In this document: piece after piece, positions 1 to 64,000 of the stretch
How the letters are laid out: every line of letters starts with the position of its first letter
Position numbering within the stretch: the first letter of the stretch is position 1
Assembly: GCF_000242595.2 (NCBI RefSeq)
Contig: NC_017098.1
Span: forward strand, 2,499,501 to 2,563,500
Length of the DNA stretch: 64,000 bases
Reading direction: 5' to 3'
Source of the DNA: Spirochaeta africana DSM 8902
GTDB lineage: Bacteria > Spirochaetota > Spirochaetia > DSM-27196 > DSM-8902
The notes under the pieces: model-generated
Seen by the model: the letters and a program-made list of their open reading frames with translations, nothing else
The model's database searches: none
Told to the model about the DNA's origin: nothing
Position numbers and translations under genes: made by a program

Positions 1-425
1 CGATTGAAGCGCTCGGCCTGTTTGGCCAGGCGCAGGGCCTTGCGATAGCCCTCCGGATGCGCCATACCGTAGTTGCGGTACAGGTTTTCCTTCATGTTGG
101 CACCCTTCTGGTGCCCGAGAAAGGTAAAGGACTGACCGCCGATGGTACAGATCCCGCCAACCAGAGCAGGATCATCGCCAAAGGCGCGGTCACCGTGGAG
201 CTCGATGTAGTTCTCGCTCATCTGCTTGATGTAGTGCAGCGCGGTCGGGCGATTGGGGTGACGCGCCAGGGTGACCCGTTTCCAGGCATCGAGGACCTCG
301 GCCTCCTCTCCCCGGCCGCTGATCTTGTCGGTTATCTTGCTCAGGTCGGCACGGATGTCGATGTTCTCGCGGGCAGCGATCTCTTTGAGCTCGGCCAGTT
401 TTCTGTGCAGTTCTCGGTCGTTCAT
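1..425 (-). CDS. accA: acetyl-CoA carboxylase carboxyltransferase subunit alpha (N-terminal part)
   Basis: Cytoplasmic alpha subunit of the carboxyltransferase half of acetyl-CoA carboxylase; with AccD it moves CO2 from carboxybiotin to acetyl-CoA to give malonyl-CoA for fatty acid synthesis. About 141 N-terminal residues are visible before the window edge. They begin MNDRELHRKLAELKEI and include the conserved stretches LTLARHPNRPTALHYI-like (here TLARHPNRP), ELHGDRAFGDDPALVGG, GHQKG and NYGMAHPEGYRKALRL, all typical of AccA. The ATG overlaps the accD stop codon in ATGA, so translation is coupled and the two subunits are made together. The gene is the last visible one of accB-accC-accD-accA. 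Truncation is only by the window edge. Confidence 0.95.
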   Translation of the reverse strand, partial: MNDRELHRKLAELKEIAARENIDIRADLSKITDKISGRGEEAEVLDAWKRVTLARHPNRPTALHYIKQMSENYIELHGDRAFGDDPALVGGICTIGGQSFTFLGHQKGANMKENLYRNYGMAHPEGYRKALRLAKQAERFN

Positions 426-1300
426 GATTTACCCCTCCCGCCCTTCTGGTGGGTGTCGATAAGGAAGATCAGGGTTTCCCGCAGTGATTTGCGCGGCACG
501 ACACAGTCAACAAACCCCTTCTCTACCAGGAATTCGGCCCGCTGAAAGCCCTCGGGGAGCTTCTGTTTGATGGTACCCTCGATTACCCGGGGACCGGCAA
601 ACCCGATCAGGGCTTTGGGTTCAGCGATAATTACGTCGCCGAGCATGGCGAAGGAGGCGGTTACCCCGCCGGTAGTGGGGTCGGTCAGCACAACAAATAC
701 CGGCAGCCCCTCTTTGGCCATCAGCGCCAGCATGTGGCTGGTTTTGGCCATCTGCATCAGGGAGTAGATCCCCTCCTGCATGCGCGCACCACCGCTGGCG
801 GTGCAGATGATTGCCGGGGTTTTGCGTTCCACTGCATGCATCAGACAGCGGGCGATGCGCTCACCGACTACCGACCCCATGCTGCCGCCCATGTAATGAA
901 AGCTCATGGCGGCGATTGCTACCGGTCGCTGCTGGATCATGCCGTAACCGACAGTCACCGCTTCATCGACACGGGATTTGTCCTCGGCGGTCAGCAGCTT
1001 GTCCTCATAGCCGGGGAACGCAATCGGGTTTCCGGACAGCACCTCGCTGGCCAGCTCCACAAAACTGCCGCCATCCAGCAGCATTTTGATGCGTTCCGGG
1101 CCGGAGATGCGAAAATGATAGCCGCACTGCGGGCAGACGAACAGATGCGCAGCCAGCTCTTCTTCTTCTATGTGCGCCGAACAGGACGGACACTGATGCT
1201 TGGCACGGTAAAAGCTGCGGTCGTCAAGGCTGGCAATAATCTCCTTGCGATCACGGCGCTGCTGGGGCAGAACCTTTTTTAACAGTCTGGTAACACCCAT
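422..1300 (-). CDS. accD: acetyl-CoA carboxylase carboxyltransferase subunit beta
   Basis: Beta subunit of the carboxyltransferase, 292 residues, the usual length. The N-terminal zinc ribbon is present with Cys37, Cys40, Cys56 and Cys59 (CPSC then CPQC). The crotonase-like core follows with the acyl-CoA-binding oxyanion stretch TASGGARMQEG and the region DPTTGGVTASFAMLGD. The start ATG overlaps the accC stop in TAATG and the stop overlaps the accA start in ATGA, so it sits in the middle of a translationally coupled acc operon. No missing key residues were seen. Confidence 0.97.
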   Translation of the reverse strand: MGVTRLLKKVLPQQRRDRKEIIASLDDRSFYRAKHQCPSCSAHIEEEELAAHLFVCPQCGYHFRISGPERIKMLLDGGSFVELASEVLSGNPIAFPGYEDKLLTAEDKSRVDEAVTVGYGMIQQRPVAIAAMSFHYMGGSMGSVVGERIARCLMHAVERKTPAIICTASGGARMQEGIYSLMQMAKTSHMLALMAKEGLPVFVVLTDPTTGGVTASFAMLGDVIIAEPKALIGFAGPRVIEGTIKQKLPEGFQRAEFLVEKGFVDCVVPRKSLRETLIFLIDTHQKGGRGKS

Positions 1301-2619
1301 TAGGCCTCCTCTTCGATCTGTTCAAGAAATCCGGTACCGAACGCCCCGGAGCGAAACACCGGATGATTGATGATGCGCTTCTGCTCCTCGCAGTTGGTGG
1401 TGATCCCTTCCAGCACCAGCTCATCCAGCACGCGATTCATGCGATCCAGGCCTTCGTTGCGGTCGCGTCCGTAGGTAAGCACCTTGGCCACCAGGGAGTC
1501 GTAAAACGGCGATACCATGTATCCCGGATACAGAAAGCTGTCGATGCGCACACCGTACCCGCCCGGCGGCAGGTATTCGGTAATCCGCCCCGGCGTGCGG
1601 GCATTGATGCGGCACTCCACGGCGTAACCGGAGACATTGATGTCATCCTGGCTGAACGAGAGCTTCTCGCCGCCGCAGACCTTGATCTGCTCGCGAATGA
1701 TATCGATCCCGGTAACCAGCTCGGTTACCGGATGCTCTACCTGCACGCGGGCGTTCACCTCCATAAAGTAGTGCTGCCCCTCGTAGAGCAGAAACTCGAT
1801 GGTACCGGCACCGACATAGTCCAGGCTCTTGAACAGGCTCACCGTGTCCTTGCCCATTTTGGCGCGGGTCTTTTCATCGACTGCGGTCGAGGGGCTTTCC
1901 TCTACCAGCTTCTGGTGCTTGAACTGCACCGAGCAGTCGCGTTCCCCCAGGTGCACTACGTTACCATACGAGTCTGCCAGGATCTGCACCTCGACATGGC
2001 GCGGGTTTTCCAGGTATTTCTCCATGTACACCGTGCCGTCCGAGAAGGCTTTCTCGGCCTCGTTCGAGGCTATCTTGATTGCACCTTCCAGGTCGTCTTC
2101 GCTGCGCACAATGCGCATTCCTTTGCCGCCCCCGCCGGAGGCTGCTTTGACAATGACCGGATAGCCCATCTTTTTGGCCTGTTTTCTGGCGTCGGCAACA
2201 TCGGTAATCGGCCCGTCGCTGCCGGGGATTACCGGGACCCCGGCCTCGATAGCCGAGCGCTTGGCCTCTACCTTGTCGCCAAGCATCCCGATGGTCGCTG
2301 CCGGGGGGCCAATCCAGATCAGGCCTGCATCGGCCACAGCCTTGGCAAAACCCGGGCTTTCCGAGAGGAAACCGACCCCGGGATGAATGGCATCACAGCG
2401 CTTGAGTACAGCCGCCGAGATCAGGTTCTTGGGTTTGAGATAGCTCTCGGAAGCGGGAGCCGGACCGATACAGACCGCATCGTCTGCCATGCGCACAGCC
2501 AGAGAGTCCTTGTCGGCCTCGGAATAAACCATGACCGACCGGATCCCCATCTCTTTGCATGCCCGCACAACCCGCACCGCTATCTCACCTCGATTTGCGA
2601 TCAGGATTGATTGTATCAT
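1300..2619 (-). CDS. accC: biotin carboxylase subunit of acetyl-CoA carboxylase
   Basis: ATP-grasp enzyme that carboxylates the biotin on AccB using ATP and bicarbonate. It has 439 residues, close to the usual 445-450. The N-terminal pre-ATP-grasp domain begins IQSILIANRGEIAVRVVRA, followed by the glycine-rich ATP loop KAASGGGGKGMRIV, the metal-binding EFLLYEGQHYFMEVN segment and the NARVQVEHPVTE signature. The C-terminal biotin carboxylase domain has the YAVECRINA motif. Its ATG overlaps the accB stop (ATGA) and its stop overlaps the accD start (TAATG), matching the need for balanced subunit amounts. The paralogues pyruvate and propionyl-CoA carboxylase are excluded by the acc neighbours. 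Confidence 0.97.
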   Translation of the reverse strand: MIQSILIANRGEIAVRVVRACKEMGIRSVMVYSEADKDSLAVRMADDAVCIGPAPASESYLKPKNLISAAVLKRCDAIHPGVGFLSESPGFAKAVADAGLIWIGPPAATIGMLGDKVEAKRSAIEAGVPVIPGSDGPITDVADARKQAKKMGYPVIVKAASGGGGKGMRIVRSEDDLEGAIKIASNEAEKAFSDGTVYMEKYLENPRHVEVQILADSYGNVVHLGERDCSVQFKHQKLVEESPSTAVDEKTRAKMGKDTVSLFKSLDYVGAGTIEFLLYEGQHYFMEVNARVQVEHPVTELVTGIDIIREQIKVCGGEKLSFSQDDINVSGYAVECRINARTPGRITEYLPPGGYGVRIDSFLYPGYMVSPFYDSLVAKVLTYGRDRNEGLDRMNRVLDELVLEGITTNCEEQKRIINHPVFRSGAFGTGFLEQIEEEA

Positions 2620-3134
2620 GTGCGGCGCACCTCAAACAGCGGGGTACCAAACTCTACCATCTCGGCGTTTTCCACCAGCACCCGGACGATTTCCATGTCG
2701 AAATCTGCCTCGAGCTCATTCATTACCTTCATGGCCTCGATAATACAGAGTGGCGCGCCGGTCTTGATTACATCACCTTCCTCGGCATGCGGTGGTGAGT
2801 CCGGAGCCGGAGCGCGATAGAAGGTGCCAACGATCGGGGAGGTTATTACCTCGAGCCCGCTGTCGGCGGCCTGTCCAGCCGATTCGCTACCGGCTGGCTC
2901 GGCAGCAGCACCTGTCGCCGGCGCGCCGGTCGCTGGCGCACTGGGTGCCGGCGCATGCGCGGTGGGCACCGGAAACTGGTGCATGTGGGCCGCCGGATGG
3001 CCATGATGAATAACCGTCGGTTCAGCACCGGCTTTCTTCAGATGAATGCGAAATTCGCCGTCCTTGAGCTTGAGCTCGGCCAGCGAACTCTCGTCGAATT
3101 TTTCTATCAATGCAAATACGTCCTGGGTGTCCAT
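2616..3134 (-). CDS. accB: biotin carboxyl carrier protein
   Basis: Carrier subunit of acetyl-CoA carboxylase, 172 residues. An N-terminal helix region (residues 1-45) is followed by a flexible Ala/Pro/Gly-rich linker (about 50-92) and the biotinyl domain (about 95-172) with the biotinylation motif EAMKVMNE, in which Lys136 carries biotin. The ATG at 3134 was chosen because GGAGG lies just upstream at a good distance; an in-frame start 30 codons earlier would place the promoter and ribosome site inside the gene. It is the first gene of the acc operon. A consensus promoter with an inverted repeat between its two elements lies 47-75 bases upstream. Confidence 0.96.
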   Translation of the reverse strand: MDTQDVFALIEKFDESSLAELKLKDGEFRIHLKKAGAEPTVIHHGHPAAHMHQFPVPTAHAPAPSAPATGAPATGAAAEPAGSESAGQAADSGLEVITSPIVGTFYRAPAPDSPPHAEEGDVIKTGAPLCIIEAMKVMNELEADFDMEIVRVLVENAEMVEFGTPLFEVRRT

Positions 3135-3180
3135 TCCCGCCTCCTCTGTTTCACCGCATACAAACCGAATGCAGGTGCAA

Positions 3181-3209
3181 ACGCTATCACTTTCGCCATA
3201 GCGTGTCAA
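3181..3209 (-). promoter_or_regulatory. acc operon promoter with overlapping inverted repeat (putative operator)
   Basis: On the minus strand the -35 TTGACA (3209-3204) is perfect and lies 17 bases from a -10 TAGCGT (3186-3181). The perfect 7-base inverted repeat ACGCTAT (3181-3187) / ATAGCGT (3198-3204) fills the spacer, so a bound repressor would block RNA polymerase. The predicted leader is about 40 bases and contains GGAGG before accB. Which regulator binds is unknown; the half-site does not match the FapR consensus I remember. Confidence 0.7.
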
Positions 3210-3247
3210 CTTATCGGCCGGCAACCGACAAAAATTGGCAGATCATA

Positions 3248-3276
3248 TTGCCCGGAGTTCTTCGGGGCTCTATACT
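3248..3276 (+). promoter_or_regulatory. fabZ promoter, predicted leaderless
   Basis: TTGCCC (3248-3253), a 17-base spacer and TATACT (3271-3276). Only six bases separate the -10 from the ATG at 3283, so transcription should start at or next to the A of the start codon. There is no ribosome-binding site in front of fabZ, which fits. Confidence 0.65.
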
Positions 3277-3282
3277 GGCGCC

Positions 3283-3705
3283 ATGAAAGATCCAAAAGAG
3301 TTGCTCCCGCATCGGGACCCGTTTTTATTTGTCGATCGCCTGGAGTCTGTTTCCGATGAGAAAATCGTCGGTTACCGGAGATTTACCGACCAGGAATCTT
3401 TTTTTGCCGGACATTTTCCGGAGTACCCGGTAGTACCAGGGGTTGTTCTGGTAGAGACCATGGCCCAGGTTGGCGGGGCCGGCATCAACCAGCAAGGCAT
3501 GCTGGGTGACAAGCTGTTTTTCCTGGCGACCATCGAAAAGGCCAAGTTCCGCCGGCAGGTGCGCCCGAATGATGAAGTCCGGATAGAGGTGGAAAATGAC
3601 CGCGTACGCGGCGCAATGGTCAAGCAGCGTGGGGTCGCCTATGTCGGCGACGAGATCGCGGCAGAGGCAAGCTGGATGTGTCTGGTCGGGGACGCCCCGG
3701 CGTAA
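3283..3705 (+). CDS. fabZ: 3-hydroxyacyl-ACP dehydratase FabZ
   Basis: Hot-dog-fold dehydratase that removes water from 3-hydroxyacyl-ACP in the fatty acid elongation cycle; cytoplasmic homo-oligomer. It has 140 residues, the normal FabZ size. The start MKDPKELLPHRDPFLFVDR gives the classic LPHRxPFLFVDR N-terminus. The active-site pair is His44 (in FAGHFPEYPVVPG) and Glu58 (in VLVETMAQ). I chose ATG 3283 over an in-frame codon at 3235 because the family alignment starts there and because the predicted -10 box lies directly before it. It is divergent from the acc operon, so malonyl-CoA supply and elongation may share control through the 148-base intergenic region. Confidence 0.95.
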   Translation: MKDPKELLPHRDPFLFVDRLESVSDEKIVGYRRFTDQESFFAGHFPEYPVVPGVVLVETMAQVGGAGINQQGMLGDKLFFLATIEKAKFRRQVRPNDEVRIEVENDRVRGAMVKQRGVAYVGDEIAAEASWMCLVGDAPA

Positions 3706-3715
3706 TCCGGGCAGT

Positions 3716-3805
3716 ACAGCCGGGTGCGAGGTGGTAGTCTAACCCGGGGCGGCCCGGCTGTAGCGCGGTGTAGCGATGGTAAGGGCTGGCCCGGCCGAAG
3801 CGCGG
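3716..3805. repeat. GC-rich repeats between convergent fabZ and ligA
   Basis: The 143 bases between the two stop codons hold no gene. ACAGCCGGG (3716-3724) and CCCGGCTGT (3753-3761) form a 9-base inverted repeat. An 18-base segment at 3751-3768 recurs imperfectly at 3788-3805 (about 15 of 18 bases). GCGAGGTGG also occurs twice. No T-tract follows the hairpin, so a role as terminator is only possible. Confidence 0.45.
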
Positions 3806-3848
3806 GATGGCCGGGCGCGAGGTGGCGCGGACGGGGTCGCCAGCACGA

Positions 3849-5963
3849 TCAGCTGCCAGCTTCGGCAAGCAGCTGTCGGAAACGGGGCTCATCCACCACC
3901 TCGGCTCCAACGCTGACGGCCTTGTCATACTTGCTGCCGGCGCCGCTGCCGGCCAGCAGGTGGGTTGTCTTGCCGGACACCGATGACACCACACTCCCGC
4001 CGCGACGCTCGATCTCGGCGGCGGCCCTGGTGCGCGGCTGGAAGTGTTCAAAACTGCCGGTAACACACCAGGTCTGTCCGGAAAAAATCTGTGGCACCGA
4101 TTCATCGGTTTCCGGCTGTTCATCGACAAACCGCAGACCGTGTTCCCGCAACCGGCTGATCACCTCGCGCAGTTCCGGCAAACGCAGCTGTTCTATGACT
4201 GTCTCGGCGATTCGGGGCCCGATACCATGAATCGCCGAGAGGCGCTCATGATCGCCGGTATCGGCGATCTGCATCAGCTCATCGATGCTGCCGATGCCGG
4301 CGTCGCACAAAAGCTGGGTAACCTTGGGCCCCAGCTCCGGAATACCCAGGCTCGGCAGCAGCCGGCGATAAGGCACTGCCTTGCTGCGCTCGATACCGGT
4401 ACGAATCTGGGCAATCTTGCGCTCACCGAAGCCAGCCTCATCCATCAGCTGCTGATAGTCTGCCTCATACAGATCCGGCACACTCTGCACCATACCAAGG
4501 CGGATCAGGGTCTCCAGTGTCTCGGGTCCGATCCCGTCGATATCCATCTGGTCACGCCCGGCAAAAAACCGCAGTCTGCCGCGCTGCTGATCGGGGCACC
4601 CGAAGGTGTTGGGGCAGAAGTGATGCGCCCCGCGCACCACCAGTCGGCTGCCGCATGAGGGGCAGTGTTCGGGCAGCTGCCAGACCGGCGGCTCGGCCGC
4701 CCCCTTTTCCAGCACCTGCTCGACCGCCGGGATAACATCTCCCCGCTTGCTGACGGAGACCGTGTCGCCGGCTGCCAGTTCCAGCCCGGTGATATATTCC
4801 TGGTTGTGCAGGGTAACATTCTGAACCGTGGAGCCGCCAATCAGCACCGGCTCGATCCGCGCAACCGGGGTTATACGCCCGGTGCGCCCGACCTGGACAT
4901 CAATCTCGCGGATGGTCGACACCCCCTGGGGGGCATCGAATTTCAGCGCAACCGCCCAGCGCGGATGATGCCCGGTATATCCCAGCCGTTCACGGAGCCC
5001 GATATCATCGAGCTTGGCTACCAGACCGTCGATATCGTACGCGAGTTGATCCCGCTGCTGTATCTCGGCCTGAATAAACTGCGACAGCACCCCTGCAGTG
5101 CCAACCAGCGCCTCGGGAAACACCGCCCGGAACTCCCGAACCACATCTGCATCCACAGCCTCATTATGTATCCAGGCACAGCGGCTGTTTACCGGCAGTC
5201 CAAGCTGATGCAGGCGCAGCAGCACCTGATGATGGGAATCAACTCCCTCCAGACCGTAGGCGTCATAGCCGAAAAACTGCAGCGGCACGGCGGCCGCGCC
5301 ACTGCTTTTCACCCGTCGTATAGTGCCGGCGGCAAGATTTCGCGGGTTGGCAAACGGGGTTTCCAGGGTGGCATTCAGGGCCGCAAAATCGGCACGGCTC
5401 AGATAGACCTCTCCCCGGATGGCAACCGTAAGCGGTTCAGCAAGCCGCAGCGGCACACGGCGGATAGTCCGGATGTTCGCGGTGACATCGTTGCCGATAC
5501 GCCCGTTGCCCCGGGTTACCGCCTGTTCCAGCAATCCGGTGCGGTAGTACAGCACGATCGAGACGCCGTCAATCTTTTCCTCGCAGATAAAGTCCGGTGT
5601 TCCGGTCAGCACCCCGGTCGGTGAGTCGGCTGCCATGTCGGCGGCCCGTTTCTGTGTTCGCAGCTGCCAGTCAGTAAGCTCCTGACCGGAATAGACCTTA
5701 TCCAGGCTCAGTACCGGGATTTCATGTGGAACCTCCGGGAGGTCGACACTGAGATCCGAGCCGACACGCCGGGTCGGGCTGTCCGGGCGTTGCAGTTCGG
5801 GATATTGTTTTTCCAGCTGTTGCAGCCGATCAAACAGGCGGTCGTACTCACGATCCGACACCAGGGAACGGCCCTGCTGATAATAGGCCCGTTCATAGCT
5901 GGTCAGCTGATCAATCAGCTGATCGACCTCCTGCCCAAACCGATCAGAATCATTGCTGCTCAT
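3849..5963 (-). CDS. ligA: NAD+-dependent DNA ligase LigA
   Basis: Seals nicks during replication and repair using NAD+. It has 704 residues and full domain content. The Ia domain (about 1-75) is followed by the adenylation domain with Lys130 in the KIDG motif, the OB fold, a Cys4 zinc finger (CPSCG, then CPNTFGCPDQ), helix-hairpin-helix repeats, and a C-terminal BRCT domain (about 625-704, with SGKTTHLLAG). ATG 5963 was chosen because AAGGGGGA lies just upstream; an in-frame start 17 codons earlier lacks this. It is convergent with fabZ and follows the SPOR gene after a 141-base gap, which carries a 20-base tandem repeat. Confidence 0.97.
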   Translation of the reverse strand: MSSNDSDRFGQEVDQLIDQLTSYERAYYQQGRSLVSDREYDRLFDRLQQLEKQYPELQRPDSPTRRVGSDLSVDLPEVPHEIPVLSLDKVYSGQELTDWQLRTQKRAADMAADSPTGVLTGTPDFICEEKIDGVSIVLYYRTGLLEQAVTRGNGRIGNDVTANIRTIRRVPLRLAEPLTVAIRGEVYLSRADFAALNATLETPFANPRNLAAGTIRRVKSSGAAAVPLQFFGYDAYGLEGVDSHHQVLLRLHQLGLPVNSRCAWIHNEAVDADVVREFRAVFPEALVGTAGVLSQFIQAEIQQRDQLAYDIDGLVAKLDDIGLRERLGYTGHHPRWAVALKFDAPQGVSTIREIDVQVGRTGRITPVARIEPVLIGGSTVQNVTLHNQEYITGLELAAGDTVSVSKRGDVIPAVEQVLEKGAAEPPVWQLPEHCPSCGSRLVVRGAHHFCPNTFGCPDQQRGRLRFFAGRDQMDIDGIGPETLETLIRLGMVQSVPDLYEADYQQLMDEAGFGERKIAQIRTGIERSKAVPYRRLLPSLGIPELGPKVTQLLCDAGIGSIDELMQIADTGDHERLSAIHGIGPRIAETVIEQLRLPELREVISRLREHGLRFVDEQPETDESVPQIFSGQTWCVTGSFEHFQPRTRAAAEIERRGGSVVSSVSGKTTHLLAGSGAGSKYDKAVSVGAEVVDEPRFRQLLAEAGS

Positions 5964-6017
5964 TATTCCCCCTTGCACATGGAACCCGATGGTCGAGTTG
6001 CGCACCTGCCACACGGT

Positions 6018-6057
6018 GTAATCCGGCGGCTCACGGCGTAATCCGGCGACTCACGGT
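6018..6057. repeat. two-copy 20-base tandem repeat upstream of ligA
   Basis: The unit GTAATCCGGCGGCTCACGG (6018-6036, plus one base) is repeated at 6038-6056 with a single internal G-to-A change. It lies in the 141 bases between ligA and the SPOR-domain gene. The rest of this gap shows nothing I can name. Confidence 0.6.
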
Positions 6058-6104
6058 CCCTCGGGGGCTGTTTCGGGGTTTTTCTGCAGAACAGCGATCC
6101 TGTG

Positions 6105-7793
6105 CTACTGCATGCGACGGACAAAAGCGTCGCCAAAGCCGCGTGAACGGAACCATACCAGCGCACTGCCCTTTTCGTCCTCATTGAGCGGACCAACGTA
6201 CACACGGTAGAGCGGCTGATCCTGATTACCGCTGCGGGTAACCGCACGCGGATAGCGCGGACCAAGGCTGTCGACAGCGGCCTTGGCGCCGGCAGGTGTC
6301 CCGAATGCCCCTATCTGCAGATAATAGTGATTCGCCTCCAGCGAGTCCACCATCGGCAGCAGTTCCTCGCCGCGAGCAGCAACGCGCGGTGCCGGCTCGG
6401 GTACCGGTTCAGGTTCGGGGGTCGGCTCTGGCTCTGGGGTTGCTGCCGGTGCGGGCTCCGGCTCCGCTTCCGGTGCTCGCGGCTCGGCCGGCTCAAGCCG
6501 AAAACTGCGACCGTTGCTAAGTCTGTCTTCCTCGGGTTGTACCCGCTGCACCGGTTCCTCGGGTTCCGATGGCAGCACAACACGGGTAGGAACCTCGGCT
6601 CGCGGCAGATCAGTTTCCGGCAGCGCGGGTTCATCGATACGCGGTGAGGCCAGATGATCGGCAGATTCCTCCCAGCCCGCCGGCAGTCCGGCAATCGGGA
6701 GCTCGGCATCCACTGCGGTGCGCTGCGGAACCAGACGGGCCATGCCTCGATCCAGTTCCGCCTGGGGCGGCAGACTGGCAGTTGGCAGTTCCCCATAGCC
6801 GTTGGCTGCAGCCTGCGGCTGGGGTCGGGGCAGGACTACCGGTCGTTCATCCGGATCAAAACTGGGGCGATACTGTTCGGCAGGGCGGCGCACAATCCTG
6901 CTGTCACCGTTCAGATCCCTGGGCTCCTCGGGAGCAGGGGCCGCATCATCGACTGGCTGCGGATCCCGGTCAAACTCGGGAACCGGTGCCGACTCGAGGC
7001 TCAAGCGGCGCTCGTCCACGGTACGGGCTGGTCGCGGCAGCGAGAACTCCGGCAGCTCATCAGGCTCATCAGCTGCGACAGACGGCTCCGGTGGATCCGC
7101 CGGCTCTTCCGGCATCGTAATCCGGTCCGGCACTGTCGGCGCCGGATCGGCCGGTTCAGGCTCACGAGCATCAGGCTCAACAGGATCAGCAGACTCTGCC
7201 GGTTCTGCGACAGCAGGATCTTCCATCGCCGGGGTTTCCGGACGGCGCGGGGATACCGTGATCGGGTCAGGAAATTCGTCGCGCGGTTGTCGTTCAACCC
7301 GGGGCTCAGCCGGGGCAGGATCACGCCCGGGGCGGCGGGTGCCATTCAAAGCGAAATATTCCAGATTCGGATCCCCCAGCCCTGCCGCAGGATTGATGTC
7401 CGGATCGGGATGAAACGGCAGATCGCTGAGAGGGCTTGAGGCTGTCATACCAGGCATCGAGACCGGAAGGGCACGAACCCGCAGCATCTCTCCGGAAGGC
7501 AGCCCGAGCCGTTCGGCGGCATTGGGCGAAAGCACCATAAAGACCCCGGAGACGGTTGACCTGCCGACTACAATCGCACGCGCAGTTCTGCCACTGGCAA
7601 GATCACGGACATCTACAATACTGTTGGGAGGGAATGCGTTGGTAGCAACATAGGTTCCCTGCTGAGGAAAATCAGCGGCGGCGCCAACCACGGCACCGCC
7701 CTCAAGAAATGCCTCACCGAACGAGGACAGCACGGGAAACAGCAGTGCGATCCCGGTTATGAGCAAAACTCCGATTGTACCTTTCAGTCTCAT
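6105..7793 (-). CDS. envelope protein with RlpA-like N-terminus and C-terminal SPOR domain
   Basis: Secreted protein of 562 residues, probably bound to septal peptidoglycan. Residues 1-25 form a signal peptide (MRLKGTIGVLLITGIALLF). Residues about 30-115 look like a double-psi beta-barrel of the RlpA type (GTYVATNAFPPNSIVDVRD, then a Gly/Ser/Val core). A long Pro/Glu/Asp-rich linker (about 120-480) is probably disordered and spans the periplasm. A SPOR domain (about 490-562) starts HYYLQIGAFGTPAGAKAAV and has LYRVYVGPLN; SPOR domains bind denuded glycan strands at division sites. ATG 7793 has GGAGGGAAGA upstream; an earlier in-frame ATG would put 22 charged residues before the signal peptide. 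It lies 16 bases after the secreted protein gene and is probably cotranscribed with it. Lytic transglycosylase activity is not shown. Confidence 0.8.
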   Translation of the reverse strand: MRLKGTIGVLLITGIALLFPVLSSFGEAFLEGGAVVGAAADFPQQGTYVATNAFPPNSIVDVRDLASGRTARAIVVGRSTVSGVFMVLSPNAAERLGLPSGEMLRVRALPVSMPGMTASSPLSDLPFHPDPDINPAAGLGDPNLEYFALNGTRRPGRDPAPAEPRVERQPRDEFPDPITVSPRRPETPAMEDPAVAEPAESADPVEPDAREPEPADPAPTVPDRITMPEEPADPPEPSVAADEPDELPEFSLPRPARTVDERRLSLESAPVPEFDRDPQPVDDAAPAPEEPRDLNGDSRIVRRPAEQYRPSFDPDERPVVLPRPQPQAAANGYGELPTASLPPQAELDRGMARLVPQRTAVDAELPIAGLPAGWEESADHLASPRIDEPALPETDLPRAEVPTRVVLPSEPEEPVQRVQPEEDRLSNGRSFRLEPAEPRAPEAEPEPAPAATPEPEPTPEPEPVPEPAPRVAARGEELLPMVDSLEANHYYLQIGAFGTPAGAKAAVDSLGPRYPRAVTRSGNQDQPLYRVYVGPLNEDEKGSALVWFRSRGFGDAFVRRMQ

Positions 7794-7809
7794 TCTTCCC
7801 TCCCCCGCG

Positions 7810-8319
7810 CTACCGCTGGTTCTGCCCCTGACGGATTGCATCAGCGGCTTGATCACCAATCATTGCCGCCAGTCTGCTGGCTGTGCGGCGCAGATCACCG
7901 TTCGCGCGGTGAAAATCATCCGGCTGCAGCCTGTGGTTCAGCAGTACCCGAGGTCGTTGGACATCAATCACCGAAAAACTCACGCTGCGCTCCAGTTGAT
8001 GTTCGGCATCCGCCATTCGCACCTGCACCAGGTAGTCTGCACCATCCTCGCGGGCATACCGCACGGCACTGTACTCCATCTGTACCGGCAATCGATCGTC
8101 GGCCGAGCCGTTAGCAGCGATAAATCCCTGTGGAACATCAGACCACACGATAAAACCGGCGTCGAACAGCTCACCGATGACCGCTCCCTCTACCAGCCCA
8201 CGGAACTGGCCGGCCTCACCGTCCTGTGCAACCGTGACTACAACCTGTTGCGCCCCGACGGTCGCGACAACAGCAAACATCCCGAGTATAAAACCAACTA
8301 TCCGTGCTGTATGTTTCAT
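7810..8319 (-). CDS. secreted protein of unknown function
   Basis: A 169-residue protein that I do not recognise. Residues 1-23 (MKHTARIVGFILGMFAVVAT) form a clear signal peptide with an Ala-x-Ala-like cleavage site before QQVVV. The mature part alternates short beta and helix segments (FRGLVEGAVIGELFDAGFIVW, DYLVQVRMADAE, SVSFSVIDVQRPRVLLN). This resembles small periplasmic proteins with a TolB-N/LpoB-like fold that detect or assemble in the envelope, but that is only a guess. It is first in a likely two-gene unit with the SPOR-domain gene, so an envelope role is the best inference. Confidence 0.6.
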   Translation of the reverse strand: MKHTARIVGFILGMFAVVATVGAQQVVVTVAQDGEAGQFRGLVEGAVIGELFDAGFIVWSDVPQGFIAANGSADDRLPVQMEYSAVRYAREDGADYLVQVRMADAEHQLERSVSFSVIDVQRPRVLLNHRLQPDDFHRANGDLRRTASRLAAMIGDQAADAIRQGQNQR

Positions 8320-8371
8320 CCCTTACAGGTTCGGCAGAATCCGGCGGTGACACAAGTCCATTTTTTCCGTG

Positions 8372-8400
8372 TTGCTACCCGCGAATGATCGTGATAGGCT
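8372..8400 (+). promoter_or_regulatory. candidate promoter of the NusG-like/CapD operon
   Basis: TTGCTA (8372-8377), a 17-base spacer and TAGGCT (8395-8400), with an extended -10 TG at 8392-8393. The predicted leader is about 12 bases, with no ribosome-binding site before the ATG at 8419. There is no room for a long 5' hairpin of the kind LoaP-type antiterminators use. Confidence 0.5.
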
Positions 8401-8418
8401 GGTTTCAGAAATATCAAC

Positions 8419-8988
8419 ATGAAAGTCTACATTTTGCAGGTTCACACCGGTTACGAACACCACACTGCTCAACGACTGCAGCAGTTGTCCCGCAGTATTA
8501 TCACGGACACCTGTCGTGTCGTCCTGCACTCACTCGACCGCGAGCTGCGTATCCGCGCCCGGGGGCAGCGTCGCCTCGTGCGGAAGCCGCTGTACCCCGG
8601 GTATATCTTCCTGGAATCAGACTGTCCGACTGACAACCTGCTGCAGCTGATCCAGCAGGTACCATCGGCGGTGCGGTTTCTGCAGGCCAACAGCGATATC
8701 ACCCCGGTTCGGCCGCAGGAGGAAACCATGCTGCGGCGACTGATGCAGTTCGGGCAGGTTATCCCGCGCTCACGGGTTGTACTGCAGCCCAAGCAGCGGA
8801 TCCAGGTGATACAGGGTCCGCTGCAGGGGCTTGAGGGGATCATTGAACGCGTAGATCGTCGGCGTGAACGGGTACGGGTACGGCTGGTTATGAGCAACAA
8901 GCCTTTCAGTTTTGATATCGGCATAGAGGTCGTCCAGCCGCACACTACGGACTCAGCCGTTGCGGCGGGATCGGGGGAGCAAGCATGA
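8419..8988 (+). CDS. NusG-family transcription elongation factor paralogue (RfaH/LoaP-like)
   Basis: A 189-residue protein with an N-terminal NGN domain (about 1-110; MKVYILQVHTGYEHHTAQRL, then YPGYIFLES) and a C-terminal KOW region (about 122-175; QRIQVIQGPLQGLEGIIERV). It is not the housekeeping nusG: it stands alone, without secE or ribosomal protein genes, at the head of a sugar-modification operon. Specialised NusG paralogues (RfaH, UpxY, LoaP) ride on RNA polymerase to help it through long polysaccharide or natural-product operons. The ATGA overlap with the next gene ties it to this operon. The specific recruitment element is not evident. Function as an operon-specific antiterminator is inferred. 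Confidence 0.8.
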   Translation: MKVYILQVHTGYEHHTAQRLQQLSRSIITDTCRVVLHSLDRELRIRARGQRRLVRKPLYPGYIFLESDCPTDNLLQLIQQVPSAVRFLQANSDITPVRPQEETMLRRLMQFGQVIPRSRVVLQPKQRIQVIQGPLQGLEGIIERVDRRRERVRVRLVMSNKPFSFDIGIEVVQPHTTDSAVAAGSGEQA

Positions 8989-10457
8989 TCGGAATGCGAA
9001 CACAGCGGGTATACATCCTGGGAGCCGGGATTGCCGGGGTATCGATTGCGAACGAGATTCGCCGCAAAGGGGTGTTCGGCGAGGTCGCGGCCTTTCTGGA
9101 TGATGACACTGCCAAAATCGGCACCAGGATTGAGGGCACACCAGTACTGGGACCAATCGAGGATATCCTGCCGCTGCTTGACAGCAGCCCCGGCGATGAA
9201 GCCCTGATTGCCATGCCGAGTGCCCCTCGTGAACGGCTGCGCAAGCTGTACGGCATGCTGGAGCAGATCGGTTTTTCCAGAATCCGTATCCTGCCCGGTA
9301 TTTCCCAGATTCTGGAGGGTGATGCCCATCTGATCCAGACCCGCGAGATCGATCCCCTGGATGTCCTGTCCCGCACGCCAGTCCAGATACATCTGCGCGA
9401 GTCGCTGGCATATCTGCGCGGAAAACGCGTACTGATTACCGGCGCCGGGGGGAGTATCGGCAGCGAAATTGCCCGCCAGCTGCTGAGCGGGGGCTGCGAA
9501 CGCATCTACCTGCTGGGACACGGGGAAAACAGCATCTATGAGATAGACCACGAACTGCGCATGCTTCAGAAGGAAGGGGTTGGTGAACAGGCCACCATCG
9601 TGCCGGTGATCGGCGAGCTGCAGGATGCCGACTACGTGCATTTCATCATGCAGCGGCTGCGTGCGGATGTCATCTTTCACTGCGCGGCGTACAAGCATGT
9701 GCCGCTTATGGAGGCCAATCCGGTCGCGGTAATCCGCAACAACGTCTTTGGTACCCGCAACCTGCTTGATGCAGCACGGGAGTACCCCGACTGCCGTATC
9801 GTCCTGGTTTCTACCGACAAGGTGGTAGCACCCTCAAGCGTATACGGGGCCAGCAAGCAGCTGGCGGAACAACTGGTTCTGCATGATGCTTCCGGCCGGC
9901 ATCTGGCTGTGCGCTTTGGCAACGTACTGGGGTCACGGGGAAGTATCCTGCCGTTGTTCAGGCGGCAGATCGAAAGCGGCGGGCCGGTTACCCTGACACA
10001 CCCGGACGCAACCCGGTTCTTTATGACGATTCCCGAAGCGGTCTCGCTGGTACTGAAGGCAGGCGGGGTTGGCAACGGCGGCGAACTGTATTTGCTGGAT
10101 ATGGGAGAACCGGTGCGCATACGGGATGTAGCCGAACAGCTGATCCGTTTTTACGGCTATGAACCGGATGTGGACATTCCTATCGACATTATAGGGCTGC
10201 GCCCCGGGGAAAAGCTGCAGGAAGCGCTATGGGATGACCATGAAACCCCCCAGCCAACCGAGTTCCCGCGGATTCAGCGTATTACCCGGACCCCCTGCCC
10301 TGCCGAACCGCTACAGCAGCTGCTGCAGGAACTGACACCGGTATGCACATTCGACCCCGCACAACCCCGGCTGTATCGCGATCGCCGGCGGCTGCGGGAT
10401 ATTCTGCGTCGCTACGTTCCGACCCTGCAGGAGGTACCCGATGAGCCGCGCTACTGA
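8985..10457 (+). CDS. CapD/FlaA1-type nucleotide-sugar 4,6-dehydratase
   Basis: A 490-residue SDR enzyme of the CapD family, which converts UDP-GlcNAc-type sugars to 4-keto-6-deoxy sugars. Residues 1-145 form a Rossmann-like regulatory domain (GAGIAGVSIANEI) without the transmembrane helices found in WbpM/PglF, so this copy should be soluble. The catalytic domain follows, with the NAD(P) motif GAGGSIG at 153-159, the STDK stretch and a YxxxK pair (Tyr287, Lys291 in VYGASK). Large WbpM-type relatives have Met at the Tyr position; the Tyr form is typical of the short FlaA1-type members (family knowledge from memory). It overlaps nusG-like by 4 bases and the aminotransferase by 17. A sugar product for glycan or flagellin modification is inferred. 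Confidence 0.85.
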   Translation: MIGMRTQRVYILGAGIAGVSIANEIRRKGVFGEVAAFLDDDTAKIGTRIEGTPVLGPIEDILPLLDSSPGDEALIAMPSAPRERLRKLYGMLEQIGFSRIRILPGISQILEGDAHLIQTREIDPLDVLSRTPVQIHLRESLAYLRGKRVLITGAGGSIGSEIARQLLSGGCERIYLLGHGENSIYEIDHELRMLQKEGVGEQATIVPVIGELQDADYVHFIMQRLRADVIFHCAAYKHVPLMEANPVAVIRNNVFGTRNLLDAAREYPDCRIVLVSTDKVVAPSSVYGASKQLAEQLVLHDASGRHLAVRFGNVLGSRGSILPLFRRQIESGGPVTLTHPDATRFFMTIPEAVSLVLKAGGVGNGGELYLLDMGEPVRIRDVAEQLIRFYGYEPDVDIPIDIIGLRPGEKLQEALWDDHETPQPTEFPRIQRITRTPCPAEPLQQLLQELTPVCTFDPAQPRLYRDRRRLRDILRRYVPTLQEVPDEPRY

Positions 10458-11652
10458 TGCCGAAAAGCCCGAACCGGTTCCATTTGGCAAGCCGTCGCTC
10501 GGAGTTGCCGAGGAGGACGCGGTGCTGCGCGTTATGCGATCCGGCTGGCTCACAACCGGCAGTGAGTGCCGGAGCTTTGAGCAGGAGTTTGCCCGTGCGG
10601 TAGACATGCCGCATGCGATTGCCGTTTCATCCGCCACTGCCGGTCTGCACCTTGCCCTGGAGGCGGCCGGTGTCAAACCTGGTGATCGTGTGGTGACCAC
10701 CCCCCTGACATTTGCTGCCACTGCCGAGGTAATCTGCAGCCTGGGCGCAGATCCGGTCTTTGCCGACATCGATCCGGACACGGGGAATATCTCCGCCGAA
10801 CGGGCGGCTCATGCGGTCGAGCAGAGCCAGGCAGCTGCCCTGATCCCGGTTCATCTGGGGGGGCTTACCTGCCAGATGCAGCCGCTGCAGGCGATTGCGT
10901 CCGGGTACCGCTGCAGCCTGATCGAGGATGCGGCACACAGCTTTCCCGGCGGCGATGAGCATGGGTATGCCGGCACCCAGAGTGATTTCGGGGTATACTC
11001 CTTTTATGCTAACAAGACCATCACCACCGGCGAGGGCGGGATGGTAGTTACCCGCGATACCGCGGCGGCCCGGCGAATGCAGCTGCTGCGCAATCACGGC
11101 ATCGATCGGGATGTATGGCATCGCTTTACCGATACCCGGGCCTCCTGGCGCTACGACATCACCGCCGCCGGGTTCAAGTACAACATGCCGGATCTGGCCG
11201 CAGCGATTGGCCGGGTACAACTCGGCAAAGCCCGGGAGCTGCAGCAGAAACGGCGCGCCATTGCCAACCGCTATCTGAATGAACTGCGAGACTGCGAATT
11301 CCTGCAGCTGCCGCCGGATGCCCCGGATCACTCCTATCATCTGTTCCAGATCCGGCTGCGAACCGGAATCCTGAGTATAGACCGTGACGAGTTCATCAAC
11401 AGACTGCAGCAGCAGGGGATCGGCACATCGGTGCACTACATTCCTTTGCATATCATGAGCTATTACCGGGATCGCTACGATCTGAAACCATCTGATTTCC
11501 CGCACGCACTGGACTGGTACGAGCGGTGTATCAGCTTGCCGATATATCCGGATTTGGAAGATTCCCAGATAGACCGTATACTGGATGCAGTGCGCGGCAT
11601 CGGCCGCTCCTGTCTGAAAGGCCTGACCGCCAGCAGCAACCGCCAGGCATAG
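10441..11652 (+). CDS. DegT/DnrJ/EryC1-family sugar aminotransferase
   Basis: PLP-dependent aminotransferase of 403 residues that normally acts on 4-keto nucleotide sugars, the product of the preceding CapD-type enzyme. Seen in the sequence: the substrate/PLP region AVSSATAGLHLALEAAG, the Asp-containing LIEDAAHSFPG motif (pyridine nitrogen contact) and the PLP Lys192 in FYANKTITTGEGGM. The C-terminal half contains IGTSVHYIPLH, typical of PseC/WecE-like members. The 17-base overlap with the dehydratase gene indicates tight coupling. The pair is equivalent to PseB/PseC or PglF/PglE logic (dehydrate, then aminate). I cannot tell the stereochemistry of the product. Confidence 0.88.
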   Translation: MSRATDAEKPEPVPFGKPSLGVAEEDAVLRVMRSGWLTTGSECRSFEQEFARAVDMPHAIAVSSATAGLHLALEAAGVKPGDRVVTTPLTFAATAEVICSLGADPVFADIDPDTGNISAERAAHAVEQSQAAALIPVHLGGLTCQMQPLQAIASGYRCSLIEDAAHSFPGGDEHGYAGTQSDFGVYSFYANKTITTGEGGMVVTRDTAAARRMQLLRNHGIDRDVWHRFTDTRASWRYDITAAGFKYNMPDLAAAIGRVQLGKARELQQKRRAIANRYLNELRDCEFLQLPPDAPDHSYHLFQIRLRTGILSIDRDEFINRLQQQGIGTSVHYIPLHIMSYYRDRYDLKPSDFPHALDWYERCISLPIYPDLEDSQIDRILDAVRGIGRSCLKGLTASSNRQA

Positions 11653-11671
11653 CGTTACGGAGGATACCCGC

Positions 11672-13825
11672 GTGGGACTGACGATAACCGATTTCTCACC
11701 AGTTTGCGTCTCTAATCTGACACGACCTGACATGCTGCATGCAGTCACGGTCCGGTCTCACAAGGCCCATGGACGCCTGCTGCACATTCGCACCCCGGAG
11801 CTGCCGGAGGGGTACCACCTGTTCACCGCGCGCGACCTCGGCACTGCCAACCTGATCGAGGTATGGGGAACCGAGGTTCCACTGTTTGCAGCCGAGGAAT
11901 CCTGCTACAGCGGTGAGCCGGTCGGGTTGCTGGTCGGCCCCGATCACGAGGTACTGCAGGAGCTGCTTGACCTTACCTCGGTCACCTTCGAGGAGCTGGA
12001 ACCCCAGTTCTCCCGGGAGGACATCGAAACACGACGCATTGTCCTGGAACGCCGCTTCGAGTCTGGTGATCCGGACAGCGACACCGCCGAGGGAACCCAG
12101 ACCATCGAAGGGGTCTATCGAACCGGCATTCAGGATCATCACTACCTCGAGCCCATGGGAGCCCTGGCAGAGCCTACCGCAACAGGGATGACGGTGTACT
12201 CCCCGTGTACGCACATCTTTATGGTCCGCGACATAGTTGCAGCGGTTGCCGGGCTGCCGCGAGCCGGGGTGGTGGTAGAGGCCTGCTTTCCCGGCGATGA
12301 CCTGGACGGGAAGCTGTGGTATCCAGCGATAATTGCTGCCCAGGCTGCATGGGCAGCCCGCACCCTGAACAGACCGGTTCGCATTCAGCACAATCATGCC
12401 GAGGATGCCCTGTACTCACCCAAGCGGGCCCCTATGACTATCCGGATGCTGACCGCTATCGGGGATGACGGCACCAAAAAAGCAGTGACAGCCGAGATGG
12501 ATATCGATATGGGCAGCTATCCGGTGGCAGCAGAAGCCGTGCTCGAACGGGCAATGCTGCAGCTCTGCGGGCGATACCAGCTTTCGTCACTGCAGATAAC
12601 CGGACGGGTTCTGAAAACCAACACCCCGCCGCTGGGTTTCTTTGATGGCTGGGGCGATGCAAGCGCCGCCTTTGCGCTGGAGACCCACTACAACCGGGTC
12701 GCCGAGGTGGCGATGGCCGATCCTGCCGAGTACCGTCGCAGCGCCCTGATCCCCGCCGGAGCGCGCCTGATAACCGGCGGTTTGATGCGGGAAAGCTGCA
12801 GCCCGCTGCGCTGTATGCAGGCGGTGATCACCGCCAGCGACTTTACCCGCAAGCATGCCGCTTACGAGCTGCAGCGCAAGCGGCGCCAGCACAACCAGTT
12901 CCAGGGGCAGGTTATGCGTGGTATCGGTCTGGCCCAGGTAAGCACGCCCCCGCTGCTGATCGGCAGCGGACGCAGCGGAAAACCGGCAACCGCCGGCATC
13001 CGGCTGGAAAGCGACGGCAGTGCCACCATTCTGACCTCGATGTATCCCGGCAGCGCCGGGGCCGAGCTGGCCTGGCGAACGGTAGTCAGCGAGACCCTCG
13101 CCCTGCCGCTGGCCCAGACCCGGCTTGCCGCACCGCGTACCGACAGTTGCCCCGATACCGGGCCGGAAACCCTGAGTCGCGGGATTACTATCTGCGCCAA
13201 AATACTGGAAACCTGTGCCCAGGCAATCAACAAGCGCCGTTTTCGGGATCCGCTGCCGATCGAGGTCCATCGATCGTTCCGCATGCCGCGTTCCTATCGG
13301 CAGGACAGCTCTGGCGCCACCGACCCTTATCCGCTGGCCGCTATTGGCGCGGCCGTGCTGGAGGTCGAGATCGAGCAGCGCACCCTGGATATCTCGATTC
13401 GGGGGATCTGGCTGGCGGTAGACGGCGGCAGGATTATCCAGCCTTCGGCGGCACTGCAGCGCCTGGAGCAAAACGTCTACAGTGCACTGGGATTCCTGCA
13501 CACCGAGGTTCTCGAGCTCCACCATGGCATGCTCTCGCCCAGCCATACGATTGGCTACCGCATACCGCGCTTTGGCGAATTCCCCGACCCCCAGATCCAG
13601 CTGCTGCAGCCCGACCGTAACGGCCCGCCCCTGGGTATCGGAGAACTGCCCGGGATGTGCATCCCGGCAGCCGGAATCCAGGCGATCAGCCAGGCATCAG
13701 ATGTGTACTTTGACCAGATTCCGATCTCGCCGGAGGTAATGTACCAGTATCGCAACGATGAACTGCCGGAAGCGGTCCAGCCTGCGGCAGTCGAGACGGA
13801 CCAGGAGAAGGAGGAACGGTCGTGA
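11672..13825 (+). CDS. xanthine-dehydrogenase-like molybdopterin subunit with degenerate cofactor motifs
   Basis: A 717-residue homologue of the large subunit of molybdenum hydroxylases (xanthine dehydrogenase, CO dehydrogenase, quinoline 2-oxidoreductase). The N-terminal substrate domain is present (AHGRLLHIRTPELPEG; CYSGEPVGLLV), then the cofactor region with TGIQDHHYLEPMGALAEP, close to the family QEHxYLEPxxALA. The pterin motif GGGFGGK is changed to GDDLDGK (208-214), and the RGFGxPQ segment to DGWGDAS (325-331). The catalytic Glu is kept: Glu658 in GIGELPG corresponds to GVGE. The start is GTG, with GGAGG upstream, 19 bases after the DegT gene. The stop overlaps the next gene by 4 bases. 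Mo-cofactor binding is doubtful; the enzyme may have a new role or act as a scaffold. Confidence 0.8.
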   Translation: MGLTITDFSPVCVSNLTRPDMLHAVTVRSHKAHGRLLHIRTPELPEGYHLFTARDLGTANLIEVWGTEVPLFAAEESCYSGEPVGLLVGPDHEVLQELLDLTSVTFEELEPQFSREDIETRRIVLERRFESGDPDSDTAEGTQTIEGVYRTGIQDHHYLEPMGALAEPTATGMTVYSPCTHIFMVRDIVAAVAGLPRAGVVVEACFPGDDLDGKLWYPAIIAAQAAWAARTLNRPVRIQHNHAEDALYSPKRAPMTIRMLTAIGDDGTKKAVTAEMDIDMGSYPVAAEAVLERAMLQLCGRYQLSSLQITGRVLKTNTPPLGFFDGWGDASAAFALETHYNRVAEVAMADPAEYRRSALIPAGARLITGGLMRESCSPLRCMQAVITASDFTRKHAAYELQRKRRQHNQFQGQVMRGIGLAQVSTPPLLIGSGRSGKPATAGIRLESDGSATILTSMYPGSAGAELAWRTVVSETLALPLAQTRLAAPRTDSCPDTGPETLSRGITICAKILETCAQAINKRRFRDPLPIEVHRSFRMPRSYRQDSSGATDPYPLAAIGAAVLEVEIEQRTLDISIRGIWLAVDGGRIIQPSAALQRLEQNVYSALGFLHTEVLELHHGMLSPSHTIGYRIPRFGEFPDPQIQLLQPDRNGPPLGIGELPGMCIPAAGIQAISQASDVYFDQIPISPEVMYQYRNDELPEAVQPAAVETDQEKEERS

Positions 13826-14301
13826 TACTCTCATTCATCCTGAACGGGGCCCCGGCCCAGACCGAAGCCTACCCGCATGTCGACCTGATGACCACCCTGC
13901 GGGATCGCTGCGGGATTACCAGTATTCGGCGCGGGGCCATCCAGCAGAACAGTGGCCTGTCGATGATCCTGATGGACGGATTGCCGGTCCCCTCGGTTCT
14001 GATCCCCTCCTTTCACGCGGAGGGCAGCGATATCATTACCTATGAAGGTGTAGCCAGCTCGGAGGAGTATCACGAAATCGTGCAGAGTTTCAGCCGCTCG
14101 AATATCCTGATCAACCCCCTGGCTCTGCCAACCCTGATACTGCTTACCTACTGGATTATTACCGAGAATCGGATGATACCCGAAAGCGAAGTCCGGGAAC
14201 TGCTGGGCGAGATAGCCTGCCGGGGCGGGGTCACCTCCCGCATCCTGCATGCAGTCCAGCAGGCACACCAGTACCGACGAATACGGATGCAGCATGAATA
14301 A
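13822..14301 (+). CDS. xanthine-dehydrogenase Fe-S subunit homologue lacking nearly all cluster cysteines
   Basis: A 159-residue protein, the exact size of the small 2x[2Fe-2S] subunit of molybdenum hydroxylases, and aligning with it almost without gaps. The framework is clear: ILNG at 6-9, TTLRDRCGIT at 24-33, LMDG at 50-53, ITYEG at 72-76, then EVRELLGEIACRG at 123-135. At the plant-type ferredoxin cluster the four Cys positions read Ala39, Ser44, Ser47 and Val59. At the second cluster (family QCGFCTPG and CRCTGY) they read Asn98, Ala101, Cys133 and Gly135. One of eight ligands remains, so neither cluster can form in the usual way. ATG overlaps the preceding stop by 4 bases. It is not a random pseudogene: the frame is open, coupled and full length. 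Confidence 0.82.
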   Translation: MILSFILNGAPAQTEAYPHVDLMTTLRDRCGITSIRRGAIQQNSGLSMILMDGLPVPSVLIPSFHAEGSDIITYEGVASSEEYHEIVQSFSRSNILINPLALPTLILLTYWIITENRMIPESEVRELLGEIACRGGVTSRILHAVQQAHQYRRIRMQHE

Positions 14302-15139
14302 GATCAGTCACCCGCCGGCCCGTCCATTCACCCTGCAGGAGGCGCTGCAGCTGCTGCGCCGGGATCCCGACAGCATCATTCTTGCCGGAAGTACCCACCG
14401 GCTCAGCAGCTCGCCGCCGCCAGAGTCGCAGCGACTGCCTCCGCCGCCTATCCTGAGTCTTGACCGTATCGAGGAACTGCGCCGGGTCAGTCGAACCGAC
14501 CGCTACCTTGAGTTCGGCAGCGGGGTAAGTCTGCAGCGGATCCTGCAGCTGGGACTGCAGATTCTGCCAGACCCCCTGCGCACATGCCTGGAAAGTGTTG
14601 GCACCCCGGGACTGCGTCGACTGGCCACCATTGGCGGTAACGTAATGATACCCGAAAGCACGATCGGCCTGGGTCTGGTACTGGCTACCCTTGATGGCAC
14701 CCTCGAGCTGCGACGGGTCGGCAGCAGTCGCCGACTGCCGGTGGCACGCCTCTACTCTCAGAACAGAAGCCTGGATGAAGGGGAACTGCTGACACGTATT
14801 CGCATCCCCAACAACTTTCCCACCCATGCCGTCTACAAACGCTTTGGCTCGCCCTACGACCACACCACTCACCCGCTGGGGGTTTGCGGGATCGCGACTC
14901 TGGAGAAGAATTCGGTAGAACGCTTTGTGTTCATTACCGGGGATATCAACCAGCCGCTTGTCCGCAACCGCGAGCTGGAAGCAGACATAGTGGGACAACG
15001 GGTTCCCTTTACCGCCAAAGAGTTCCAGGTGTTTCAGGAACGCTGGCACCAGACCCTGCTGACGCACAACCTGAGTGCGATTCAGATCGAGCGCAGCATT
15101 CGCATGTTTGTGTATTTTCTGACAGAGCTGCGCCCGTAG
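14294..15139 (+). CDS. xanthine-dehydrogenase FAD subunit homologue (CoxM/XdhB-like)
   Basis: A 281-residue protein resembling the middle, FAD-binding subunit of molybdenum hydroxylases. The family motif TIGGN is kept (in RLATIGGNVMIPE), as are GSGVSLQRIL and the GELLTRIRIP element of the C-terminal domain. The first FAD phosphate loop, usually AGGTDLL, reads LAGSTHRL and is weakened; the usual Asp after the TIGGN region is not seen. ATG 14294 was chosen because it overlaps the previous stop by 8 bases, like the other junctions here; an earlier in-frame codon at 14249 would give 15 more residues with no family match. It closes the six-gene operon. FAD binding is possible but not assured. Confidence 0.75.
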   Translation: MNKISHPPARPFTLQEALQLLRRDPDSIILAGSTHRLSSSPPPESQRLPPPPILSLDRIEELRRVSRTDRYLEFGSGVSLQRILQLGLQILPDPLRTCLESVGTPGLRRLATIGGNVMIPESTIGLGLVLATLDGTLELRRVGSSRRLPVARLYSQNRSLDEGELLTRIRIPNNFPTHAVYKRFGSPYDHTTHPLGVCGIATLEKNSVERFVFITGDINQPLVRNRELEADIVGQRVPFTAKEFQVFQERWHQTLLTHNLSAIQIERSIRMFVYFLTELRP

Positions 15140-15195
15140 GCGTCAGGCGCTGTCACGCGGATTCCTGCCGTGCGAACTCCTGACCGCTGCACGGG

Positions 15196-15224
15196 TTGCC
15201 AACCTGACCGATTGCTCATATAGT
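15196..15224 (+). promoter_or_regulatory. dnaE promoter, very short or no leader
   Basis: TTGCCA (15196-15201), a 17-base spacer and TATAGT (15219-15224). Ten bases separate the -10 from the ATG at 15235, giving a leader of about 3-4 bases with no real ribosome-binding site. The preceding 56 bases after the FAD-like gene show nothing else I can name. Confidence 0.65.
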
Positions 15225-15234
15225 TTGAGTACTC

Positions 15235-18200
15235 ATGCCGAACTTTGTACATCTGCACACCCATTCTGATTTCAGCCTTCTCCATGCCACTACACGTATC
15301 AAGGACATGGTTGCCCGCGCAGCAGAACTGAATATGCCGGCGCTGGCAATGACCGACCTTGGCAATATGTTCGGGGTAATCCACTTCTACACTGCCTGCC
15401 GCAAGGCTGGCATCAAACCGATCGTGGGTACCGAGGTCTATATTGCCCCGAACGGACGGCTGACCAAAGAGAAATTCGAGGACGGCAATCGCCTGTCACG
15501 CCTGGTATTGCTGGCTCGCAACCTTGAGGGCTACCAGAACCTGCTCAAGATTTCCACCATCGGCTACACCGAGGGCTTTTATTATAAACCTCGTATCGAT
15601 GACGAGGTGCTGGAACAGCACAGTCAGGGATTGATATGCCTGACCGGTCCACTATCCGGCGAGGTCCCGAACCTGATTGTCCGCAACCGGGTTGATGAAG
15701 CCCAGGCACGACTTGAATGGTACATCCGGGTCTTCGGGCAGGAGCATGTATTCGTCTGTCTGCAGGATCACAACATCCCGGATGAGAAGATCGTCAACCG
15801 CACCCTGATTGAACTCGCCCCCCGACTGGGCCTGCCGCTGATCGCCACCAACGATGTCCACTACCTGAACCGTGAGGATGCCGTAGCACAGGATGCCCTG
15901 CTGTGCATCGGCTCGCAGCGCAAGCGCAACGAGACCAACCGGCATCGTTTCCATGGCGACCAGTATTATTTCAAGACCGCTGAGGAGATGGCGCAGCTGT
16001 TCCCCGAGCAGCCCGAGGCCTTGGAGAACACCCTGAAGGTTGCCGGGCTGTGTGAGCTGGAGATACCCCAGCCCGGCCCGCTGCTGCCCGATTACCATAT
16101 CCCGCCCGATTTTGAAACACCGGACGACTACCTGCGCCATCTGACCTACGAGGGACTGCGCAGTCGCTACGGCGAGATTACCGAGGAGATTGATGCCCGG
16201 GCCGATTACGAGCTCGGGATTATCATCTCGATGGGTTTCACCGGCTATTTCCTGATTGTATGGGACTTTATCCGCTACGCCCATGACAACGACATTCCGG
16301 TTGGTCCCGGACGGGGCTCGGGTGCCGGATCGATAGTAGCCTATGCCCTGGCAATTACCGACATCGACCCGCTCAAGTACAGCCTGCTGTTCGAACGGTT
16401 TCTGAATCCCGAACGGGTCTCGATGCCGGATTTCGACATCGACTTCTGCTTTGAACGCCGCCAGGAGGTCATCAACTACGTCACCTCCAAGTACGGTCAT
16501 GACCGGGTCGGGCAGATCATTACCTTCGGAACCCTGAAAGCCAAGGCGGTAATCCGGGATGTCGCGCGGGTGCTGGATCTGCCGTACACCGAGGCTGATA
16601 TGATCGCCAAGCTGATCCCCGACGACCTGAAAATGACACTCCCCAAAGCCCTGGAGGTAGAGCCCAAGCTGCAGGAGCTGAGGGAACGTGGCGGCACCCA
16701 TCAGGACCTTATCGAGATCGGCCTGCGCCTTGAGGGGCTGCACCGCCATGCCTCTACCCATGCTGCCGGGGTGGTTATCGGCAAAGAGGTGCTGACCGAG
16801 TACGTGCCGCTGTACCGCGACCCCAAGACTGCCGCGATCTCTACCCAGTTCACCATGGACCTGCTGGAGCCCTGCGGCCTGGTAAAGATGGACTTTCTTG
16901 GCCTGAAGACCCTCACCCTGATTCGCAACACCGAGAAGCTGATCCGCGAGCGCGGGATCGCGTTTGATATCGAGCAGGTCTCGGAGGAGGATCCCGCCAC
17001 CTTTACCCTGCTTGGTGAAGGCCGCAGCATCTGCGTCTTCCAGTTCGAGAGTGACGGGATGCAGGACATCCTGAAAAAGGCCAAGCCCAGTCGCATCGAG
17101 GACCTGATCGCCTTGAACGCCCTGTACCGGCCCGGTCCGATGGACAACATCCCGCAGTTCATCGAGTCCAAATGGAACCCCGCCAGCATTACCTACCCCC
17201 ACCCTGACCTTGAACAGGTGCTCAAGGAAACCTACGGGGTAATTGTGTACCAGGAACAGGTAATGGAGATCGTCCAGATCATCGGCGGTTTCAGCCTGGG
17301 CCAGGCAGATATCCTGCGTCGGGCGATGGGAAAAAAGAAGGAACAGGAGATGGCACGCATGGAGGTCGAGTACCTCCAGGGAGCCCGCGAAAAAGGCATT
17401 GCCGAGGATACTGCCAAGAGCATCTTCGAGCTGCTGAAGCCTTTCGCCGGCTACGGTTTCAACAAGTCACACGCTGCTGCCTACTCTGTTCTGGCCTACA
17501 AGACCGCCTACCTCAAGGCAAACTACCCGGCCGAATTCATGGCTGCCAACCTCACCAACGAAATCAACAACCCGAAAAACATGGTGAAGTACATGGCCGA
17601 GGCCCATGACATGGGGCTGGAAATTCTCCCGCCGGACATCAACACCTCGAAGAAGCATTTCAGTGTAGTCGATGGCAGAATTATCTACGGTCTGGTCGGG
17701 ATAAAGAATGTCGGCAGCAGCGCTGTTGATGCCATCCTGCATGAACGGGAGGCCAATGGCCCCTTCAGTTCGATGGATGAGTTCCTGGAGCGCATCGACA
17801 TGCGAACTGTAAACCGCAAGGTAATCGAGGTATTGATAGTAACCGGGGTGTTCGACTGCTTTGGCAGGGGGCGCCGACCGCTGCTGGAATTCCTTGGCCA
17901 GCTGGCCGATATTGCGGCTCAGAAACGCAAGAACCGGGAAGAGGGACAGGTAAGCCTGTTTGCCGACTCCGAGGAGGAGGAATTCCCCGAACTTGATTTT
18001 GCCGGCGTACAGGAGTTTCCGCTGCGCGAACTGCTGCAGCACGAAAAAGAGATCCTGGGGTTTTACTTTTCCGGCCACCCGCTGGACGACTACCGCGAAA
18101 CCTGGCTGCGTACCTCTACCTGCAATCTGGCCAGGATGGAAACACTTCCCGGCGAAAAGGAGGTCACCCTGCTGGGGCTGGTTACCTCTCTGCGGGTGAT

Positions 18201-18702
18201 CTTTACCAAGCGGGGATCCCAGATGGCGATCGGTACGATAGAGGACTACAACGGTAGCATCGATTTTGTTATGTTTGCCGAGGCCCTGGAGCCATACCGT
18301 GATCTGCTGCAGGAGGATGCAATCCTGGGCGTGCTGGGAAAGATCGATACCTCGCGTGACCGGGTGCAGATTGTCGCCAGCGAGATCAGGCTGCCCGACG
18401 AGCTGGATGAGCGTGATATCGGGGTAGTGCATATCCGGCTGCGCCAGGACGGCACCAGCGAAAAGCAGCTGCATGAACTGCGGGCATTCCTGTCCAACGA
18501 TGAGCATACCGGCTGCTGTCCGGTATTTTTACATATCCCCCGCGACCCGAAGCCCGAAGTAATTATCGAGGTGTCGGCCGAGTTTCGCACATCTTCCCGC
18601 CCCGAGGTACTGCAGTCTCTTCGTACTTTTCCGGCAGTCGAGCGTGTATGGCGGGAGATCGAAGCACCCAAGCCGCAGGAAGCGAGTCCTGCACTGACCT
18701 GA
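15235..18702 (+). CDS. dnaE: DNA polymerase III subunit alpha
   Basis: Replicative polymerase catalytic subunit, 1155 residues, the normal DnaE size. The N-terminal PHP domain starts MPNFVHLHTHSDFSLLHATT, with ALAMTDLGNMFGVIHFY and VGTEVYIAP. The C-family polymerase core has GPGRGSGAGSIVAY and the catalytic PDFDID motif with Asp401 and Asp403 (the same numbers as in E. coli). Further conserved stretches are RPGPMDNIPQFI, YQEQVMEI and FNKSHAAAYSVLAY. The C-terminal part has HhH and an OB-fold region (EVTLLGLVTSLRVIFTKRG). It is followed 10 bases later by yggT. Its own promoter separates it from the preceding glycan/XDH-like operon. Confidence 0.98.
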   Translation: MPNFVHLHTHSDFSLLHATTRIKDMVARAAELNMPALAMTDLGNMFGVIHFYTACRKAGIKPIVGTEVYIAPNGRLTKEKFEDGNRLSRLVLLARNLEGYQNLLKISTIGYTEGFYYKPRIDDEVLEQHSQGLICLTGPLSGEVPNLIVRNRVDEAQARLEWYIRVFGQEHVFVCLQDHNIPDEKIVNRTLIELAPRLGLPLIATNDVHYLNREDAVAQDALLCIGSQRKRNETNRHRFHGDQYYFKTAEEMAQLFPEQPEALENTLKVAGLCELEIPQPGPLLPDYHIPPDFETPDDYLRHLTYEGLRSRYGEITEEIDARADYELGIIISMGFTGYFLIVWDFIRYAHDNDIPVGPGRGSGAGSIVAYALAITDIDPLKYSLLFERFLNPERVSMPDFDIDFCFERRQEVINYVTSKYGHDRVGQIITFGTLKAKAVIRDVARVLDLPYTEADMIAKLIPDDLKMTLPKALEVEPKLQELRERGGTHQDLIEIGLRLEGLHRHASTHAAGVVIGKEVLTEYVPLYRDPKTAAISTQFTMDLLEPCGLVKMDFLGLKTLTLIRNTEKLIRERGIAFDIEQVSEEDPATFTLLGEGRSICVFQFESDGMQDILKKAKPSRIEDLIALNALYRPGPMDNIPQFIESKWNPASITYPHPDLEQVLKETYGVIVYQEQVMEIVQIIGGFSLGQADILRRAMGKKKEQEMARMEVEYLQGAREKGIAEDTAKSIFELLKPFAGYGFNKSHAAAYSVLAYKTAYLKANYPAEFMAANLTNEINNPKNMVKYMAEAHDMGLEILPPDINTSKKHFSVVDGRIIYGLVGIKNVGSSAVDAILHEREANGPFSSMDEFLERIDMRTVNRKVIEVLIVTGVFDCFGRGRRPLLEFLGQLADIAAQKRKNREEGQVSLFADSEEEEFPELDFAGVQEFPLRELLQHEKEILGFYFSGHPLDDYRETWLRTSTCNLARMETLPGEKEVTLLGLVTSLRVIFTKRGSQMAIGTIEDYNGSIDFVMFAEALEPYRDLLQEDAILGVLGKIDTSRDRVQIVASEIRLPDELDERDIGVVHIRLRQDGTSEKQLHELRAFLSNDEHTGCCPVFLHIPRDPKPEVIIEVSAEFRTSSRPEVLQSLRTFPAVERVWREIEAPKPQEASPALT

Positions 18703-18711
18703 GGAGTTATT

Positions 18712-19302
18712 ATGAGCACACTGTTCCACGTACTGTACAGCATCGTAACACTGTACATGCTGCTGCTGTTTATCCGTATCCTGCTGACCTGGTTTGGCGG
18801 CCTGCAGAGCATGGGCCGACCCGCCGAGATCCTCTCTGCGATCACCGATCCGTACCTGAATCTTTTTCGCGGCATGCGGTTCCTGCGCATCGGTTATCTG
18901 GATTTCTCGCCGATCTTCGCCATTATGCTGCTGACCCTGGTGAGCTCGGTACTGAATCACCTGACCATGCACCAGCAGGTAACCATCGGGCTCCTGCTGG
19001 CAATAATTGCCTCTATGGTGTTCAGTGCCGTCAGCTTTTTTGCTTTCCTGTTTCTGGCACTGGCGGTGATTCGCCTGATCGGCATTCTGGCAAACCTGGG
19101 CACCGGGGGACATTTCATGGCTACCCTGGACACCATCTTCCAGCCAATGAGCTTTCGCATGGCAGCACGCTTTTTCCGCGGCCAGGCAGTCAGCTATACC
19201 ACCGCCCTGACGGTGATTGCGGCAATCCTGGCCGGGGTTTCTCTGGGCGCGCGCGTCCTCGGGCCGGTACTGGTAGACCTGCTGGTTCAGCTGCCGTTCT
19301 GA
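18712..19302 (+). CDS. YggT-family integral membrane protein
   Basis: A 196-residue membrane protein with two YggT-type repeats. Each has two hydrophobic helices around a short amphipathic motif; the first repeat contains IRILLTWFGG and DPYLNLFRG, close to the family pattern RxxLSW and DPxLxxxR. Helices lie at about 5-24, 62-85, 92-125 and 155-190. YggT proteins are linked to membrane shape, division or ion homeostasis, with no proven reaction. It starts 10 bases after dnaE with GAGG upstream and ends 4 bases before recG, so the three genes form one transcription unit. Confidence 0.8.
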   Translation: MSTLFHVLYSIVTLYMLLLFIRILLTWFGGLQSMGRPAEILSAITDPYLNLFRGMRFLRIGYLDFSPIFAIMLLTLVSSVLNHLTMHQQVTIGLLLAIIASMVFSAVSFFAFLFLALAVIRLIGILANLGTGGHFMATLDTIFQPMSFRMAARFFRGQAVSYTTALTVIAAILAGVSLGARVLGPVLVDLLVQLPF

Positions 19303-19306
19303 AGCC

Positions 19307-21550
19307 ATGTTGCTTGCGGAACTTGGCACCAGCGTAACCAAACTCTCGGGGGTGGGGCCGGCGGTAGCCGGCGATCTGCATAATCTTGGCGTCTACACCA
19401 TCCGCGACCTGCTGCTGCTGCTCCCGCGCGACTACGAGGATCGTCAATCCCTGCATCCACTGCAGCCGGACAGGGATGGTCAGGCCTGGGTAAACACCAT
19501 TGCCGAGGTAGTCGCACACGACTACTTTCCGTTCCAGGGCAAGCTCACCCTGAAGATCATGATCCGCGACGAACATGGCAGCGGCAGCCTGGTCTGCTTC
19601 GGACGGAATTTTCTGGCCCGCAAACTGCAAGTTGGTCAACGACACCATATCTGCGGTTCCTTTGCCATGCGCTATGGCGAATTCCAGTGCACCGCATTCG
19701 ACAGTGAGCCAGCCGGCAAGACTCCCCAGCGCTTCGGTCGGATACTGCCGATCTATCCCCTGGCTGGCAGCCTGCAGCAGGGGCGGCTGCGCAGTATACT
19801 GGAACGCACCCTGCAGCAGTACGGCGATAATCTGGACAGCTCCCTTCCGCAGGAGCTCTACCAAGATCTGGCAGACGCCCCTCCGGACAGCCGGGAAGCT
19901 GACCTCACTGGCAGCAGTAGCAACAGTAGCGACGGCACACCGGTGGACCACAGCTGCGCCACCGGCACCGGCACACAAACGGGCCGCAGTGGCGGCACCA
20001 CCAACTGCGGCACCGGACTGGCACTGCGATTCCTGCATGCGCCGCCCGATCTGGCCTGTGCCAGAGCGGGCCGGCAGGCCCTGGCCTACGAGGAGCTGTT
20101 CCTGCTGCAGGCACGTATCGCCCAGGCGGTTGCCGAACGGAAGAACCGCCAGCGCCCGCCGCGACAACACCCCGAGACCCTGCTGCAGGCCCTGATCGAC
20201 AGTCTGCCATTTGCACTCACACCGGACCAGCAGCAGGCAGTCACCGAGATCCGGCAGGATCTGAACAGCACTACCCCCATGCGCCGACTGCTGCATGGAG
20301 ATGTCGGATCCGGGAAAACCCTTACCGCGCTGTGCTCGGCACTGCCGGTACTTGAGGATGGCGGGCAGACGGTGCTGCTGGTACCGACCGAGCTGCTGGC
20401 ACAGCAGCATACCCGCACCGTCGCACGCCTGCTGCAGCCGCTGGGAATAGCCAGTGAACTGCTGACCGGCTCGCTTGCCCCGGCAGAGCGAGTCGCCGTG
20501 CTGGAGCGCATCCGCAGCGGTGCCGCGCAATTTATCTGTGCCACCCATGCTGCCTTCAGCAGCGACGTCGAGTATGCCTCGCTGGAATATATCATTGTGG
20601 ACGAGCAGCATCGCTTCGGTGTGGAGCAGCGGCAGGCCCTGATTCACAAAGCCGTGGACTCGGCCAACCGGCGCGGACCGGCAGAGCACCGGGACCCGGA
20701 TGTGCTGTTCATGACCGCCACCCCGATTCCACGCACCCTGGCATTGACCGTCTTCGGCGACCTGTCGGTCTCGGCTATCCGCTCGATGCCGGCCGGACGT
20801 CTGCCGATCAGAACACACCTCGCCCGGATGGGTAATGAGCAGAAGGTATACGACTGGGTTCGCGCCGAGCTGCAAAACGGCCGCCAGGCCTATTTCGTCT
20901 ACCCGCTCATCCGGGAGAGTGCCAAGCTCTCTATCCGTGATGCCGAGTCCATGGCTGCCCGGCTTGCCACCGAGGTGTTCCCCGAGTACAGCCTGGGGCT
21001 GATTCATTCCCGCACCCCCGCCGATCAGAAAGCGGCAACCATGCAGGACTTTCACCACGGCAGGATCCGGATCCTGGCAGCGACCTCGGTGGTCGAGGTC
21101 GGGGTCGATGTGCCCAACGCCACCTGCATGGTAATCGAACACGCCGAACGCTTCGGGCTGGCTGCCCTGCATCAGCTGCGCGGCCGGGTTGGCCGCGGCA
21201 ACCATCAATCCTACTGTTTTCTGGTGTATGCCGAACCCTTGACCGAGGAGGCCAAACAGCGGATCATGGTCATGAAGCAGCATACCGACGGTTTCGAGAT
21301 CGCCGAAGAGGATCTGAACATCCGCGGCCCCGGCGACCTTGCCGGCACCCGTCAGGCCGGGTTCCTGCGCCTGCGTGCCGCCCGCCTGCCGCGGGATATG
21401 GAGATCATGAACCGTGCTCGCCAGGATGCCTTCCGCATCATCGAGGCCGATCCGCTGCTGGAACAGCCTGGCCATGCCTGCATTCGCCGGACACTGCAGT
21501 GTGAATCACTGCTCAGCCTTGAATCCGAAGGAGAAGAACCATGCGCATAA
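19307..21550 (+). CDS. recG: ATP-dependent DNA helicase RecG
   Basis: Branch-migration helicase that reverses stalled replication forks; 747 residues, slightly longer than usual. The N-terminal helix-hairpin-helix and wedge OB domain (LSGVGPAVAGDLHNLGV; LLLLLPRDYEDR) come first. The Walker A motif HGDVGSGKT has Lys337, the Walker B-type motif is DEQHRFGVEQR, and motif III is FMTATPIPRTLA. The C-terminal helicase lobe has VVEVGVDVPNA and QLRGRVGRG. A Ser/Gly/Thr-rich insertion without clear structure (about 196-240) lies in the linker before the helicase core and explains the extra length. The stop overlaps rsmD by 10 bases. Confidence 0.97.
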   Translation: MLLAELGTSVTKLSGVGPAVAGDLHNLGVYTIRDLLLLLPRDYEDRQSLHPLQPDRDGQAWVNTIAEVVAHDYFPFQGKLTLKIMIRDEHGSGSLVCFGRNFLARKLQVGQRHHICGSFAMRYGEFQCTAFDSEPAGKTPQRFGRILPIYPLAGSLQQGRLRSILERTLQQYGDNLDSSLPQELYQDLADAPPDSREADLTGSSSNSSDGTPVDHSCATGTGTQTGRSGGTTNCGTGLALRFLHAPPDLACARAGRQALAYEELFLLQARIAQAVAERKNRQRPPRQHPETLLQALIDSLPFALTPDQQQAVTEIRQDLNSTTPMRRLLHGDVGSGKTLTALCSALPVLEDGGQTVLLVPTELLAQQHTRTVARLLQPLGIASELLTGSLAPAERVAVLERIRSGAAQFICATHAAFSSDVEYASLEYIIVDEQHRFGVEQRQALIHKAVDSANRRGPAEHRDPDVLFMTATPIPRTLALTVFGDLSVSAIRSMPAGRLPIRTHLARMGNEQKVYDWVRAELQNGRQAYFVYPLIRESAKLSIRDAESMAARLATEVFPEYSLGLIHSRTPADQKAATMQDFHHGRIRILAATSVVEVGVDVPNATCMVIEHAERFGLAALHQLRGRVGRGNHQSYCFLVYAEPLTEEAKQRIMVMKQHTDGFEIAEEDLNIRGPGDLAGTRQAGFLRLRAARLPRDMEIMNRARQDAFRIIEADPLLEQPGHACIRRTLQCESLLSLESEGEEPCA

Positions 21551-22176
21551 CCTCCGGCAGCTACCGGGGACGACGGATCGCCTGCCCCCCCGGCGTCATC
21601 CGCCCCGCTATGGATCGTATGCGGGAATCCCTGTTCAGTGCCCTCGGCCCGATCGAGGGGCTGAGTTTTCTGGACCTGTTCAGCGGCTCGGGGGTGATGG
21701 GGCTGGAAGCCGCTTCGCGCGGCGCTGCCGGCATCCGCCTGGTCGAGAAGGACATCGGCAAGAAACGGGTCATGCTGCAGAACATCGCTATCGCTGATCA
21801 GGACATACGTATCAGCTTTATGCCGGTCGAACGGTTTATCCGTTCCTGGAAGGAACACTTCGACATCATCTACCTGGATCCGCCGTTCGATTACCGCTAC
21901 AAGCTTCAGCTGCTGGAGAACCTGCTTTCCTCCCGACTGCTCACACCGACAACCCGGATCCTGATCCACTACCCGCGGGAGGATAACCTGCCGGACCGGA
22001 TCAAGCCGGCCGCGCGCATCTCCGGTACGGTCGCTGCCAGCAGTACGAACGCCGTTGGCAGCCCCGCCATTGTCGCCAACGCAGCCGGCGCAGACGGGCT
22101 GATCCGCACTGACCGCCGTGAATATGGCCGCTCCTGGGTCGGGTGGTATGTGCCGGAGAACAGCAGTCCGGCCTGA
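21541..22176 (+). CDS. rsmD: 16S rRNA (guanine966-N2)-methyltransferase RsmD
   Basis: SAM-dependent methyltransferase of 211 residues that modifies G966 of 16S rRNA. The start MRITSGSYRGRRIACPPG is typical, followed by the substrate loop RPAMDRMRESLFSAL, SAM motif I FLDLFSGSGVMGLEAASRGA, and the catalytic DPPF motif (YLDPPFDYRY). The C-terminal strand GRSWVGWY corresponds to the YGxT end of the family, but about 30 Ala/Ser/Gly-rich residues are inserted before it. It overlaps recG by 10 bases, so it belongs to the dnaE-yggT-recG unit. A new promoter-like element before hisZ follows. Confidence 0.92.
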   Translation: MRITSGSYRGRRIACPPGVIRPAMDRMRESLFSALGPIEGLSFLDLFSGSGVMGLEAASRGAAGIRLVEKDIGKKRVMLQNIAIADQDIRISFMPVERFIRSWKEHFDIIYLDPPFDYRYKLQLLENLLSSRLLTPTTRILIHYPREDNLPDRIKPAARISGTVAASSTNAVGSPAIVANAAGADGLIRTDRREYGRSWVGWYVPENSSPA

Positions 22177-22205
22177 ACTCTGTTTCCTTTTTTCCAGTGC
22201 TCTGC

Positions 22206-22227
22206 TACAATACCCGCCAGCAAGGAG
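22206..22227 (+). promoter_or_regulatory. -10 element and ribosome site in front of hisZ
   Basis: TACAAT (22206-22211) is a good -10; no convincing -35 is seen 17 bases upstream. AAGGAG (22222-22227) lies 5 bases before a GTG at 22233 and decides the hisZ start. Confidence 0.45.
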
Positions 22228-22232
22228 TTCCC

Positions 22233-23309
22233 GTGGTACACAAGCCATTTATTACCGAAGGAATGCATCTTGAGCATGTACAGCGGCATCGCCGCGTCCG
22301 CCGGGGTATCGAGGATCTGTTATTATCCTGGGGATACCGACCGGTCGAGACACCACTGCTGGATGATTACGACAGCTACCGCAATCACCTCTCCGCTCAG
22401 CTCGAGAGCGACAGCTACCGGCTGATCGATCGCAGCGGCACCGTCATGCTGCTGCGCTCAGATATCACCCTGTTTCTTGCCTGTCAGCTCGGTCGTCATG
22501 TAACCCCGGACGAGCTGCCCCTGCGTGTCAGCTACGCCGGCAACATCGTGCGCTATCAGTCGGATGAGGAGATTCACAGCGGCGATACCTTTCAGGCTGG
22601 GGCTGAGCTGATCGGGGTAGACGGCACCGAAGGCGATGCCGAGATACTCCTGCTGGCGGCACAACTGTTCCGGGACTTGCAGATAAGGGATGCTGCCCTG
22701 CATATCGGTTCGCGTCGATTGCTGCAGCTGGCCTGGCCGGATGCCGAACCGGCAGAGCTCGAGGCAATCGCTGCAGCGGTTCGCTACCGACGGTTTGACC
22801 AGGTGGCGGAACACAGCCGCACCGCCGGACGGCTTACCCCGGATGCCGCTGTACGGCTGTTCGGGGGGATCGCCGATGCGTCGTACTTCGCCCCTGACGC
22901 GATCGCGCCGAGCAAGGATACCCCGACCGATATACTCGCCGAGGTTTCCCGGATCGCAGAGCTTGCGCAGCTGGTCCAGGAACTGGAACCGGATATGCAG
23001 GTTCGGGTAGATTTTTCCGAGGTCGGTGCGCGCGAATACTACAGCGGCATGGCCTTCCAGATGTACTGTGCCGGTGCTGCCCGCCCGGTTGCTGGCGGTG
23101 GACGCTATGACAGCCTGCTGCAGGATTTCGGCTGCGGTGCCTCCTCGGTCGGTTTTTCGGTGGTGCAGTCAGTCATAGAGCCGCTGGCGACCCTGTCTCT
23201 CGATCCGGATTCCGATCGGATCAGCAGCGTTCATGACGCCGGCGATCTTCGCAGCCGACACCTCCAGGCCCAGTCCATGCGGGCCGAGGGAAAGAAGGTG
23301 CATCTATGA
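22233..23309 (+). CDS. hisZ: ATP phosphoribosyltransferase regulatory subunit HisZ
   Basis: A 358-residue HisRS-like protein without synthetase activity. It pairs with the short form of HisG and gives allosteric control by histidine. Class II synthetase features are seen: HRRVRRGIEDLLLSWGYRPVE at the N-terminus, VMLLRSDITLFLA and YAGNIVRYQ in the middle, and VAGGGRYDSLLQDFG near the C-terminus. The anticodon-binding domain of real HisRS is missing, and the gene sits beside hisG, so HisZ is the right call. The GTG at 22233 with AAGGAG upstream marks the start; an open frame further upstream begins inside rsmD and shows no family match. The stop overlaps hisG in ATGA. Confidence 0.9.
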   Translation: MVHKPFITEGMHLEHVQRHRRVRRGIEDLLLSWGYRPVETPLLDDYDSYRNHLSAQLESDSYRLIDRSGTVMLLRSDITLFLACQLGRHVTPDELPLRVSYAGNIVRYQSDEEIHSGDTFQAGAELIGVDGTEGDAEILLLAAQLFRDLQIRDAALHIGSRRLLQLAWPDAEPAELEAIAAAVRYRRFDQVAEHSRTAGRLTPDAAVRLFGGIADASYFAPDAIAPSKDTPTDILAEVSRIAELAQLVQELEPDMQVRVDFSEVGAREYYSGMAFQMYCAGAARPVAGGGRYDSLLQDFGCGASSVGFSVVQSVIEPLATLSLDPDSDRISSVHDAGDLRSRHLQAQSMRAEGKKVHL

Positions 23310-23926
23310 AGCAACTGACACTGGCGCTTCCCAAGGGGCGCTTGACCGAGCAGGTGCAGGAACATTTGACAGCCCGCGGAATTACCGTCCAGTTTGACAA
23401 GCGCAAACTGGTTGCCGAGGATCCGCAGGGGATTTTGAAGGTCCTACTGGTAAAAAACAGCGATTTGACTACCTATGTCCACCACGGGATTGCCGGGCTC
23501 GGGGTCTGCGGGGATGACGTCATGATCGAGTCGGGCCATCAGCTTATCAAGCTGCATACCTTTGACTTCGGGGCCACCAGGATGTGCCTGGCGGCACGGA
23601 CCGGCACCCCGGCTCCCGACGGTGGATCGGTAACCATTGCAACCTCGTACATCGAGTTTGCCCGTCAGTACTTCCAGGCACAGGGGCAGGAGGTCAAGCT
23701 TATCCGCTTGAACGGGTCGGTAGAACTGGCACCCATCCTCGGTCTGGCCCCGTACATTGTCGATCTGGTAGAAACCGGCAGCACCCTCAAGGCCAACAAC
23801 CTTGAGGTGGTCCAGGAGCTGGCACCGATCCAGGTACACCTGGTTGCCAACCCCAGCTACTACAAGCTGAACTACCAGGCGGTGGATCAGCTGGTCACTA
23901 CTATCCGCCAAGGAGTCTCCGCATGA
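23306..23926 (+). CDS. hisG: ATP phosphoribosyltransferase, short form HisG
   Basis: First enzyme of histidine synthesis: joins ATP and PRPP. It has 206 residues, the short form that lacks the C-terminal regulatory domain and needs HisZ, which is encoded just upstream. Motifs: LALPKGRLTEQVQEHL at the N-terminus, HHGIAGLGVCGDDVMIES, and the PRPP-binding segment YIVDLVETGSTLKANNLEVV. Both ends overlap neighbours in ATGA (hisZ before, hisB after), so the three genes are translationally coupled. The remaining his genes are not in this window. Confidence 0.97.
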   Translation: MKQLTLALPKGRLTEQVQEHLTARGITVQFDKRKLVAEDPQGILKVLLVKNSDLTTYVHHGIAGLGVCGDDVMIESGHQLIKLHTFDFGATRMCLAARTGTPAPDGGSVTIATSYIEFARQYFQAQGQEVKLIRLNGSVELAPILGLAPYIVDLVETGSTLKANNLEVVQELAPIQVHLVANPSYYKLNYQAVDQLVTTIRQGVSA

Positions 23927-24522
23927 ATCCGGTAACTATCGAACGAACCACCAAAGAAACCTCGATTTCCCTGTCCCTCGCCCCCGGAAGCCGTGCGGTC
24001 GATGGTCAGACACCCCAGATCGACATCACCACCGGGCTGCCGTTTATGGATCACATGCTGCATGCCTGTGCATTTCATGGCGACTGGCACCTGAGTATCC
24101 AGGCCCGAGGGGATATCGAGGTCGATCCTCATCATCTGGTTGAGGACCTGGGTATCGTGCTGGGCTCAGCCATCCTGCAGCTCCAGGAGCAGCTGGGTCC
24201 GGTTACCCGCTACGGCAGCATGCTGCTGCCGATGGATGATGCCCTCTGCGAGGCTGTAGTAGACCTGTGCAACCGCCCGTACCTGGTGTACAATGCACAG
24301 TGGCCGCAGCCGTATATCGGCAGCCTTGATGTCAGTCTGTTCCGGGAATTCTTTTATGCAGTCGCCATGAATGCACGCTGCAATCTGCACCTGATCATGC
24401 GCTATGGACAGAACTCGCATCATATAATCGAGGCCATGTTCAAGGCGATGGGCATTGCCCTTTCCAGGGCTGCTGCACCGCTGCACAGTGGCGATCCGCT
24501 GTCCACGAAAGGCAGCCTGTAG
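23923..24522 (+). CDS. hisB: imidazoleglycerol-phosphate dehydratase
   Basis: Mn-dependent dehydratase of the histidine pathway, 199 residues, monofunctional (no phosphatase domain). The metal-binding histidine motifs are present: FMDHMLHACAFHGDWHL, then DPHHLVEDLGIVLG, DDALCEAVVDLCNRPYL and QNSHHIIEAMFKAMGIAL. The ATG overlaps the hisG stop. The gene is followed 12 bases later by a small TPR-like gene that is probably cotranscribed but unrelated to histidine. Confidence 0.97.
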   Translation: MNPVTIERTTKETSISLSLAPGSRAVDGQTPQIDITTGLPFMDHMLHACAFHGDWHLSIQARGDIEVDPHHLVEDLGIVLGSAILQLQEQLGPVTRYGSMLLPMDDALCEAVVDLCNRPYLVYNAQWPQPYIGSLDVSLFREFFYAVAMNARCNLHLIMRYGQNSHHIIEAMFKAMGIALSRAAAPLHSGDPLSTKGSL

Positions 24523-24534
24523 TTCCGGAGGAAT

Positions 24535-24882
24535 ATGGAACAGCCGGATTTTTCCAGGGTAGAGCACCTGCAGAGCAGCGGGTTTATCAAGACAGGACAG
24601 GATCGCCCGGCCCATATCGATGCGAAGACACGGGTCGCACTGGTGCGCAAAGGCAATGAACTGTTTAATGCCGGCAGGATAGAGCAGGCCAGACGCGTAT
24701 TTATAACTACCGGCTACAGCGACGGGTTGATCCGGATCGGCGATTACTATCTCACCAAGGATCGCCCGCTGGATGCCTTCCGCATGTACTGGTTGGCTGG
24801 CGACAGAAAAAAGATTGAGCCCGAGCTTGAGAAAATGGCTCGGGTTATCCGACACTGGTTACAAGAGGATGCAGAATCTTGA
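24535..24882 (+). CDS. small TPR-like protein of unknown function
   Basis: A 115-residue cytoplasmic protein I do not recognise by name. It has no signal peptide. Residues 35-110 form three helix pairs of TPR character (ALVRKGNELFNAGRIEQARR, then a glycine-containing turn and DGLIRIGDYYLTKDRPLDAF). GGAGG lies just before the ATG. The end overlaps the next TPR gene in TTGA, so the two proteins are made together and may bind each other. A role as partner or adaptor is inferred only from the repeats and the coupling. Confidence 0.65.
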   Translation: MEQPDFSRVEHLQSSGFIKTGQDRPAHIDAKTRVALVRKGNELFNAGRIEQARRVFITTGYSDGLIRIGDYYLTKDRPLDAFRMYWLAGDRKKIEPELEKMARVIRHWLQEDAES

Positions 24883-26000
24883 ACGATAAAGACACACACC
24901 CGGATCATTCTTCCATTTCAGAGCAGGAACGTGAGCTGGCAGAGCTTTCCCAGAAGGGCTATCAGCTTATGAAGCAGGGGTTTGTCCAGGAGGCCCAGAC
25001 CTATTTCCAGAAGATTCTGGAACAGGATGCAACCAACAATTATGCGCTGGTCGGCCTGGGAGATGCCCTGCGCAAGCGTCGAAGCTTTGCCAAAGCAGCC
25101 GAGCATTATGAGGTGTGTCTGGAGCACCACCCGCGCAACAACTACGCCCTGTTCGGACTGGCCGACAGTTATGCTGCCATGCGCCGCTACCGGGATTCAG
25201 CAGAGATCTGGGAGCGCTACCTGGAGCACGACGACCGCAATATTACGGTGCTTACCAGGGTAGCGGACGTGCATCGCAAGGCCAGAGACTTTCGCCGCGC
25301 CAAGGAGCTGTACGAGCGGGTCATGGAGATCGAGCCCGAGAATCTGTATGCCCTGATCGGTCTGGGACATCTGCATTATGACTACAAGGAATACCAGGCG
25401 GCGCTCACCTACTGGCGCAAGGTGCTGGAACTGACCGAACCGCGAGCAGATATCCGGATCCTTACCTCGATTGGCAACTGTTACCGCAAGATGCACCGTT
25501 TTCAGGATGGTCTGCCCTACTTTGAACGGGCACGCCGGCAGGACGCCAGCAATTTCTATGCCCTGTTCGGGCTTGCCGACTGCTTTCGTGGACTGAACCA
25601 GCCTGCTGAATCCCTGGAGCTCTGGCAGCATCTGCTGAAGCGGGAACCGGACAACAAGGTTATCCTTACCAGAGCCGGCGATGCCCATCGCAAGCTCGGG
25701 AATGCGGCCGAGGCGGAGCGGAGTTACCGGGCTGCCCTGAACATCGAGTTCGATGTATACGCTGTGCTGGGACTGGCACACCTGCACATCCAGGCCGGCC
25801 AGGCCGAGGATGCAATCGAGTCGCTGCGATCACTGACCAACCAGGATCCGCACAACCATCGATTCTACATCGTGCTGGCCGAGGCCTACGAGAGTATTGG
25901 TGAGCGCAGCAAGGCCATCGAAGCACTGAACAGCTTTCTCAAGCAGGGGTTGCGACATCCGGCCGTAACCGAACAGCTGCATCGCCTGCAACGAACCTGA
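24879..26000 (+). CDS. tetratricopeptide repeat protein
   Basis: A 373-residue soluble protein made almost entirely of TPR units, about ten, beginning near residue 25. The recurring pattern is [N]NYALxGLxD with A at the packing positions, for example TNNYALVGLGDALRKR, RNNYALFGLADSY and ENLYALIGLGHLHYDY. No signal peptide and no catalytic domain are seen. The start codon is TTG at 24879, overlapping the previous stop, with AAGAGGA upstream at 24863. Such proteins act as protein-protein adaptors. The unusually regular 34-residue repeats with Asn-Tyr-Ala suggest internal duplication. Confidence 0.75.
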   Translation: MNDKDTHPDHSSISEQERELAELSQKGYQLMKQGFVQEAQTYFQKILEQDATNNYALVGLGDALRKRRSFAKAAEHYEVCLEHHPRNNYALFGLADSYAAMRRYRDSAEIWERYLEHDDRNITVLTRVADVHRKARDFRRAKELYERVMEIEPENLYALIGLGHLHYDYKEYQAALTYWRKVLELTEPRADIRILTSIGNCYRKMHRFQDGLPYFERARRQDASNFYALFGLADCFRGLNQPAESLELWQHLLKREPDNKVILTRAGDAHRKLGNAAEAERSYRAALNIEFDVYAVLGLAHLHIQAGQAEDAIESLRSLTNQDPHNHRFYIVLAEAYESIGERSKAIEALNSFLKQGLRHPAVTEQLHRLQRT

Positions 26001-26057
26001 GATTTTCACCGTTCATACCCCATAAACCTCCCGGGATAGACTATACTTGGCAGTGCG

Positions 26058-29000
26058 ATGAATCGTTTTACCACCAGCTGCTGGGGCTGCCTTGTCTGCG
26101 CAATTCTGCTGGGACTGCAGGCAGCTCCTCTGCATGCTGAAGCTCCGCAGCCCCTTGTCGTCTCACAGGATCGCAGCTGGCCCCCGATGTCGTTCCTGGA
26201 TCAGGAAGGCAATCCCCAGGGGCTGTTGATTGACCTCTGGCGCGAGATCGCACACGAACTGCAGCGCCCGGTCGAGTTCATGCTGGCCGACACCTGGCAG
26301 GGAAGCATCGACCAGGTGGTACAAGGGGATGCCGATGTCCATGGCGGCCTGTTTTCCTCTCCCAAGCGTGAGCAGATACTGCAGTTCAGCAATGAGCTGC
26401 TGCCGCTGAGCGCATTCGTATTCGCCCCCGATGTAGCCGCGGTTCGCAGCGCGGCCGATCTGGCCGGCCTGGTTACCGGGGTCATTTACGGGACGGTGGA
26501 GCAGGAGTTCATGGAGTCCTCGTTCCCTGACTATCAACTGATCGAGTACCCGAACTACGACAGCCTTATCGCTGCGGCGATCACCCGGGAGATAGATGCC
26601 TTTGTTTCGGACTACCCGATCGGCCTCTACCTGCTGGAGCACCACCAGATACCAACCGGCTTCAAACCGGTGCAACACCTGTACACCTCGCCCCTGCGGG
26701 CCGGAACGGCACCGGATCGCCAGGATTTGCTGCGCGAAATCAATCAGGCCCTGCTGAACATCGATGCTGATACCCGCCGTGAAATCGGTGAACGATGGAT
26801 CAGAACCGAAACCGTGGAGGTTATCCCGGCATGGCTGCTGCCGATCGGGCTGCCAGCCCTGATTATTGGTATTCTGCTGAGCTACAGCCTGATACTTCGA
26901 CGCCAGCAGCACCGTCTGGCTGCCGAGTATCGCCAGAAGAGCCGTGAACTGGCAGCAGCCCACTACTCCGGGCGGCTCAGCGAGGAGCGATATCAGCTGC
27001 TGGCAGACAACAGCCGGGATGTGATCTGGACGATGGATCTGGAGGGGCGATTTACCTATGTGAGCCCATCGGTTCTGCAGCTGCGCGGATACACACCGGA
27101 AGAGGTAATGCAGCATCCGGTGGAAAAGGCAATATGCCCGGATTCCCGGGAGATGTATTATCAGGGCCTGCAGCAGATCCGGGAGTACATCCTGTCCGGC
27201 AGGACCTTTCCGGAGGGACGCATGGAACTGGAGCAGCCGTGCAAGGACGGCAGCAGTATCTGGACCGAGACCATCGTCACCCCACTGTATGACAACCAGC
27301 ACCGCACCGTCGGGATACTCGGTTCGACCCGTGATATCTCGGTCCGGCGAGAATCCGACCAGCGGATTGCCTTTCAACAGGAATTCCAGAAAACCGCAGC
27401 TGCCATGTCCGCCGAGTTCATCAAGGCCTCGGTAACCACGATCGACAACAAGGTGCAGCTGCTGCTGCAGCAGATTGGCGCGCTGTTCGGGGTGGATCGA
27501 AGCTACCTGTTTCTGTTCCAGGAGAACGCCACGGTGATGACCAACACCCATGAGTGGTGCGCCGCCGGTATCCCGAGTGTCAAACACGAACAGCAGCAGA
27601 TACCGGTGTCCTCGAGCCCATGGGTGGTTCAGCAGATCCGGGCCGACGAGGCGGTGTACATTGCAGATGCCAATACGATTCCTGATGAAGGTGCGCGGGA
27701 GCGACAACTGTTCCGGGAGCAGAAAATCCAGTCGCTTTTGCTGGTTCCGGTCCGCGACGATGCCGAGCTGATGGGTTTTTTCGGACTGGATTCGTTGCGG
27801 ACGCAACGCAGCTGGAATGAGCATGATATCTCGCTGCTCAAGGTTTTTGCCAACATAATTGCAGATGCGCTGCACAAGGTTGCAGCCGAACGCGAGCTGA
27901 TCCGTACAAAAGAAGCGGCAATTGCCGCCAGCCGCACCAAGAGCGAGTTTCTGGCTAACATGAGCCACGAGATACGCACCCCCCTGAACGGACTGATCGG
28001 TTTTACGGAGTTGCTGGGCGACACCAGCCTGGATCCGGTTCAGCAGCACTATCTGCACAATGCCAAAAGCTCGGCCCAGCTGCTGCTGGAGATTATCAAC
28101 GACATCCTGGACTTCTCCAAGATAGAGGCCGGACGGATTGATCTTGAGTATGCATTCAACAACCTCCAGGAACTGATTCAGGAGGCATCGGCAATTGTCG
28201 AGTGGCAAGCCGGCACAAAGGGCCTGGCGCTGCAGCTGCAGCTGCCGCCGGATCTGCCCTGGATCTATACCGACAGTCTGCGCCTGAAGCAGATCCTGTT
28301 GAACCTGATGAGTAATGCAATCAAGTTCACCGATGCGGGGTTCATTCGGATACAGGCATCCTGGAAAGAACTCGATCACCAGTATGCCGAGGTGACAATA
28401 TCGGTACAGGACTCCGGGATTGGCATAGCTGCTGATCACCAGGCACGGCTGTTCGATGCCTTTACCCAGGCCGACAGCTCCACCACCCGGCGTTACGGGG
28501 GCACCGGACTGGGGCTCGCAATCTCGCGGCTGCTTGCCGAGCGCCTGGGTGGGCAGTTGTTGCTGGAAAGCACCCCGGGAGAAGGCTCGACCTTTACCCT
28601 GCAGCTGACTGCAAGCTGTCGCCCCGCGCCGTCAGCAGCCAGGGTTGCAGCGGAGAGGTCGGCAGCAGCGGCTGGCGCAGACGGCGAAGTCCCCACAGAC
28701 GGCGCTTCCCCCGATGCTGAAACCTCGGCCGCAGCCGCGGCTGCTGGCAGCACCACTGCTGGCGCCCTGCGCCCACGCGTTCTGATTGCCGAGGATGTAC
28801 CACTGAACCTGGAGTTGTTCGAAACGATGGTGCGCAAGCTGTATCCCGATGCAGAGGTTGCCACTGCCCGTGACGGGGTAGAGGCCTGCCGCATGGCTGC
28901 CGAACTGCTGCCGGACATCATTCTGATGGATATTCACATGCCGCAGATGGATGGCCTGGAGGCGGCACGCTGCATCCGGCAGCAGACCGAGGCATCCCGC

Positions 29001-29153
29001 AACATGGCGATTATCGCCCTGACAGCCGGGGCAGCAACCGATGAGCGGGATACTGCCCTGCAGGCTGGCATGGATGATTTCCTGACCAAACCCGTGCGCC
29101 CGCGCCAGTTACAGGAGCTGATCGAGCGGCATCTGCAGCCCGGTACGGCTTGA
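26058..29153 (+). CDS. hybrid sensor histidine kinase with periplasmic solute-binding domain
   Basis: Inner-membrane sensor of 1031 residues. Order: signal peptide (1-27, ending PLHAEA), a periplasmic SBP type-3 domain (about 33-250, starting [20 protein letters not shown]), a transmembrane helix (about 257-280), a PAS domain (about 310-420, [19 protein letters not shown]), a GAF domain (about 440-600), a HisKA domain with phospho-acceptor His637 ([11 protein letters not shown]), HATPase ([20 protein letters not shown]), an Ala-rich linker (about 852-905) and a receiver domain with Asp958 ([11 protein letters not shown]). It probably senses an amino-acid-like ligand, and output goes by phosphorelay to an Hpt protein not found here. 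A -10 TATACT lies at 26042-26047, only ten bases before the ATG, without a good -35. Confidence 0.9.
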
Positions 29154-29156
29154 ACC

Positions 29157-29178
29157 CCGGCGGCTCTGCGAACGCCGG
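29157..29178. terminator. weak hairpin between convergent kinase and alaS
   Basis: CCGGCG (29157-29162) pairs with CGCCGG (29173-29178) around a 10-base loop. No T-tract follows, so a terminator role is uncertain. It fills the 55-base gap between the two stop codons. Confidence 0.3.
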
Positions 29179-29208
29179 TATATCAGGCAGTCATTCCAGC
29201 GGAGCGGT

Positions 29209-30993
29209 TCAGGAAACTACCGCCTTGATCCGCCGAACACCTGCGCTGGAGGACTGCTCCTTCTTGATCTTGAAATTCCCAAGCTCGGCGGTGTGCTGGA
29301 CATGCGGCCCGCCGCAGACCTCCATACTGTAGTCGCCGATACGGTATACCTTGACCACCTCTTCGTAGCGATCGCTGAAGATGGCTATGGAACCCTTGTC
29401 CCGTGCCTCTTGCAGGGTCATGGTCTCCATGACAACCGGCAGATCGGCCTGAATCTTTTCATTCACTATACGCTCAACCTCGGCGATCTGCTCGGGGGTC
29501 ATCTTGTCCGGATGATTGAAATCAAAACGCAAGCGCTCCTGGGTTATGTTCGACCCTTTCTGGTGCACATGGTCGCCCAGAACGTCGCGCAATGCCTGAT
29601 GCAGCAGATGGGTTGCGGTGTGCAGCCGGGTTGTCATTTCGGAGTGATCCGCCAGCCCACCCTTGAAGGTCTGGTTGTCATCCATCTTGGATTTTTCCTG
29701 ATGCTTGCGGAAGGCCTGGTCGAAACCGTCGCGGTCAACCGTCAGCCCATGCTCGGCGGCCAGCTCCTCGGTCACCTCTATCGGAAACCCGTAGGTATCA
29801 TACAGCTTGAAGGCCAGGCGGCCGGGGATTTCCCGTTTGGGGTTGCGCTCGAGGTTCGGCAGCATCTTCTGGAACTCTCGCTCCCCGTTGCGCAGGGTGC
29901 GCATGAACTTTTCCTCTTCCTTGCCCAGTTCCTGCATGATGGCATCGCGCTGCTGCTGCAGCCGCGGGTACACCTCGGCGTACATATCAACCACAATCGC
30001 GGCCGGTTTTTCCAGGAAGGCATCCTCCAGGCCAACCTTGCGCCCGTGACGCAATGCCCGCCGAATCAACCGTCGCAGAACATACCCCTGCCCCAGATTG
30101 GAAGGTACAACCCCGGCTTCGTCGCCAATCAGGAACACGGCGGTCTTGATGTGGTCCGAGATGATGCGAATCGAGTTGTCACGTTCCTCGCTATCCCCGT
30201 AACGCACCCCGGAAAGCCCCTCCAGGGATGCAATGACCGGGGTAAACAGCTCGGTCTGGTATACCGAAGCCTTGCCCTGCAGCACCGTGCTGGTACGCTC
30301 GACCCCCATACCGGTGTCTACACATTTCCGTTCCATCGGCTGGTAGCTGCCGTCTGCCTGCTTGTTGTACTGCATGAACACATTGTTCCAGATCTCCATC
30401 CACTTGCCGTCCGAGATACCCGGGCGGCTTTCAGCAGTCCCCGGCATGCCGGTGTCGTAGAAGATCTCGGTATCGGGGCCGCAGGGGCCGGTCTGTCCGG
30501 CCGGTCCCCACCAGTTGTCTTCGCGCCCGAGAAAGTAGATCCGTTCCTCGGGTATTCCCAGCTCGCGCCAGAGCTCGGCGCTTTCATCATCTCGCGGCAC
30601 TTCGTCATCACCGGCAAACACCGTTACCGCCAGACGATCGATCGGGATATTCAGCCACTGCGGGCTGGTCAGGAACTCGAAGCTCATCCGGATTGATTCC
30701 TGCTTGAAGTAGTCGCCCAGCGACCAGTTCCCCAGCATCTCGAAGAAGGTAAGATGACTGGAGTCGCCAACATCCTCGATATCGCCGGTACGGATGCACT
30801 TCTGGTAATTTACCAGGCGGGTGCCGCCGGGATGCTCTTCCCCCAGAATGTACGGTACCAGGGGATGCATGCCGGCAGTGGTAAACAGTACGGTCGGATC
30901 ATTCTCCGGCACCAGTGATTTTCCGGCAATCTCGGCATGGCCGTGTTCAACAAAAAACGCAATATATTTGCGACGTAGTTCCTGTGCAGTCAT
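29209..30993 (-). CDS. alaS: alanyl-tRNA synthetase, short spirochaetal form
   Basis: Charges tRNA-Ala; class II synthetase. The protein has 594 residues against about 870 in most bacteria. The catalytic core is complete (LVPENDPTVLFTTAGMHP; the anticodon-independent tRNA-recognition region; LRRLIRRALRHGRKVG). The editing domain is present with His458 and His462 (HTATHLLHQ), and Cys560 and His564 (CGGPH). The C-terminal oligomerisation/C-Ala region is absent: the protein ends shortly after GVRRIKAVVS. Treponemal AlaRS has the same length (from memory), so this is a lineage trait rather than a broken gene. The promoter lies so close that the mRNA is predicted leaderless. Confidence 0.96.
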   Translation of the reverse strand: MTAQELRRKYIAFFVEHGHAEIAGKSLVPENDPTVLFTTAGMHPLVPYILGEEHPGGTRLVNYQKCIRTGDIEDVGDSSHLTFFEMLGNWSLGDYFKQESIRMSFEFLTSPQWLNIPIDRLAVTVFAGDDEVPRDDESAELWRELGIPEERIYFLGREDNWWGPAGQTGPCGPDTEIFYDTGMPGTAESRPGISDGKWMEIWNNVFMQYNKQADGSYQPMERKCVDTGMGVERTSTVLQGKASVYQTELFTPVIASLEGLSGVRYGDSEERDNSIRIISDHIKTAVFLIGDEAGVVPSNLGQGYVLRRLIRRALRHGRKVGLEDAFLEKPAAIVVDMYAEVYPRLQQQRDAIMQELGKEEEKFMRTLRNGEREFQKMLPNLERNPKREIPGRLAFKLYDTYGFPIEVTEELAAEHGLTVDRDGFDQAFRKHQEKSKMDDNQTFKGGLADHSEMTTRLHTATHLLHQALRDVLGDHVHQKGSNITQERLRFDFNHPDKMTPEQIAEVERIVNEKIQADLPVVMETMTLQEARDKGSIAIFSDRYEEVVKVYRIGDYSMEVCGGPHVQHTAELGNFKIKKEQSSSAGVRRIKAVVS

Positions 30994-30999
30994 GCCGGA

Positions 31000-31028
31000 A
31001 TACTAAAGAGGCCGGCCCGAAAAGTCAA
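31000..31028 (-). promoter_or_regulatory. alaS promoter, predicted leaderless
   Basis: On the minus strand TTGACT (31028-31023), a 17-base spacer and TAGTAT (31005-31000). Six bases remain before the ATG at 30993, so the transcript should begin on the start codon. No ribosome-binding site can be seen. Confidence 0.75.
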
Positions 31029-31029
31029 T

Positions 31030-33048
31030 TCAGTCTGCCAAGGCCTGCGGCCGGCCAAGGGCGCGTACTGCATTGAGTACCGCCAGCAGTGACACCCCGA
31101 CATCACCGATGATCGCAGCCCACATTCCGGCCAGCCCTACAGCTCCCAGGGTGATAAACACCAGCTTTGCCAGCAAGGTGAACACGATATTCTGGCGGAC
31201 AATCCGGCGCGTTCGGCCGGCAGCCTCCAGTGCAGCCGGCACCCGCAGTAGCGAGTCGTCCATCAGCACGACATCTGCCGCCTCTATAGCAGCATCCGAA
31301 CCCAGCCCCCCCATCGCCATGCCGACATCGGCGCGCATCAGCACCGGCGCGTCGTTAATACCGTCTCCCACAAAGCCCAGGCGGCCGCCCGGGGGAAGCT
31401 GGCGCTGCAGATCCTCGGTTATGGCTACCTTGTCCTCCGGCAGCAGCTGACTGTAGATTTCTTCAATACCGAGCTGCCCGGCTATCTCCCGGGCGGCCGC
31501 GTCGGTGTCGCCGGTCAGCATGGCGATACGGCGAATGCCCAGCCGCCGCAGCCGCTGCAGCGCCATAGCGGCTTCCGTCCGCACCCGGTCAGACACCACC
31601 AGCCAGCCGGCATACCGCCCGCCTGCGGCTATGTGCACCACCGAACCGGGGTGTGGACAGCTCTGACAGGGAATCCCTGCACGCTGCATCAGTCGCTCAC
31701 TGCCAACCAGCACCATCCTGCCGTCCACCCGGGCGGTAATACCGTGACCACTCTCCTCCCGCACCTCGGTTACCCGATCCACCTGGATAGCCCCTCCCCA
31801 GGCCGCCCGCACAGATACCGCAATCGGATGGCTGGAGGACGACTCGGCGTGGGCAGCAGTCTCCAGCAGTGCTTCCCGGGACCAGCCCGGAGCCGGCGCC
31901 ACCCTGTGCACCGCGAAAACCCCACAGGTCAGGGTGCCGGTTTTATCCAGCACCAGGGTATGCAGATCATTCAGGGTATCCAGGTAGTTGGCCCCCTTTA
32001 CCAGCACCCGGCGACGCGCTGCCCCGCCAATGCCGGCGAAATAGCTGAGCGGTATCGACACAACCAGCGCACAGGGGCAGGATATGACCAGCACCACCAG
32101 CGCCCGGTAGAGCCAGGTATACCAGTCCCCGCCTGCCAACAAGGGCGGTAGCACAGCTACCGCCGCTGCCAGGGCAACCACCACCGGGGTATACACCCGT
32201 GCAAATCGGGTGATAAACCGCTCCGTTAAGGATTTGCGTTCCGCGGCATCCTGTACCAATGCCAGAATACGTGCTACCGATGATTCACTGAATCGCCGGG
32301 TCACCCGGATTCTCAGACGGGAATCCAGGCTGATGCAGCCGGCCGAAACCGGATCGCCAACCCCGACCCGGCGGGGTACGGCCTCGCCGGTAAGGGCTGC
32401 GGTGTCCAGAAATCCGCTCCCGTCCTCTACCAGCCCGTCAAGCGGCAGCCGTTCGCCCGGAAAAACCACGATTATGCTGCTGACGGCGACCTGTTCCGGC
32501 GGCAGCAGTTCCGTCTCTCCAGCGGCGTTCAGCACCCGGGCGTTGTCCGGCCGTAAGTCCATAAGCCCGGCGATAGAGCGTCGTGAACGCCGCACGGCTG
32601 TATCCTGGAAAAACTCACCCACCGAATAAAACAGCATGACAGCCACCGCCTCGGCCGGCTCCCCGATGGCAAACGCCCCCAGGGTGGCGATGCTCATCAG
32701 AAACATCTCATCGAACACCGCGCCATGCAGGCAGGACCGGGCCGCGCGCCAGACTACCTGTCCGCCGACCAGCAGATAGGCTGCAACAAAACCGGCCCAG
32801 GCTGCCGGCATCGGCTGCAGCAGAACAGCACCGCCCAGTAATCCGATCGCCCCGGCGATCCGCGCCAGGTGAAGCATCCCCTGACGGCCGACACGGTGCG
32901 CGGGCCGGTGTGCAGCCCGCGGTTCCGCGAATGGCGAGCTGCCGGCGCTGCTGCAGCTGCAGGCAGACGAACCGCACCCGTCATCCGCACCCGACAAGCC
33001 GCTGTCCTCCGGTTCCGCTTGGCTGACATACCCGAATTGTTCAGACAT
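31030..33048 (-). CDS. P1B-type Zn2+/Cd2+/Pb2+-exporting ATPase
   Basis: Heavy-metal efflux pump of the inner membrane, 672 residues. The membrane metal site is Cys324-Pro-Cys326 (SCPCALVVSIPL); the phosphorylated Asp368 is in DKTGTLT, with the SHPIAV motif of P1B ATPases and GDGINDAPVL further on. The last helices contain IIGDVGVSLLAVLNAVRAL; the Asp-x-Gly here is typical of ZntA/CadA-type (divalent soft metals), not of copper pumps. The usual N-terminal ferredoxin-like HMA domain is replaced by a short Cys-rich tail with Cys25, Cys30 and Cys32. ATG 33048 overlaps the ArsR gene by 8 bases and has GGAG upstream within it. It is controlled with the CadC-like repressor. Confidence 0.92.
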   Translation of the reverse strand: MSEQFGYVSQAEPEDSGLSGADDGCGSSACSCSSAGSSPFAEPRAAHRPAHRVGRQGMLHLARIAGAIGLLGGAVLLQPMPAAWAGFVAAYLLVGGQVVWRAARSCLHGAVFDEMFLMSIATLGAFAIGEPAEAVAVMLFYSVGEFFQDTAVRRSRRSIAGLMDLRPDNARVLNAAGETELLPPEQVAVSSIIVVFPGERLPLDGLVEDGSGFLDTAALTGEAVPRRVGVGDPVSAGCISLDSRLRIRVTRRFSESSVARILALVQDAAERKSLTERFITRFARVYTPVVVALAAAVAVLPPLLAGGDWYTWLYRALVVLVISCPCALVVSIPLSYFAGIGGAARRRVLVKGANYLDTLNDLHTLVLDKTGTLTCGVFAVHRVAPAPGWSREALLETAAHAESSSSHPIAVSVRAAWGGAIQVDRVTEVREESGHGITARVDGRMVLVGSERLMQRAGIPCQSCPHPGSVVHIAAGGRYAGWLVVSDRVRTEAAMALQRLRRLGIRRIAMLTGDTDAAAREIAGQLGIEEIYSQLLPEDKVAITEDLQRQLPPGGRLGFVGDGINDAPVLMRADVGMAMGGLGSDAAIEAADVVLMDDSLLRVPAALEAAGRTRRIVRQNIVFTLLAKLVFITLGAVGLAGMWAAIIGDVGVSLLAVLNAVRALGRPQALAD

Positions 33049-33400
33049 CCTGTGTCTCCGCAAAATGCTCCTGGGCGGTACGAATCAGGGTCAGGACATG
33101 GTGATCCTGCAGGGAATAAAACACCTGCTTGCCGCGGCGTTCCCCCCGGATCATCCGCATCAGTTTCAGCAGCCGCAGATGATGCGAGACTGCCGGCATC
33201 GACATCTCCAGCAGCCAGGCAAGATCGCAGACACACAGCTCCTGTTCAGCCAGCACGTACAGAATACGTGTCCTGGTTTCGTCTGCCAGCACCCGGAACA
33301 GCTCGGACAGTCCACTGGCAGCCAGGATACGCCGCCGCAGCACTTCGAGATTGTCCGTACAGTTCAGCTGTCGTACACTGCACACATCCCTGGATTCCAT
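33041..33400 (-). CDS. ArsR/SmtB-family metal-sensing repressor (CadC-like)
   Basis: A 119-residue winged-helix repressor. The helix-turn-helix is at about 56-85 (CDLAWLLEMSMPAVSHHLRLL). The soft-metal site of CadC type is recognisable: Cys56 and Cys58 in ELCVCD on the recognition-proximal helix, with Cys7 and Cys14 in the N-terminal arm. This predicts release from DNA on Cd2+, Pb2+ or Zn2+. It lies directly upstream of, and overlaps, the exporter gene, so both are derepressed together. An inverted repeat over the -10 of its promoter is a fitting operator. Confidence 0.92.
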   Translation of the reverse strand: MESRDVCSVRQLNCTDNLEVLRRRILAASGLSELFRVLADETRTRILYVLAEQELCVCDLAWLLEMSMPAVSHHLRLLKLMRMIRGERRGKQVFYSLQDHHVLTLIRTAQEHFAETQDV

Positions 33401-33421
33401 CCTGTACCCCCTGACTATTAA

Positions 33422-33462
33422 ATTATTGCTTAATTGTAACTTTGTTTACCGAGAAAGTCAAT
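33422..33462 (-). promoter_or_regulatory. promoter and ArsR-type operator of the metal-resistance operon
   Basis: On the minus strand TTGACT (33462-33457), a 17-base spacer and TACAAT (33439-33434) form a near-consensus promoter. The AT-rich perfect inverted repeat AATTA-TTGCT-TAATT (33422-33436) overlaps the -10 and the start point, where CadC/SmtB proteins usually bind. Confidence 0.7.
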
Positions 33463-33475
33463 CGTCTGTATAGTT
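33446..33475 (+). promoter_or_regulatory. candidate promoter of the Na+ symporter gene
   Basis: TTTACC (33446-33451), 18 bases, TATAGT (33470-33475). It overlaps the divergent arsR promoter and would give a leader of about 85 bases. AAAGGAG lies close to the ATG at 33568. Support is moderate. Confidence 0.4.
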
Positions 33476-33567
33476 ATCCACATGGATGTATAAACCGCCT
33501 TTTTTCTTGGCTATATGGAGTATGTATGGTATTTTTATACAACTATTTCAGATAAAGGAGTATTGGT

Positions 33568-35010
33568 ATGAGTGCACCACGAGAACAGTGGACGTCAAAG
33601 CTGGCGTTTGTACTGGCAGCAGCCGGTTCAGCGGTCGGCTTGGGCAACATCTGGCGCTTCTCCTACGTTGTGGGAACCAACGGGGGAGCAGCATTTGTTT
33701 TTATGTATCTGGTAATTATTGCCGTGATCGGGTATCCAATGATGGTTACCGAGGTTACCCTGGGACAGAAGGCCCACAAGGATCCTATCGGTACCTTCAA
33801 GGCCCTGGCACCAGACACCCCCTGGTGGCTGGTGGGTGCAATGGGAGTAATGGCCGGCTTTATTATCCTCTCGTTCTACTCGGTAGTCGGGGGCTGGTCA
33901 CTGGCGTATGTCTTCAAGACATTTACCGGGGCCCTGGGAGCCGGCACCGATTTTGGCGGTGAATTTGTCGGGCTCATCGGCAGCGCCGGTCAGCCAATCT
34001 TCTGGCATGCCCTGTTCATGCTGCTGACCATCGGGATTATTGCAGCTGGTGTAGTCAACGGTATCAGTCGCTCGGTACGCATCCTGATGCCTGCGTTGTT
34101 CGTACTGCTGCTGATACTCGTCATCCGTTCGGTAACCCTGCCGGGGGCAGGTGCCGGTATTGCCTTCTATCTTCGCCCTGACTTCAGTGAACTGAATGCC
34201 CAGTCACTGCTGGCAGCCGTGGGCCAGGCCTTTTTCACCCTGAGCTTGGGGATGGGCGCCATGATCACCTACGGAAGCTACCTGAACGACAAGGAAGATA
34301 TACCGGACAACGCTGGTTGGGTTGTCGGTCTGGATACCTTTATCGCCCTGCTGGCCGGTTTTGCCATTTTCCCGGCAGTTTTTGCCCTGGGGCAGGATCC
34401 TGGTGCCGGTGCCGGGCTGGCATTCATCACCCTCCCGGCGGTATTCGCAGAGATCCCTGCCGGTCTTCTGTTTGGCGGGCTGTTCTTCCTGCTGCTGAGC
34501 GTTGCGGCCCTGACCTCGGCGATCTCGCTGCTGGAGGTTGTGGTAGCCTGGATCATCGATGAGCACGAATGGGTACGCTGGAAGGCTGCCCTGGTACTGG
34601 GTGGAATTATCTTTCTGCTGGGTATCCCGGCCAGCCTGAGCCTAGGTGCTGCAGATATCACCGTCATCGGCATGCCATTCTTCGATTTCCTTGACTTCCT
34701 GCAGGAGAGCATTCTGCTGCCGCTGGGTGGTTTGTTGACCTCGATCTTTGCCGGCTATGTCTGGAAGGCCAAGCGCACGCGCGACGCCGCCAACGCCAAC
34801 GCCAAAAAGCTGAAACTCGGCTGGTGGTTCGATGTGCTGATCATGTACGTTGTGCCAGTAGCTATTGCGCTGGTAATGATGTTCGGCCTGGTCGATCAGT
34901 ACCCGATCATGGCCTGGGTTTTTGCTGCTGGTTTCGGAACTGCAATCTTTTTTACGATTCTGTACCATGTAATCAAGGCTGCGATAAAAAACAGTCGACC
35001 CATGAACTGA
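33568..35010 (+). CDS. neurotransmitter:sodium symporter (NSS/SLC6) family transporter
   Basis: Inner-membrane Na+-coupled symporter of 480 residues with about 11-12 helices. The helix 1 signature WTSKLAFVLAAAGSAVGLGN plus IWRFSYVVGTNGGAAF carries the Na+ and substrate sites of LeuT-like proteins. Bacterial members carry amino acids such as leucine, tryptophan or tyrosine; the exact substrate cannot be read. AAAGGAG precedes the ATG. A strong terminator follows 21 bases after the stop, so it is monocistronic. Na+ dependence would suit a halophilic or alkaliphilic lifestyle, but that is inference. Confidence 0.93.
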   Translation: MSAPREQWTSKLAFVLAAAGSAVGLGNIWRFSYVVGTNGGAAFVFMYLVIIAVIGYPMMVTEVTLGQKAHKDPIGTFKALAPDTPWWLVGAMGVMAGFIILSFYSVVGGWSLAYVFKTFTGALGAGTDFGGEFVGLIGSAGQPIFWHALFMLLTIGIIAAGVVNGISRSVRILMPALFVLLLILVIRSVTLPGAGAGIAFYLRPDFSELNAQSLLAAVGQAFFTLSLGMGAMITYGSYLNDKEDIPDNAGWVVGLDTFIALLAGFAIFPAVFALGQDPGAGAGLAFITLPAVFAEIPAGLLFGGLFFLLLSVAALTSAISLLEVVVAWIIDEHEWVRWKAALVLGGIIFLLGIPASLSLGAADITVIGMPFFDFLDFLQESILLPLGGLLTSIFAGYVWKAKRTRDAANANAKKLKLGWWFDVLIMYVVPVAIALVMMFGLVDQYPIMAWVFAAGFGTAIFFTILYHVIKAAIKNSRPMN

Positions 35011-35031
35011 CCTCAGTCAGTCATCTGTATT

Positions 35032-35067
35032 CAGGGCGTATGCTTCGGCAGGCGCCCTGTTTTTTTT
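35032..35067 (+). terminator. rho-independent terminator of the NSS gene
   Basis: CAGGGCG (35032-35038) pairs with CGCCCTG (35053-35059), followed at once by eight T (35060-35067). It separates the symporter from the TRAP operon control region. Confidence 0.9.
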
Positions 35068-35077
35068 CACCCAATGG

Positions 35078-35120
35078 TACAATATCGTATTTTACACTAC
35101 ACTTATCATACAATATTGTA
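35078..35120. promoter_or_regulatory. paired 12-base palindromes upstream of the TRAP operon
   Basis: TACAATATCGTA (35078-35089) and the perfect palindrome TACAATATTGTA (35109-35120) are 31 bases apart, close to three helical turns, on the same DNA face. They lie about 125-156 bases before the -24/-12-like element, the usual place for enhancer-binding proteins. The binding protein is unknown. Confidence 0.55.
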
Positions 35121-35231
35121 ACTTTTTGCCAATGTGATTCCTCCCCTTGCGCGACAATCCATATAGTTCGTAGTCTAATGGTCTGCAGCACAACGACTTG
35201 GGACTGCGGACAAATTTTGCGAAATTATTCC

Positions 35232-35259
35232 TTTATCCTGGCATGAATTATGCTAAAAT
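35232..35259 (+). promoter_or_regulatory. dctP promoter region: sigma-54-like and sigma-70-like elements
   Basis: CTGGCATGAATTATGCT (35238-35254) matches the -24/-12 consensus at all but two fixed positions, with GG at 35240 and GC at 35252. Overlapping it, TTTATC (35232-35237), 16 bases and TAAAAT (35254-35259) would also serve sigma-70. The leader then carries GAGGAGG (35283-35289) before ATG 35295. The sequence alone cannot decide which is used. Confidence 0.5.
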
Positions 35260-35294
35260 AATGGAATATCACCGTCAAACATGAGGAGGTATGT

Positions 35295-36368
35295 ATGGTG
35301 AAATGCAGAAAACTGCTGGTTTTTCTTTCGTATACAGTGCTATTTGCGGCACTGACAAGCCTGATCGCTTGTGGAGCCGACGAGGTTTCCGAAGGTGATG
35401 TCATTGAGGCACGTCTGGCATCAGAAGAGATCGAGGGCGACTTTATGACCGTCTGGGCGGAGTACTTTGCCGAACATATGTACGAAGAGACGGACGGCCA
35501 GTTTCAGCTGGACGTGTATCCCTTCGGTACACTCGGCGACAATCGCGACATCAATGAGCTGGCCCAGATCGGGGTAGTCGAGTTTGTATTCTCGGACTTT
35601 GCCTGGATCAGCGCATTTGTACCGGAGGCACAGGTGCTGTCGCTGCACTATCTCTGGCCACGCGAACGGATGCCCGAGGTCCTGGAATGGGTCGTAAACG
35701 AGGGTAATATCATGGCATTTCTGGAGGATGCTTTCCGTCAGAACGGCCTGGTGCCGCTGGGAATAGTCTATGAGGGCTGGCAGTGGATCACCTCACAGCC
35801 CGAGGCCCGCACCCTGGACGACCTTGCCGGTCTGCGAACCCGGGTAATGGGATCGCGCCTGCTGGTCGAAGACTACCGCGCCTACAACATGAGCCCGACC
35901 CCAATGGATTACGGCGAGGTCTACAGCGCTCTGCAGACCGGCCTGATCGATGCCCAGGTGAATCCTCTGTTCGCCAACTACAGCATGGGATTTTATGAGG
36001 TAACCGACTACTTTACCCAGATGTGGGCAGAACCATTTCTGGGGATCCCCACGGTGAACATGCAGTTCTTCGACAGCCTGCCGCAGGAAATGCAGGATCT
36101 GATGATGGGTTATTTCAAGGACAACATTATCGCTGCAGCCGACTGGATCGACGAGCGCAATGCCGCCGACCGGGCCCGCATCGAGGAAGAGCGTCCCGAT
36201 ATCGTATGGACCGAGTGGGATGATGCCGAGATCGAGCAAGCCCGGGAGCTGGCCATGACGGTGTGGGAGGACACCTACCCTGATATTGCCGGTGACGGCG
36301 CTGTAGAGGCCCTGGAGATCCTGCTCGAAGATATCCAGAACGCTCAAATAGCACTCGGCATGGAGTAA
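35295..36368 (+). CDS. dctP: TRAP transporter solute-binding lipoprotein DctP
   Basis: Extracytoplasmic receptor of a tripartite ATP-independent periplasmic transporter, 357 residues. The N-terminus is a lipoprotein signal with LIAC and Cys26, so it is membrane-anchored, unlike most soluble DctP proteins. The DctP fold is recognisable: GQFQLDVYPFGTLGDNRD, a central segment with LRTRVMGSRLLVEDYRAYN, then ALQTGLIDAQVNPL, which carries the region that contacts the ligand carboxylate. A possible substrate is a C4-dicarboxylate or sugar acid. dctQ follows after 5 bases and dctM after that, so all three parts are present. No two-component or GntR gene lies next to it. Confidence 0.93.
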   Translation: MVKCRKLLVFLSYTVLFAALTSLIACGADEVSEGDVIEARLASEEIEGDFMTVWAEYFAEHMYEETDGQFQLDVYPFGTLGDNRDINELAQIGVVEFVFSDFAWISAFVPEAQVLSLHYLWPRERMPEVLEWVVNEGNIMAFLEDAFRQNGLVPLGIVYEGWQWITSQPEARTLDDLAGLRTRVMGSRLLVEDYRAYNMSPTPMDYGEVYSALQTGLIDAQVNPLFANYSMGFYEVTDYFTQMWAEPFLGIPTVNMQFFDSLPQEMQDLMMGYFKDNIIAAADWIDERNAADRARIEEERPDIVWTEWDDAEIEQARELAMTVWEDTYPDIAGDGAVEALEILLEDIQNAQIALGME

Positions 36369-36373
36369 CGCCC

Positions 36374-36925
36374 ATGTTGGAGGTGCTGAAACGTACCGGT
36401 CACCGCCTGATTCTGGCGATTGACCGGGCAGAGGTGGCAATCATTACCGGCAGTGTCGCTGGACTGGCGATCCTGCTGATCGCGAATGTGATTGCCCGGA
36501 CGTTTCTCCAGAGTCTGTACTGGGCCGACGAGGTGGCCAGGTTTCTTATGATCCTGATCACCTTTGTCGGCACCAGTTATGCCGCGCGCAAAGCGCGGCA
36601 TATCCGTATGGGAGCATTTCTGGATCTTATGCCCGCACGGCTGGAGAAGATTTTTATTATTATCATTTCGATCTTCAGTGCAGGGGTTCTGTTCCTGCTT
36701 GCCCGCTTCTCGTTTCAGTACATGAATCAGATGCGAATGCTCGGACAGACCACCCCTGCCCTGCAGGTTCCCTACTGGCTGTTCATGATCATCGTGCCGA
36801 TCGGCTTTGGTATGGGCGGGGTACAGTACGTCCGCACCGTCTTCAAGAATCTGATCGAGGACGAGGTCTGGTTGTCAGCGGAGCAGCAAAGCGAATATGA
36901 CGAGGAGATAACCCATGGCTACTAA
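36374..36925 (+). CDS. dctQ: TRAP transporter small permease subunit DctQ
   Basis: A 183-residue membrane protein with four helices (about 25-45, 60-80, 95-120, 135-160). The family motif around WADEVARFLMILITFVGTSY and the following ARKARHIRMGAF are typical of DctQ. It forms the membrane complex with DctM. It lies between dctP and dctM in the usual order, with 5- and 14-base gaps, so it is cotranscribed. Confidence 0.93.
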   Translation: MLEVLKRTGHRLILAIDRAEVAIITGSVAGLAILLIANVIARTFLQSLYWADEVARFLMILITFVGTSYAARKARHIRMGAFLDLMPARLEKIFIIIISIFSAGVLFLLARFSFQYMNQMRMLGQTTPALQVPYWLFMIIVPIGFGMGGVQYVRTVFKNLIEDEVWLSAEQQSEYDEEITHGY

Positions 36926-36939
36926 CAGAGGAGGCCTGC

Positions 36940-38217
36940 ATGGCATTGCTATGGATTAGTATGGTCGCCATGCTGCTACTGGGATTCCCATTTATGGTGG
37001 TAATCCTGGGATCGCTGCTGATGTACATCGCGGTTACCATGCCGGGATTCAACTACACCGTCATGGTACAGCAGATTATCAACGGAATTTCCCCGCCAGC
37101 CCTGGTTGCAGTACCGATGTTTATTCTGGGGGCCAGCATCATCAGCTCAGGGGAGTCTGCCAAAAAGCTGATTCACATGGTAAAGACCTTTGTCGGGCAT
37201 ATCCCCGGCGGACTGCCGATTACCACCAACGTCAGCTGCACCATGTTCGGCGCTGTTTCCGGATCGACACAGGGCACCGTTGCTGCTATCGGCACCACCA
37301 TGCGGCCAATGCTGCTAAAAGCAGGCTACAGCAGCCCGTTCTCGCTCGGTCTCATCATCAACTCCAGCGATGTGGCGCTGCTGATCCCGCCAAGTATCGG
37401 GTTTATTGTATACGGGGTAGTCACCAGCACCTCGATCGGCCGCCTGTTCCTGGCCGGGATCGTACCGGGACTGCTGATTGTGCTGCTGTTCTCGATCTAC
37501 TGCGTAATCTACAGCAAGGTCAACAAGGTCGGGGTGCTGGACAAAGCCAGCTGGGCAGAACGACGCGCCGCAGTAAAGTCCGGGGGTATGGTAATCGGTT
37601 TCCCGATACTGATTGTGGGTGGAATCTACACCGGGATCTTCAGTCCCACCGAGGCCTCGGCAGTGGCGGTTCTGTACGCCCTGTTTCTGGAAGGGGTAGT
37701 CTACCGGACCCTGAAGTGGAAAGCATTGGTAAAATCAGCACTGGATACCGGGATCATCACCGGCGTGGTGTTTGTACTGGTTGGTGCCGGCCAGGCCTTC
37801 AGCTGGTTTATCAGTTTCCTGCGTATTCCACAGCAGGTTATGCCGATGCTGATAGGCACTGACCCTACCCAAATGCAGATCATTCTGCTGGTGGTGGTGT
37901 CCTACTTTATTATGTGCATGTTTGTTGACCCGATTGTCGCGATCTTTGTGCTGAGCCCGATCTTCCAGCCGTATGTGATCAGCCTGGGTATCGACCCGGT
38001 ATTTCTGGGGACCCTGGTAGTACTGCAGGCAACCATCGGCTCGGCAACCCCGCCATTCGGGTGCGATATCTTTACTGCCCAGCTTATTTTCCGGCGGCCC
38101 TACTGGGAGGTGATTCGTCACACCCCGCCGTTCACCCTGATCGAGATCGGGGTTACCGCCCTGATCATTATCTTTCCGCAGATCGTGCTGTTTCTGCCCA
38201 ACTCGGCTTTGATATAG
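36940..38217 (+). CDS. dctM: TRAP transporter large permease subunit DctM
   Basis: A 425-residue, 11-12-helix membrane protein that carries out Na+-driven uptake of the substrate presented by DctP. Motifs of the DctM/ion-transporter superfamily: SCTMFGAVSGSTQGTVAAIG and LIINSSDVALLIPPSIGF in the first half, and IGSATPPFGCDIF in the second. AGGAGG lies 11 bases before the ATG. A hairpin follows the stop. It completes a three-gene TRAP operon. Confidence 0.95.
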   Translation: MALLWISMVAMLLLGFPFMVVILGSLLMYIAVTMPGFNYTVMVQQIINGISPPALVAVPMFILGASIISSGESAKKLIHMVKTFVGHIPGGLPITTNVSCTMFGAVSGSTQGTVAAIGTTMRPMLLKAGYSSPFSLGLIINSSDVALLIPPSIGFIVYGVVTSTSIGRLFLAGIVPGLLIVLLFSIYCVIYSKVNKVGVLDKASWAERRAAVKSGGMVIGFPILIVGGIYTGIFSPTEASAVAVLYALFLEGVVYRTLKWKALVKSALDTGIITGVVFVLVGAGQAFSWFISFLRIPQQVMPMLIGTDPTQMQIILLVVVSYFIMCMFVDPIVAIFVLSPIFQPYVISLGIDPVFLGTLVVLQATIGSATPPFGCDIFTAQLIFRRPYWEVIRHTPPFTLIEIGVTALIIIFPQIVLFLPNSALI

Positions 38218-38234
38218 ACATCTGCTGCCGGGCG

Positions 38235-38262
38235 AGCGGGGGTGATATCCGCCCCCGCTTTG
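38235..38262. terminator. hairpin between convergent dctM and aminotransferase gene
   Basis: AGCGGGGG (38235-38242) pairs perfectly with CCCCCGCT (38252-38259) around nine bases, followed by a short T run. It may end transcription from both sides. Confidence 0.65.
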
Positions 38263-38273
38263 TACCCCGAACG

Positions 38274-39467
38274 CTACTCCCCGATCCGCGTACGCAGGAT
38301 AGTCCCCAGCCGGGCGATCCCCTCAGCAATACCGTCTTCGTCGACACAACTGAAATTCAGCCGCATGGTGCTGGCGGCGCGGCCGTCGACATAGAACGGA
38401 TCTCCCGGTACAAAGGCCACATTCTCCTTGATAGCCGCATCAAATACCTCGCGTGCCGGGATTCCGTCAGGCAGCACTGCCCAGAGAAACATCCCGCCAT
38501 CCGGATTCGAGCAGCGAACCGAGGCCGGAAACTCACGGGCAATTGCCGCGGTCATCGCCTGCTTTTGCCGGGCATACACATCCCGGATACGGGTAATGTG
38601 CTCATCTATGGAGCTGGTCTGCAGATACTGCAGCAGCACCCGCTGGGCGAAGTAGTTGGTATGCAGGTCGGCCGCCTGCTTGGCCACTGTAAGTTTTTCC
38701 ATCAGCCGGTCGGGAGCCGCAATCCAGCCAATCCGGAAGCCCGGCACAAAGATTTTGGAAAAGGATCCCAGCAGCACCGTCCGGTCCGGCAGGCGGGCCG
38801 CATAGCTGCGCAGCTGCTCCCCGGAAAACCGGATTTCTCCGTACGGATTATCCTCGATCAGCAGGGTGCAGCTGTTGCGGAACACCTCGGCAACCGCATC
38901 CCGATTGGCGTTGCTGTGGGATATCCCGGAGGGGTTCTGGAAGGAAGGCACGGTATAAAACAGCTTTGGCTGAAACCTGTCCAGGCTGCGGGCCAGCGCC
39001 TGGACATCCAGGCCGTCAAAATGCAGCGGCACCGGGCGGAAGCTGGGCCGATACAGTGCGAATGCCTGGATAGCACCAAGATACCCCGGCTCCTCGAGCC
39101 CCAGGCTGTCTCCCTCATTGATCAGTATCTTGGCTATCAGATCCAGCCCCTGCTGGGAACCGGTCGTGATAATGATATTGTCGGGATGAATATCCAGCTG
39201 CTGCTGGCTGCGATAACGCTGGCTGATCCATTGCCGCAGCTCATACAGTCCCTCCGAGGTTGCATACTGCAGGGCCTCGGCGCCATAGGCATCCAGCACC
39301 CCGACGGCTGCCTGACGCACCTCCTGGATCGGGAACAGCTCCCGGTTTGGCAGGCCGCCGGCAAACGAGATCACCTCGGGACTGACCGTTGTTTTGAGTA
39401 TCTCGCGAATAAACGACTTGGGCACATCGGCCATGCGATCCGAGAACAGGCTATCGGGCTGCAGCAT
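38274..39467 (-). CDS. PLP-dependent class I/II aminotransferase (2-aminoadipate/LysN-like)
   Basis: A 397-residue cytoplasmic fold-type I aminotransferase without a DNA-binding domain. Seen: VISFAGGLPNRELFP at the N-terminus, the PLP-contact region TTGSQQGLDL, the substrate loop VPSFQNPSG, the IEDNPYGEIRF segment and PLP Lys238 in GSFSKIFVPGFRIGW. The sequence is closest to the 2-aminoadipate aminotransferase/MocR-C-terminal group, which accepts broad amino acids; the substrate cannot be fixed. GGAGG precedes the ATG, and a -10 TATACT lies at 39490-39485 on the minus strand. It is divergent from the kinase gene. Confidence 0.88.
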   Translation of the reverse strand: MLQPDSLFSDRMADVPKSFIREILKTTVSPEVISFAGGLPNRELFPIQEVRQAAVGVLDAYGAEALQYATSEGLYELRQWISQRYRSQQQLDIHPDNIIITTGSQQGLDLIAKILINEGDSLGLEEPGYLGAIQAFALYRPSFRPVPLHFDGLDVQALARSLDRFQPKLFYTVPSFQNPSGISHSNANRDAVAEVFRNSCTLLIEDNPYGEIRFSGEQLRSYAARLPDRTVLLGSFSKIFVPGFRIGWIAAPDRLMEKLTVAKQAADLHTNYFAQRVLLQYLQTSSIDEHITRIRDVYARQKQAMTAAIAREFPASVRCSNPDGGMFLWAVLPDGIPAREVFDAAIKENVAFVPGDPFYVDGRAASTMRLNFSCVDEDGIAEGIARLGTILRTRIGE

Positions 39468-39565
39468 TGAGAACCTCCGCGCGCAGTATAGCCTCTTTCC
39501 GACTGGAAAACCATGCCTGAGCGCATTAGACTACAAAGGTACTGGTGCACGGGATAGGAGACTAC

Positions 39566-41437
39566 ATGCCTCGAGCAACACGAATACTGCTGGCCATAAT
39601 GGTGTGCTGTGTGCAGCCGATGTATACGCAGCATGCAGCAGCAGAAAACCAGCCGGTGCAGTTGCGAGTGGGGATATATAACAACAGCCCCAAGGTCTTT
39701 CTGGATGCAGATGGCAATCCTGCCGGCTTTTTTATCGATCTGCTGGAGTACGCCGCCGACCGGGAAGGCTGGACGCTCACCTATCACCCGGCACCCTTTG
39801 CCGAGCTGCTGGACAGACTGGCGGACGGGGAGATCGATGTCCTGCCGGACGTCGCCTATGCCGAGTCCCGGGCCACGCAGATCGTGTTCAGCAGTGTCAA
39901 TGTAATCGATGACTGGCTGCAGGTTTTCAGCACCAGCGAATCCGGCCTGGCCACTGCCGCCGATCTGGACGGCAGGCGGATTGCCGTCCTGGCAAGCTCA
40001 CGGCAGCAGGAATACATGCAGCACCACTTCCCTCGCCTGTACGATATCGAATATGAGCTGCAGGTCTATCGGGATTATGCCGCTACCCAGTCGTCCCTGC
40101 TGGATGGCCGGGTGGATGCCCTGGTCGCCTCGCGCTTTTTCCATCTCTCGCCGGAGCGCGACCCCCTGGTAGTACCGACCTCGATCTTCTTTGCCCCGTC
40201 GCTGAACCTGTACGGGTTCCGGCCGGGGATCCCCGAGGAGATTCCCACCGCCCTCGATGCGCATATCAGCTCGCTCCAGAATACCGCCGATTCATGGTAC
40301 TACCAGTCGCTGCAGCGCTGGATTGATCGCCCCGAGGTGGTGTGGCCGCGCACCCTTCTCTGGCTGCTGGGCACCTTTGCGGGGATTGCGGCGATCCTGT
40401 CGCTGCTGATCCCGCTGCTGCGCAGACGACTGGCCAGCACAGCCCACGACTATATCGAGATTTTCAACTCCACCTCGGATGCAATCCTGATTCACGACGA
40501 GGATACCTGGGAGGTGCTGGATATGAACGCGGCAGCCCGGGAGCTGTTCGGGCTGGGCTCGCGGGAAGCATTCAAGGGGATCGATGCCCACAGCGCTGTG
40601 AGCGAAGGGTTCACCGCCGAGCGGGGCCAACAGCACCTGCTACACGCCAGACGGACCGGCTTCCATCAGTTTGAATGGCGTATCCGGCGTGTCGACGGCC
40701 AGGTCTCCTGGGCCGAGATCAGTCTGAAACGGGTGATAATCAATAACCAGCATCGTATCCTCGCCCTGATTCACGACATCAGTGGCCGTAAATCCGATGA
40801 AACCCGGGTGAAACGCTCCTTGCTGGAGAAGGAGATCCTGCTGAAGGAGCTCTACCACCGCACCAAGAACAATATGCAGATTATCTGCGGGCTGCTGCAC
40901 CTGCAGGCCAGCGATTTTCCAGACAGCCGGCTGCAGCAGGCATTCCACGATGCCGAAAACCGGATCCTCGCGATGGCGATGGTACACGAGAAACTGTACG
41001 CCTCGGATGACCTGACCCATATCAATACCGATGAGTACCTGAGCGAACTGGTGCAGCATGTACGCAGCAGCATGGAGTCCGCACAGCCGGTTACGCTCGA
41101 CCTGCAGATCGAGCGGATTCCCGTTACGGTCGAGACTGCCATCCCGCTGGGACTGGTACTGAACGAGCTGCTTACCAACTCGCTGAAGCATGCCTTTCCC
41201 GGGACCCATAACCGGGGAAGGATACACATTCAGCTGCAGCGGGATCCCGAAGTCCCGGAACAGATCCGGTTTGAGTACAGCGACAACGGGATTGGTGTGC
41301 CGGACACAGACGCCCTGGAGCAGTCCTTGAGCCTGGGCCTGTATCTGATCCGCAGCCTGATAACCGAACAGCTGAACGGCCGGCTGCGCTTCATCAGTGA
41401 GCAGGGGCTCCACTGCAGCGCCGATATCATCCTGTAG
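39566..41437 (+). CDS. sensor histidine kinase with solute-binding, PAS and HisKA_2 domains
   Basis: A 623-residue membrane sensor. Order: signal peptide (1-28), SBP type-3 domain (about 34-245, LRVGIYNNSPKVFLDADGNP), transmembrane helix (about 263-284), PAS (about 292-410), then a HisKA_2-type core with phospho-acceptor His431 in LKELYHRTKNNMQIICGLL, and HATPase (ALGLVLNELLTNSLKHAF-like; here LGLVLNELLTNSLKHAF and DNGIGVP). HisKA_2 kinases often signal in general stress or light responses. No response regulator is adjacent. The start at 39566 has GGAG five bases upstream; a GTG seven codons earlier lacks this. It shares its receptor architecture with the kinase at 26058, but the two catalytic cores are of different classes. 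Confidence 0.88.
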   Translation: MPRATRILLAIMVCCVQPMYTQHAAAENQPVQLRVGIYNNSPKVFLDADGNPAGFFIDLLEYAADREGWTLTYHPAPFAELLDRLADGEIDVLPDVAYAESRATQIVFSSVNVIDDWLQVFSTSESGLATAADLDGRRIAVLASSRQQEYMQHHFPRLYDIEYELQVYRDYAATQSSLLDGRVDALVASRFFHLSPERDPLVVPTSIFFAPSLNLYGFRPGIPEEIPTALDAHISSLQNTADSWYYQSLQRWIDRPEVVWPRTLLWLLGTFAGIAAILSLLIPLLRRRLASTAHDYIEIFNSTSDAILIHDEDTWEVLDMNAAARELFGLGSREAFKGIDAHSAVSEGFTAERGQQHLLHARRTGFHQFEWRIRRVDGQVSWAEISLKRVIINNQHRILALIHDISGRKSDETRVKRSLLEKEILLKELYHRTKNNMQIICGLLHLQASDFPDSRLQQAFHDAENRILAMAMVHEKLYASDDLTHINTDEYLSELVQHVRSSMESAQPVTLDLQIERIPVTVETAIPLGLVLNELLTNSLKHAFPGTHNRGRIHIQLQRDPEVPEQIRFEYSDNGIGVPDTDALEQSLSLGLYLIRSLITEQLNGRLRFISEQGLHCSADIIL

Positions 41438-41455
41438 GTGTGTCAGCAGATTCGG

Positions 41456-42142
41456 TTATGCATCCAGTAGCTGCCGCAGCGACTGGCAGTTGATCACGAA
41501 CTGCCCTTTGCCACAGCGCTCGACCAGGCCTTCATCCACCAGCTCCCCGAGACAGCGCGACAGGGCCGGCCGGGTAACCCCGAAGAGATCCGCCAGGGCC
41601 TCCAGGCTGTAGGACAGCCGGATTCTGCAGCGGCCGGAACCGCAGGACCCGCGCCGGGCCAGTTCCAGAAAGTGACCGGCCAGTTTTTCCCGGATCGAGG
41701 CAAACCGCAGCAGCCGGATCTTCTCTGCCAGAAAAAGTACCTTCTCGCCGCTCTCCCGCAGAAAGCTCTGCAGCACCGCTGGATAGCTGCCCAGCAAGCG
41801 CACCGCATCCCGTTTTGACAGAGATACTACCGCGGCCTGACAATCGGCGGTGAGCTGGACCGGCAACCGAGCGTCGTCGGCAAACAACACCGGCCCCGCC
41901 AGGATCGCACCAGCCAGCAGGGTTTCCACCTTGAGGACCTTGCCCTGCGGATCGATTATCTCGGCCGAGAGTGCACCGGACTCCAGCAGCATCAGACGCT
42001 CCAGCGGATCCCCCTGGAGAGCCACACATTGCCCGGCGGCATACACCTCGCGGCGCCAGGGAAACCGCTGCCTGACCTGCTCCCGCTGGATGGGATCAAG
42101 TTCGCGCCAGATATCCGCAGCTGTCCAGAACGCATCGCTCAT
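41456..42142 (-). CDS. CRP/FNR-family transcriptional regulator
   Basis: A 228-residue regulator. Residues about 20-140 form the cyclic-nucleotide-binding-like beta-roll (VALQGDPLERLMLLESGALSAEI), a long dimer helix follows, then a winged helix (about 165-220, YSLEALADLFGVTRPALSRCLGELVDEGLV). Cysteines occur in GSCGSGRC near residue 170-180, between helix and DNA-binding domain, not in the N-terminal FNR pattern, so [4Fe-4S] sensing as in FNR is not supported. Start ATG 42142 directly follows a promoter six bases upstream; upstream in-frame starts would read through the promoter. It is divergent from an Fe-S protein gene, a pairing I recall from other anaerobes, where the regulator controls its neighbour. 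Confidence 0.88.
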   Translation of the reverse strand: MSDAFWTAADIWRELDPIQREQVRQRFPWRREVYAAGQCVALQGDPLERLMLLESGALSAEIIDPQGKVLKVETLLAGAILAGPVLFADDARLPVQLTADCQAAVVSLSKRDAVRLLGSYPAVLQSFLRESGEKVLFLAEKIRLLRFASIREKLAGHFLELARRGSCGSGRCRIRLSYSLEALADLFGVTRPALSRCLGELVDEGLVERCGKGQFVINCQSLRQLLDA

Positions 42143-42148
42143 GGCGTA

Positions 42149-42176
42149 AATGTAGCATATTCCGGGCCGGGTGTAA
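42149..42176 (-). promoter_or_regulatory. crp-type gene promoter, predicted leaderless
   Basis: On the minus strand TTACAC (42176-42171), a 16-base spacer and TACATT (42154-42149). Six bases remain before the ATG at 42142. Confidence 0.55.
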
Positions 42177-42221
42177 CATAGATTACCGAAACAGGGACCG
42201 GATCGGGGTAGCATACCCCCC

Positions 42222-43166
42222 ATGAGTACACCAGCTGTTCGGGAAATTATCGAGATAGATGAGGATCTGTGTGTTGGCTGCGGCAACTGTGTGCCAAGCT
42301 GCCATCAGGGGGCCCTGCAGATCATAGACGGGAAAGCCCGGCTGATATCCGATCTTATGTGTGAAGGAATCGGCGTGTGTGTCGGCACCTGCCCGACCGG
42401 CGCCATGCGGATCGAACGCCGACCGGCCGAGCCGTATGACGAGATACGGGTAATGGAGAAGATTGCCGCTGCCGGTCCGAATGTAATCAAGGCACATCTG
42501 GAACACCTGCAGCAGCATCGGCAGGACCGCTACCTGGCACAGGCCCTGGAATACCTGGCAGCGCACGATCTACCCGATCCCTTGCAGGCCACTGACAGTC
42601 CGGGCGGGCACCCGCCCCAGGGCGGCTGCCCGGGGGCGGCAGCGCGTACACTGGGAGCAGCTGCTGGATCGGGACACCCGGCAGCCGGCACCCCTGCGGC
42701 ATCTACAGCATCTGCAACTCCTGCAGGCACAGCAGCTGGCGCGTCAGCGACACCTGCCCCGCCTGTCGCCAAGACAGCGCCGGGCAGTGAGCTGCGACAA
42801 TGGCCAGTCCAACTGCACCTGCTGAATCCAGCCGCCGGATATCTCCAGCATGCAGATCTGCTGCTGGCAGCAGACTGCAGCGCCTTTGCCAGCGGTGATT
42901 TTCACGACCGGTTTCTGCGCGGCAAGGCCCTGGCGATTGCCTGCCCGAAACTGGATGACGGACAGGACATCTATCTGCACAAACTCATCCGCATGATCGA
43001 GGATGCCCGAATCAATACACTGACCGTACTGATTATGGAGGTCCCCTGCTGCAGCGGGCTGCTGCGTATGGCCCAGGCGGCTACGGCGCAGGCAGCACGC
43101 AAGGTGCCAGTAAAATGCATCGTGCTGTCCCTGGAGGGCGAGGTGATACAGGAGGACTGGGTATAG
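42222..43166 (+). CDS. 4Fe-4S dicluster protein with C-terminal cysteine domain
   Basis: A 314-residue cytoplasmic Fe-S protein of a family common in anaerobes and of unknown function. The N-terminal domain has Cys17, Cys20, Cys23 and Cys27, then Cys47, Cys53 and Cys57 in a CEGIGVCVGTCPTG pattern. A Pro/Ala/Gly-rich linker (about 125-190) is longer than I remember for the family. The C-terminal domain has ADCSAFASGDFHDRFLRGK and ACPKLDD, then EVPCCSGL, whose cysteines may bind metal or a further cluster. It starts 79 bases from the divergent CRP/FNR-like gene. A redox role tied to that regulator is inferred. A -10-like TAGCAT lies seven bases before the ATG, with no good -35. Confidence 0.82.
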   Translation: MSTPAVREIIEIDEDLCVGCGNCVPSCHQGALQIIDGKARLISDLMCEGIGVCVGTCPTGAMRIERRPAEPYDEIRVMEKIAAAGPNVIKAHLEHLQQHRQDRYLAQALEYLAAHDLPDPLQATDSPGGHPPQGGCPGAAARTLGAAAGSGHPAAGTPAASTASATPAGTAAGASATPAPPVAKTAPGSELRQWPVQLHLLNPAAGYLQHADLLLAADCSAFASGDFHDRFLRGKALAIACPKLDDGQDIYLHKLIRMIEDARINTLTVLIMEVPCCSGLLRMAQAATAQAARKVPVKCIVLSLEGEVIQEDWV

Positions 43167-43196
43167 CCTGACAGCCGGCGGCCCCCCCTGCAGCTG

Positions 43197-43243
43197 GCCA
43201 CACCCGGCTGCAGCCTGACTTGTCATCTGCAGCCGGGTGTGGC
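43197..43243. repeat. perfect 17-base inverted repeat before the ABC importer operon
   Basis: GCCACACCCGGCTGCAG (43197-43213) and its exact reverse complement CTGCAGCCGGGTGTGGC (43227-43243) flank a 13-base loop. No T-tract follows. The right arm fills the spacer of the btuF promoter, so it could be a large operator, or an RNA hairpin ending the upstream Fe-S gene. Confidence 0.85.
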
Positions 43244-43248
43244 ACAAT
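43220..43248 (+). promoter_or_regulatory. promoter of the ABC importer operon
   Basis: TTGTCA (43220-43225), a 17-base spacer and CACAAT (43243-43248). GGAGGA (43258-43263) then precedes the ATG at 43269. The leader is only about 14 bases, too short for a cobalamin riboswitch. Confidence 0.65.
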
Positions 43249-43268
43249 CCGGGGTTCGGAGGAGTCTT

Positions 43269-44222
43269 ATGTTATCTCTATTCCCGAGATCCCTTGGCGT
43301 CGCTGTCACAGCGGCTGTCGTCATATTGCTGGCAACCTCGGCAGGCACCCCGGAATCGGCTCCGGCTGCCCGCGCCGTAACCGACGACCTGGGCAACACC
43401 GTGCATGTTCCCGAAAGCCCCGACAGCATTCTGTCACTCAGCCTGTTCAGCGACGAGGTTCTCCAGGACATTCTCTCGCCGGCGCGATTTGCGGCAGTAC
43501 ACAGCCTTGCGGTCAATCCTGTCTACAGCAATACAGCCGAAAAGGCCAGTCAGATTGATCCTGTCATCGAATTCAATGTTGAGCAGATAATCGACATCTA
43601 TCCGGACCTGGTAATCGCCGCCGACTGGAGCGAGGCCGACAAACTGGACCAGCTGCGCCAGGCCGGCATTCCGGTCTATCAAGTCCGCACCGCGGTCGAA
43701 CCTGCCGGTATCCGGACTGCTATCCGGCAGCTGGGCGAACTGGTCGGTGAGCCGGCTGCCGCAGCCGAACTCATTGCGGACTTTGATCGCCGCAAAGCTG
43801 CTCTGGCAGAGATAGTCGCCGCTGTACCGGCAGAGGATCGTCTGCAGGCCATGGACTACACCACCTGGGGGGCATCTGCCGGCACGGGAACCTCCTGGCA
43901 CACCATTCTGGAGCTGGCCGGACTCGACAACGCTGCCGCCGCACTGAAGGCGGATGACTTCGGGCAGGTACCGCTGTCAAAGGAAACCCTGATCGAGCTG
44001 GATCCGGACATCCTGTTTCTGCCGGGTTATGTCTGGGGCGAGCCGGATGGGGCAGATGCATTTTACCGGCAGCTGCGCCGCGACCCTGCCTTTGCAGATC
44101 TGCAGGCCATCAGGAACGACCGGCTGTATCTCTTTCCCGAACGGCTCAAGGGCACCTACAGCCACTACATCATCGATGCCGCTGAGCATGCTGCGAGGAC
44201 AGCATACCCCCAGCTGTTCTGA
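43269..44222 (+). CDS. ABC importer periplasmic binding protein (BtuF/FhuD type)
   Basis: A 317-residue class III solute-binding protein. A signal peptide (about 1-35, LGVAVTAAVVILLATSAG) precedes a two-lobed Fe-B12 fold: VTDDLGNTVHVPESPDSILSL, LVIAADWSEADKLDQL, and LIELDPDILFLPG. No lipobox is present. The ATG at 43269 has GGAGGA upstream; the GTG ten codons earlier would start inside the -10. A permease gene follows after 5 bases. Ligand is corrinoid, heme or a ferric siderophore; the C-terminal extension of the ATPase favours a corrinoid, with low certainty. Confidence 0.87.
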   Translation: MLSLFPRSLGVAVTAAVVILLATSAGTPESAPAARAVTDDLGNTVHVPESPDSILSLSLFSDEVLQDILSPARFAAVHSLAVNPVYSNTAEKASQIDPVIEFNVEQIIDIYPDLVIAADWSEADKLDQLRQAGIPVYQVRTAVEPAGIRTAIRQLGELVGEPAAAAELIADFDRRKAALAEIVAAVPAEDRLQAMDYTTWGASAGTGTSWHTILELAGLDNAAAALKADDFGQVPLSKETLIELDPDILFLPGYVWGEPDGADAFYRQLRRDPAFADLQAIRNDRLYLFPERLKGTYSHYIIDAAEHAARTAYPQLF

Positions 44223-44227
44223 AAGCC

Positions 44228-45280
44228 ATGACAAAGCGACCCGAGCTGACCCGCACGCCCCTCTCCGCTTCGTTGCTTCTGGCGCTGCTGTCCGCGGTGC
44301 TGGCAACACTCCTGGCGGCGGTGCTGTGGGGTGCGGTGTCGCTATCGGCCGGGGATGTGATGCAGGCACTTCGATACCCCCCGGCAAGGCTACACCTGCT
44401 GCCGCCGGAGCTGCGTCGGGTGCATGCGATTGTGTGGTACATCCGCCTGCCGCGGGCGATTACCGCAGCGACTGCCGGCGCTGCACTTGCCGTCAGCGGC
44501 GCAGCGGTGCAGGGGCTGTTTCGCAACCCGCTGGCCAGCCCGGACGTCCTGGGCATCTCCGCCGGCAGCAGCCTGGGAGCGGTCATTGCTATCGTAACCG
44601 GCGCGGCAGCCCTGCACCCATTGGCAATATCCGGAGCGGCGTTCCTGGGTGCGATAGGGGCTGCCGGGCTGGTATACACCATAGCCACCCGCCCCGGCGG
44701 CACCCACCTGCTGTATCTGGTTCTGGCGGGGCTGGCGGTATCCAGTCTGTTAAGCGGGATGGTTTCCGGCATCCTGATAATGGCCGAGGAATATGCCGTA
44801 AGCCAGTTCATTTTCTGGACGATGGGCGGGCTGGACGGGGCTTCATGGGCGCGAATTCTGCCGCCCCTGCCGCTGATAATCATCCTGTCGCTGATCCTGA
44901 TCGCCCTTGGCCAGACCCTGAACCTGCTGAGCCTGGGCGAGGAGCATGCCTACAGCCTCGGGCTGCCTGTTGAGCACCTCAAGATTGCCATTTTACTGCT
45001 GGCCTCTACCCTGACCGCCCTGGCGGTCGCGGCCGCCGGACCGATTGCCTTTGTCGGCCTGATGGTTCCCCACGGTGTCCGCCTGCTGACCGGGCCGAAC
45101 CATCGCCGCCTGCTGCCGCTGTCCGGCATCAGCGGTGCCCTGTTCCTGCTGCTGGCCGATCTGGCCGCCCGTACCCTGCTGGCACCACGGGAGATAAAAA
45201 CCGGCATTATTACCGCCCTGATTGGCGGACCCTATTTTATTTTCCTTATCCTGCGCCATCGCCGAAAGGGGGCAATGTAA
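44228..45280 (+). CDS. FecCD/BtuC-family ABC permease
   Basis: Inner-membrane permease of 350 residues with about ten helices. Typical FecCD motifs: LRLPRAITAATAGAALAVSG-like (here IRLPRAITAATAGAALAVSG), then GAAVQGLFRNPLASPDVLGI, and GPIAFVGLMVPHGVRLLTG near the end. The EAA-like coupling loop is in LGLPVEHLKI. It overlaps the ATPase gene in TAATG. Forms a dimer that works with the binding protein and the ATPase. Confidence 0.93.
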   Translation: MTKRPELTRTPLSASLLLALLSAVLATLLAAVLWGAVSLSAGDVMQALRYPPARLHLLPPELRRVHAIVWYIRLPRAITAATAGAALAVSGAAVQGLFRNPLASPDVLGISAGSSLGAVIAIVTGAAALHPLAISGAAFLGAIGAAGLVYTIATRPGGTHLLYLVLAGLAVSSLLSGMVSGILIMAEEYAVSQFIFWTMGGLDGASWARILPPLPLIIILSLILIALGQTLNLLSLGEEHAYSLGLPVEHLKIAILLLASTLTALAVAAAGPIAFVGLMVPHGVRLLTGPNHRRLLPLSGISGALFLLLADLAARTLLAPREIKTGIITALIGGPYFIFLILRHRRKGAM

Positions 45281-46602
45281 TGGCTGCCAACCCGCACGCA
45301 CAGGATCCACTGCTGGCTGCCGAGTCCCTGACCTATCAGGTCGACGGCACTGCACTGGTTGACCGGGTAGACCTGGCGCTCCGCCCCGGAGAGCTGACCG
45401 GATTGATCGGGCCGAACGGTGCCGGCAAGACCACCCTGCTGCGACTGCTGCTGGGATACCTGGCCCCGACCGCCGGAAAGGTTCTGTTGCAGCAGCAGGA
45501 TCTGCATGAGCTGCCGGCTCGTCAGCGAGCCCGCCGTATTGCCTATATGGGGCAGCATACCCCGCTGCCCTTCCCCTTCTCGGTTGCGGAGGTGGTGGAG
45601 ATGGGCAGCTTCCCGGTACTGGGGCTCGGACGGGCTCCCGGCAGCAGCGAACGCCGGGCAGCCATGGAGGCACTGCACTATGTCGGACTGGGCGGGCTTG
45701 CTGACCGCAGCTTTCCGACCCTGTCTGGCGGGGAGCAGCAGCTGGCCCTGTTTGCCCGGGTGCTGATACAGGATACCCCGGTCATCCTGCTGGATGAGCC
45801 CACCGCCAGCCTCGACCTGGGGCACGAGACCCGTCTGCTGCGAATGGCCCGTGAGCTGTGCAGCGAAGGTCGCAGCGTACTGGTGGCGCTGCACAACCTG
45901 AACAGCGCTGCCGAGTACGGTGATCGGCTGCTGCTGATGGATCGGGGCCGGATTGTGGCCGATGGCTCACCAGCCGAGGTCCTGACAGAGCAACAGCTGG
46001 AGCACCACTACCACACCCCGGTTCGTATCTCCACCAACCAGAGTACCGGCAGCATCCTGGTTACCCCGGCAGCCGAGCAGCCCCGCGGCGCACGCGGCAG
46101 GGTGCATCTGATCGGCGGTGCCGGCAGTGCGGTTACCCTTACGCGAGAACTGCACCTGATGGGACTGCAGGTAAGCGGCGGGGTCGCCCATGAGCTGGAC
46201 AACGATGCCCGCCTGTGGCGATCCCTGGCAATCCCGTACACCGAGGTCCCGGCTTTTGCCGAGATCGGCTCCGAGGCACTGACCGCCGCCGAGCAGCTGG
46301 CCGGCAGCGCAGATCTGGTAATTCTGTGCTCCTTTCCGGTGGGACGTGGCAACCTGGGCAACCTTCGACTGGCGGTAACAGCCGCCGAACAGGGCCGGCT
46401 GGCAATCGCCGACGAGGAAACCGGCACTTGTCGTCGGGATTTCTACACCCCCGAAAGCCGCCAGCTGTATCAGCACCTGCTGCAGCTGGCTCCCCTGTAC
46501 AGCTACGACCAGTTGATCACCATGGTGCTGCAGACCACCGACCCCGACGCGGCAGCCAGCCAGCAGTCTCAGGTCAGCAGATCGATACGGGAAAAAATGT
46601 AG
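45280..46602 (+). CDS. ABC ATPase (BtuD/FepC type) with extra C-terminal Rossmann-like domain
   Basis: A 440-residue ATPase; the usual length is about 255-270. Walker A GPNGAGKTT lies near residue 44-52, the signature LSGGEQQ near 148, and Walker B is VILLDEPTASLDLG. Residues about 268-435 form an additional domain starting with a glycine-rich loop (VHLIGGAGSAVTLTRELHLMG) and containing VGRGNLGNLRLAVTAAEQG. I recall a similar extension on archaeal BtuD proteins, which suggests a corrinoid role. The reading frame ends in antisense overlap: the last 34 bases also code for the end of the convergent phosphoesterase gene. Confidence 0.88.
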   Translation: MAANPHAQDPLLAAESLTYQVDGTALVDRVDLALRPGELTGLIGPNGAGKTTLLRLLLGYLAPTAGKVLLQQQDLHELPARQRARRIAYMGQHTPLPFPFSVAEVVEMGSFPVLGLGRAPGSSERRAAMEALHYVGLGGLADRSFPTLSGGEQQLALFARVLIQDTPVILLDEPTASLDLGHETRLLRMARELCSEGRSVLVALHNLNSAAEYGDRLLLMDRGRIVADGSPAEVLTEQQLEHHYHTPVRISTNQSTGSILVTPAAEQPRGARGRVHLIGGAGSAVTLTRELHLMGLQVSGGVAHELDNDARLWRSLAIPYTEVPAFAEIGSEALTAAEQLAGSADLVILCSFPVGRGNLGNLRLAVTAAEQGRLAIADEETGTCRRDFYTPESRQLYQHLLQLAPLYSYDQLITMVLQTTDPDAAASQQSQVSRSIREKM

Positions 46603-47633
46603 CGCAACTGTTCCGACTTGATCTCGGTCTCGTAGTAGCCGGTACCTGGCAGCTGGACGGTATCATAGCCGTCGTACAGCAGATATTTCCTGGAGCGGCT
46701 CCCATCAAACCAGTATTTCAGCGCGATGTGTGAACCAGTCAGCTCCAGGCAGGTTATCCCGCGCTTTCCCAGTACGCACCCGGAGTTGAACATACACGGC
46801 ACCACAAAAGAATCGTGATAGATGCTGCCCAGATCCACCATGTCGGAACGGCTGACGGCCTCCAGATGGGCCCTGAGGTCGCCAATCTCCAGTCGGATTG
46901 CCTCGCGCTCCTCGGCAGCAGCATCTGTATACTGGCGACACAAGCGCTCGATGTTGTACTTTACAAAGTCGGACTTGGACAGCGACTCGAACAGGGGACG
47001 ATGGGTATGGCCGATAACCGCGACCACCCGCTCGCGCGCAGCCATCTCGTACACCCGCGACTCCATACGCTTTTTCTTGCGATTGTCGTGACTGACCGAG
47101 GTATAGTGAAACGGCAGCCGGTGCACCAGGTGTCGCAGCAGCCAGCCGATCAAATCATTGTACATGGCATAGCGTCGCGATGCCTGATGCCCGTGAAAGA
47201 TGAACATCTGCCCGAGGTGCTGCCCGGTCGTGCTGTCGCTGAACTGATAGCGCACCGCTTCACGCACCGGTGTCGGCAGCGGGTTGTTGTACAGCAGCTC
47301 AAGGTCATGATTCCCGGCCAGCCGGATCAGCCTGCCCTCGGCATCAAACCGCTCCAACAGCTGGTACAGATCGCCCCAGGCGCGCTGAATCTTCTCCAGC
47401 CGAACCTTCTGCAGCTCCTCGACATCACCATTCAGCAGCAGCCGGCAGCCCCGACGATAGTATTCCTCCAGTACTGCCAGGGTAAGCTGACCATTGTGCT
47501 TGAAATCATCGCGTCGACCGCCATCGCCGGCATGGAAATCGCTGATGATAACCATGGGGCGATCATCCGGGAACCGTTCCAGCGGGGTTCGATGCAGCAG
47601 GTCGGCCATGTGATTCAGGATAAAGTCATCCAT
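46569..47633 (-). CDS. calcineurin-like metallophosphoesterase
   Basis: A 354-residue cytoplasmic two-metal phosphoesterase. Motifs in order: SDFHAGDGGRRDDF (metal Asp and His), NGDVEEL, GNHDLELL, FHGHQAS and GHTHRPL. It is paralogous to the protein at 60615. Both have GD-x-EE in the second motif. Distant relation to LpxH-type pyrophosphatases is possible but no lipid site was seen, so the substrate is unknown. The start at 47633 has GGGAG upstream; reading further upstream would cross the terminator of the sugar operon. The 3' end overlaps the ABC ATPase gene by 34 bases, tail to tail. Confidence 0.87.
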   Translation of the reverse strand: MDDFILNHMADLLHRTPLERFPDDRPMVIISDFHAGDGGRRDDFKHNGQLTLAVLEEYYRRGCRLLLNGDVEELQKVRLEKIQRAWGDLYQLLERFDAEGRLIRLAGNHDLELLYNNPLPTPVREAVRYQFSDSTTGQHLGQMFIFHGHQASRRYAMYNDLIGWLLRHLVHRLPFHYTSVSHDNRKKKRMESRVYEMAARERVVAVIGHTHRPLFESLSKSDFVKYNIERLCRQYTDAAAEEREAIRLEIGDLRAHLEAVSRSDMVDLGSIYHDSFVVPCMFNSGCVLGKRGITCLELTGSHIALKYWFDGSRSRKYLLYDGYDTVQLPGTGYYETEIKSEQLRYIFSRIDLLT

Positions 47634-47699
47634 ATGCAGCTCCCTGCTCAAAGAATACTGCACCCGAAACGGGCATACAAGCCACAAGGCCTCCTGATT

Positions 47700-47738
47700 A
47701 AAAAAAACTCCTGATGCCGAAATCTCGACATCAGGAGT
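47700..47738 (-). terminator. rho-independent terminator of the sugar ABC operon
   Basis: Arms ACTCCTGATG (47707-47716) and CATCAGGAGT (47729-47738) are exactly complementary. Read on the minus strand the hairpin is followed by eight T (47707-47700). It ends the operon coming from malE through malG. Confidence 0.92.
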
Positions 47739-47766
47739 GCAGTTCAATATACCTAGGGGGTGCAGG

Positions 47767-48627
47767 CTACTTGATAGACCCGGCAATAATACCGCGCATA
47801 ATGTGCTTCTGTGCAAACAGGAACACAATGATCACCGGAATCATCGCCATCAGAATCGAGGTGAGAATCAGATCCCACTGTTTTACATACGCCCCGGCAA
47901 AGTTCGCTACCGCCAGGGGTATCGTCTGGATCCGGTTGCCGCGGCCAAGTACGATCAGCGGCAGCAGGTAGTCGTTCCAGATCCAGATGCCGTGCAGAAT
48001 CAGAATAGTTGCATTGACCGGTCTCAGCAGCGGAAACACGATCCGGAAGAACACCGCCGGTTTGCTGCAGCCGTCAATGATTGCGGCCTCTTCCAGCTCG
48101 TAGGGGATTCCCTTGATAAAGCCGTGCAGGATAAAAACCGACAGCGACAGCCCGAACCCGATATACGCCAGAATCATGCCGTGGTAGGTCCGCAGCAGCA
48201 GGATACCGGTGACCTGATGAAACAACCGGAACCAGGCTACCAGCGGCAGCATTACAATCTGAAACGGGATTACCATGGCAGCCACCATAACCAGAAAGAT
48301 GATGTTGGACACGGTAGATTTTGTTCGCACCAGTACCCAGGCAGCCATGCCGGAGATCACGATCACCAGCAGCAGCGAGAACACGGTGATGATAACCGAT
48401 GACTGGAATGATGACCCGTAGAGAATATTCGGATCGCTCCAGATACGCTGCATGTTACGGATAATCTGCATCCAGTCAGCGGGAAGCGCGGTGGGATTGG
48501 CAGTTATCTCGAAGGAGCTCTTGCCTGAGTTGATCAGGACAAGATATATCGGAAACAGAAACAGCACCGCCAGCACACCGGCAAGCGCCTCGAGCCCGTA
48601 GGTCAGCTTTGTTCGTACTACTTTCAT
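47767..48627 (-). CDS. sugar ABC transporter permease, MalG type
   Basis: A 286-residue CUT1-family permease with six helices. The coupling motif EEAAIIDGCSKPAVFFRIVFPLLRP (given here by its parts EEAAIIDGCS and FPLLRP) lies at about 180-200. The N-terminus faces the cytoplasm with a helix at about 12-32. ATG overlaps the stop of the MalF-type gene by one base (TAATG pattern). There is no ATPase gene in the cluster, so the importer probably shares an MsmX-like ATPase encoded elsewhere. A strong terminator follows. Confidence 0.94.
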   Translation of the reverse strand: MKVVRTKLTYGLEALAGVLAVLFLFPIYLVLINSGKSSFEITANPTALPADWMQIIRNMQRIWSDPNILYGSSFQSSVIITVFSLLLVIVISGMAAWVLVRTKSTVSNIIFLVMVAAMVIPFQIVMLPLVAWFRLFHQVTGILLLRTYHGMILAYIGFGLSLSVFILHGFIKGIPYELEEAAIIDGCSKPAVFFRIVFPLLRPVNATILILHGIWIWNDYLLPLIVLGRGNRIQTIPLAVANFAGAYVKQWDLILTSILMAMIPVIIVFLFAQKHIMRGIIAGSIK

Positions 48628-49541
48628 TACATCTCCACCTCTCGTTTTTTATTGGCACGAACCTGCAGAATCGAGACCGTAACCACAACGATAAAAAAGA
48701 TCACCGATCGCGCCTGACTCTGCGCCAGATCGTTGCGGACAAAAGCCGTGTTATAGATGTTCAACGCCAGTAGCTCTGTGCCGGGGATTGCCCGTTCCAT
48801 GAACTCGGTGGCCGGCCCCCCGCCGGTTAATGATACGTTTACATCAAACTGCTTGAAGGAATGGACCAGGGTCAGGAACAGGGTCACCGTGAAGGCCTGC
48901 GCCGTCATCGGAATGGTGATATGCAGCAGCTCATACAGCGGGCTTGCCCCGTCAATCCTGCCGGCCTCAAACAGCTCGCCAGGCACGGACACAATCGCCG
49001 CAATATAGATCATCATGATGTAGCCGGCATACTGCCAGGCACCGGCAACCACCAGCCCGCCAAGTGCGGAGTTCACATTGGCCAGCACCAGATTGCCGGG
49101 TTCGGCAAGGGCCGGAAACAGGGCCGTCAGCAGCTGCTGATTCGGAATAAATACATTGAAGATAAACTGCCAGATATACCCGAGGATCAAACCGCCGATA
49201 AGGTGCGGAATAAAAAAGCCTGCGCGGAACATGTTTTTCAGCCGGATTTTCGAGGTCACCAGCAACGCCAGCCCGAAGGCCACCACATTGATCAGCAGCA
49301 CATTCATAACCGTGTACAGCGTAGTAATAATAAACGAATACAGGAAGCGAGAATCCTGGAAACTGTTGATAAAGTTGGCCAGCCCGACAAACTCCGGTCC
49401 GGCAGGCTGCGGACGCGAGGTCCAGTTGGTAAAGGAGTAATAGAAGCCCAGAAAAAACGGGATCACTATCACAAACAGAAATGCAACAATTGCAGGAACG
49501 AGAAACAACCAGAAGGTCACATCATGTTTTCTTGTTTTCAT
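48627..49541 (-). CDS. sugar ABC transporter permease, MalF type
   Basis: A 304-residue CUT1-family permease with six helices. The opening FWLFLVPAIVAFLFVIVIPF is typical, as is the YYSFTNW segment. The coupling loop reads EAGRIDGASPLYELLHITIPM (parts: EAGRIDGAS, ITIPM). It pairs with the MalG-type protein. A 66-base gap after malE contains a hairpin that may lower its expression relative to the binding protein. No promoter of its own is seen. Confidence 0.94.
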   Translation of the reverse strand: MKTRKHDVTFWLFLVPAIVAFLFVIVIPFFLGFYYSFTNWTSRPQPAGPEFVGLANFINSFQDSRFLYSFIITTLYTVMNVLLINVVAFGLALLVTSKIRLKNMFRAGFFIPHLIGGLILGYIWQFIFNVFIPNQQLLTALFPALAEPGNLVLANVNSALGGLVVAGAWQYAGYIMMIYIAAIVSVPGELFEAGRIDGASPLYELLHITIPMTAQAFTVTLFLTLVHSFKQFDVNVSLTGGGPATEFMERAIPGTELLALNIYNTAFVRNDLAQSQARSVIFFIVVVTVSILQVRANKKREVEM

Positions 49542-49562
49542 AGGTAGGATTCCTGATAGAAA

Positions 49563-49591
49563 ACCGGCATCCGAACGGATCGGATACCGGC
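49563..49591 (-). promoter_or_regulatory. intercistronic hairpin between malE- and malF-type genes
   Basis: Arms 49563-49574 and 49580-49591 pair over about 12 bases with one G-T pair and a 5-base loop. In the mRNA sense the hairpin is followed by TTTTC. Such a structure lets the binding protein be made in excess by protecting the upstream mRNA or stopping part of the polymerases. Confidence 0.65.
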
Positions 49592-49607
49592 ATTTGAAGT
49601 GCGTAGA

Positions 49608-50861
49608 CTACTGCAGGCTTTCGAAAGCGCTGCGCAGTGCATTCACAAACTGCTCCTTGGAGATAGCCCCGCTGGCAAACCGGTTATAGATCGGTGCCAG
49701 GGTGTTATCCCGAAAGTCATCGCTGAAGTAGTACTGGTTCCAGGAGTATACCTGGTCAGCAGCGTTCCACTCCTGCACCGACTGACTCAGCGGACCGGAG
49801 GGGCGGCTTTCGACATTACTGAAGGCAGGGATCATACCGGCCTCTTCAACCATGAACCGCTGACCGGCCTCGGTATACACCATGTCGTTCAGGAACTTGC
49901 GGGCGATGTCGGTTACCCGTGACTCGGCATTGATCGCGTAATACGCCGGAGCTGCCACAAAAATACCGTCTGTATCGCGCTCAAGCGATCCATGGGGTGC
50001 AAATGCAATCGGGAAATCGGCGCCGGCATCAGCAATGTTGCCGTCGACCCAGTTGCCCTGGTGCAGGAATGCGGTGTCGCCGGCGACAAAAGCGCCAACC
50101 TGGGCATCGTAGTCACCGGTTGTCAGCACCGCCTGATCAGCATAGGTGAACAGCAGCTCTACCCAGTCGGCATACTGACCCAGGCGATCCATGTCGACGT
50201 TACCGGCGCGCAGATCATTGACGACCGACAGGTCACCATAGGGGAGACCGTTTGACAGCAGGCTGTTAAAGTTGTGGTGTGCGGTTACCCAGCCCATCGA
50301 CATTGCAGCGGCCATGGAAACCGGAGCCTTGATTCCCAGCTCGTCCTTCATGGAGTCAAGGGTAGCGAATGCTTCGCGATAGGCATCCAGATTGGTCAGG
50401 CCGGCGGGATCGATTCCAGCAGCCTCCAGGATGTCGGCGTTATACGCCAGTCCCCAGCCTTCGATATTTACCGGGAAACCATATACCCGACCGTCGTAGG
50501 TGAACTCGACCGAGGTGTCCTGCACCCAGGGTTCATCCGAAAGATCCAGGATAACCTCGGACCACATCTGGTACGACTCCAGCCCCGGGAAGACAAAGAT
50601 ATCAGGCATCTCACCGGATGAGTATCCGATGGTAAGCATCTGTTCAACGGTAACGTCAATACTGCCGCCAACGGTTTTGATAACAACATCAACGTTGTTC
50701 TCGCGTCCCCACTGCTGGGCATACGCCTTGAGTTCGGCATCGATCTCCGGTTTGTTCTGCAGCAGCTCCAGCCGCTGACGTCCACCGGTTTCTGCCTGAC
50801 CGGCCGCAAACAACGATGCTGCCATCAGCAGGGTCAAAAGTACAAGCAATCCTTTTTTCAT
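49608..50861 (-). CDS. sugar ABC transporter solute-binding protein
   Basis: A 417-residue family 1 binding protein. A signal peptide (1-23, MKKGLLVLLTLLMAASLFAA) lacks a lipobox Cys, so the protein is probably free in the periplasm. The fold elements include MPDIFVFPG, GRVYGFPVNIEGWGLAYNADI, FVAGDTAFLHQGNWV and ARKFLNDMVYTEAG. AGGAGGAGA precedes the ATG. The sugar is unknown; the LacI gene next to it suggests induction by that sugar. It leads a three-gene transport operon. Confidence 0.94.
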   Translation of the reverse strand: MKKGLLVLLTLLMAASLFAAGQAETGGRQRLELLQNKPEIDAELKAYAQQWGRENNVDVVIKTVGGSIDVTVEQMLTIGYSSGEMPDIFVFPGLESYQMWSEVILDLSDEPWVQDTSVEFTYDGRVYGFPVNIEGWGLAYNADILEAAGIDPAGLTNLDAYREAFATLDSMKDELGIKAPVSMAAAMSMGWVTAHHNFNSLLSNGLPYGDLSVVNDLRAGNVDMDRLGQYADWVELLFTYADQAVLTTGDYDAQVGAFVAGDTAFLHQGNWVDGNIADAGADFPIAFAPHGSLERDTDGIFVAAPAYYAINAESRVTDIARKFLNDMVYTEAGQRFMVEEAGMIPAFSNVESRPSGPLSQSVQEWNAADQVYSWNQYYFSDDFRDNTLAPIYNRFASGAISKEQFVNALRSAFESLQ

Positions 50862-50884
50862 GCTCTCCTCCTATAGAATAATAA

Positions 50885-50926
50885 TGGGAACGTTCCCATT
50901 TTTGATTATTATGGGACCGGTTTACC
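50885..50926 (-). promoter_or_regulatory. LacI-type operator(s) upstream of the sugar operon
   Basis: TGGGAACGTTCCCA (50885-50898) is a perfect 14-base palindrome with the central CG of LacI-family sites. A weaker relative starting TGGGACCGGTT lies at 50912-50926. The palindrome is 24 bases before the malE start, where a bound repressor would stop transcription. No consensus -35 is visible in the gap. Confidence 0.8.
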
Positions 50927-50954
50927 TGGATGTCAAGAAAATTCGCCGGGAAAT

Positions 50955-51935
50955 CTATTGGCTGCGCTGAACCAGATACGGTTCCAGGCACACCTGCTGC
51001 AGCTCAAGCTGCCCCACCTGTTCATCGCTGGCCGCCAGCAGCTCAAGCAGCAGGTCGGCGGCCCGTCTCCCCAGCTCGGCAGGGGGCTGGGCAACTGTGG
51101 TCAGTTCCATAAACTGTGAGGGAAAGATGTCATCGTAGCCGATGATGGATATACAGGTGTTGGTGTCCCGACGAGCCTGCAGTCCGCCATATGCCATCAG
51201 ATCGGAGAAATAGAAGATCCCGTCGATCTCCGGGCTTCCGTGCAGCAGATGCCTGGTAACGGTATAGGAATCCTCTTCCAGTGCAGCGTAGAGATCCGCG
51301 CAGGAGCCGGTGGGAGCCAGCTCCTCGAATCGACGGCGAAAACTGGAGAAGCGGTCGTGCTGCTGCTGGGTGCGCTCCACAATACCGATCATCAGCACCC
51401 GGCTGCAGCCGCGCTCAATCAGATATTCTGCCGCCAGGGCACCGCCGGTGTGGTTGTTGTAGGTGATACAGTGAGCCTGCGGTTCGTAGCGGTCAACATA
51501 CAACAGATGGATATGATGCAGCCGCAGCAGCTCCTTCTCGGCATCACTGAGCTGGGAGTCGCCCAGCACCACTACCGCTGACATATGCATGGCAATAATA
51601 TGGTGCACCACCGATTCATCGCCGTGGTGGGTGTTGAATACCATTGCGTACTGCCCACTGCCGCTGAGCACCTTCTGCAGACTCGAGATAATCTCGTAAA
51701 AATACTGATGGGCAATGGTTGGCAGCAGCAGTGCTACGGTATTCCGGCGACCCTTCCCCTGCACCAGCATACGTGCGCTCTCGCTGGGCACGTAGTGCAT
51801 TTTCGCACAGATATCCAGGACCTTTCGACGCGTAGATTCCTTTACCAGGGGGTCACCGTTCAGTACCCGGGAGACCGTACTGGTGCCGACCCCGGCCTGT
51901 AAGGCAATATCTTTAATCGTAACTCTCTGCGGCAT
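50955..51935 (-). CDS. LacI-family transcriptional regulator
   Basis: A 326-residue repressor. The N-terminal helix-turn-helix reads VTIKDIALQAGVGTSTVSRVL with the hinge near 45-60. The sugar-binding region has two periplasmic-binding-like lobes (TVALLLPTIAHQYFYEIIS; IIGYDDIFPSQ). ATG 51935 with GGGGAG upstream was chosen because the domain begins there; an upstream extension of 37 codons shows no family match. It lies directly before the sugar ABC operon in the same direction, and the perfect palindrome after its stop codon is the obvious target. Confidence 0.94.
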   Translation of the reverse strand: MPQRVTIKDIALQAGVGTSTVSRVLNGDPLVKESTRRKVLDICAKMHYVPSESARMLVQGKGRRNTVALLLPTIAHQYFYEIISSLQKVLSGSGQYAMVFNTHHGDESVVHHIIAMHMSAVVVLGDSQLSDAEKELLRLHHIHLLYVDRYEPQAHCITYNNHTGGALAAEYLIERGCSRVLMIGIVERTQQQHDRFSSFRRRFEELAPTGSCADLYAALEEDSYTVTRHLLHGSPEIDGIFYFSDLMAYGGLQARRDTNTCISIIGYDDIFPSQFMELTTVAQPPAELGRRAADLLLELLAASDEQVGQLELQQVCLEPYLVQRSQ

Positions 51936-52074
51936 GGCTCCCCTGTGGTATCGTTTCCATTTTCGCATTCCAGAATGCCCCTGAAATTCCGAACTGTCAA
52001 CCAGAAATCTGCCGCGGGGGGCGGATGCAGGCTCGCCTCCATGCATACGGGTGGTACAAAAGGGTATAAATCAA

Positions 52075-52080
52075 TATAGT
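52075..52080 (+). promoter_or_regulatory. -10 element before the AsmA-GT51 gene
   Basis: TATAGT at 52075-52080 lies nine bases before the ATG at 52090; no consensus -35 is seen. There is no ribosome-binding site before the ATG. This is weaker support for a very short leader than at fabZ or alaS. Confidence 0.4.
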
Positions 52081-52089
52081 AGCCCCGCA

Positions 52090-54456
52090 ATGACTCGCAC
52101 GCATACCATCATTATTGCCGGGGCCGCGACAGCGATCCTGGTCGGGTTCTGGCTGCTCACGCCACTGCTAATTCGCAGTGTCGTGACCTCGCGTCTGGAC
52201 CGGATTGCGGCCGGCAGCCGTACAGAGATCAACTACGACAACCTGCAGGTCTCGTTCCGCCGGGTACTGAGCCTGGAGCAGCTGTCGGTACGCCGCGGGG
52301 ATGCCGCACTGGAGGCCAATCGGCTTCAGTTCAGGATACGACCCCTTGCCCTTTTGCGCCGGGGGATCCCCATCGATGAGCTGCTGCTGCAGGATGTCCA
52401 GTTGCGACTGGCCGACACCTATACCGCTGAACTCGACCAGGTGCGGCTGCTGTCCGATACCATCCAGATTGACTCACTGCTGCTGCAGGAGCAAGGCTCG
52501 CCGCCGCTTTTGCAGCTGCCGCTGCTGCGGGCAACCTTGAAGCGGCCACTGACTGCATCGCGCACACCGCGACTGGAAAGCCTGGCAATTGATTCGCCCC
52601 GGATCGCGCTTCCCTCGGCAGGGCAGCGCCAGCGGCTGGCAACTGCGATGCAGGCCCTGAACGGTACGTCGGCGTCCGGTTCGCCGGAGGGCGACGCCGC
52701 ACCGGGATCTGCCACCGAGGCTGCTGCCCCGCCGGATCCCGGGCACCCCCAGGATCCGGCACCCGGCCAGTCAGCCCGAACCACATCGCTCATCCCCGCC
52801 AGGATACGGGAACTGCTACCGGAGTTTCTGCAGGTTCGCAATGCGGCAGTCAGCGCGCCACACAGCACTATCCATGCTGCATCGCTGTTCTATCGTATAG
52901 ACCGCACCCGTCAGCTGCTGGAACTGCGCAGCACCGGCAGCCTGCAGCACAACGGTGCACCTGCCGGCAGCTGGGAGATTCATCACGACCTGTATTATGA
53001 GCAGGGACAGATCGAGGGGTTCACCAACCTGAACAGTATAGATCTGGCGGCGGCCTTTGGCATGCTCGGTGAACCCTGGCGGCAACGTGTTCGCAGCGGA
53101 ATACTGGACCTCGAGCTTGCAGCCAACAACTCACTCACCGGCAGATGGTCGCTGTCCAGGGGATCTGTGCTGCTGCCGCAGATATCCCCTGAGCCAATCG
53201 AACCGATTGACCTTTCCTACAGGTTCACTGCTGAGCAGACCCGCGATTCGCTGCGCACCACCAGCGGGCAGCTGCGGGCCGGTGATATCATCAGTGAGTT
53301 CCGCCCCGGACTGCGCGGGCTGCAGGGATTTCGCCAGCTGCCCGAATACCTTACGGCCGAGGTCGTGCTGCCGCCGACCGAACTGCAGGAAATCCTGCAC
53401 ACCATTCCGCACGCACTGACAGGCGAACTCCGGGACATCGTGATCGATGGCACGGTAGCCGTGGATTTCCGGGTTGAGGTCCCGATTGACTCGGTGGCGG
53501 CGATGCAGTGGCAGAACGAGATCGTGTATCAGGATATCTACCTCCATGACATCCCTGACAGTCTGAATGTATTCCGGCTGCGAGGACCGTTTCTGCACCA
53601 TATCTATGATCCGGCAGTCGATTTTGAGCGGGTTATCCGCATCGGCCCGATGCAGCAGCCCAGCCGGTCCTGGCTGATGGAAAACGGCAACCTGAGCGAA
53701 GAAGCAGTCGACGAACTGCTGCAGCGTAAACCGGCGCCGACAGCCCCTTCGCTCTCCAACGCCCGCAGCATCCTCTCGCACCGTTTCTCCCCGGACCCGA
53801 TCTATCAGGACTCAAGCTATCGTTTTGTACCGCTGGCAGAGATCTCGCCCTGGGTGCCCCGTGCAGTCGTCACCGCCGAGGACGGCGAGTTCTTCCGGCA
53901 CCAGGGGATCAACTGGCGCTCGGTGCGCAGTGCGCTGGAACGCAACCTGAACGAGGGCGGCTTCGCCGTAGGCGCCAGCACCATCCCCATGCAGCTGGCC
54001 AAGAATGTATTCCTGGACCACAGCCGGATACTGGCGCGCAAGTTCCAGGAGGTCGTTCTGGTTATTCTGATGGAGCAGGTGGCGGCTATTCCCAAGGATC
54101 GGCAGCTTGAAATCTATTTGAACATAGCCGAGTTCGGCCCGGGTATCTTCGGCATCTATGACGCTGCCCGGTATTATTTCGGCAAGCACCCGCAAGACCT
54201 GGACCCGGGCGAGGCTGCCTGGCTGGCGAGTATTCTGCCCTCACCCAAGCGTCACCACGGGTACTATCTGGCCGGCGGGATAACCGATGGCTGGTTCATT
54301 CGTATGAAGCATATCCTCGAGATCATGCGGCTGCGCGACCGTATCGACGAGGAAAGCTTTGCCCAGGCCACGGCAGCCCCCCCGGCATTCTACTATCCCG
54401 AGGAGAGTCAGGAAGAGGATGCAGGCGAGCAGGAAATCACCTCCGGTGACACCTAG
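52090..54456 (+). CDS. AsmA-like / GT51 peptidoglycan transglycosylase fusion
   Basis: A 788-residue membrane protein. A single N-terminal helix (about 7-28) is followed by a long periplasmic AsmA/TamB-like region (about 30-560), with ELLLQDVQLRLADTYTAELD as a typical beta-taco repeat, and then a GT51 domain (about 585-745). The GT51 motifs are complete: VTAEDGEFFRHQG with catalytic Glu597, GASTIPMQLAKN, RKFQEVVLV with Glu654, and RQLEIYLNIAEFG. There is no transpeptidase domain. It polymerises glycan strands from lipid II. ATG 52090 was preferred to GTG 52051 because the membrane helix follows immediately. The stop overlaps that of the convergent BamA-like gene in CTAG. Confidence 0.85.
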   Translation: MTRTHTIIIAGAATAILVGFWLLTPLLIRSVVTSRLDRIAAGSRTEINYDNLQVSFRRVLSLEQLSVRRGDAALEANRLQFRIRPLALLRRGIPIDELLLQDVQLRLADTYTAELDQVRLLSDTIQIDSLLLQEQGSPPLLQLPLLRATLKRPLTASRTPRLESLAIDSPRIALPSAGQRQRLATAMQALNGTSASGSPEGDAAPGSATEAAAPPDPGHPQDPAPGQSARTTSLIPARIRELLPEFLQVRNAAVSAPHSTIHAASLFYRIDRTRQLLELRSTGSLQHNGAPAGSWEIHHDLYYEQGQIEGFTNLNSIDLAAAFGMLGEPWRQRVRSGILDLELAANNSLTGRWSLSRGSVLLPQISPEPIEPIDLSYRFTAEQTRDSLRTTSGQLRAGDIISEFRPGLRGLQGFRQLPEYLTAEVVLPPTELQEILHTIPHALTGELRDIVIDGTVAVDFRVEVPIDSVAAMQWQNEIVYQDIYLHDIPDSLNVFRLRGPFLHHIYDPAVDFERVIRIGPMQQPSRSWLMENGNLSEEAVDELLQRKPAPTAPSLSNARSILSHRFSPDPIYQDSSYRFVPLAEISPWVPRAVVTAEDGEFFRHQGINWRSVRSALERNLNEGGFAVGASTIPMQLAKNVFLDHSRILARKFQEVVLVILMEQVAAIPKDRQLEIYLNIAEFGPGIFGIYDAARYYFGKHPQDLDPGEAAWLASILPSPKRHHGYYLAGGITDGWFIRMKHILEIMRLRDRIDEESFAQATAAPPAFYYPEESQEEDAGEQEITSGDT

Positions 54457-56624
54457 AAGGGGTAGCCGATAGCCAGGCTGTACATCACATTGCTGCGTCG
54501 CCACTCCCGGTCGGCCAGATCGATATCTCCAGCGACCCAGCGATCCCCCTCCGGCAGCCAGGGCTTGCGCAGCGGCACGGCAGCATCAAGCCGCAGAACT
54601 ATCACCTGGGCATCGACCCGCAGCCCTGCACCGACCCCGATAGCAGTCTCGCCAGGCAGTCGGGCCGGATCTGCCCGGCCGCGTTCACCGCTCAGCATCC
54701 AGATATTACCAGCATCCAGAAACAGCGCCGAGTGCAGGTAGCCCAACAGCCGGAAGCGGTGTTCAATACTGGACTCCAGCCGCAGCTCCCCGGTACGCTC
54801 GCCGCCATCGTCCGGAGGTTCGCTCCCCGGCCCGATGCTCCGCGCCGGGAATGCACGCAGGCTGCTGCCGCCGCCGACACCGAACTGCCGAACCGGCGGG
54901 ATCGCCGAGTCGCCCTGTACAACCGCACCAGCGCCAGCCGCAGCCCGCATGGCCAGGATTCCCCGTTCGCCCAGCGGCAGATACAGCCTCCCGTCGGTAT
55001 CGAGCCGAACGTACGGTTGCGGATCCAGCAGGTCAGCACCGGCATCGAACCTGGCGCTGAACTGACGCCCGATTCCCTCATGGCGTCGATACTGCAGCCG
55101 GTAGGAAGCACCGGCCAGCAGCTGATTGCGCCAGTCCTGACGAAGATCATCGGCAGAGATATCCGCTACACGAACCGCGGTCAGCTCCAGCGGGCGCAGC
55201 TCCCGCTCCAGATCATCACCCCAGGTATAGGACAGCGAGGCCTCGGCCTGGTCAACATGATACTGCTCGAACCTTCCTTGCCGGGATATTCCGACCCGGA
55301 TCGAACTCTGCGGCAGCTGCGGCTGCTCCCCGTGCCGATCAATCCAGCCCAACACGCGCAGCGGGCCGACAATGCGCGGCACCGAGACCGATGCGTCCAG
55401 CTGAAGCTCGTAACTGTCAGCTGAAAAGCTGCCCCCGGTCAGGGACGTCTCCAGGGCTGCCCCGCTTTCAACCCGCAGCCGCTCAGCCCCGCCGCCAAGG
55501 TTGCGGTTGGTCCAGGCAGCCGAGAAACCGGGGCCAGCAAAACCGTCACTGCGAGTAACCGCACGCACCTCACCCTCCAGGCTGCGGCTGGCAGAGGGTG
55601 TCAGCAGGACCTGGGCATGCAGGGTGCCGTCTTCGTGATTCTGCTCATAGCGGATGTTCACAAACTGGAACACATCCATGCTCATCAATCGCTGAATCGA
55701 GTGCACATGCCGGCTGCGACTGTATTGATCTCCCGGGCGGAACAGCAGGCTGCTCAGAATCTTTTCGGGATCAAACCGGGGAAAGCGCTCGTAATACCGG
55801 ATTTTATCGCCAAGCTGATGCGTCGGGTCCTGCTCAAGCGAGCGTTCCGGTGAGTAGTCGGCATAGATGGCAATCGATTCGACCCGATATTGCTGCAGCG
55901 CCCCGGCAGGGGCCTCGATCACCAGCTCCAGATCCACCAGTCGCTGCTCGGTGTCTACATCGGCCTCAAAAATCAGAAAGGCCGGATTAAAGGCGAAAAA
56001 CCCGTGTTCCTTCAGATGGCGGTCAAGCCGGGCACGCTCCTCTCGCAGGCTCTGCAGCCGATAGGGCTGCCCGGGCTGCAGCAGGCTGTCGGCAGCAGCC
56101 TGCTGCAGGGTTTGATGCAGCGGGGTATCACCATCCGGGTACTGCACCGCGCCAATGCGATAGGGTGTGTCCACAGAGATCTCGTATTCCACCGCTACCC
56201 GCGAATCGCGCTGCCGGATGGAATACGTGATCTCTGCGTCAAAATACCCACGGTTGAACAAACGGCTCTGCAGACTCGCCACCCCTTGCTGCGGCAAATC
56301 GTCACGGAACAGTACCGGCTGTTCGGCAAAGCGGTCGGCAGCCCATCGGCGCAGCCCGGGATCCTCCGGATCGCCGGTAAGTCGGTACACCCACAACCCC
56401 GGCCGCAGCACCCCCAGCCAGGTGGTGTTTGGCACCGGCTGCAGTCCCTGCTCCAGTTCGCGCTCCAGGCGCCGCCTTCCCGGGACGGGTTCATCCCCTG
56501 CTGCCAGGAGATCGACCTGGGCGCCGGTATACAAGAACTGCGGTTCACCATCCGGACCATCCGGGGCAACGGTAGCACAGGATACGACCAGACTGATCAC
56601 TGCAAGAGATACAACCGTCCTCAT
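54453..56624 (-). CDS. BamA/TamA-family outer-membrane protein with lipoprotein signal (TamL-like)
   Basis: A 723-residue outer-membrane assembly protein. Residues 1-16 are a lipoprotein signal with LVVSC and Cys16. POTRA-like repeats occupy about 95-360 (LQSRLFNRGYFDAEITY, ARLDRHLKEHGFFAFNPAFL, HSIQRLMSMDVFQFVNIRY). The surface-antigen beta-barrel takes about 370-723, with RAVTRSDGFAGPGFSAAW, GGGSSLRAFPARSIGPGSE and a C-terminal aromatic (SLAIGYPF). The start overlaps the tamB stop in ATGA, so this is the TamA partner. A lipidated form is known as TamL in Bacteroidota (from memory) and is unexpected in a spirochaete. Confidence 0.85.
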   Translation of the reverse strand: MRTVVSLAVISLVVSCATVAPDGPDGEPQFLYTGAQVDLLAAGDEPVPGRRRLERELEQGLQPVPNTTWLGVLRPGLWVYRLTGDPEDPGLRRWAADRFAEQPVLFRDDLPQQGVASLQSRLFNRGYFDAEITYSIRQRDSRVAVEYEISVDTPYRIGAVQYPDGDTPLHQTLQQAAADSLLQPGQPYRLQSLREERARLDRHLKEHGFFAFNPAFLIFEADVDTEQRLVDLELVIEAPAGALQQYRVESIAIYADYSPERSLEQDPTHQLGDKIRYYERFPRFDPEKILSSLLFRPGDQYSRSRHVHSIQRLMSMDVFQFVNIRYEQNHEDGTLHAQVLLTPSASRSLEGEVRAVTRSDGFAGPGFSAAWTNRNLGGGAERLRVESGAALETSLTGGSFSADSYELQLDASVSVPRIVGPLRVLGWIDRHGEQPQLPQSSIRVGISRQGRFEQYHVDQAEASLSYTWGDDLERELRPLELTAVRVADISADDLRQDWRNQLLAGASYRLQYRRHEGIGRQFSARFDAGADLLDPQPYVRLDTDGRLYLPLGERGILAMRAAAGAGAVVQGDSAIPPVRQFGVGGGSSLRAFPARSIGPGSEPPDDGGERTGELRLESSIEHRFRLLGYLHSALFLDAGNIWMLSGERGRADPARLPGETAIGVGAGLRVDAQVIVLRLDAAVPLRKPWLPEGDRWVAGDIDLADREWRRSNVMYSLAIGYPF

Positions 56625-59600
56625 TCCTCCTCCTCATCTTTTATCTCCTGGTGGGTAAACGGATCTCGCTGGCGACTGAACAGCAGCGACAGCCCGGTCG
56701 TGTCCGCGCGGTCACCGGCAGCACGTCGCGCATCACGTTCATGGAAGGCGCGCAGTCGATAGCGCCCGTCTCGGGTCAGGGCATACTCTACCGATACATC
56801 CCCGCCCAGTTCTGCCCAGTCAAGCTGCTCCCGGGGATCACGCTCGATGTCATACCTCCCGCCAAAGCGGACGGTGACGCGATCATTAAACAGCTGCTGC
56901 GCCAGCTCGACCTGGAGTTCGGTTCTGCCCTCGGGTCCTTCCTCGGTTGCCTCGAGAAAGGAATCAACCGTAAACGACAGATCTATACCCGGAATAAATC
57001 TGGCAGACAGCGCATTCAGCTGGTAGGTTAACAGCTCGCTGACGCTGCTGCGAGCCCCGGTTCCAAGAACTGCTGTCTCGTCAATCCCGGAGAAATCCTC
57101 CCGGACAAACTGGTTCAGGACAATCAGGGCAAAGGCCTGGGTATTTCGACGGGTTTCGAACTGGTTGATGTTCTGCACCGCTGCATATGGACGCCCGCCC
57201 AGCGCACCCTGCTCCCCGGTGGGCATATCAAGCCGAAACCCGATATCCGGCTGCTGCAGACTGCCGCTGATCTCCATCAGTACCTCGAACGGCAGATCAC
57301 CAGCCGGGACGTCGCTGCCGACAAGGATCGGTGCCGGAGAGGTTCGCACCCGGTGTACCGCTACCAGATCGAGTTCGGCATCGGCAGGGTCCCCGCTCCA
57401 GACAATCCCGCCGCCGCTTTGCAAGGCAAACTCCCGCTGACCAAAGGTAAGAAACTGCAGCTGATACCTGCCCTGTTGAATGGCATAACGCCCGGAAAGA
57501 CTGACCTCGCCACCGGGATCGACCCCCAGGCTCAACTCACCCCCCCCGCGAACCTGCAGTCGATCGCCGCGACGCGGATCTATCAGCAGGGTAAGCCGGG
57601 CATCAGGATCGATGCGAAGCAGGGCCGACACCTCCACTCCCGGCAGCAGTGGCTCGGGTGCATCGACCGGCACCACACCGCCCGGATCCCGGAAGCGTAC
57701 GATATCGCGCCCGATACCAGCATCCCCCCGCGTCTGCGGCAGGGCGGCTGTCAGGCTGGTATCGCTCGCAGCCTCGATGCTGCCGGTTATCCGCGGGCTG
57801 GCCAGACTCCCTGCCAGGCGCAGATTACTGCCCAGCAGCAGCTGGCCGTACAGGGCTGCACCAGACTGCGCAGTGGTATCCATCACCTGGATACCTGATG
57901 ATTGCAGGCCAACATCAAACCGGAAATCATCGGGGTCCGCAGACAGTTCCAGCTCACCCTGCAGTACCGCAGATCGCTGCTGAGAATCCCTGAGCTCCAG
58001 ATTATCCAGCCTGACACGGTTGTTACTGATATGAATCGACTGGGAACCAATCGTGAATGCGGTACCAAGACGCGCTACCCGGAACCCGGCACCACGCAGC
58101 TGCAGCCGGCCATCAATCGTCGGATCATCCAGGCGGCCGCTCAGCCGCAACCCGCCGGTGATGCTGCCCGCCGGTTGTTCAATCTCGTCCGGCAACAGCT
58201 CACGAAGGTAGTCAATGTCGATAGTGGTCAGGTCAAGCTCGAGTTCCAGCTCGCCACTGGCCGGATCCAGCCAGCCCAGGGCGGCAATCCGACTGTCATT
58301 GTCCTGCAGCTGCAGCTCTGCATCCAGCCGATCCTGCCAGGCCCCGCTCACCTCGAGATCGCCGATCGGGCGATGGAACAGCTGCAGCCCGTCCACCTGC
58401 AGCTGGAAATCGGCAGCAATCTGTTCCTCGAGCCTCAGCCGGGCATCGGCGGCAACCATGCCGGCCACGCCATCCATTGCCGGCAGGGTCGACAGATCAA
58501 GCCCCCGGATCCTGAGTTCTGCCTGCCCGGGGCCGACCCCGTCGAGCGCAACCAGGGTCTGCCTGCGCCGGAATTCGATACCCTGCAGGTCGATCCTGTC
58601 GGGATAAAACCACACACGGTGCTGCGCGGGCAGCTCCCAGGTCTGTCCCCAGATGCGCAGCCGGGGCGGCTGCAGCTGCACCGAAAAGCCGCCGTTTTCA
58701 CTGCGGACGACCGCTGCAGCATCGACCAGATCCAGCCCCTCTGCCGACACCATCCCGATTTCCAGCTCCAGGTGCTCATGGTCAAGCCGCCCGGCGATCT
58801 CCGGGATGATCGGAGGATAATCCCGGATCCGCAGCCCCTCGGCTGCCGCGCGGTACTCGACCGCCTGCAGATCACCTGCCAGGGTAAGCGAAAGCTGATG
58901 TACCGCTACATCGGTCAGCTCCAGTTCCGCCAGTGAGCCTGAACCGAATATCCTGCCCTGCTCCAGTCGAAACCCGAGCGTGAGTGGCGACAGGCTCTGC
59001 AGCCCGGGAATCAGTGGCGGCAGCAGTGCCGCCGGCGCATCCACAACCAGAGACAGCTCGGCACTGGCTGATTCCGGCAGCTGCTCCAGGGCGCTGAGCG
59101 GGTCTGCCGCTGCCCGCTGTGCAGCTGCCAGCATTGCCTGATTGGCGGAAATGCTGGCCAGAATCCCCGGACCCTGCATATCCAGATGAACCCCGGCTGA
59201 GGTCAGCTCTCCCGTAAACCGGGTATCAGCCAAACGCTGCCTCCCGGCCGCTGAGTCCAGCAGCAGCTCCTGCAGCATCAACCGGAAGCTGGTTCCACCG
59301 CCCCAGTTCACCGCGTAGTCAGCCGAGCCGGACAGCTGCACATCCGCGACCGGCAGCCCCAGGCCGTGCGGCAGCAGCTGCTCGATGTGAAGATCTCCGT
59401 CCAGCCGGCGCCCAACCGGATCCAGCTCCCCCCGGGTGACGACGTTCAGCGCATCCTCGCCAAGCCGCAGCCTCAGGTTATATCCTGTCGAGGTGCTCGC
59501 GTCTGCCCCATCGGCGACACCCTTGACCGCCGCATCCAGCCTGCCGGTAATCATGCCGTAACTGACCTCCCAGGCCAGCTCTACCTCCTGGGGCGAACCG

Positions 59601-60517
59601 CGAAACTCCCCGGCCGCCTGTACCTGGGCAGGCAGCAGTCCGTCTACCTCCAGCCGAGACAGCATTCCCTGGAACTCCAGCGACTGCGGCTGCAGCTGGC
59701 CGTCCAGGGCAGCCCGCAGGGCGGTATCTGTACCAGTCTGCATGTCCAGGCTCAGACCCTCGATATCCAGCTCCTCCAGACTGCCGCCAAGCCCTGCCGA
59801 AAGACTGGCGGATAACCGGTAGGGATCAAGGGCCGCCGCTGCTGTCCCGGGCAGCAGCCCGGCCATTTCTGCAAGCTGTTCCCCCCCGATCACCCGGGCC
59901 GCTATCCGGCCGGCCAGGGATCGATCCGCGTTCAGCTGTCCATCAACCTGCAGCTGCAGGGGACCGATCCCGACCTCGGCCTGCCGTACCGCCGCCCCTC
60001 CCGGGCCGAGATCCAGCGCCCGTATCTGCAGCCGACCGGGGATGTCTGCTGCCGCCGGGACCAGATCCTGCACAATCCCGATATCCTGGAGGGCAATGCG
60101 GCGAAACCGCAATGACCAGCGCGAGCCAGCTGCAGATTCTTCGACTTCCGGTTGCGAACGCAGATCCCGGATCAGCTGTTCATCGAGGTGTATGGTGATG
60201 TCATTGCCGGAAAGGAATCGGAAAGCAACACGACGTCGCAGCAGCGCCAGCCAATCCAGGGATGCGGCAAGATGCTGTGCCCGCAATACCGGCGTCCCGG
60301 TATCGTTGAATACCCGCAGCTCCGAGATCTCGATCAACCCTGAGGGGCGAACCATAACCCCTTCCAGCTGCACAGAAAACGGCTGTGTCCGAGTCACCGT
60401 ACGCAGGACAGCGTTTACGGCCCGGGTCTGGACGGCCGGCTGCACGGCAACAGCCGCCAGCAGCACCAGGGCAACGCTCAATATAATAAGTAGTCGAACA
60501 GCAATCCTGCGCAGCAT
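56621..60517 (-). CDS. tamB: TamB-like translocation/lipid-transfer protein
   Basis: A 1298-residue inner-membrane protein spanning the periplasm. The N-terminal helix (about 8-28, LLIILSVALVLLAAVAVQP) anchors it. A very long series of beta segments follows, with repeated LEVDGLLPAQV- and LDLVDAAAVVR-like pieces, forming the predicted beta-taco groove. The C-terminal DUF490 domain (about 960-1290) has GVEVSALLRIDPDARLTLLI and GRYQLQFLTFGQREFALQSG, then FVREDFSGIDETAVL. It works with the outer-membrane BamA-like protein encoded immediately downstream (ATGA overlap). Roles in moving phospholipids or folding outer-membrane proteins are known for the family. Confidence 0.9.
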   Translation of the reverse strand: MLRRIAVRLLIILSVALVLLAAVAVQPAVQTRAVNAVLRTVTRTQPFSVQLEGVMVRPSGLIEISELRVFNDTGTPVLRAQHLAASLDWLALLRRRVAFRFLSGNDITIHLDEQLIRDLRSQPEVEESAAGSRWSLRFRRIALQDIGIVQDLVPAAADIPGRLQIRALDLGPGGAAVRQAEVGIGPLQLQVDGQLNADRSLAGRIAARVIGGEQLAEMAGLLPGTAAAALDPYRLSASLSAGLGGSLEELDIEGLSLDMQTGTDTALRAALDGQLQPQSLEFQGMLSRLEVDGLLPAQVQAAGEFRGSPQEVELAWEVSYGMITGRLDAAVKGVADGADASTSTGYNLRLRLGEDALNVVTRGELDPVGRRLDGDLHIEQLLPHGLGLPVADVQLSGSADYAVNWGGGTSFRLMLQELLLDSAAGRQRLADTRFTGELTSAGVHLDMQGPGILASISANQAMLAAAQRAAADPLSALEQLPESASAELSLVVDAPAALLPPLIPGLQSLSPLTLGFRLEQGRIFGSGSLAELELTDVAVHQLSLTLAGDLQAVEYRAAAEGLRIRDYPPIIPEIAGRLDHEHLELEIGMVSAEGLDLVDAAAVVRSENGGFSVQLQPPRLRIWGQTWELPAQHRVWFYPDRIDLQGIEFRRRQTLVALDGVGPGQAELRIRGLDLSTLPAMDGVAGMVAADARLRLEEQIAADFQLQVDGLQLFHRPIGDLEVSGAWQDRLDAELQLQDNDSRIAALGWLDPASGELELELDLTTIDIDYLRELLPDEIEQPAGSITGGLRLSGRLDDPTIDGRLQLRGAGFRVARLGTAFTIGSQSIHISNNRVRLDNLELRDSQQRSAVLQGELELSADPDDFRFDVGLQSSGIQVMDTTAQSGAALYGQLLLGSNLRLAGSLASPRITGSIEAASDTSLTAALPQTRGDAGIGRDIVRFRDPGGVVPVDAPEPLLPGVEVSALLRIDPDARLTLLIDPRRGDRLQVRGGGELSLGVDPGGEVSLSGRYAIQQGRYQLQFLTFGQREFALQSGGGIVWSGDPADAELDLVAVHRVRTSPAPILVGSDVPAGDLPFEVLMEISGSLQQPDIGFRLDMPTGEQGALGGRPYAAVQNINQFETRRNTQAFALIVLNQFVREDFSGIDETAVLGTGARSSVSELLTYQLNALSARFIPGIDLSFTVDSFLEATEEGPEGRTELQVELAQQLFNDRVTVRFGGRYDIERDPREQLDWAELGGDVSVEYALTRDGRYRLRAFHERDARRAAGDRADTTGLSLLFSRQRDPFTHQEIKDEEEE

Positions 60518-60578
60518 GCTGGTTCAAGATACTATGCGCGCCAGCAGCAGACAAGCCATGCAAACTGGTGCCGGATTA

Positions 60579-60607
60579 TTGCGGCAGGGCTGCGTATGAC
60601 CTATGCT
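60579..60607 (+). promoter_or_regulatory. phosphoesterase promoter, predicted leaderless
   Basis: TTGCGG (60579-60584), a 17-base spacer and TATGCT (60602-60607). Seven bases remain before ATG 60615. The box itself contains an in-frame ATG at 60603, which would be untranscribed if this promoter is used, so 60615 is the preferred start. Confidence 0.6.
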
Positions 60608-60614
60608 TGGGGCT

Positions 60615-61712
60615 ATGCGAAAACCAGATCCATTTCGCGGCGTAGGCCCAGCCCTGGACCGGCTGTACGCAGCCGCCGCAGATACACCCGGGCAGCGATA
60701 CGACATTCAAGACCCGAACTCGCGCATGATTATCCTGTCCGACCTGCATCGCGGGGCCCGCAACCGGGCCGATGATTTCCGCCATTCCGAGCGTGCCTTT
60801 AATGCCGCGCTTGGCTACTATTATGAACTGGGTTACACCCTGGTAATCCTGGGCGATGCCGAGGAACTGTGGCAGGAACGCCCGGCCGACATCCTGCAGG
60901 CCTACCGCCACAGCCTGGATCTGGAGGCAGAGTTTCATCGCCAGGGTCGCTATCTGAGATTCTGGGGCAATCACGATGATGAATGGCGCAGTCGCAGCAA
61001 GGTACGCCGCTATCTGAGCCGGGTTTTCGGCCCCGATCTGCGGGTGCACGAAGGCCTGCAGCTGCACATCACCGAAGGGGAGCAGGAGCTTGGGCGCCTG
61101 TTCCTGGTGCATGGCCACCAGGGCTCCCTGGAGGGAGACCGCTGGGGCGGTCTGTCCCGGTTTCTGGTACGCACCCTGTATCGCCCGTTCCAGCGCCTGA
61201 CCGGTTTTTCCCACAGCACCCCGGCAACCTCGTGGGAGCTGCGCGAGGGACACAACCGCGCCCTGCATGACTGGACAACCCGTCACCCCGAGGTACTGCT
61301 GATTGCCGGGCATACCCATCGCCCGGTATACGCCTCGCAGACCCACCCCGATCAGCTTCTGGAAGACATGCAGCAGCTGCGGGATCTCGCCGCGCACCCC
61401 GATACACCGACTGCCGATCGCCCGGGGATCCGGGCTTCACTGGCCGAGCGGGCAGCCGAACTGGAATGGGCCAGAGCCCAGCAGGCATCGCAGTCCGGCG
61501 ACGAGGGCACCGCAGCGGCACCGCGCCAGCCGCGCTACTTCAACACCGGCTGCTGCTGCTACACCGACGGACAGATCACCGGCATCGAGCTGTGCGGCAA
61601 CGAGATCCGCCTGGTACGCTGGCCGGACAAACAGGGACGCCCCCGCCCGGAAATCCTGGCCCCGGTCAGTCCGGACGGCAAGCCCGGCATACGCGAACTG
61701 CTGCGGCAGTAG
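60615..61712 (+). CDS. calcineurin-like metallophosphoesterase (second paralogue)
   Basis: A 365-residue two-metal phosphoesterase, paralogous to the protein at 46569-47633. Motifs: LSDLHRGARNRADDF, LGDAEELWQ, WGNHDDEW, VHGHQGSLEGDRWG and AGHTHRPV. The C-terminal part carries FNTGCCCYTDGQ and a basic, Pro-rich tail. The predicted start of transcription is on the start codon. It is divergent from tamB, so a role in envelope lipid or phosphate metabolism is possible, but the substrate is not known. Confidence 0.87.
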   Translation: MRKPDPFRGVGPALDRLYAAAADTPGQRYDIQDPNSRMIILSDLHRGARNRADDFRHSERAFNAALGYYYELGYTLVILGDAEELWQERPADILQAYRHSLDLEAEFHRQGRYLRFWGNHDDEWRSRSKVRRYLSRVFGPDLRVHEGLQLHITEGEQELGRLFLVHGHQGSLEGDRWGGLSRFLVRTLYRPFQRLTGFSHSTPATSWELREGHNRALHDWTTRHPEVLLIAGHTHRPVYASQTHPDQLLEDMQQLRDLAAHPDTPTADRPGIRASLAERAAELEWARAQQASQSGDEGTAAAPRQPRYFNTGCCCYTDGQITGIELCGNEIRLVRWPDKQGRPRPEILAPVSPDGKPGIRELLRQ

Positions 61713-61763
61713 CCGCCTGTCAGCACGCACGCAACCAGTACACTACCAATACGCGGGGCAAGA

Positions 61764-61793
61764 GGCCCGGGGGCAGGTGCGCGCCCCCCGGCC
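61764..61793. terminator. GC-rich hairpin after the phosphoesterase gene
   Basis: Arms 61764-61774 and 61783-61793 pair at 10 of 11 positions around an 8-base loop. No T run follows. It lies 51 bases after the stop codon and may end transcription or protect the mRNA. Confidence 0.5.
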
Positions 61794-61847
61794 AGCACGC
61801 TCACGACTAATACTACCATTTCCCCGGAAATCCTGATCTGACTGCAC

Positions 61848-61853
61848 TATAAT
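61848..61853 (+). promoter_or_regulatory. consensus -10 before the small lipoprotein gene
   Basis: A perfect TATAAT at 61848-61853, with no good -35 at the right distance. An AGAAGGAGAAG-rich stretch follows and ends close to ATG 61881, giving a strong ribosome-binding region. Confidence 0.5.
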
Positions 61854-61880
61854 GGACAGAAGGAGAAGAAGGGGGTTTGT

Positions 61881-62513
61881 ATGCAGTGGAAAATCGGAAT
61901 TCTCATGATAGCGCTGGCGATTGGCGTCAGTGGGTGTAGTCGTATTCGCGAGGCGAGTGACGCCTTTCGCGATGCCTCGCAGTACGTGGATGCTGCCCGC
62001 GGCATGGCACAGCAGATGGAAACCATGGCGGGTTTTCAGGATCCTGAGGATCTGCCGGAACTCACCGAGCAGAATGTTCGCAACTACTATACCCAGATCA
62101 CCAAGCTGCAGGAGCTGCATCCCGATCTGGATTTCGAGAATCCGTCGGTTGCTGCCATGCAGGCCGGCATGAGCGGCCTCAATCTGCAGCAGATTGTCAC
62201 CCGCAACAGCGACCTGAGCTTCGAGGACTACAGTGGCATCTCCACCAAGCTGATGATTCTGGTGGCGCAGTCCGCCGCATTCGGGATGTCGGATGAGCTT
62301 ATTGGCATGATGGAACAGAGTGTCACCAGCCTGGAGGGGGTTGACGACAGCGATCTGTCACCCGAACAGCGCGAGGAACTGCAGCAGGAGTTGGACCAAC
62401 AGCGACAGGCAGTCGCTCAGGCGCACACAGAAAGCTCTACACCCGACATGGATGCCGCCCGCAGGCAGATAGAGATGGTAATGCGGATTCGACAGGAACT
62501 GGGGATACAGTAG
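61881..62513 (+). CDS. lipoprotein of unknown function
   Basis: A 210-residue protein I do not recognise. The lipoprotein signal is clear: MQWKIGILMIALAIGVSGC with Cys19 in GVSGC. The mature part is predicted to be all helical and acidic, with Met/Gln-rich amphipathic helices (MAGMSGLNLQQIV-like; here AMQAGMSGLNLQQIV; DELIGMMEQSV; QREELQQELDQQRQAVAQ). The last 60 residues are likely coiled coil. It stands alone with its own -10 and strong ribosome site, suggesting abundant expression. Where it sits (inner or outer membrane) is not clear; residue 20 is Ser, which does not signal retention in the inner membrane. Confidence 0.72.
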   Translation: MQWKIGILMIALAIGVSGCSRIREASDAFRDASQYVDAARGMAQQMETMAGFQDPEDLPELTEQNVRNYYTQITKLQELHPDLDFENPSVAAMQAGMSGLNLQQIVTRNSDLSFEDYSGISTKLMILVAQSAAFGMSDELIGMMEQSVTSLEGVDDSDLSPEQREELQQELDQQRQAVAQAHTESSTPDMDAARRQIEMVMRIRQELGIQ

Positions 62514-62519
62514 CCGGCG

Positions 62520-62630
62520 AACCGGGCAGCAGCCGTTCCCCGACGCCCGCAAGCGCCCACATAGTCTGTCCGGTATAGTCTGCCCGGTCGTGCCGGGTCG
62601 CAGCGGGCCGGAGCGCCGTCTGCACTGCTG
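62520..62630 (-). pseudogene. decayed tandem copy of the 3' end of the MFS-HEAT gene
   Basis: The sequence just after the MFS-HEAT stop repeats part of that gene. A run of 16-17 identical bases ending CTGCCCGGTCGT occurs at about 62574-62591 and 62818-62833, followed by 33 aligned bases with seven differences. In translation the copy reads MQTALRPAATRHDRADY against MQTAIRTAAARYDRADY in the gene, with QLPPG matching LLPGS further on. An extra 14-base direct repeat (TATAGTCTG-CCCGG type) sits inside it. It has no own start signal, so it is scored as a remnant. Confidence 0.7.
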
Positions 62631-64000
62631 CTACCCGGCGCCCAGGCGGTACAGACTGTACATCTGCAGCACGATATCCTGGGCCGCGGGTTTCCCCGCC
62701 GCCTGGCGCAGATCATCGAGTGCCTGCCAATAGACCTGGACAACCCGCGGTGATCCGCTGCGGATTCCCGGCGGCAGCTGCTCCCAGACCTGCAGCAGCT
62801 GCCCGTGGGCACCCGCATAGTCTGCCCGGTCGTAGCGGGCGGCAGCAGTCCGGATCGCCGTCTGCATCGCGGCAACCGCCGCATCCGGCACCGCCGGGGA
62901 AACCCGCTGGCTGCGCAGCAGCCGGGCCAGGCGGCGTTCGGCAAGCTCTGCCAGTCGATGTACCGCCTGGATATTGCGCGCAGACTCACCGGTCATGTAG
63001 TAGTAGATCTCGCCGGGATGCCCGAACAGATCGCCCAGGGCTATCGCCAGCTGACGGCGCAGCACCCAGTTGTCGGTCTGATGCATAAGCGCGAAGATCT
63101 CGAGCCCGGCCTCCTCGGCACCCAAACGGGCCGCCGCCTCGGCCGATGATATCCGCACCCGCAGCGACGATGAGTCGCGAAGGCTTTCCAGCAGCGGGCG
63201 GGCAGCACCCTGCCAGGCCAGTCGCCCCAGCGCCGAGGCAGCCTCTACCTGCACCTCCTCGCTGGGATCCGCCAGGACCTCGGCCAGCACCTGTACGACC
63301 CGCCCGAGCTGAGCCTCCGGTAGGCCGGCAAACTGCCCGAGGGCACGGGCCAGCATGGGACGGGACAGCGAATCCGGCTGCTGCAGACGCTGGATAATCT
63401 GCTCCAGCGCCTCGCTGCTGCCCAGACGGGCCAGGGCCCGGGCTGCTGCCTCGCGCACCTGAACATCCGGATCGTCCAGCCGGATACAGATCTCGGCAAA
63501 GCTCAGCCCCAGGGCACCCCCGCGGGTACTGTGGAGGGTACGCTCCACCACATCGGCCCGGGTCGGGCGGGACAGGATGGCGATGTTGGACACCGCCCGG
63601 AACACCCCGGGATTCAGAATGGTGCTGACTACCGCCCGCACACTCCGGTCGCGCGGGCTGGGAATCTGGCCCAGATGGGTCAGGCTGAACAGTACCAGGA
63701 CAACCGAGACCACCACCACCAGCTGGAATGGAGATGGCTGCAGTCCGGCGATATCCACCGGATGCTGCAGCAGAAAATCATAGAGCAGACCACCCAGCAG
63801 CGGGCTTACCGCCCCGCTCAGGCCAAAGGCCGTCCAGTACCAGGCCGAGTAGGCCGTCCGGTATCTGTCCGGCGAGAGATCCAGCATGAACTGGCTGATC
63901 CCCTCCCAGAAAGCCGGCGCCAGCAACCCGCCTGTCACCGCGATAGCCGGCAGGGCAACCATGTAGTTCTCCGGCGAAAGCACCAGATACCCCAGCCAGG
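62631..64000 (-). CDS. MFS-type membrane protein with C-terminal HEAT repeats (partial)
   Basis: About 455 residues are visible; the gene begins beyond the right edge, because the frame stays open through 64000 (WLGYLV precedes LSPENYMVAL). Three to four hydrophobic helices at the visible start (ALPAIAVTGGLLAPAFWEGI, then SAWYWTAFGLSGAVSPLLGG and VVVVSVVLVLFSLTHLG) look like the last helices of an MFS-type or nucleotide-transporter-like protein. A HEAT-repeat region follows (about 155-360), with DPDVQVREAAARALARLG and DPSEEVQVEAASALGRLA repeated. A helical tail ends the protein. This MFS-HEAT combination resembles fusions seen in other bacteria. The domain calls are moderately sure; no function is assigned. 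Confidence 0.65.
   Translation of the reverse strand, partial: WLGYLVLSPENYMVALPAIAVTGGLLAPAFWEGISQFMLDLSPDRYRTAYSAWYWTAFGLSGAVSPLLGGLLYDFLLQHPVDIAGLQPSPFQLVVVVSVVLVLFSLTHLGQIPSPRDRSVRAVVSTILNPGVFRAVSNIAILSRPTRADVVERTLHSTRGGALGLSFAEICIRLDDPDVQVREAAARALARLGSSEALEQIIQRLQQPDSLSRPMLARALGQFAGLPEAQLGRVVQVLAEVLADPSEEVQVEAASALGRLAWQGAARPLLESLRDSSSLRVRISSAEAAARLGAEEAGLEIFALMHQTDNWVLRRQLAIALGDLFGHPGEIYYYMTGESARNIQAVHRLAELAERRLARLLRSQRVSPAVPDAAVAAMQTAIRTAAARYDRADYAGAHGQLLQVWEQLPPGIRSGSPRVVQVYWQALDDLRQAAGKPAAQDIVLQMYSLYRLGAG

Follow-up and report, generated by a model that had tools for sequence, protein, structure and literature searches.

The window analysed here is a 64,000-nucleotide stretch of the Spirochaeta africana DSM 8902 genome (GCF_000242595.2, NC_017098.1, positions 2,499,501 to 2,563,500, forward strand). 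Coordinates below are those of the window, and all features described lie on its plus strand. Positions 11672-15139 contain a coupled set of large, small and medium subunit genes (L-S-M) of the xanthine-oxidase family, identified from the open reading frame list, Pfam searches and sequence comparison with PDB entries.

Gene organization of the L-S-M locus

L (11672-13825; 717 aa) has the xanthine-oxidase-family fold but has lost the molybdopterin site. It contains the Pfam domains MoCoBD_1 (5e-45), MoCoBD_2 and a/b-hammerhead, and its AlphaFold (AF2) model (pLDDT 89.2) gave xanthine oxidase as the best PDB match (Foldseek E=1.4e-53, TM ~0.87). S (13822-14301; 159 aa) adopts the fold of the two-[2Fe-2S] subunit without the cluster ligands; it matched Fer2_2 (6e-9), and its AF2 model (pLDDT 91.2) was closest to the small chain of CO dehydrogenase (Foldseek E=2.3e-11, TM 0.85). 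M (14249-15139; 296 aa as an open reading frame) was assigned to the FAD-binding-5 fold (FAD_binding_5, 1.3e-26). Homology of all three subunits to the xanthine-oxidase family is thus supported, by AlphaFold single-chain models for L and S and by sequence for M, in agreement with the xanthine/CO dehydrogenase subunit order that had been proposed for the trio. Neither L, S nor M reached an NCBIfam equivalog cut-off.

The L and S frames overlap by 4 nt at a GTGA sequence that is preceded by a Shine-Dalgarno sequence, AGGAGGA. At the S/M junction the favoured reading is an ATGAATAA overlap where S ends, which would put the probable M start at 14294 and give a protein of ~281 aa, matching the length usual for the family; use of the longer start at 14249 is improbable. 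All three frames are intact and translationally coupled with good ribosome sites, and the original prediction of intact frames with overlapping starts therefore holds.

Three genes precede L. The first gene of the cassette encodes a LoaP-type antiterminator, a NusG paralogue (8419-8988; NCBIfam antiterm_LoaP, 125.9 bits against a cut-off of 125), which is conserved upstream of CapD in many Spirochaetia. It is followed by a CapD-type nucleotide-sugar 4,6-dehydratase of the SDR family (8985-10457; Polysacc_synt_2, 9.5e-103), a protein with ~52-67% identity among cassette relatives, and by a DegT/PseC-like PLP-dependent sugar aminotransferase (10441-11652; DegT_DnrJ_EryC1, 2.3e-116). The latter contains the PLP-lysine motif (SFYANKTITTGEGG) and scored 363 bits against NCBIfam PseC, under the cut-off of 423.5 bits. 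Downstream, dnaE (15235-18702; from the open reading frame list) begins after a gap of ~95 nt; it is a frequent 3' neighbour of the cassette and lies outside the complex. The window thus has the LoaP/CapD/DegT or dnaE synteny of a spirochaetal cassette.

In ascarylose-type deoxysugar synthesis, a DegT-fold dehydrase (E1) is paired with a [2Fe-2S] flavin reductase (E3). The cassette resembles this system in pairing a DegT-fold enzyme with a flavin/Fe-S protein. However, L-S-M is unrelated to E3, and the DegT protein of the cassette reads as an aminotransferase. The analogy was rejected because the window DegT retains the PLP lysine.

Cofactor sites in the window and across the family

The former molybdopterin loop of L (12293-12313) reads GDDLDGK, in the context FPGDDLDGK, instead of GGGFGGK, as had been predicted and as seen in an alignment of 61 cassette and 12 genuine molybdenum-type large subunits. 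The GQG loop of molybdenum hydroxylases is also absent from window L, where SAG occupies its place, and the AFRGFG segment reads FFDGWG. In S, seven of the eight Fe-S cysteine columns are replaced, leaving one, as the original prediction stated. The four cysteines of the former plant-type cluster region (aa 39-59; 13936-13998) are A, S, S and V, and the former helical-domain cluster region (aa 98-135; 14113-14226) contains N, A, C and G where its relatives have C, C, C and C. In M, FAD loop 1 (14384-14398) is AGSTH rather than the classical AGGTD, and FAD loop 2 (14627-14641), TIGGN, is intact. Damage to the FAD site had been proposed; it is apparent in loop 1, loop 2 is intact, and window M may still bind a flavin. 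NASPxxD, which follows FAD loop 2, is absent from window M and from nearly all cassette members. As some molybdenum-type spirochaete medium subunits also lack NASPxxD, this motif cannot be used to judge FAD loss.

The changes seen in the window differ in age. The molybdopterin loop was present in none of the 66 cassette large subunits (61 cassette plus 5 Borrelia sequences) and in 12 of 12 genuine spirochaete molybdenum-type large subunits. The cassette proteins have a consensus of their own at this position, G.HLDGKLWYPSL. A large-subunit tree separated one cassette clade, which includes the window, from one molybdenum-type set (SH-aLRT 99). As the cassette forms a single clade, the alignment and tree show that the molybdenum site was lost once and early, in the ancestor of the class Spirochaetia, and the family is almost certainly molybdenum-free.

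The Fe-S ligands have a different history. All eight cysteines are kept in 50 of 70 small subunits, with the plant-type set in 59/70 and the helical set in 60/70, and the full-cysteine state requires at least seven changes on the tree. Window S is the only one of the 70 that lost both clusters, and its nearest same-order relatives (~36% identical in L) keep both cysteine motifs wherever S was read. By these sequence comparisons, window S lost its clusters within its own lineage. GGN of FAD loop 2 is kept in 47 of 69 medium subunits. Thus, of the conserved ligand loss envisaged by the original prediction, the molybdenum part is ancestral and stands, whereas most homologues keep their Fe-S cysteines and the GGN of FAD loop 2. 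The motifs QEHxYxEP, SPKRA and PDSGP of the old pocket also survive in the cassette L profile.

Genes for cofactor synthesis were searched for in the same genomes. PF06463 alone is a weak marker of molybdenum cofactor (Moco) synthesis, matched only partially in several lineages, and MoaC was therefore added as a second marker. Neither MoaA (C-terminal domain) nor MoaC had a match in the S. africana genome, which is 99.98% complete, and its sole MoCF-domain open reading frame (258 aa) looks CinA-like rather than MoeA-like. As MoaA and MoaC are undetectable, S. africana probably makes no Moco. MoaC was missing from 50 of the 74 cassette genomes examined, and no MoaA or MoaC was found in T. pallidum-like or Borrelia-like genomes either.

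These data bear on the possibility that the annotation is right and the complex works as a molybdenum hydroxylase, be it a xanthine, quinoline or CO dehydrogenase, with an imported cofactor. The cassette does share with the xanthine dehydrogenase/xanthine oxidase family (XdhABC, CoxLSM, QorLSM) the subunit set, domain order, operon coupling and predicted fold (TM ~0.85-0.88), there is whole-chain similarity to xanthine oxidase, and the name xdhACB is in print for Borrelia (PMC10566445). However, the molybdopterin loops are altered in every cassette member, window S has no Fe-S ligands, the FAD site is partial, and cassette hosts, including S. africana and the T. pallidum-like and Borrelia-like genomes, often lack detectable Moco synthesis genes. 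We consider a functional molybdenum hydroxylase extremely improbable, and xanthine dehydrogenase activity of the cassette complex would be very unlikely. Given the loss of the molybdenum site, and of the Fe-S sites in the window, the names in databases and papers (xanthine dehydrogenase, quinoline oxidoreductase, CO dehydrogenase) are probably wrong for this complex.

Distribution, selection and homologues in Treponema and Borrelia

S was searched for in 393 genomes of the phylum, and nearly every member of Spirochaetia had a match. Of the nine members of the class that lacked one, seven were picked up by a profile, although some of these may be of the molybdenum type. The order LoaP-CapD-DegT-L-S-M, often followed by dnaE, was found in ~16 Spirochaetia families (78 regions; family groups as given by the genome search). 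With a molybdopterin loop in 0/66 members, this distribution bears out the suggestion that the system is conserved among spirochaetes and misleadingly named. CapD and/or DegT adjoin L-S-M in 52 of 69 loci. The other 17, all five Borrelia loci among them, have neither gene nearby, indicating that the link to sugar metabolism is not obligatory. The best 80 further loci from a contig scan were all spirochaetal and agreed with the census; the scan tells nothing about other phyla, and as it used a DGKLW pattern its loci are not independent evidence for loss of the molybdenum loop. Apparent natural L-S or S-M fusions, such as an 1100-aa open reading frame in locus L054, were rejected as long overlapping frames in GC-rich DNA.

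Selection was estimated from close pairs among the relatives of the window genes. Treponemal and related pairs gave dN/dS values of 0.02-0.20 across the three subunits; those from Borrelia spanned 0.05-0.38, depending on the method, against 0.05-0.21 for the PtsI control. The overall range of 0.02-0.38 is not near 1. In the window, L retains 89% of the family-conserved columns, which is the cassette median, M retains 92%, also at the family median, and S departs from conserved columns almost solely at its cysteines. Because L and M are typical and S deviates almost only at cysteines, the pattern points away from general decay and to a complex that still works but has given up its clusters. The proposal that selection maintains the trio is in keeping with both results.

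The window genes might still be pseudogenes in progress with no present function, since seven cysteines were lost from one subunit and the evolutionary branches are long. We regard this as very improbable: the three coupled frames with their ribosome sites are intact, conserved residues of L and M are at the median, S is modelled as folded (pLDDT 91), the changes cluster on cysteines, and dN/dS is low in relatives. A functional complex is very probable.

Homologues are present in two pathogenic groups. A 1.14 Mb genome (L078), which we interpret as T. pallidum or a sister of it, carries CapD-DegT-L-S-M. The original prediction referred to an annotation of TP0080 as quinoline 2-oxidoreductase, next to CapD and DegT genes. 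A literature search on TP0080 found nothing relevant. TPASS_0079 and TPASS_0081 have been named xanthine-dehydrogenase-like (PMC4403809, PMC5951579), which agrees with the L078 gene set, and in substance the original statement holds. The T. pallidum TP0079-TP0081 genes, like the window, form a CapD-DegT-L-S-M cassette without the molybdenum loop. Unlike the window, they keep the helical-domain ligands and the FAD loops GGGT and TIGGN, and of the clusters only the plant-type one is lost.

In five Borrelia-like genomes (L073-L077), L-S-M lies between ligA-like and ptsI-crr-htpG genes. From gene order and their published description, we equate these genes with bb0554-bb0556. Phelan et al. (2023) reportedly studied Borrelia 'xdhACB' as a 'putative xanthine dehydrogenase'. 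The Borrelia proteins matched the cassette profiles (S, E=1.8e-17; L, E=7.8e-9). Borrelia L sits on a branch of length 3.6 and cannot be placed reliably within the cassette tree; its homology is based on the profile comparison. The B. burgdorferi genes have the homologous L-S-M order, but the plant-type cluster ligands and FAD loops are gone, the helical CX2C...CXC is kept, and LoaP, CapD and DegT are not alongside. Among Borrelia transposon mutants, those in bb0554-0556 showed sensitivity to H2O2 and TBHP and became depleted when peroxides were applied (PMC5333916); a tick-larva screen had bb0554 and bb0555 among its hits (PMC6516651). A review names the cluster xdhACB and describes it as encoding xanthine dehydrogenase (PMC10566445).

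Possible function of the molybdenum-free complex

The best overall explanation for these results, and one we consider likely, is that L-S-M is a maintained molybdenum-free complex descended from a xanthine-dehydrogenase-type molybdenum hydroxylase. L lost its molybdopterin site once, in an ancestor of Spirochaetia. In most descendants the two [2Fe-2S] sites are still there, as are parts of the FAD site; they may plausibly still pass electrons between the flavin and the S/L interface, and would be unable to hydroxylate via molybdenum. In the window lineage S has also lost both clusters while L and M stayed typical, so that this complex would have to do without electron transfer from M to L or back. 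It is on balance probable that a single repurposing of the trimer, in the earliest Spirochaetia, gave it a new molybdenum-free function, and that almost every spirochaete, reduced pathogens included, kept it even where Fe-S or flavin sites were lost.

Electron transfer could itself be that function. A molybdenum-free flavin/[2Fe-2S] oxidoreductase or redox sensor directed against oxidants, of which the window complex would be a derived form with its relay lost, is a tenable though tentative alternative. The eight cysteines and the FAD loops are kept by most members, purifying selection is evident, and disruption of the Borrelia homologues confers sensitivity to H2O2 and TBHP (PMC5333916). However, L and M persist where ligands were lost, which happened through at least seven changes on the tree, and Borrelia, without the plant-type ligands and both FAD loops, still shows this phenotype.

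With low confidence, we favour a flavoprotein complex that binds a substrate and works for the sugar pathway of CapD and DegT. The surviving pocket motifs and the presence of CapD and DegT next door suggest that the complex binds a small molecule and is linked to an amino-sugar pathway, although the pathway step is speculation. L would most likely bind a small molecule in the old substrate pocket; this might be a nucleotide sugar or an amino sugar that CapD and DegT produce. M would then be its partner, in a flavin or a regulatory role, and S would form a structural bridge. That the ligand comes from the sugar pathway is speculative and somewhat unlikely. The conserved operon with CapD and DegT and the dispensability of the cofactor ligands would suit a pure scaffold or assembly platform that joins these two enzymes and has no small-molecule ligand. 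This is unlikely, as the old pocket positions are conserved and L-S-M persists without CapD or DegT in Borrelia and others.

If the trimer was indeed repurposed for a new molybdenum-free function, the window and Borrelia complexes would mark its natural end points, operating with hardly any redox cofactors or none. The complex is class-wide, and not even the genome reduction of syphilis- and Lyme-type spirochaetes has removed it. Its molybdenum-free status redirects the reading of the Borrelia oxidative-stress and tick-survival phenotypes, and the natural gradation among members, which runs from a complete Fe-S set to no ligands at all, offers a way to ask what the trimer does once its chemistry is removed.

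LoaP and the divergent reading frame

The first gene of the cassette encodes the antiterminator LoaP (window 8419-8988), which accompanies the large, small and medium subunit genes even at some loci devoid of CapD and DegT (L070, L072). Divergent from the cassette is a 169-aa ORF (window 7810-8319, minus strand) with a signal-peptide-like start and no match in Pfam.

Molybdenum-type operons

Intact xanthine dehydrogenase operons of the molybdopterin-loop type, with GGAFGGK and all 8 Cys, were identified in two spirochaete genomes, G234 and G336 (loci L097 and L098). No MoaC match was found in either genome and MoaA was absent among the matches listed. These genomes may make the cofactor by a pathway not yet recognised or import it, or the genes may fall in gaps of the assemblies.

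Cysteine ligands of the small subunit

Only the seventh cysteine was lost in one treponemal group (L051, L060-L062, L090, L092 and L095), in which P, F or W replaces the first C of the CXC pair. These small subunits would need a three-cysteine cluster or another ligand. The small subunits of five Borrelia-like loci (L073-L077) retained a CX2C...CXC motif, even though Borrelia reportedly has no iron requirement. A metal other than iron may be bound there.

Follow-up and report, generated by a model that had tools for sequence, protein, structure and literature searches.

The gene at 13822..14301 (+) of the window, the 64,000-nucleotide stretch of Spirochaeta africana DSM 8902 DNA analysed here (NC_017098.1, positions 2,499,501 to 2,563,500), encodes a predicted XDH-type small subunit in which seven of the eight cysteines that would hold two [2Fe-2S] clusters have been replaced, and it is the middle gene of a large-small-FAD subunit trio whose large subunit is devoid of Moco motifs. 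The favoured reading, with a probability of roughly 0.62, is that the trio forms a Moco-free heterotrimer of the XDH fold that is under selection, in which the small subunit would be structural and flavin would be the only recognisable redox cofactor left. An earlier note on this DNA covered the small subunit only; the loss of Moco motifs from the large subunit, the conservation of the trio and the recurrence of cluster loss lay outside it.

Cluster ligands and predicted fold of the small subunit

The small-subunit gene encodes 159 aa from a GTG start, and a Shine-Dalgarno-like, putative ribosome-binding site, AGGAGG (13809..13814, +), is located 7 bases before this start. The product matched Pfam Fer2_2 (5.7e-9), the NCBIfam models glyceraldDH_gamma (1.2e-19) and XdhC (5.3e-15) and solved XDH-type small subunits (4zoh_C at 2.2e-15). 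These matches bear out the assignment of the ORF to a small ferredoxin-like subunit made in the earlier note, and they show that the product truly belongs to the XDH-type small subunits.

When the protein was aligned with 17 orthologues from the same order, the ligand columns corresponded to window residues 39, 44, 47, 59, 98, 101, 133 and 135, which are exactly the residues at which the loss of seven of eight cluster cysteines had been claimed. The codons of residues 39-59, covering the former first (Fer2) cluster with A39, S44, S47 and V59, are at 13936..13998 (+), and those of residues 98-135, covering the former second (Fer2_2) cluster with N98, A101, C133 and G135, are at 14113..14226 (+). 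Cysteine was present in all eight columns in 17/17 syntenic orthologues and in one of eight in S. africana, where neither cluster site retains more than one of its four ligands. Of the positions at which 70% or more of 73 relatives agree, the window protein kept 20 of 26 non-ligand columns and 1 of 8 ligand columns (Fisher p = 0.002), indicating that the ligand loss is not due to chance. The alignment reported as gap-free is so for 1t3q_A (0 gaps), and one gap each was found against 4zoh_C and 5y6q_A.

A comparison of a predicted structure with the CoxS-type fold had been proposed as a check, and the AlphaFold2 model (pLDDT 86.6, pTM 0.84) resembled both CoxS 1n60_A (TM 0.84) and the nicotinate dehydrogenase small subunit 3hrd_D (TM 0.86), with a VIA-align Z of 20.7 and an rmsd of 2.1 over 155 residues against CoxS 1n60; since the input consisted of the window protein and 74 relatives, mostly with eight cysteines, these values speak for compatibility with the fold and are not independent proof of it. 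Together with the ligand loss, the model supports the proposal that the small subunit keeps the CoxS fold without iron-sulfur clusters, the absence of iron being a prediction.

The large and FAD subunits and the Moco-less trio in spirochaetes

The large-subunit gene (11672..13825, +) encodes 717 aa with matches to MoCoBD_1 (5.2e-45) and MoCoBD_2 (3.6e-23). GGFGGK, RGFGxPQ and GQG, which we take to be the Moco-binding segments of the large subunit, were all absent in comparisons of it with solved enzymes and the canonical spirochaete XDH L060: PGDDLDGK was found at the place of GGFGGK, DGWGDAS at that of RGFGxPQ, and GQG was gone. The overall fold is predicted to be kept (pLDDT 86.1; TM 0.84 to 3etr_C). 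The FAD-binding subunit (14294..15139, +) matched FAD_binding_5 (1.3e-26); its likely start at 14294 overlaps the small-subunit stop, and the longest ORF runs from 14249. It carries IGGN and, in place of AGGT, AGST with one residue changed, so the flavin motifs appear largely kept. XDH-type folds or family matches were thus found for all three subunits, for the FAD subunit by sequence only, and by homology the three would be expected to form a complex and to bind FAD.

The Moco-less large subunit was observed in 79/80 named loci, the exception being Selenomonas L129, and among 248 loci, same-genome duplicates included, 239 were Moco-less and 9 canonical (at least two of the three motifs); since profiles or patterns of this subfamily were used to collect the loci, these fractions should not be read as unbiased frequencies among XDH relatives. 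In 137 genomes the presence of a Moco-less large subunit was checked by sequence. The window protein scored 901 bits against the trio profile, compared with 714-1057 for full-length same-order trio members and up to about 540 for other paralogues, a match that is partly by construction because the profile was built with the window sequence included. As judged from the motifs, the loss of the Moco site in the spirochaete trio is established. In a large-subunit tree of 52 sequences the 7 canonical rows formed one group (100/100); this tree is unrooted, so it allows, but does not show, that the Moco site was lost only once. A Moco-less large subunit still with GQG was observed in L093, whose group adjoins the canonical rows, and L093 is possibly an intermediate between the two types. 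The large-subunit ORF of L059 (907 aa) contains a long Ala/Glu-rich insertion at about residues 137-149 of the window protein. In-frame TGA codons in some large-subunit matches had raised the possibility of selenocysteine; they vanished once the matches were placed by profile and probably reflect match ends overrunning the stop.

The S. africana genome (3,285,855 bases, 99.98% complete) contains one large subunit and one Fer2_2, and profile searches of it for the MoaA C-terminal domain, MoeA (MoeA_N) and MoaC were negative; each of these families matched in 11/14 control genomes. Among 41 same-order genomes, MoeA was found in 17 and MoaC in 20. Among 389 spirochaete genomes with a completeness of 90% or more, 250 gave a large-subunit match at 1e-100, canonical ones included, and 115 contained MoeA, with both in 64, the large subunit only in 186 and MoeA only in 51. 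MoeA was missing from 98 and present in 39 of the 137 Moco-less carriers, and three of the 8 carriers of a canonical large subunit (G163, G062, and G057) were likewise without a MoeA match, so the absence of MoeA from draft genomes is a weak marker. Of the 20 genomes listed as having no large-subunit match, 17 are from family f12 (0.9-1.8 Mb), in which the trio seems to be missing altogether.

The trio of the window follows a NusG paralogue heading the gene run (8419..8988, +; Pfam NusG 7.3e-12), a capD-type nucleotide-sugar dehydratase (8985..10457, +; Pfam Polysacc_synt_2 9.5e-103) and a DegT/DnrJ/EryC1 aminotransferase (10441..11652, +; Pfam 2.3e-116), and is followed by dnaE (15235..18702, +; an ORF with homologues at the same place in relatives), yggT and recG, the names dnaE and recG being our assignments from protein sequence. 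The order large-small-FAD subunit beside capD-degT and dnaE is thus found in the window. NusG homologues lie upstream of capD in many relatives, and the paralogue may be a dedicated antiterminator of the capD-degT-trio run. A 209-aa ORF with no Pfam match lies at 7759-8388, between a SPOR gene and the NusG paralogue. Scans of 8300-15300 for promoters and terminators gave numbers near the shuffled means.

Twenty relative regions were taken, 17 of them with capD, degT or dnaE anchors (L043-L059), the other three being short contigs (L034, L040) and the non-syntenic canonical XDH L060. In the anchored relatives degT was upstream of the trio in 17/17 and dnaE after it in 13/17 (counted by eye); in the remaining four the contig ended first (L048, L056) or no dnaE was on the stretch (L051, L052). 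On the fetched stretches of the 80 named loci, degT was found in 63, capD in 58, dnaE in 42 and degT or dnaE in 71. In the three f17 genomes (L220, L223, and L224) the trio stands beside ligA, adjoined by dnaE in two, and the fetched stretch has neither capD nor degT.

Recurrence of cluster loss and constraint on the trio

Among the 137 genomes, both cysteine sets of the small subunit are present in 122, the first is lost or broken in 6, a full second set is missing in 4, both are lost in 2, and in 3 the small subunit is absent from the stretch. These counts were made with a regular expression allowing CC, because a Treponema group (L229, L241, L244, L250, and others) has CC instead of CxC at the last two ligands of the second cluster and is under-counted by alignment columns. 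Both sets were lost only in S. africana and in the distant G261 (L220, L213; a single contig of a distant family), where the loss is total and the trio adjoins dnaE and ligA, with capD-degT not on the stretch. In the single contig G086 (L219, L208; 1,139,633 bp), which we take to be Treponema pallidum, the first-cluster ligands read HNSY and the second-cluster cysteines are kept. In two named loci, L126 and L127, most of the second set is gone, and one cysteine of the first is missing as well. An apparent second-site loss in G205 and G376, two of the four genomes without a full second set, was rejected since the small-subunit sequences are short, L193 of G376 ending at the contig edge and L217 of G205 stopping early. 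Iron scarcity in soda lakes was not supported as a cause: in the loci with CSSed in their names, presumably from soda-lake sediments, every complete small subunit has its cysteines.

To compare divergence, median identities to other families were determined. The small subunit of the window had the lowest value of 18 rows (25.8% vs 40.5% among the others), and the large subunit (33.8 vs 35.6), the FAD subunit (35.9 vs 35.8) and the neighbours dnaE (59.5 vs 61.4) and capD (63.9 vs 62.6) were close to the others. The divergence was mainly in small-subunit residues 39-62 (25 vs 50%) and 96-138 (16 vs 37%); residues 1-38 had hardly diverged (34 vs 37%), and 63-95 and 139-156 less than the cluster segments. 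In G261 the small subunit was 25.8-32.2% identical to three family members, whose identities to one another are 38.5-66.9%, and its large and FAD subunits were no lower than those of family members, one close pair excepted. These comparisons indicate that both cluster sites disappeared in two distant lineages, with the rest of the complex remaining constrained, a pattern from which the cluster loss in the small subunit is judged not to be ordinary decay.

The window large subunit departed at 0/34 columns conserved in at least 90% of 59 relatives, and at the 80% level at 9/65 (median of the others 5, range 0-16). Three of these nine departures are QWP (residues 180-182), lost in the window, which points to a possible relaxation of the former pocket; together with the AGST motif this may be early relaxation.

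It is improbable that the trio of S. africana is a slowly decaying, functionless remnant of a lost molybdenum enzyme. The absence of Moco genes, the vanished cofactor sites and a small subunit that is the most divergent of 18 are what such a remnant would display, but the three ORFs are intact and overlapping (stop-free chance P = 1.3e-9, 0.004 and 1.7e-4 for the large, small and FAD subunits, that of the small subunit referring to random sequence of the same composition), the codon-position GC of the trio genes resembles that of the neighbours, the large and FAD subunits show the same degree of conservation as their counterparts in relatives, and the gene order is the same across families.

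Explanations of the complex and comparison with known systems

Under the favoured reading, an ancestral spirochaete hydroxylase with Moco, [2Fe-2S] clusters and FAD would have lost its Moco site, the three-gene unit being kept; most lineages retained both iron-sulfur sites, and in the window lineage both were lost too, with the fold and the partner subunits under normal constraint. The small subunit would then have a structural part, linking the large subunit to the flavin subunit, and flavin would be the sole known family cofactor that could remain. The complex may be a flavoprotein or have a non-redox role, in either case a job not needing molybdenum. Because the Moco-less version is common to relatives across the phylum, the complex seems to have been given another job, and we consider it rather likely that a spirochaete molybdenum hydroxylase became a molybdenum-free complex with a new job, its redox centres shed lineage by lineage, with S. 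africana as an end point that has flavin at most.

A narrower form of this explanation, overlapping with it, is that the complex takes part, alongside capD and degT, in envelope-glycan synthesis as an oxidoreductase with flavin (elsewhere with iron-sulfur clusters and flavin), whose substrate might be, for instance, a nucleotide sugar or a lipid-linked sugar. The constancy of degT upstream and the NusG paralogue heading the run are in favour of such a role, but gene order by itself does not prove a common pathway, and the f17 loci, which have ligA beside the trio and no capD-degT on the fetched stretch, weaken an exclusive glycan role, leaving this proposal tentative and on balance unlikely. 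Binding of another metal or cluster by the small subunit through serine, asparagine or partner-supplied ligands would fit the serines at two ligand positions and the one cysteine kept; we regard it as highly improbable, since Ala, Val, Asn, Ala and Gly are not usual iron ligands and conservation within the small subunit is lowest in the cluster segments. That the trio is an ordinary XDH obtaining Moco from elsewhere is hardly credible despite the overall XDH fold, with three Moco motifs gone and both electron-transfer clusters missing.

If the Moco-free heterotrimer is confirmed, the trio would represent a large family of pseudoenzyme-like character that descends from a well-known metalloenzyme, has natural cluster-free variants and is kept even in a 1.1-Mb genome, and the XDH architecture could serve something other than molybdenum catalysis. 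Members with eight cysteines, half-stripped and fully stripped members would make the function of the complex and the part played by electron transfer directly testable.

In the open-licence literature searched, no description of a Moco-less XDH trio in spirochaetes was found, and term searches of PMC5956850, PMC8525777, PMC12236494 and PMC4511686 gave no relevant passage. The spirochaete Moco-less XDH-like trio is not a named family and is described here. In PMC4403809 and its correction PMC5951579, TPASS_0079 and TPASS_0081 of Treponema pallidum are named xanthine dehydrogenase, a name that the loss of the Moco motifs makes very unlikely for the trio proteins. G086 shares with the window the order capD-degT-LSU-SSU-FAD and the lack of a MoeA match, and differs in having lost the cysteines of the first cluster and kept those of the second.

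Subunit folds and sizes, the arrangement as three separate genes and, for the most part, the FAD subunit motifs are common to the window trio and to CoxLSM, XdhABC and the glyceraldehyde oxidoreductase 4zoh. Unlike these systems, the window trio is without the Moco motifs and the iron-sulfur ligand set of the small subunit, and no Moco pathway was found in its genome. With the spirochaete capD-degT-linked Moco-less trio, the window shares the gene order, the motif loss in the large subunit and the flavin subunit, whereas it has lost both of the cysteine sets that most of the checked genomes keep.
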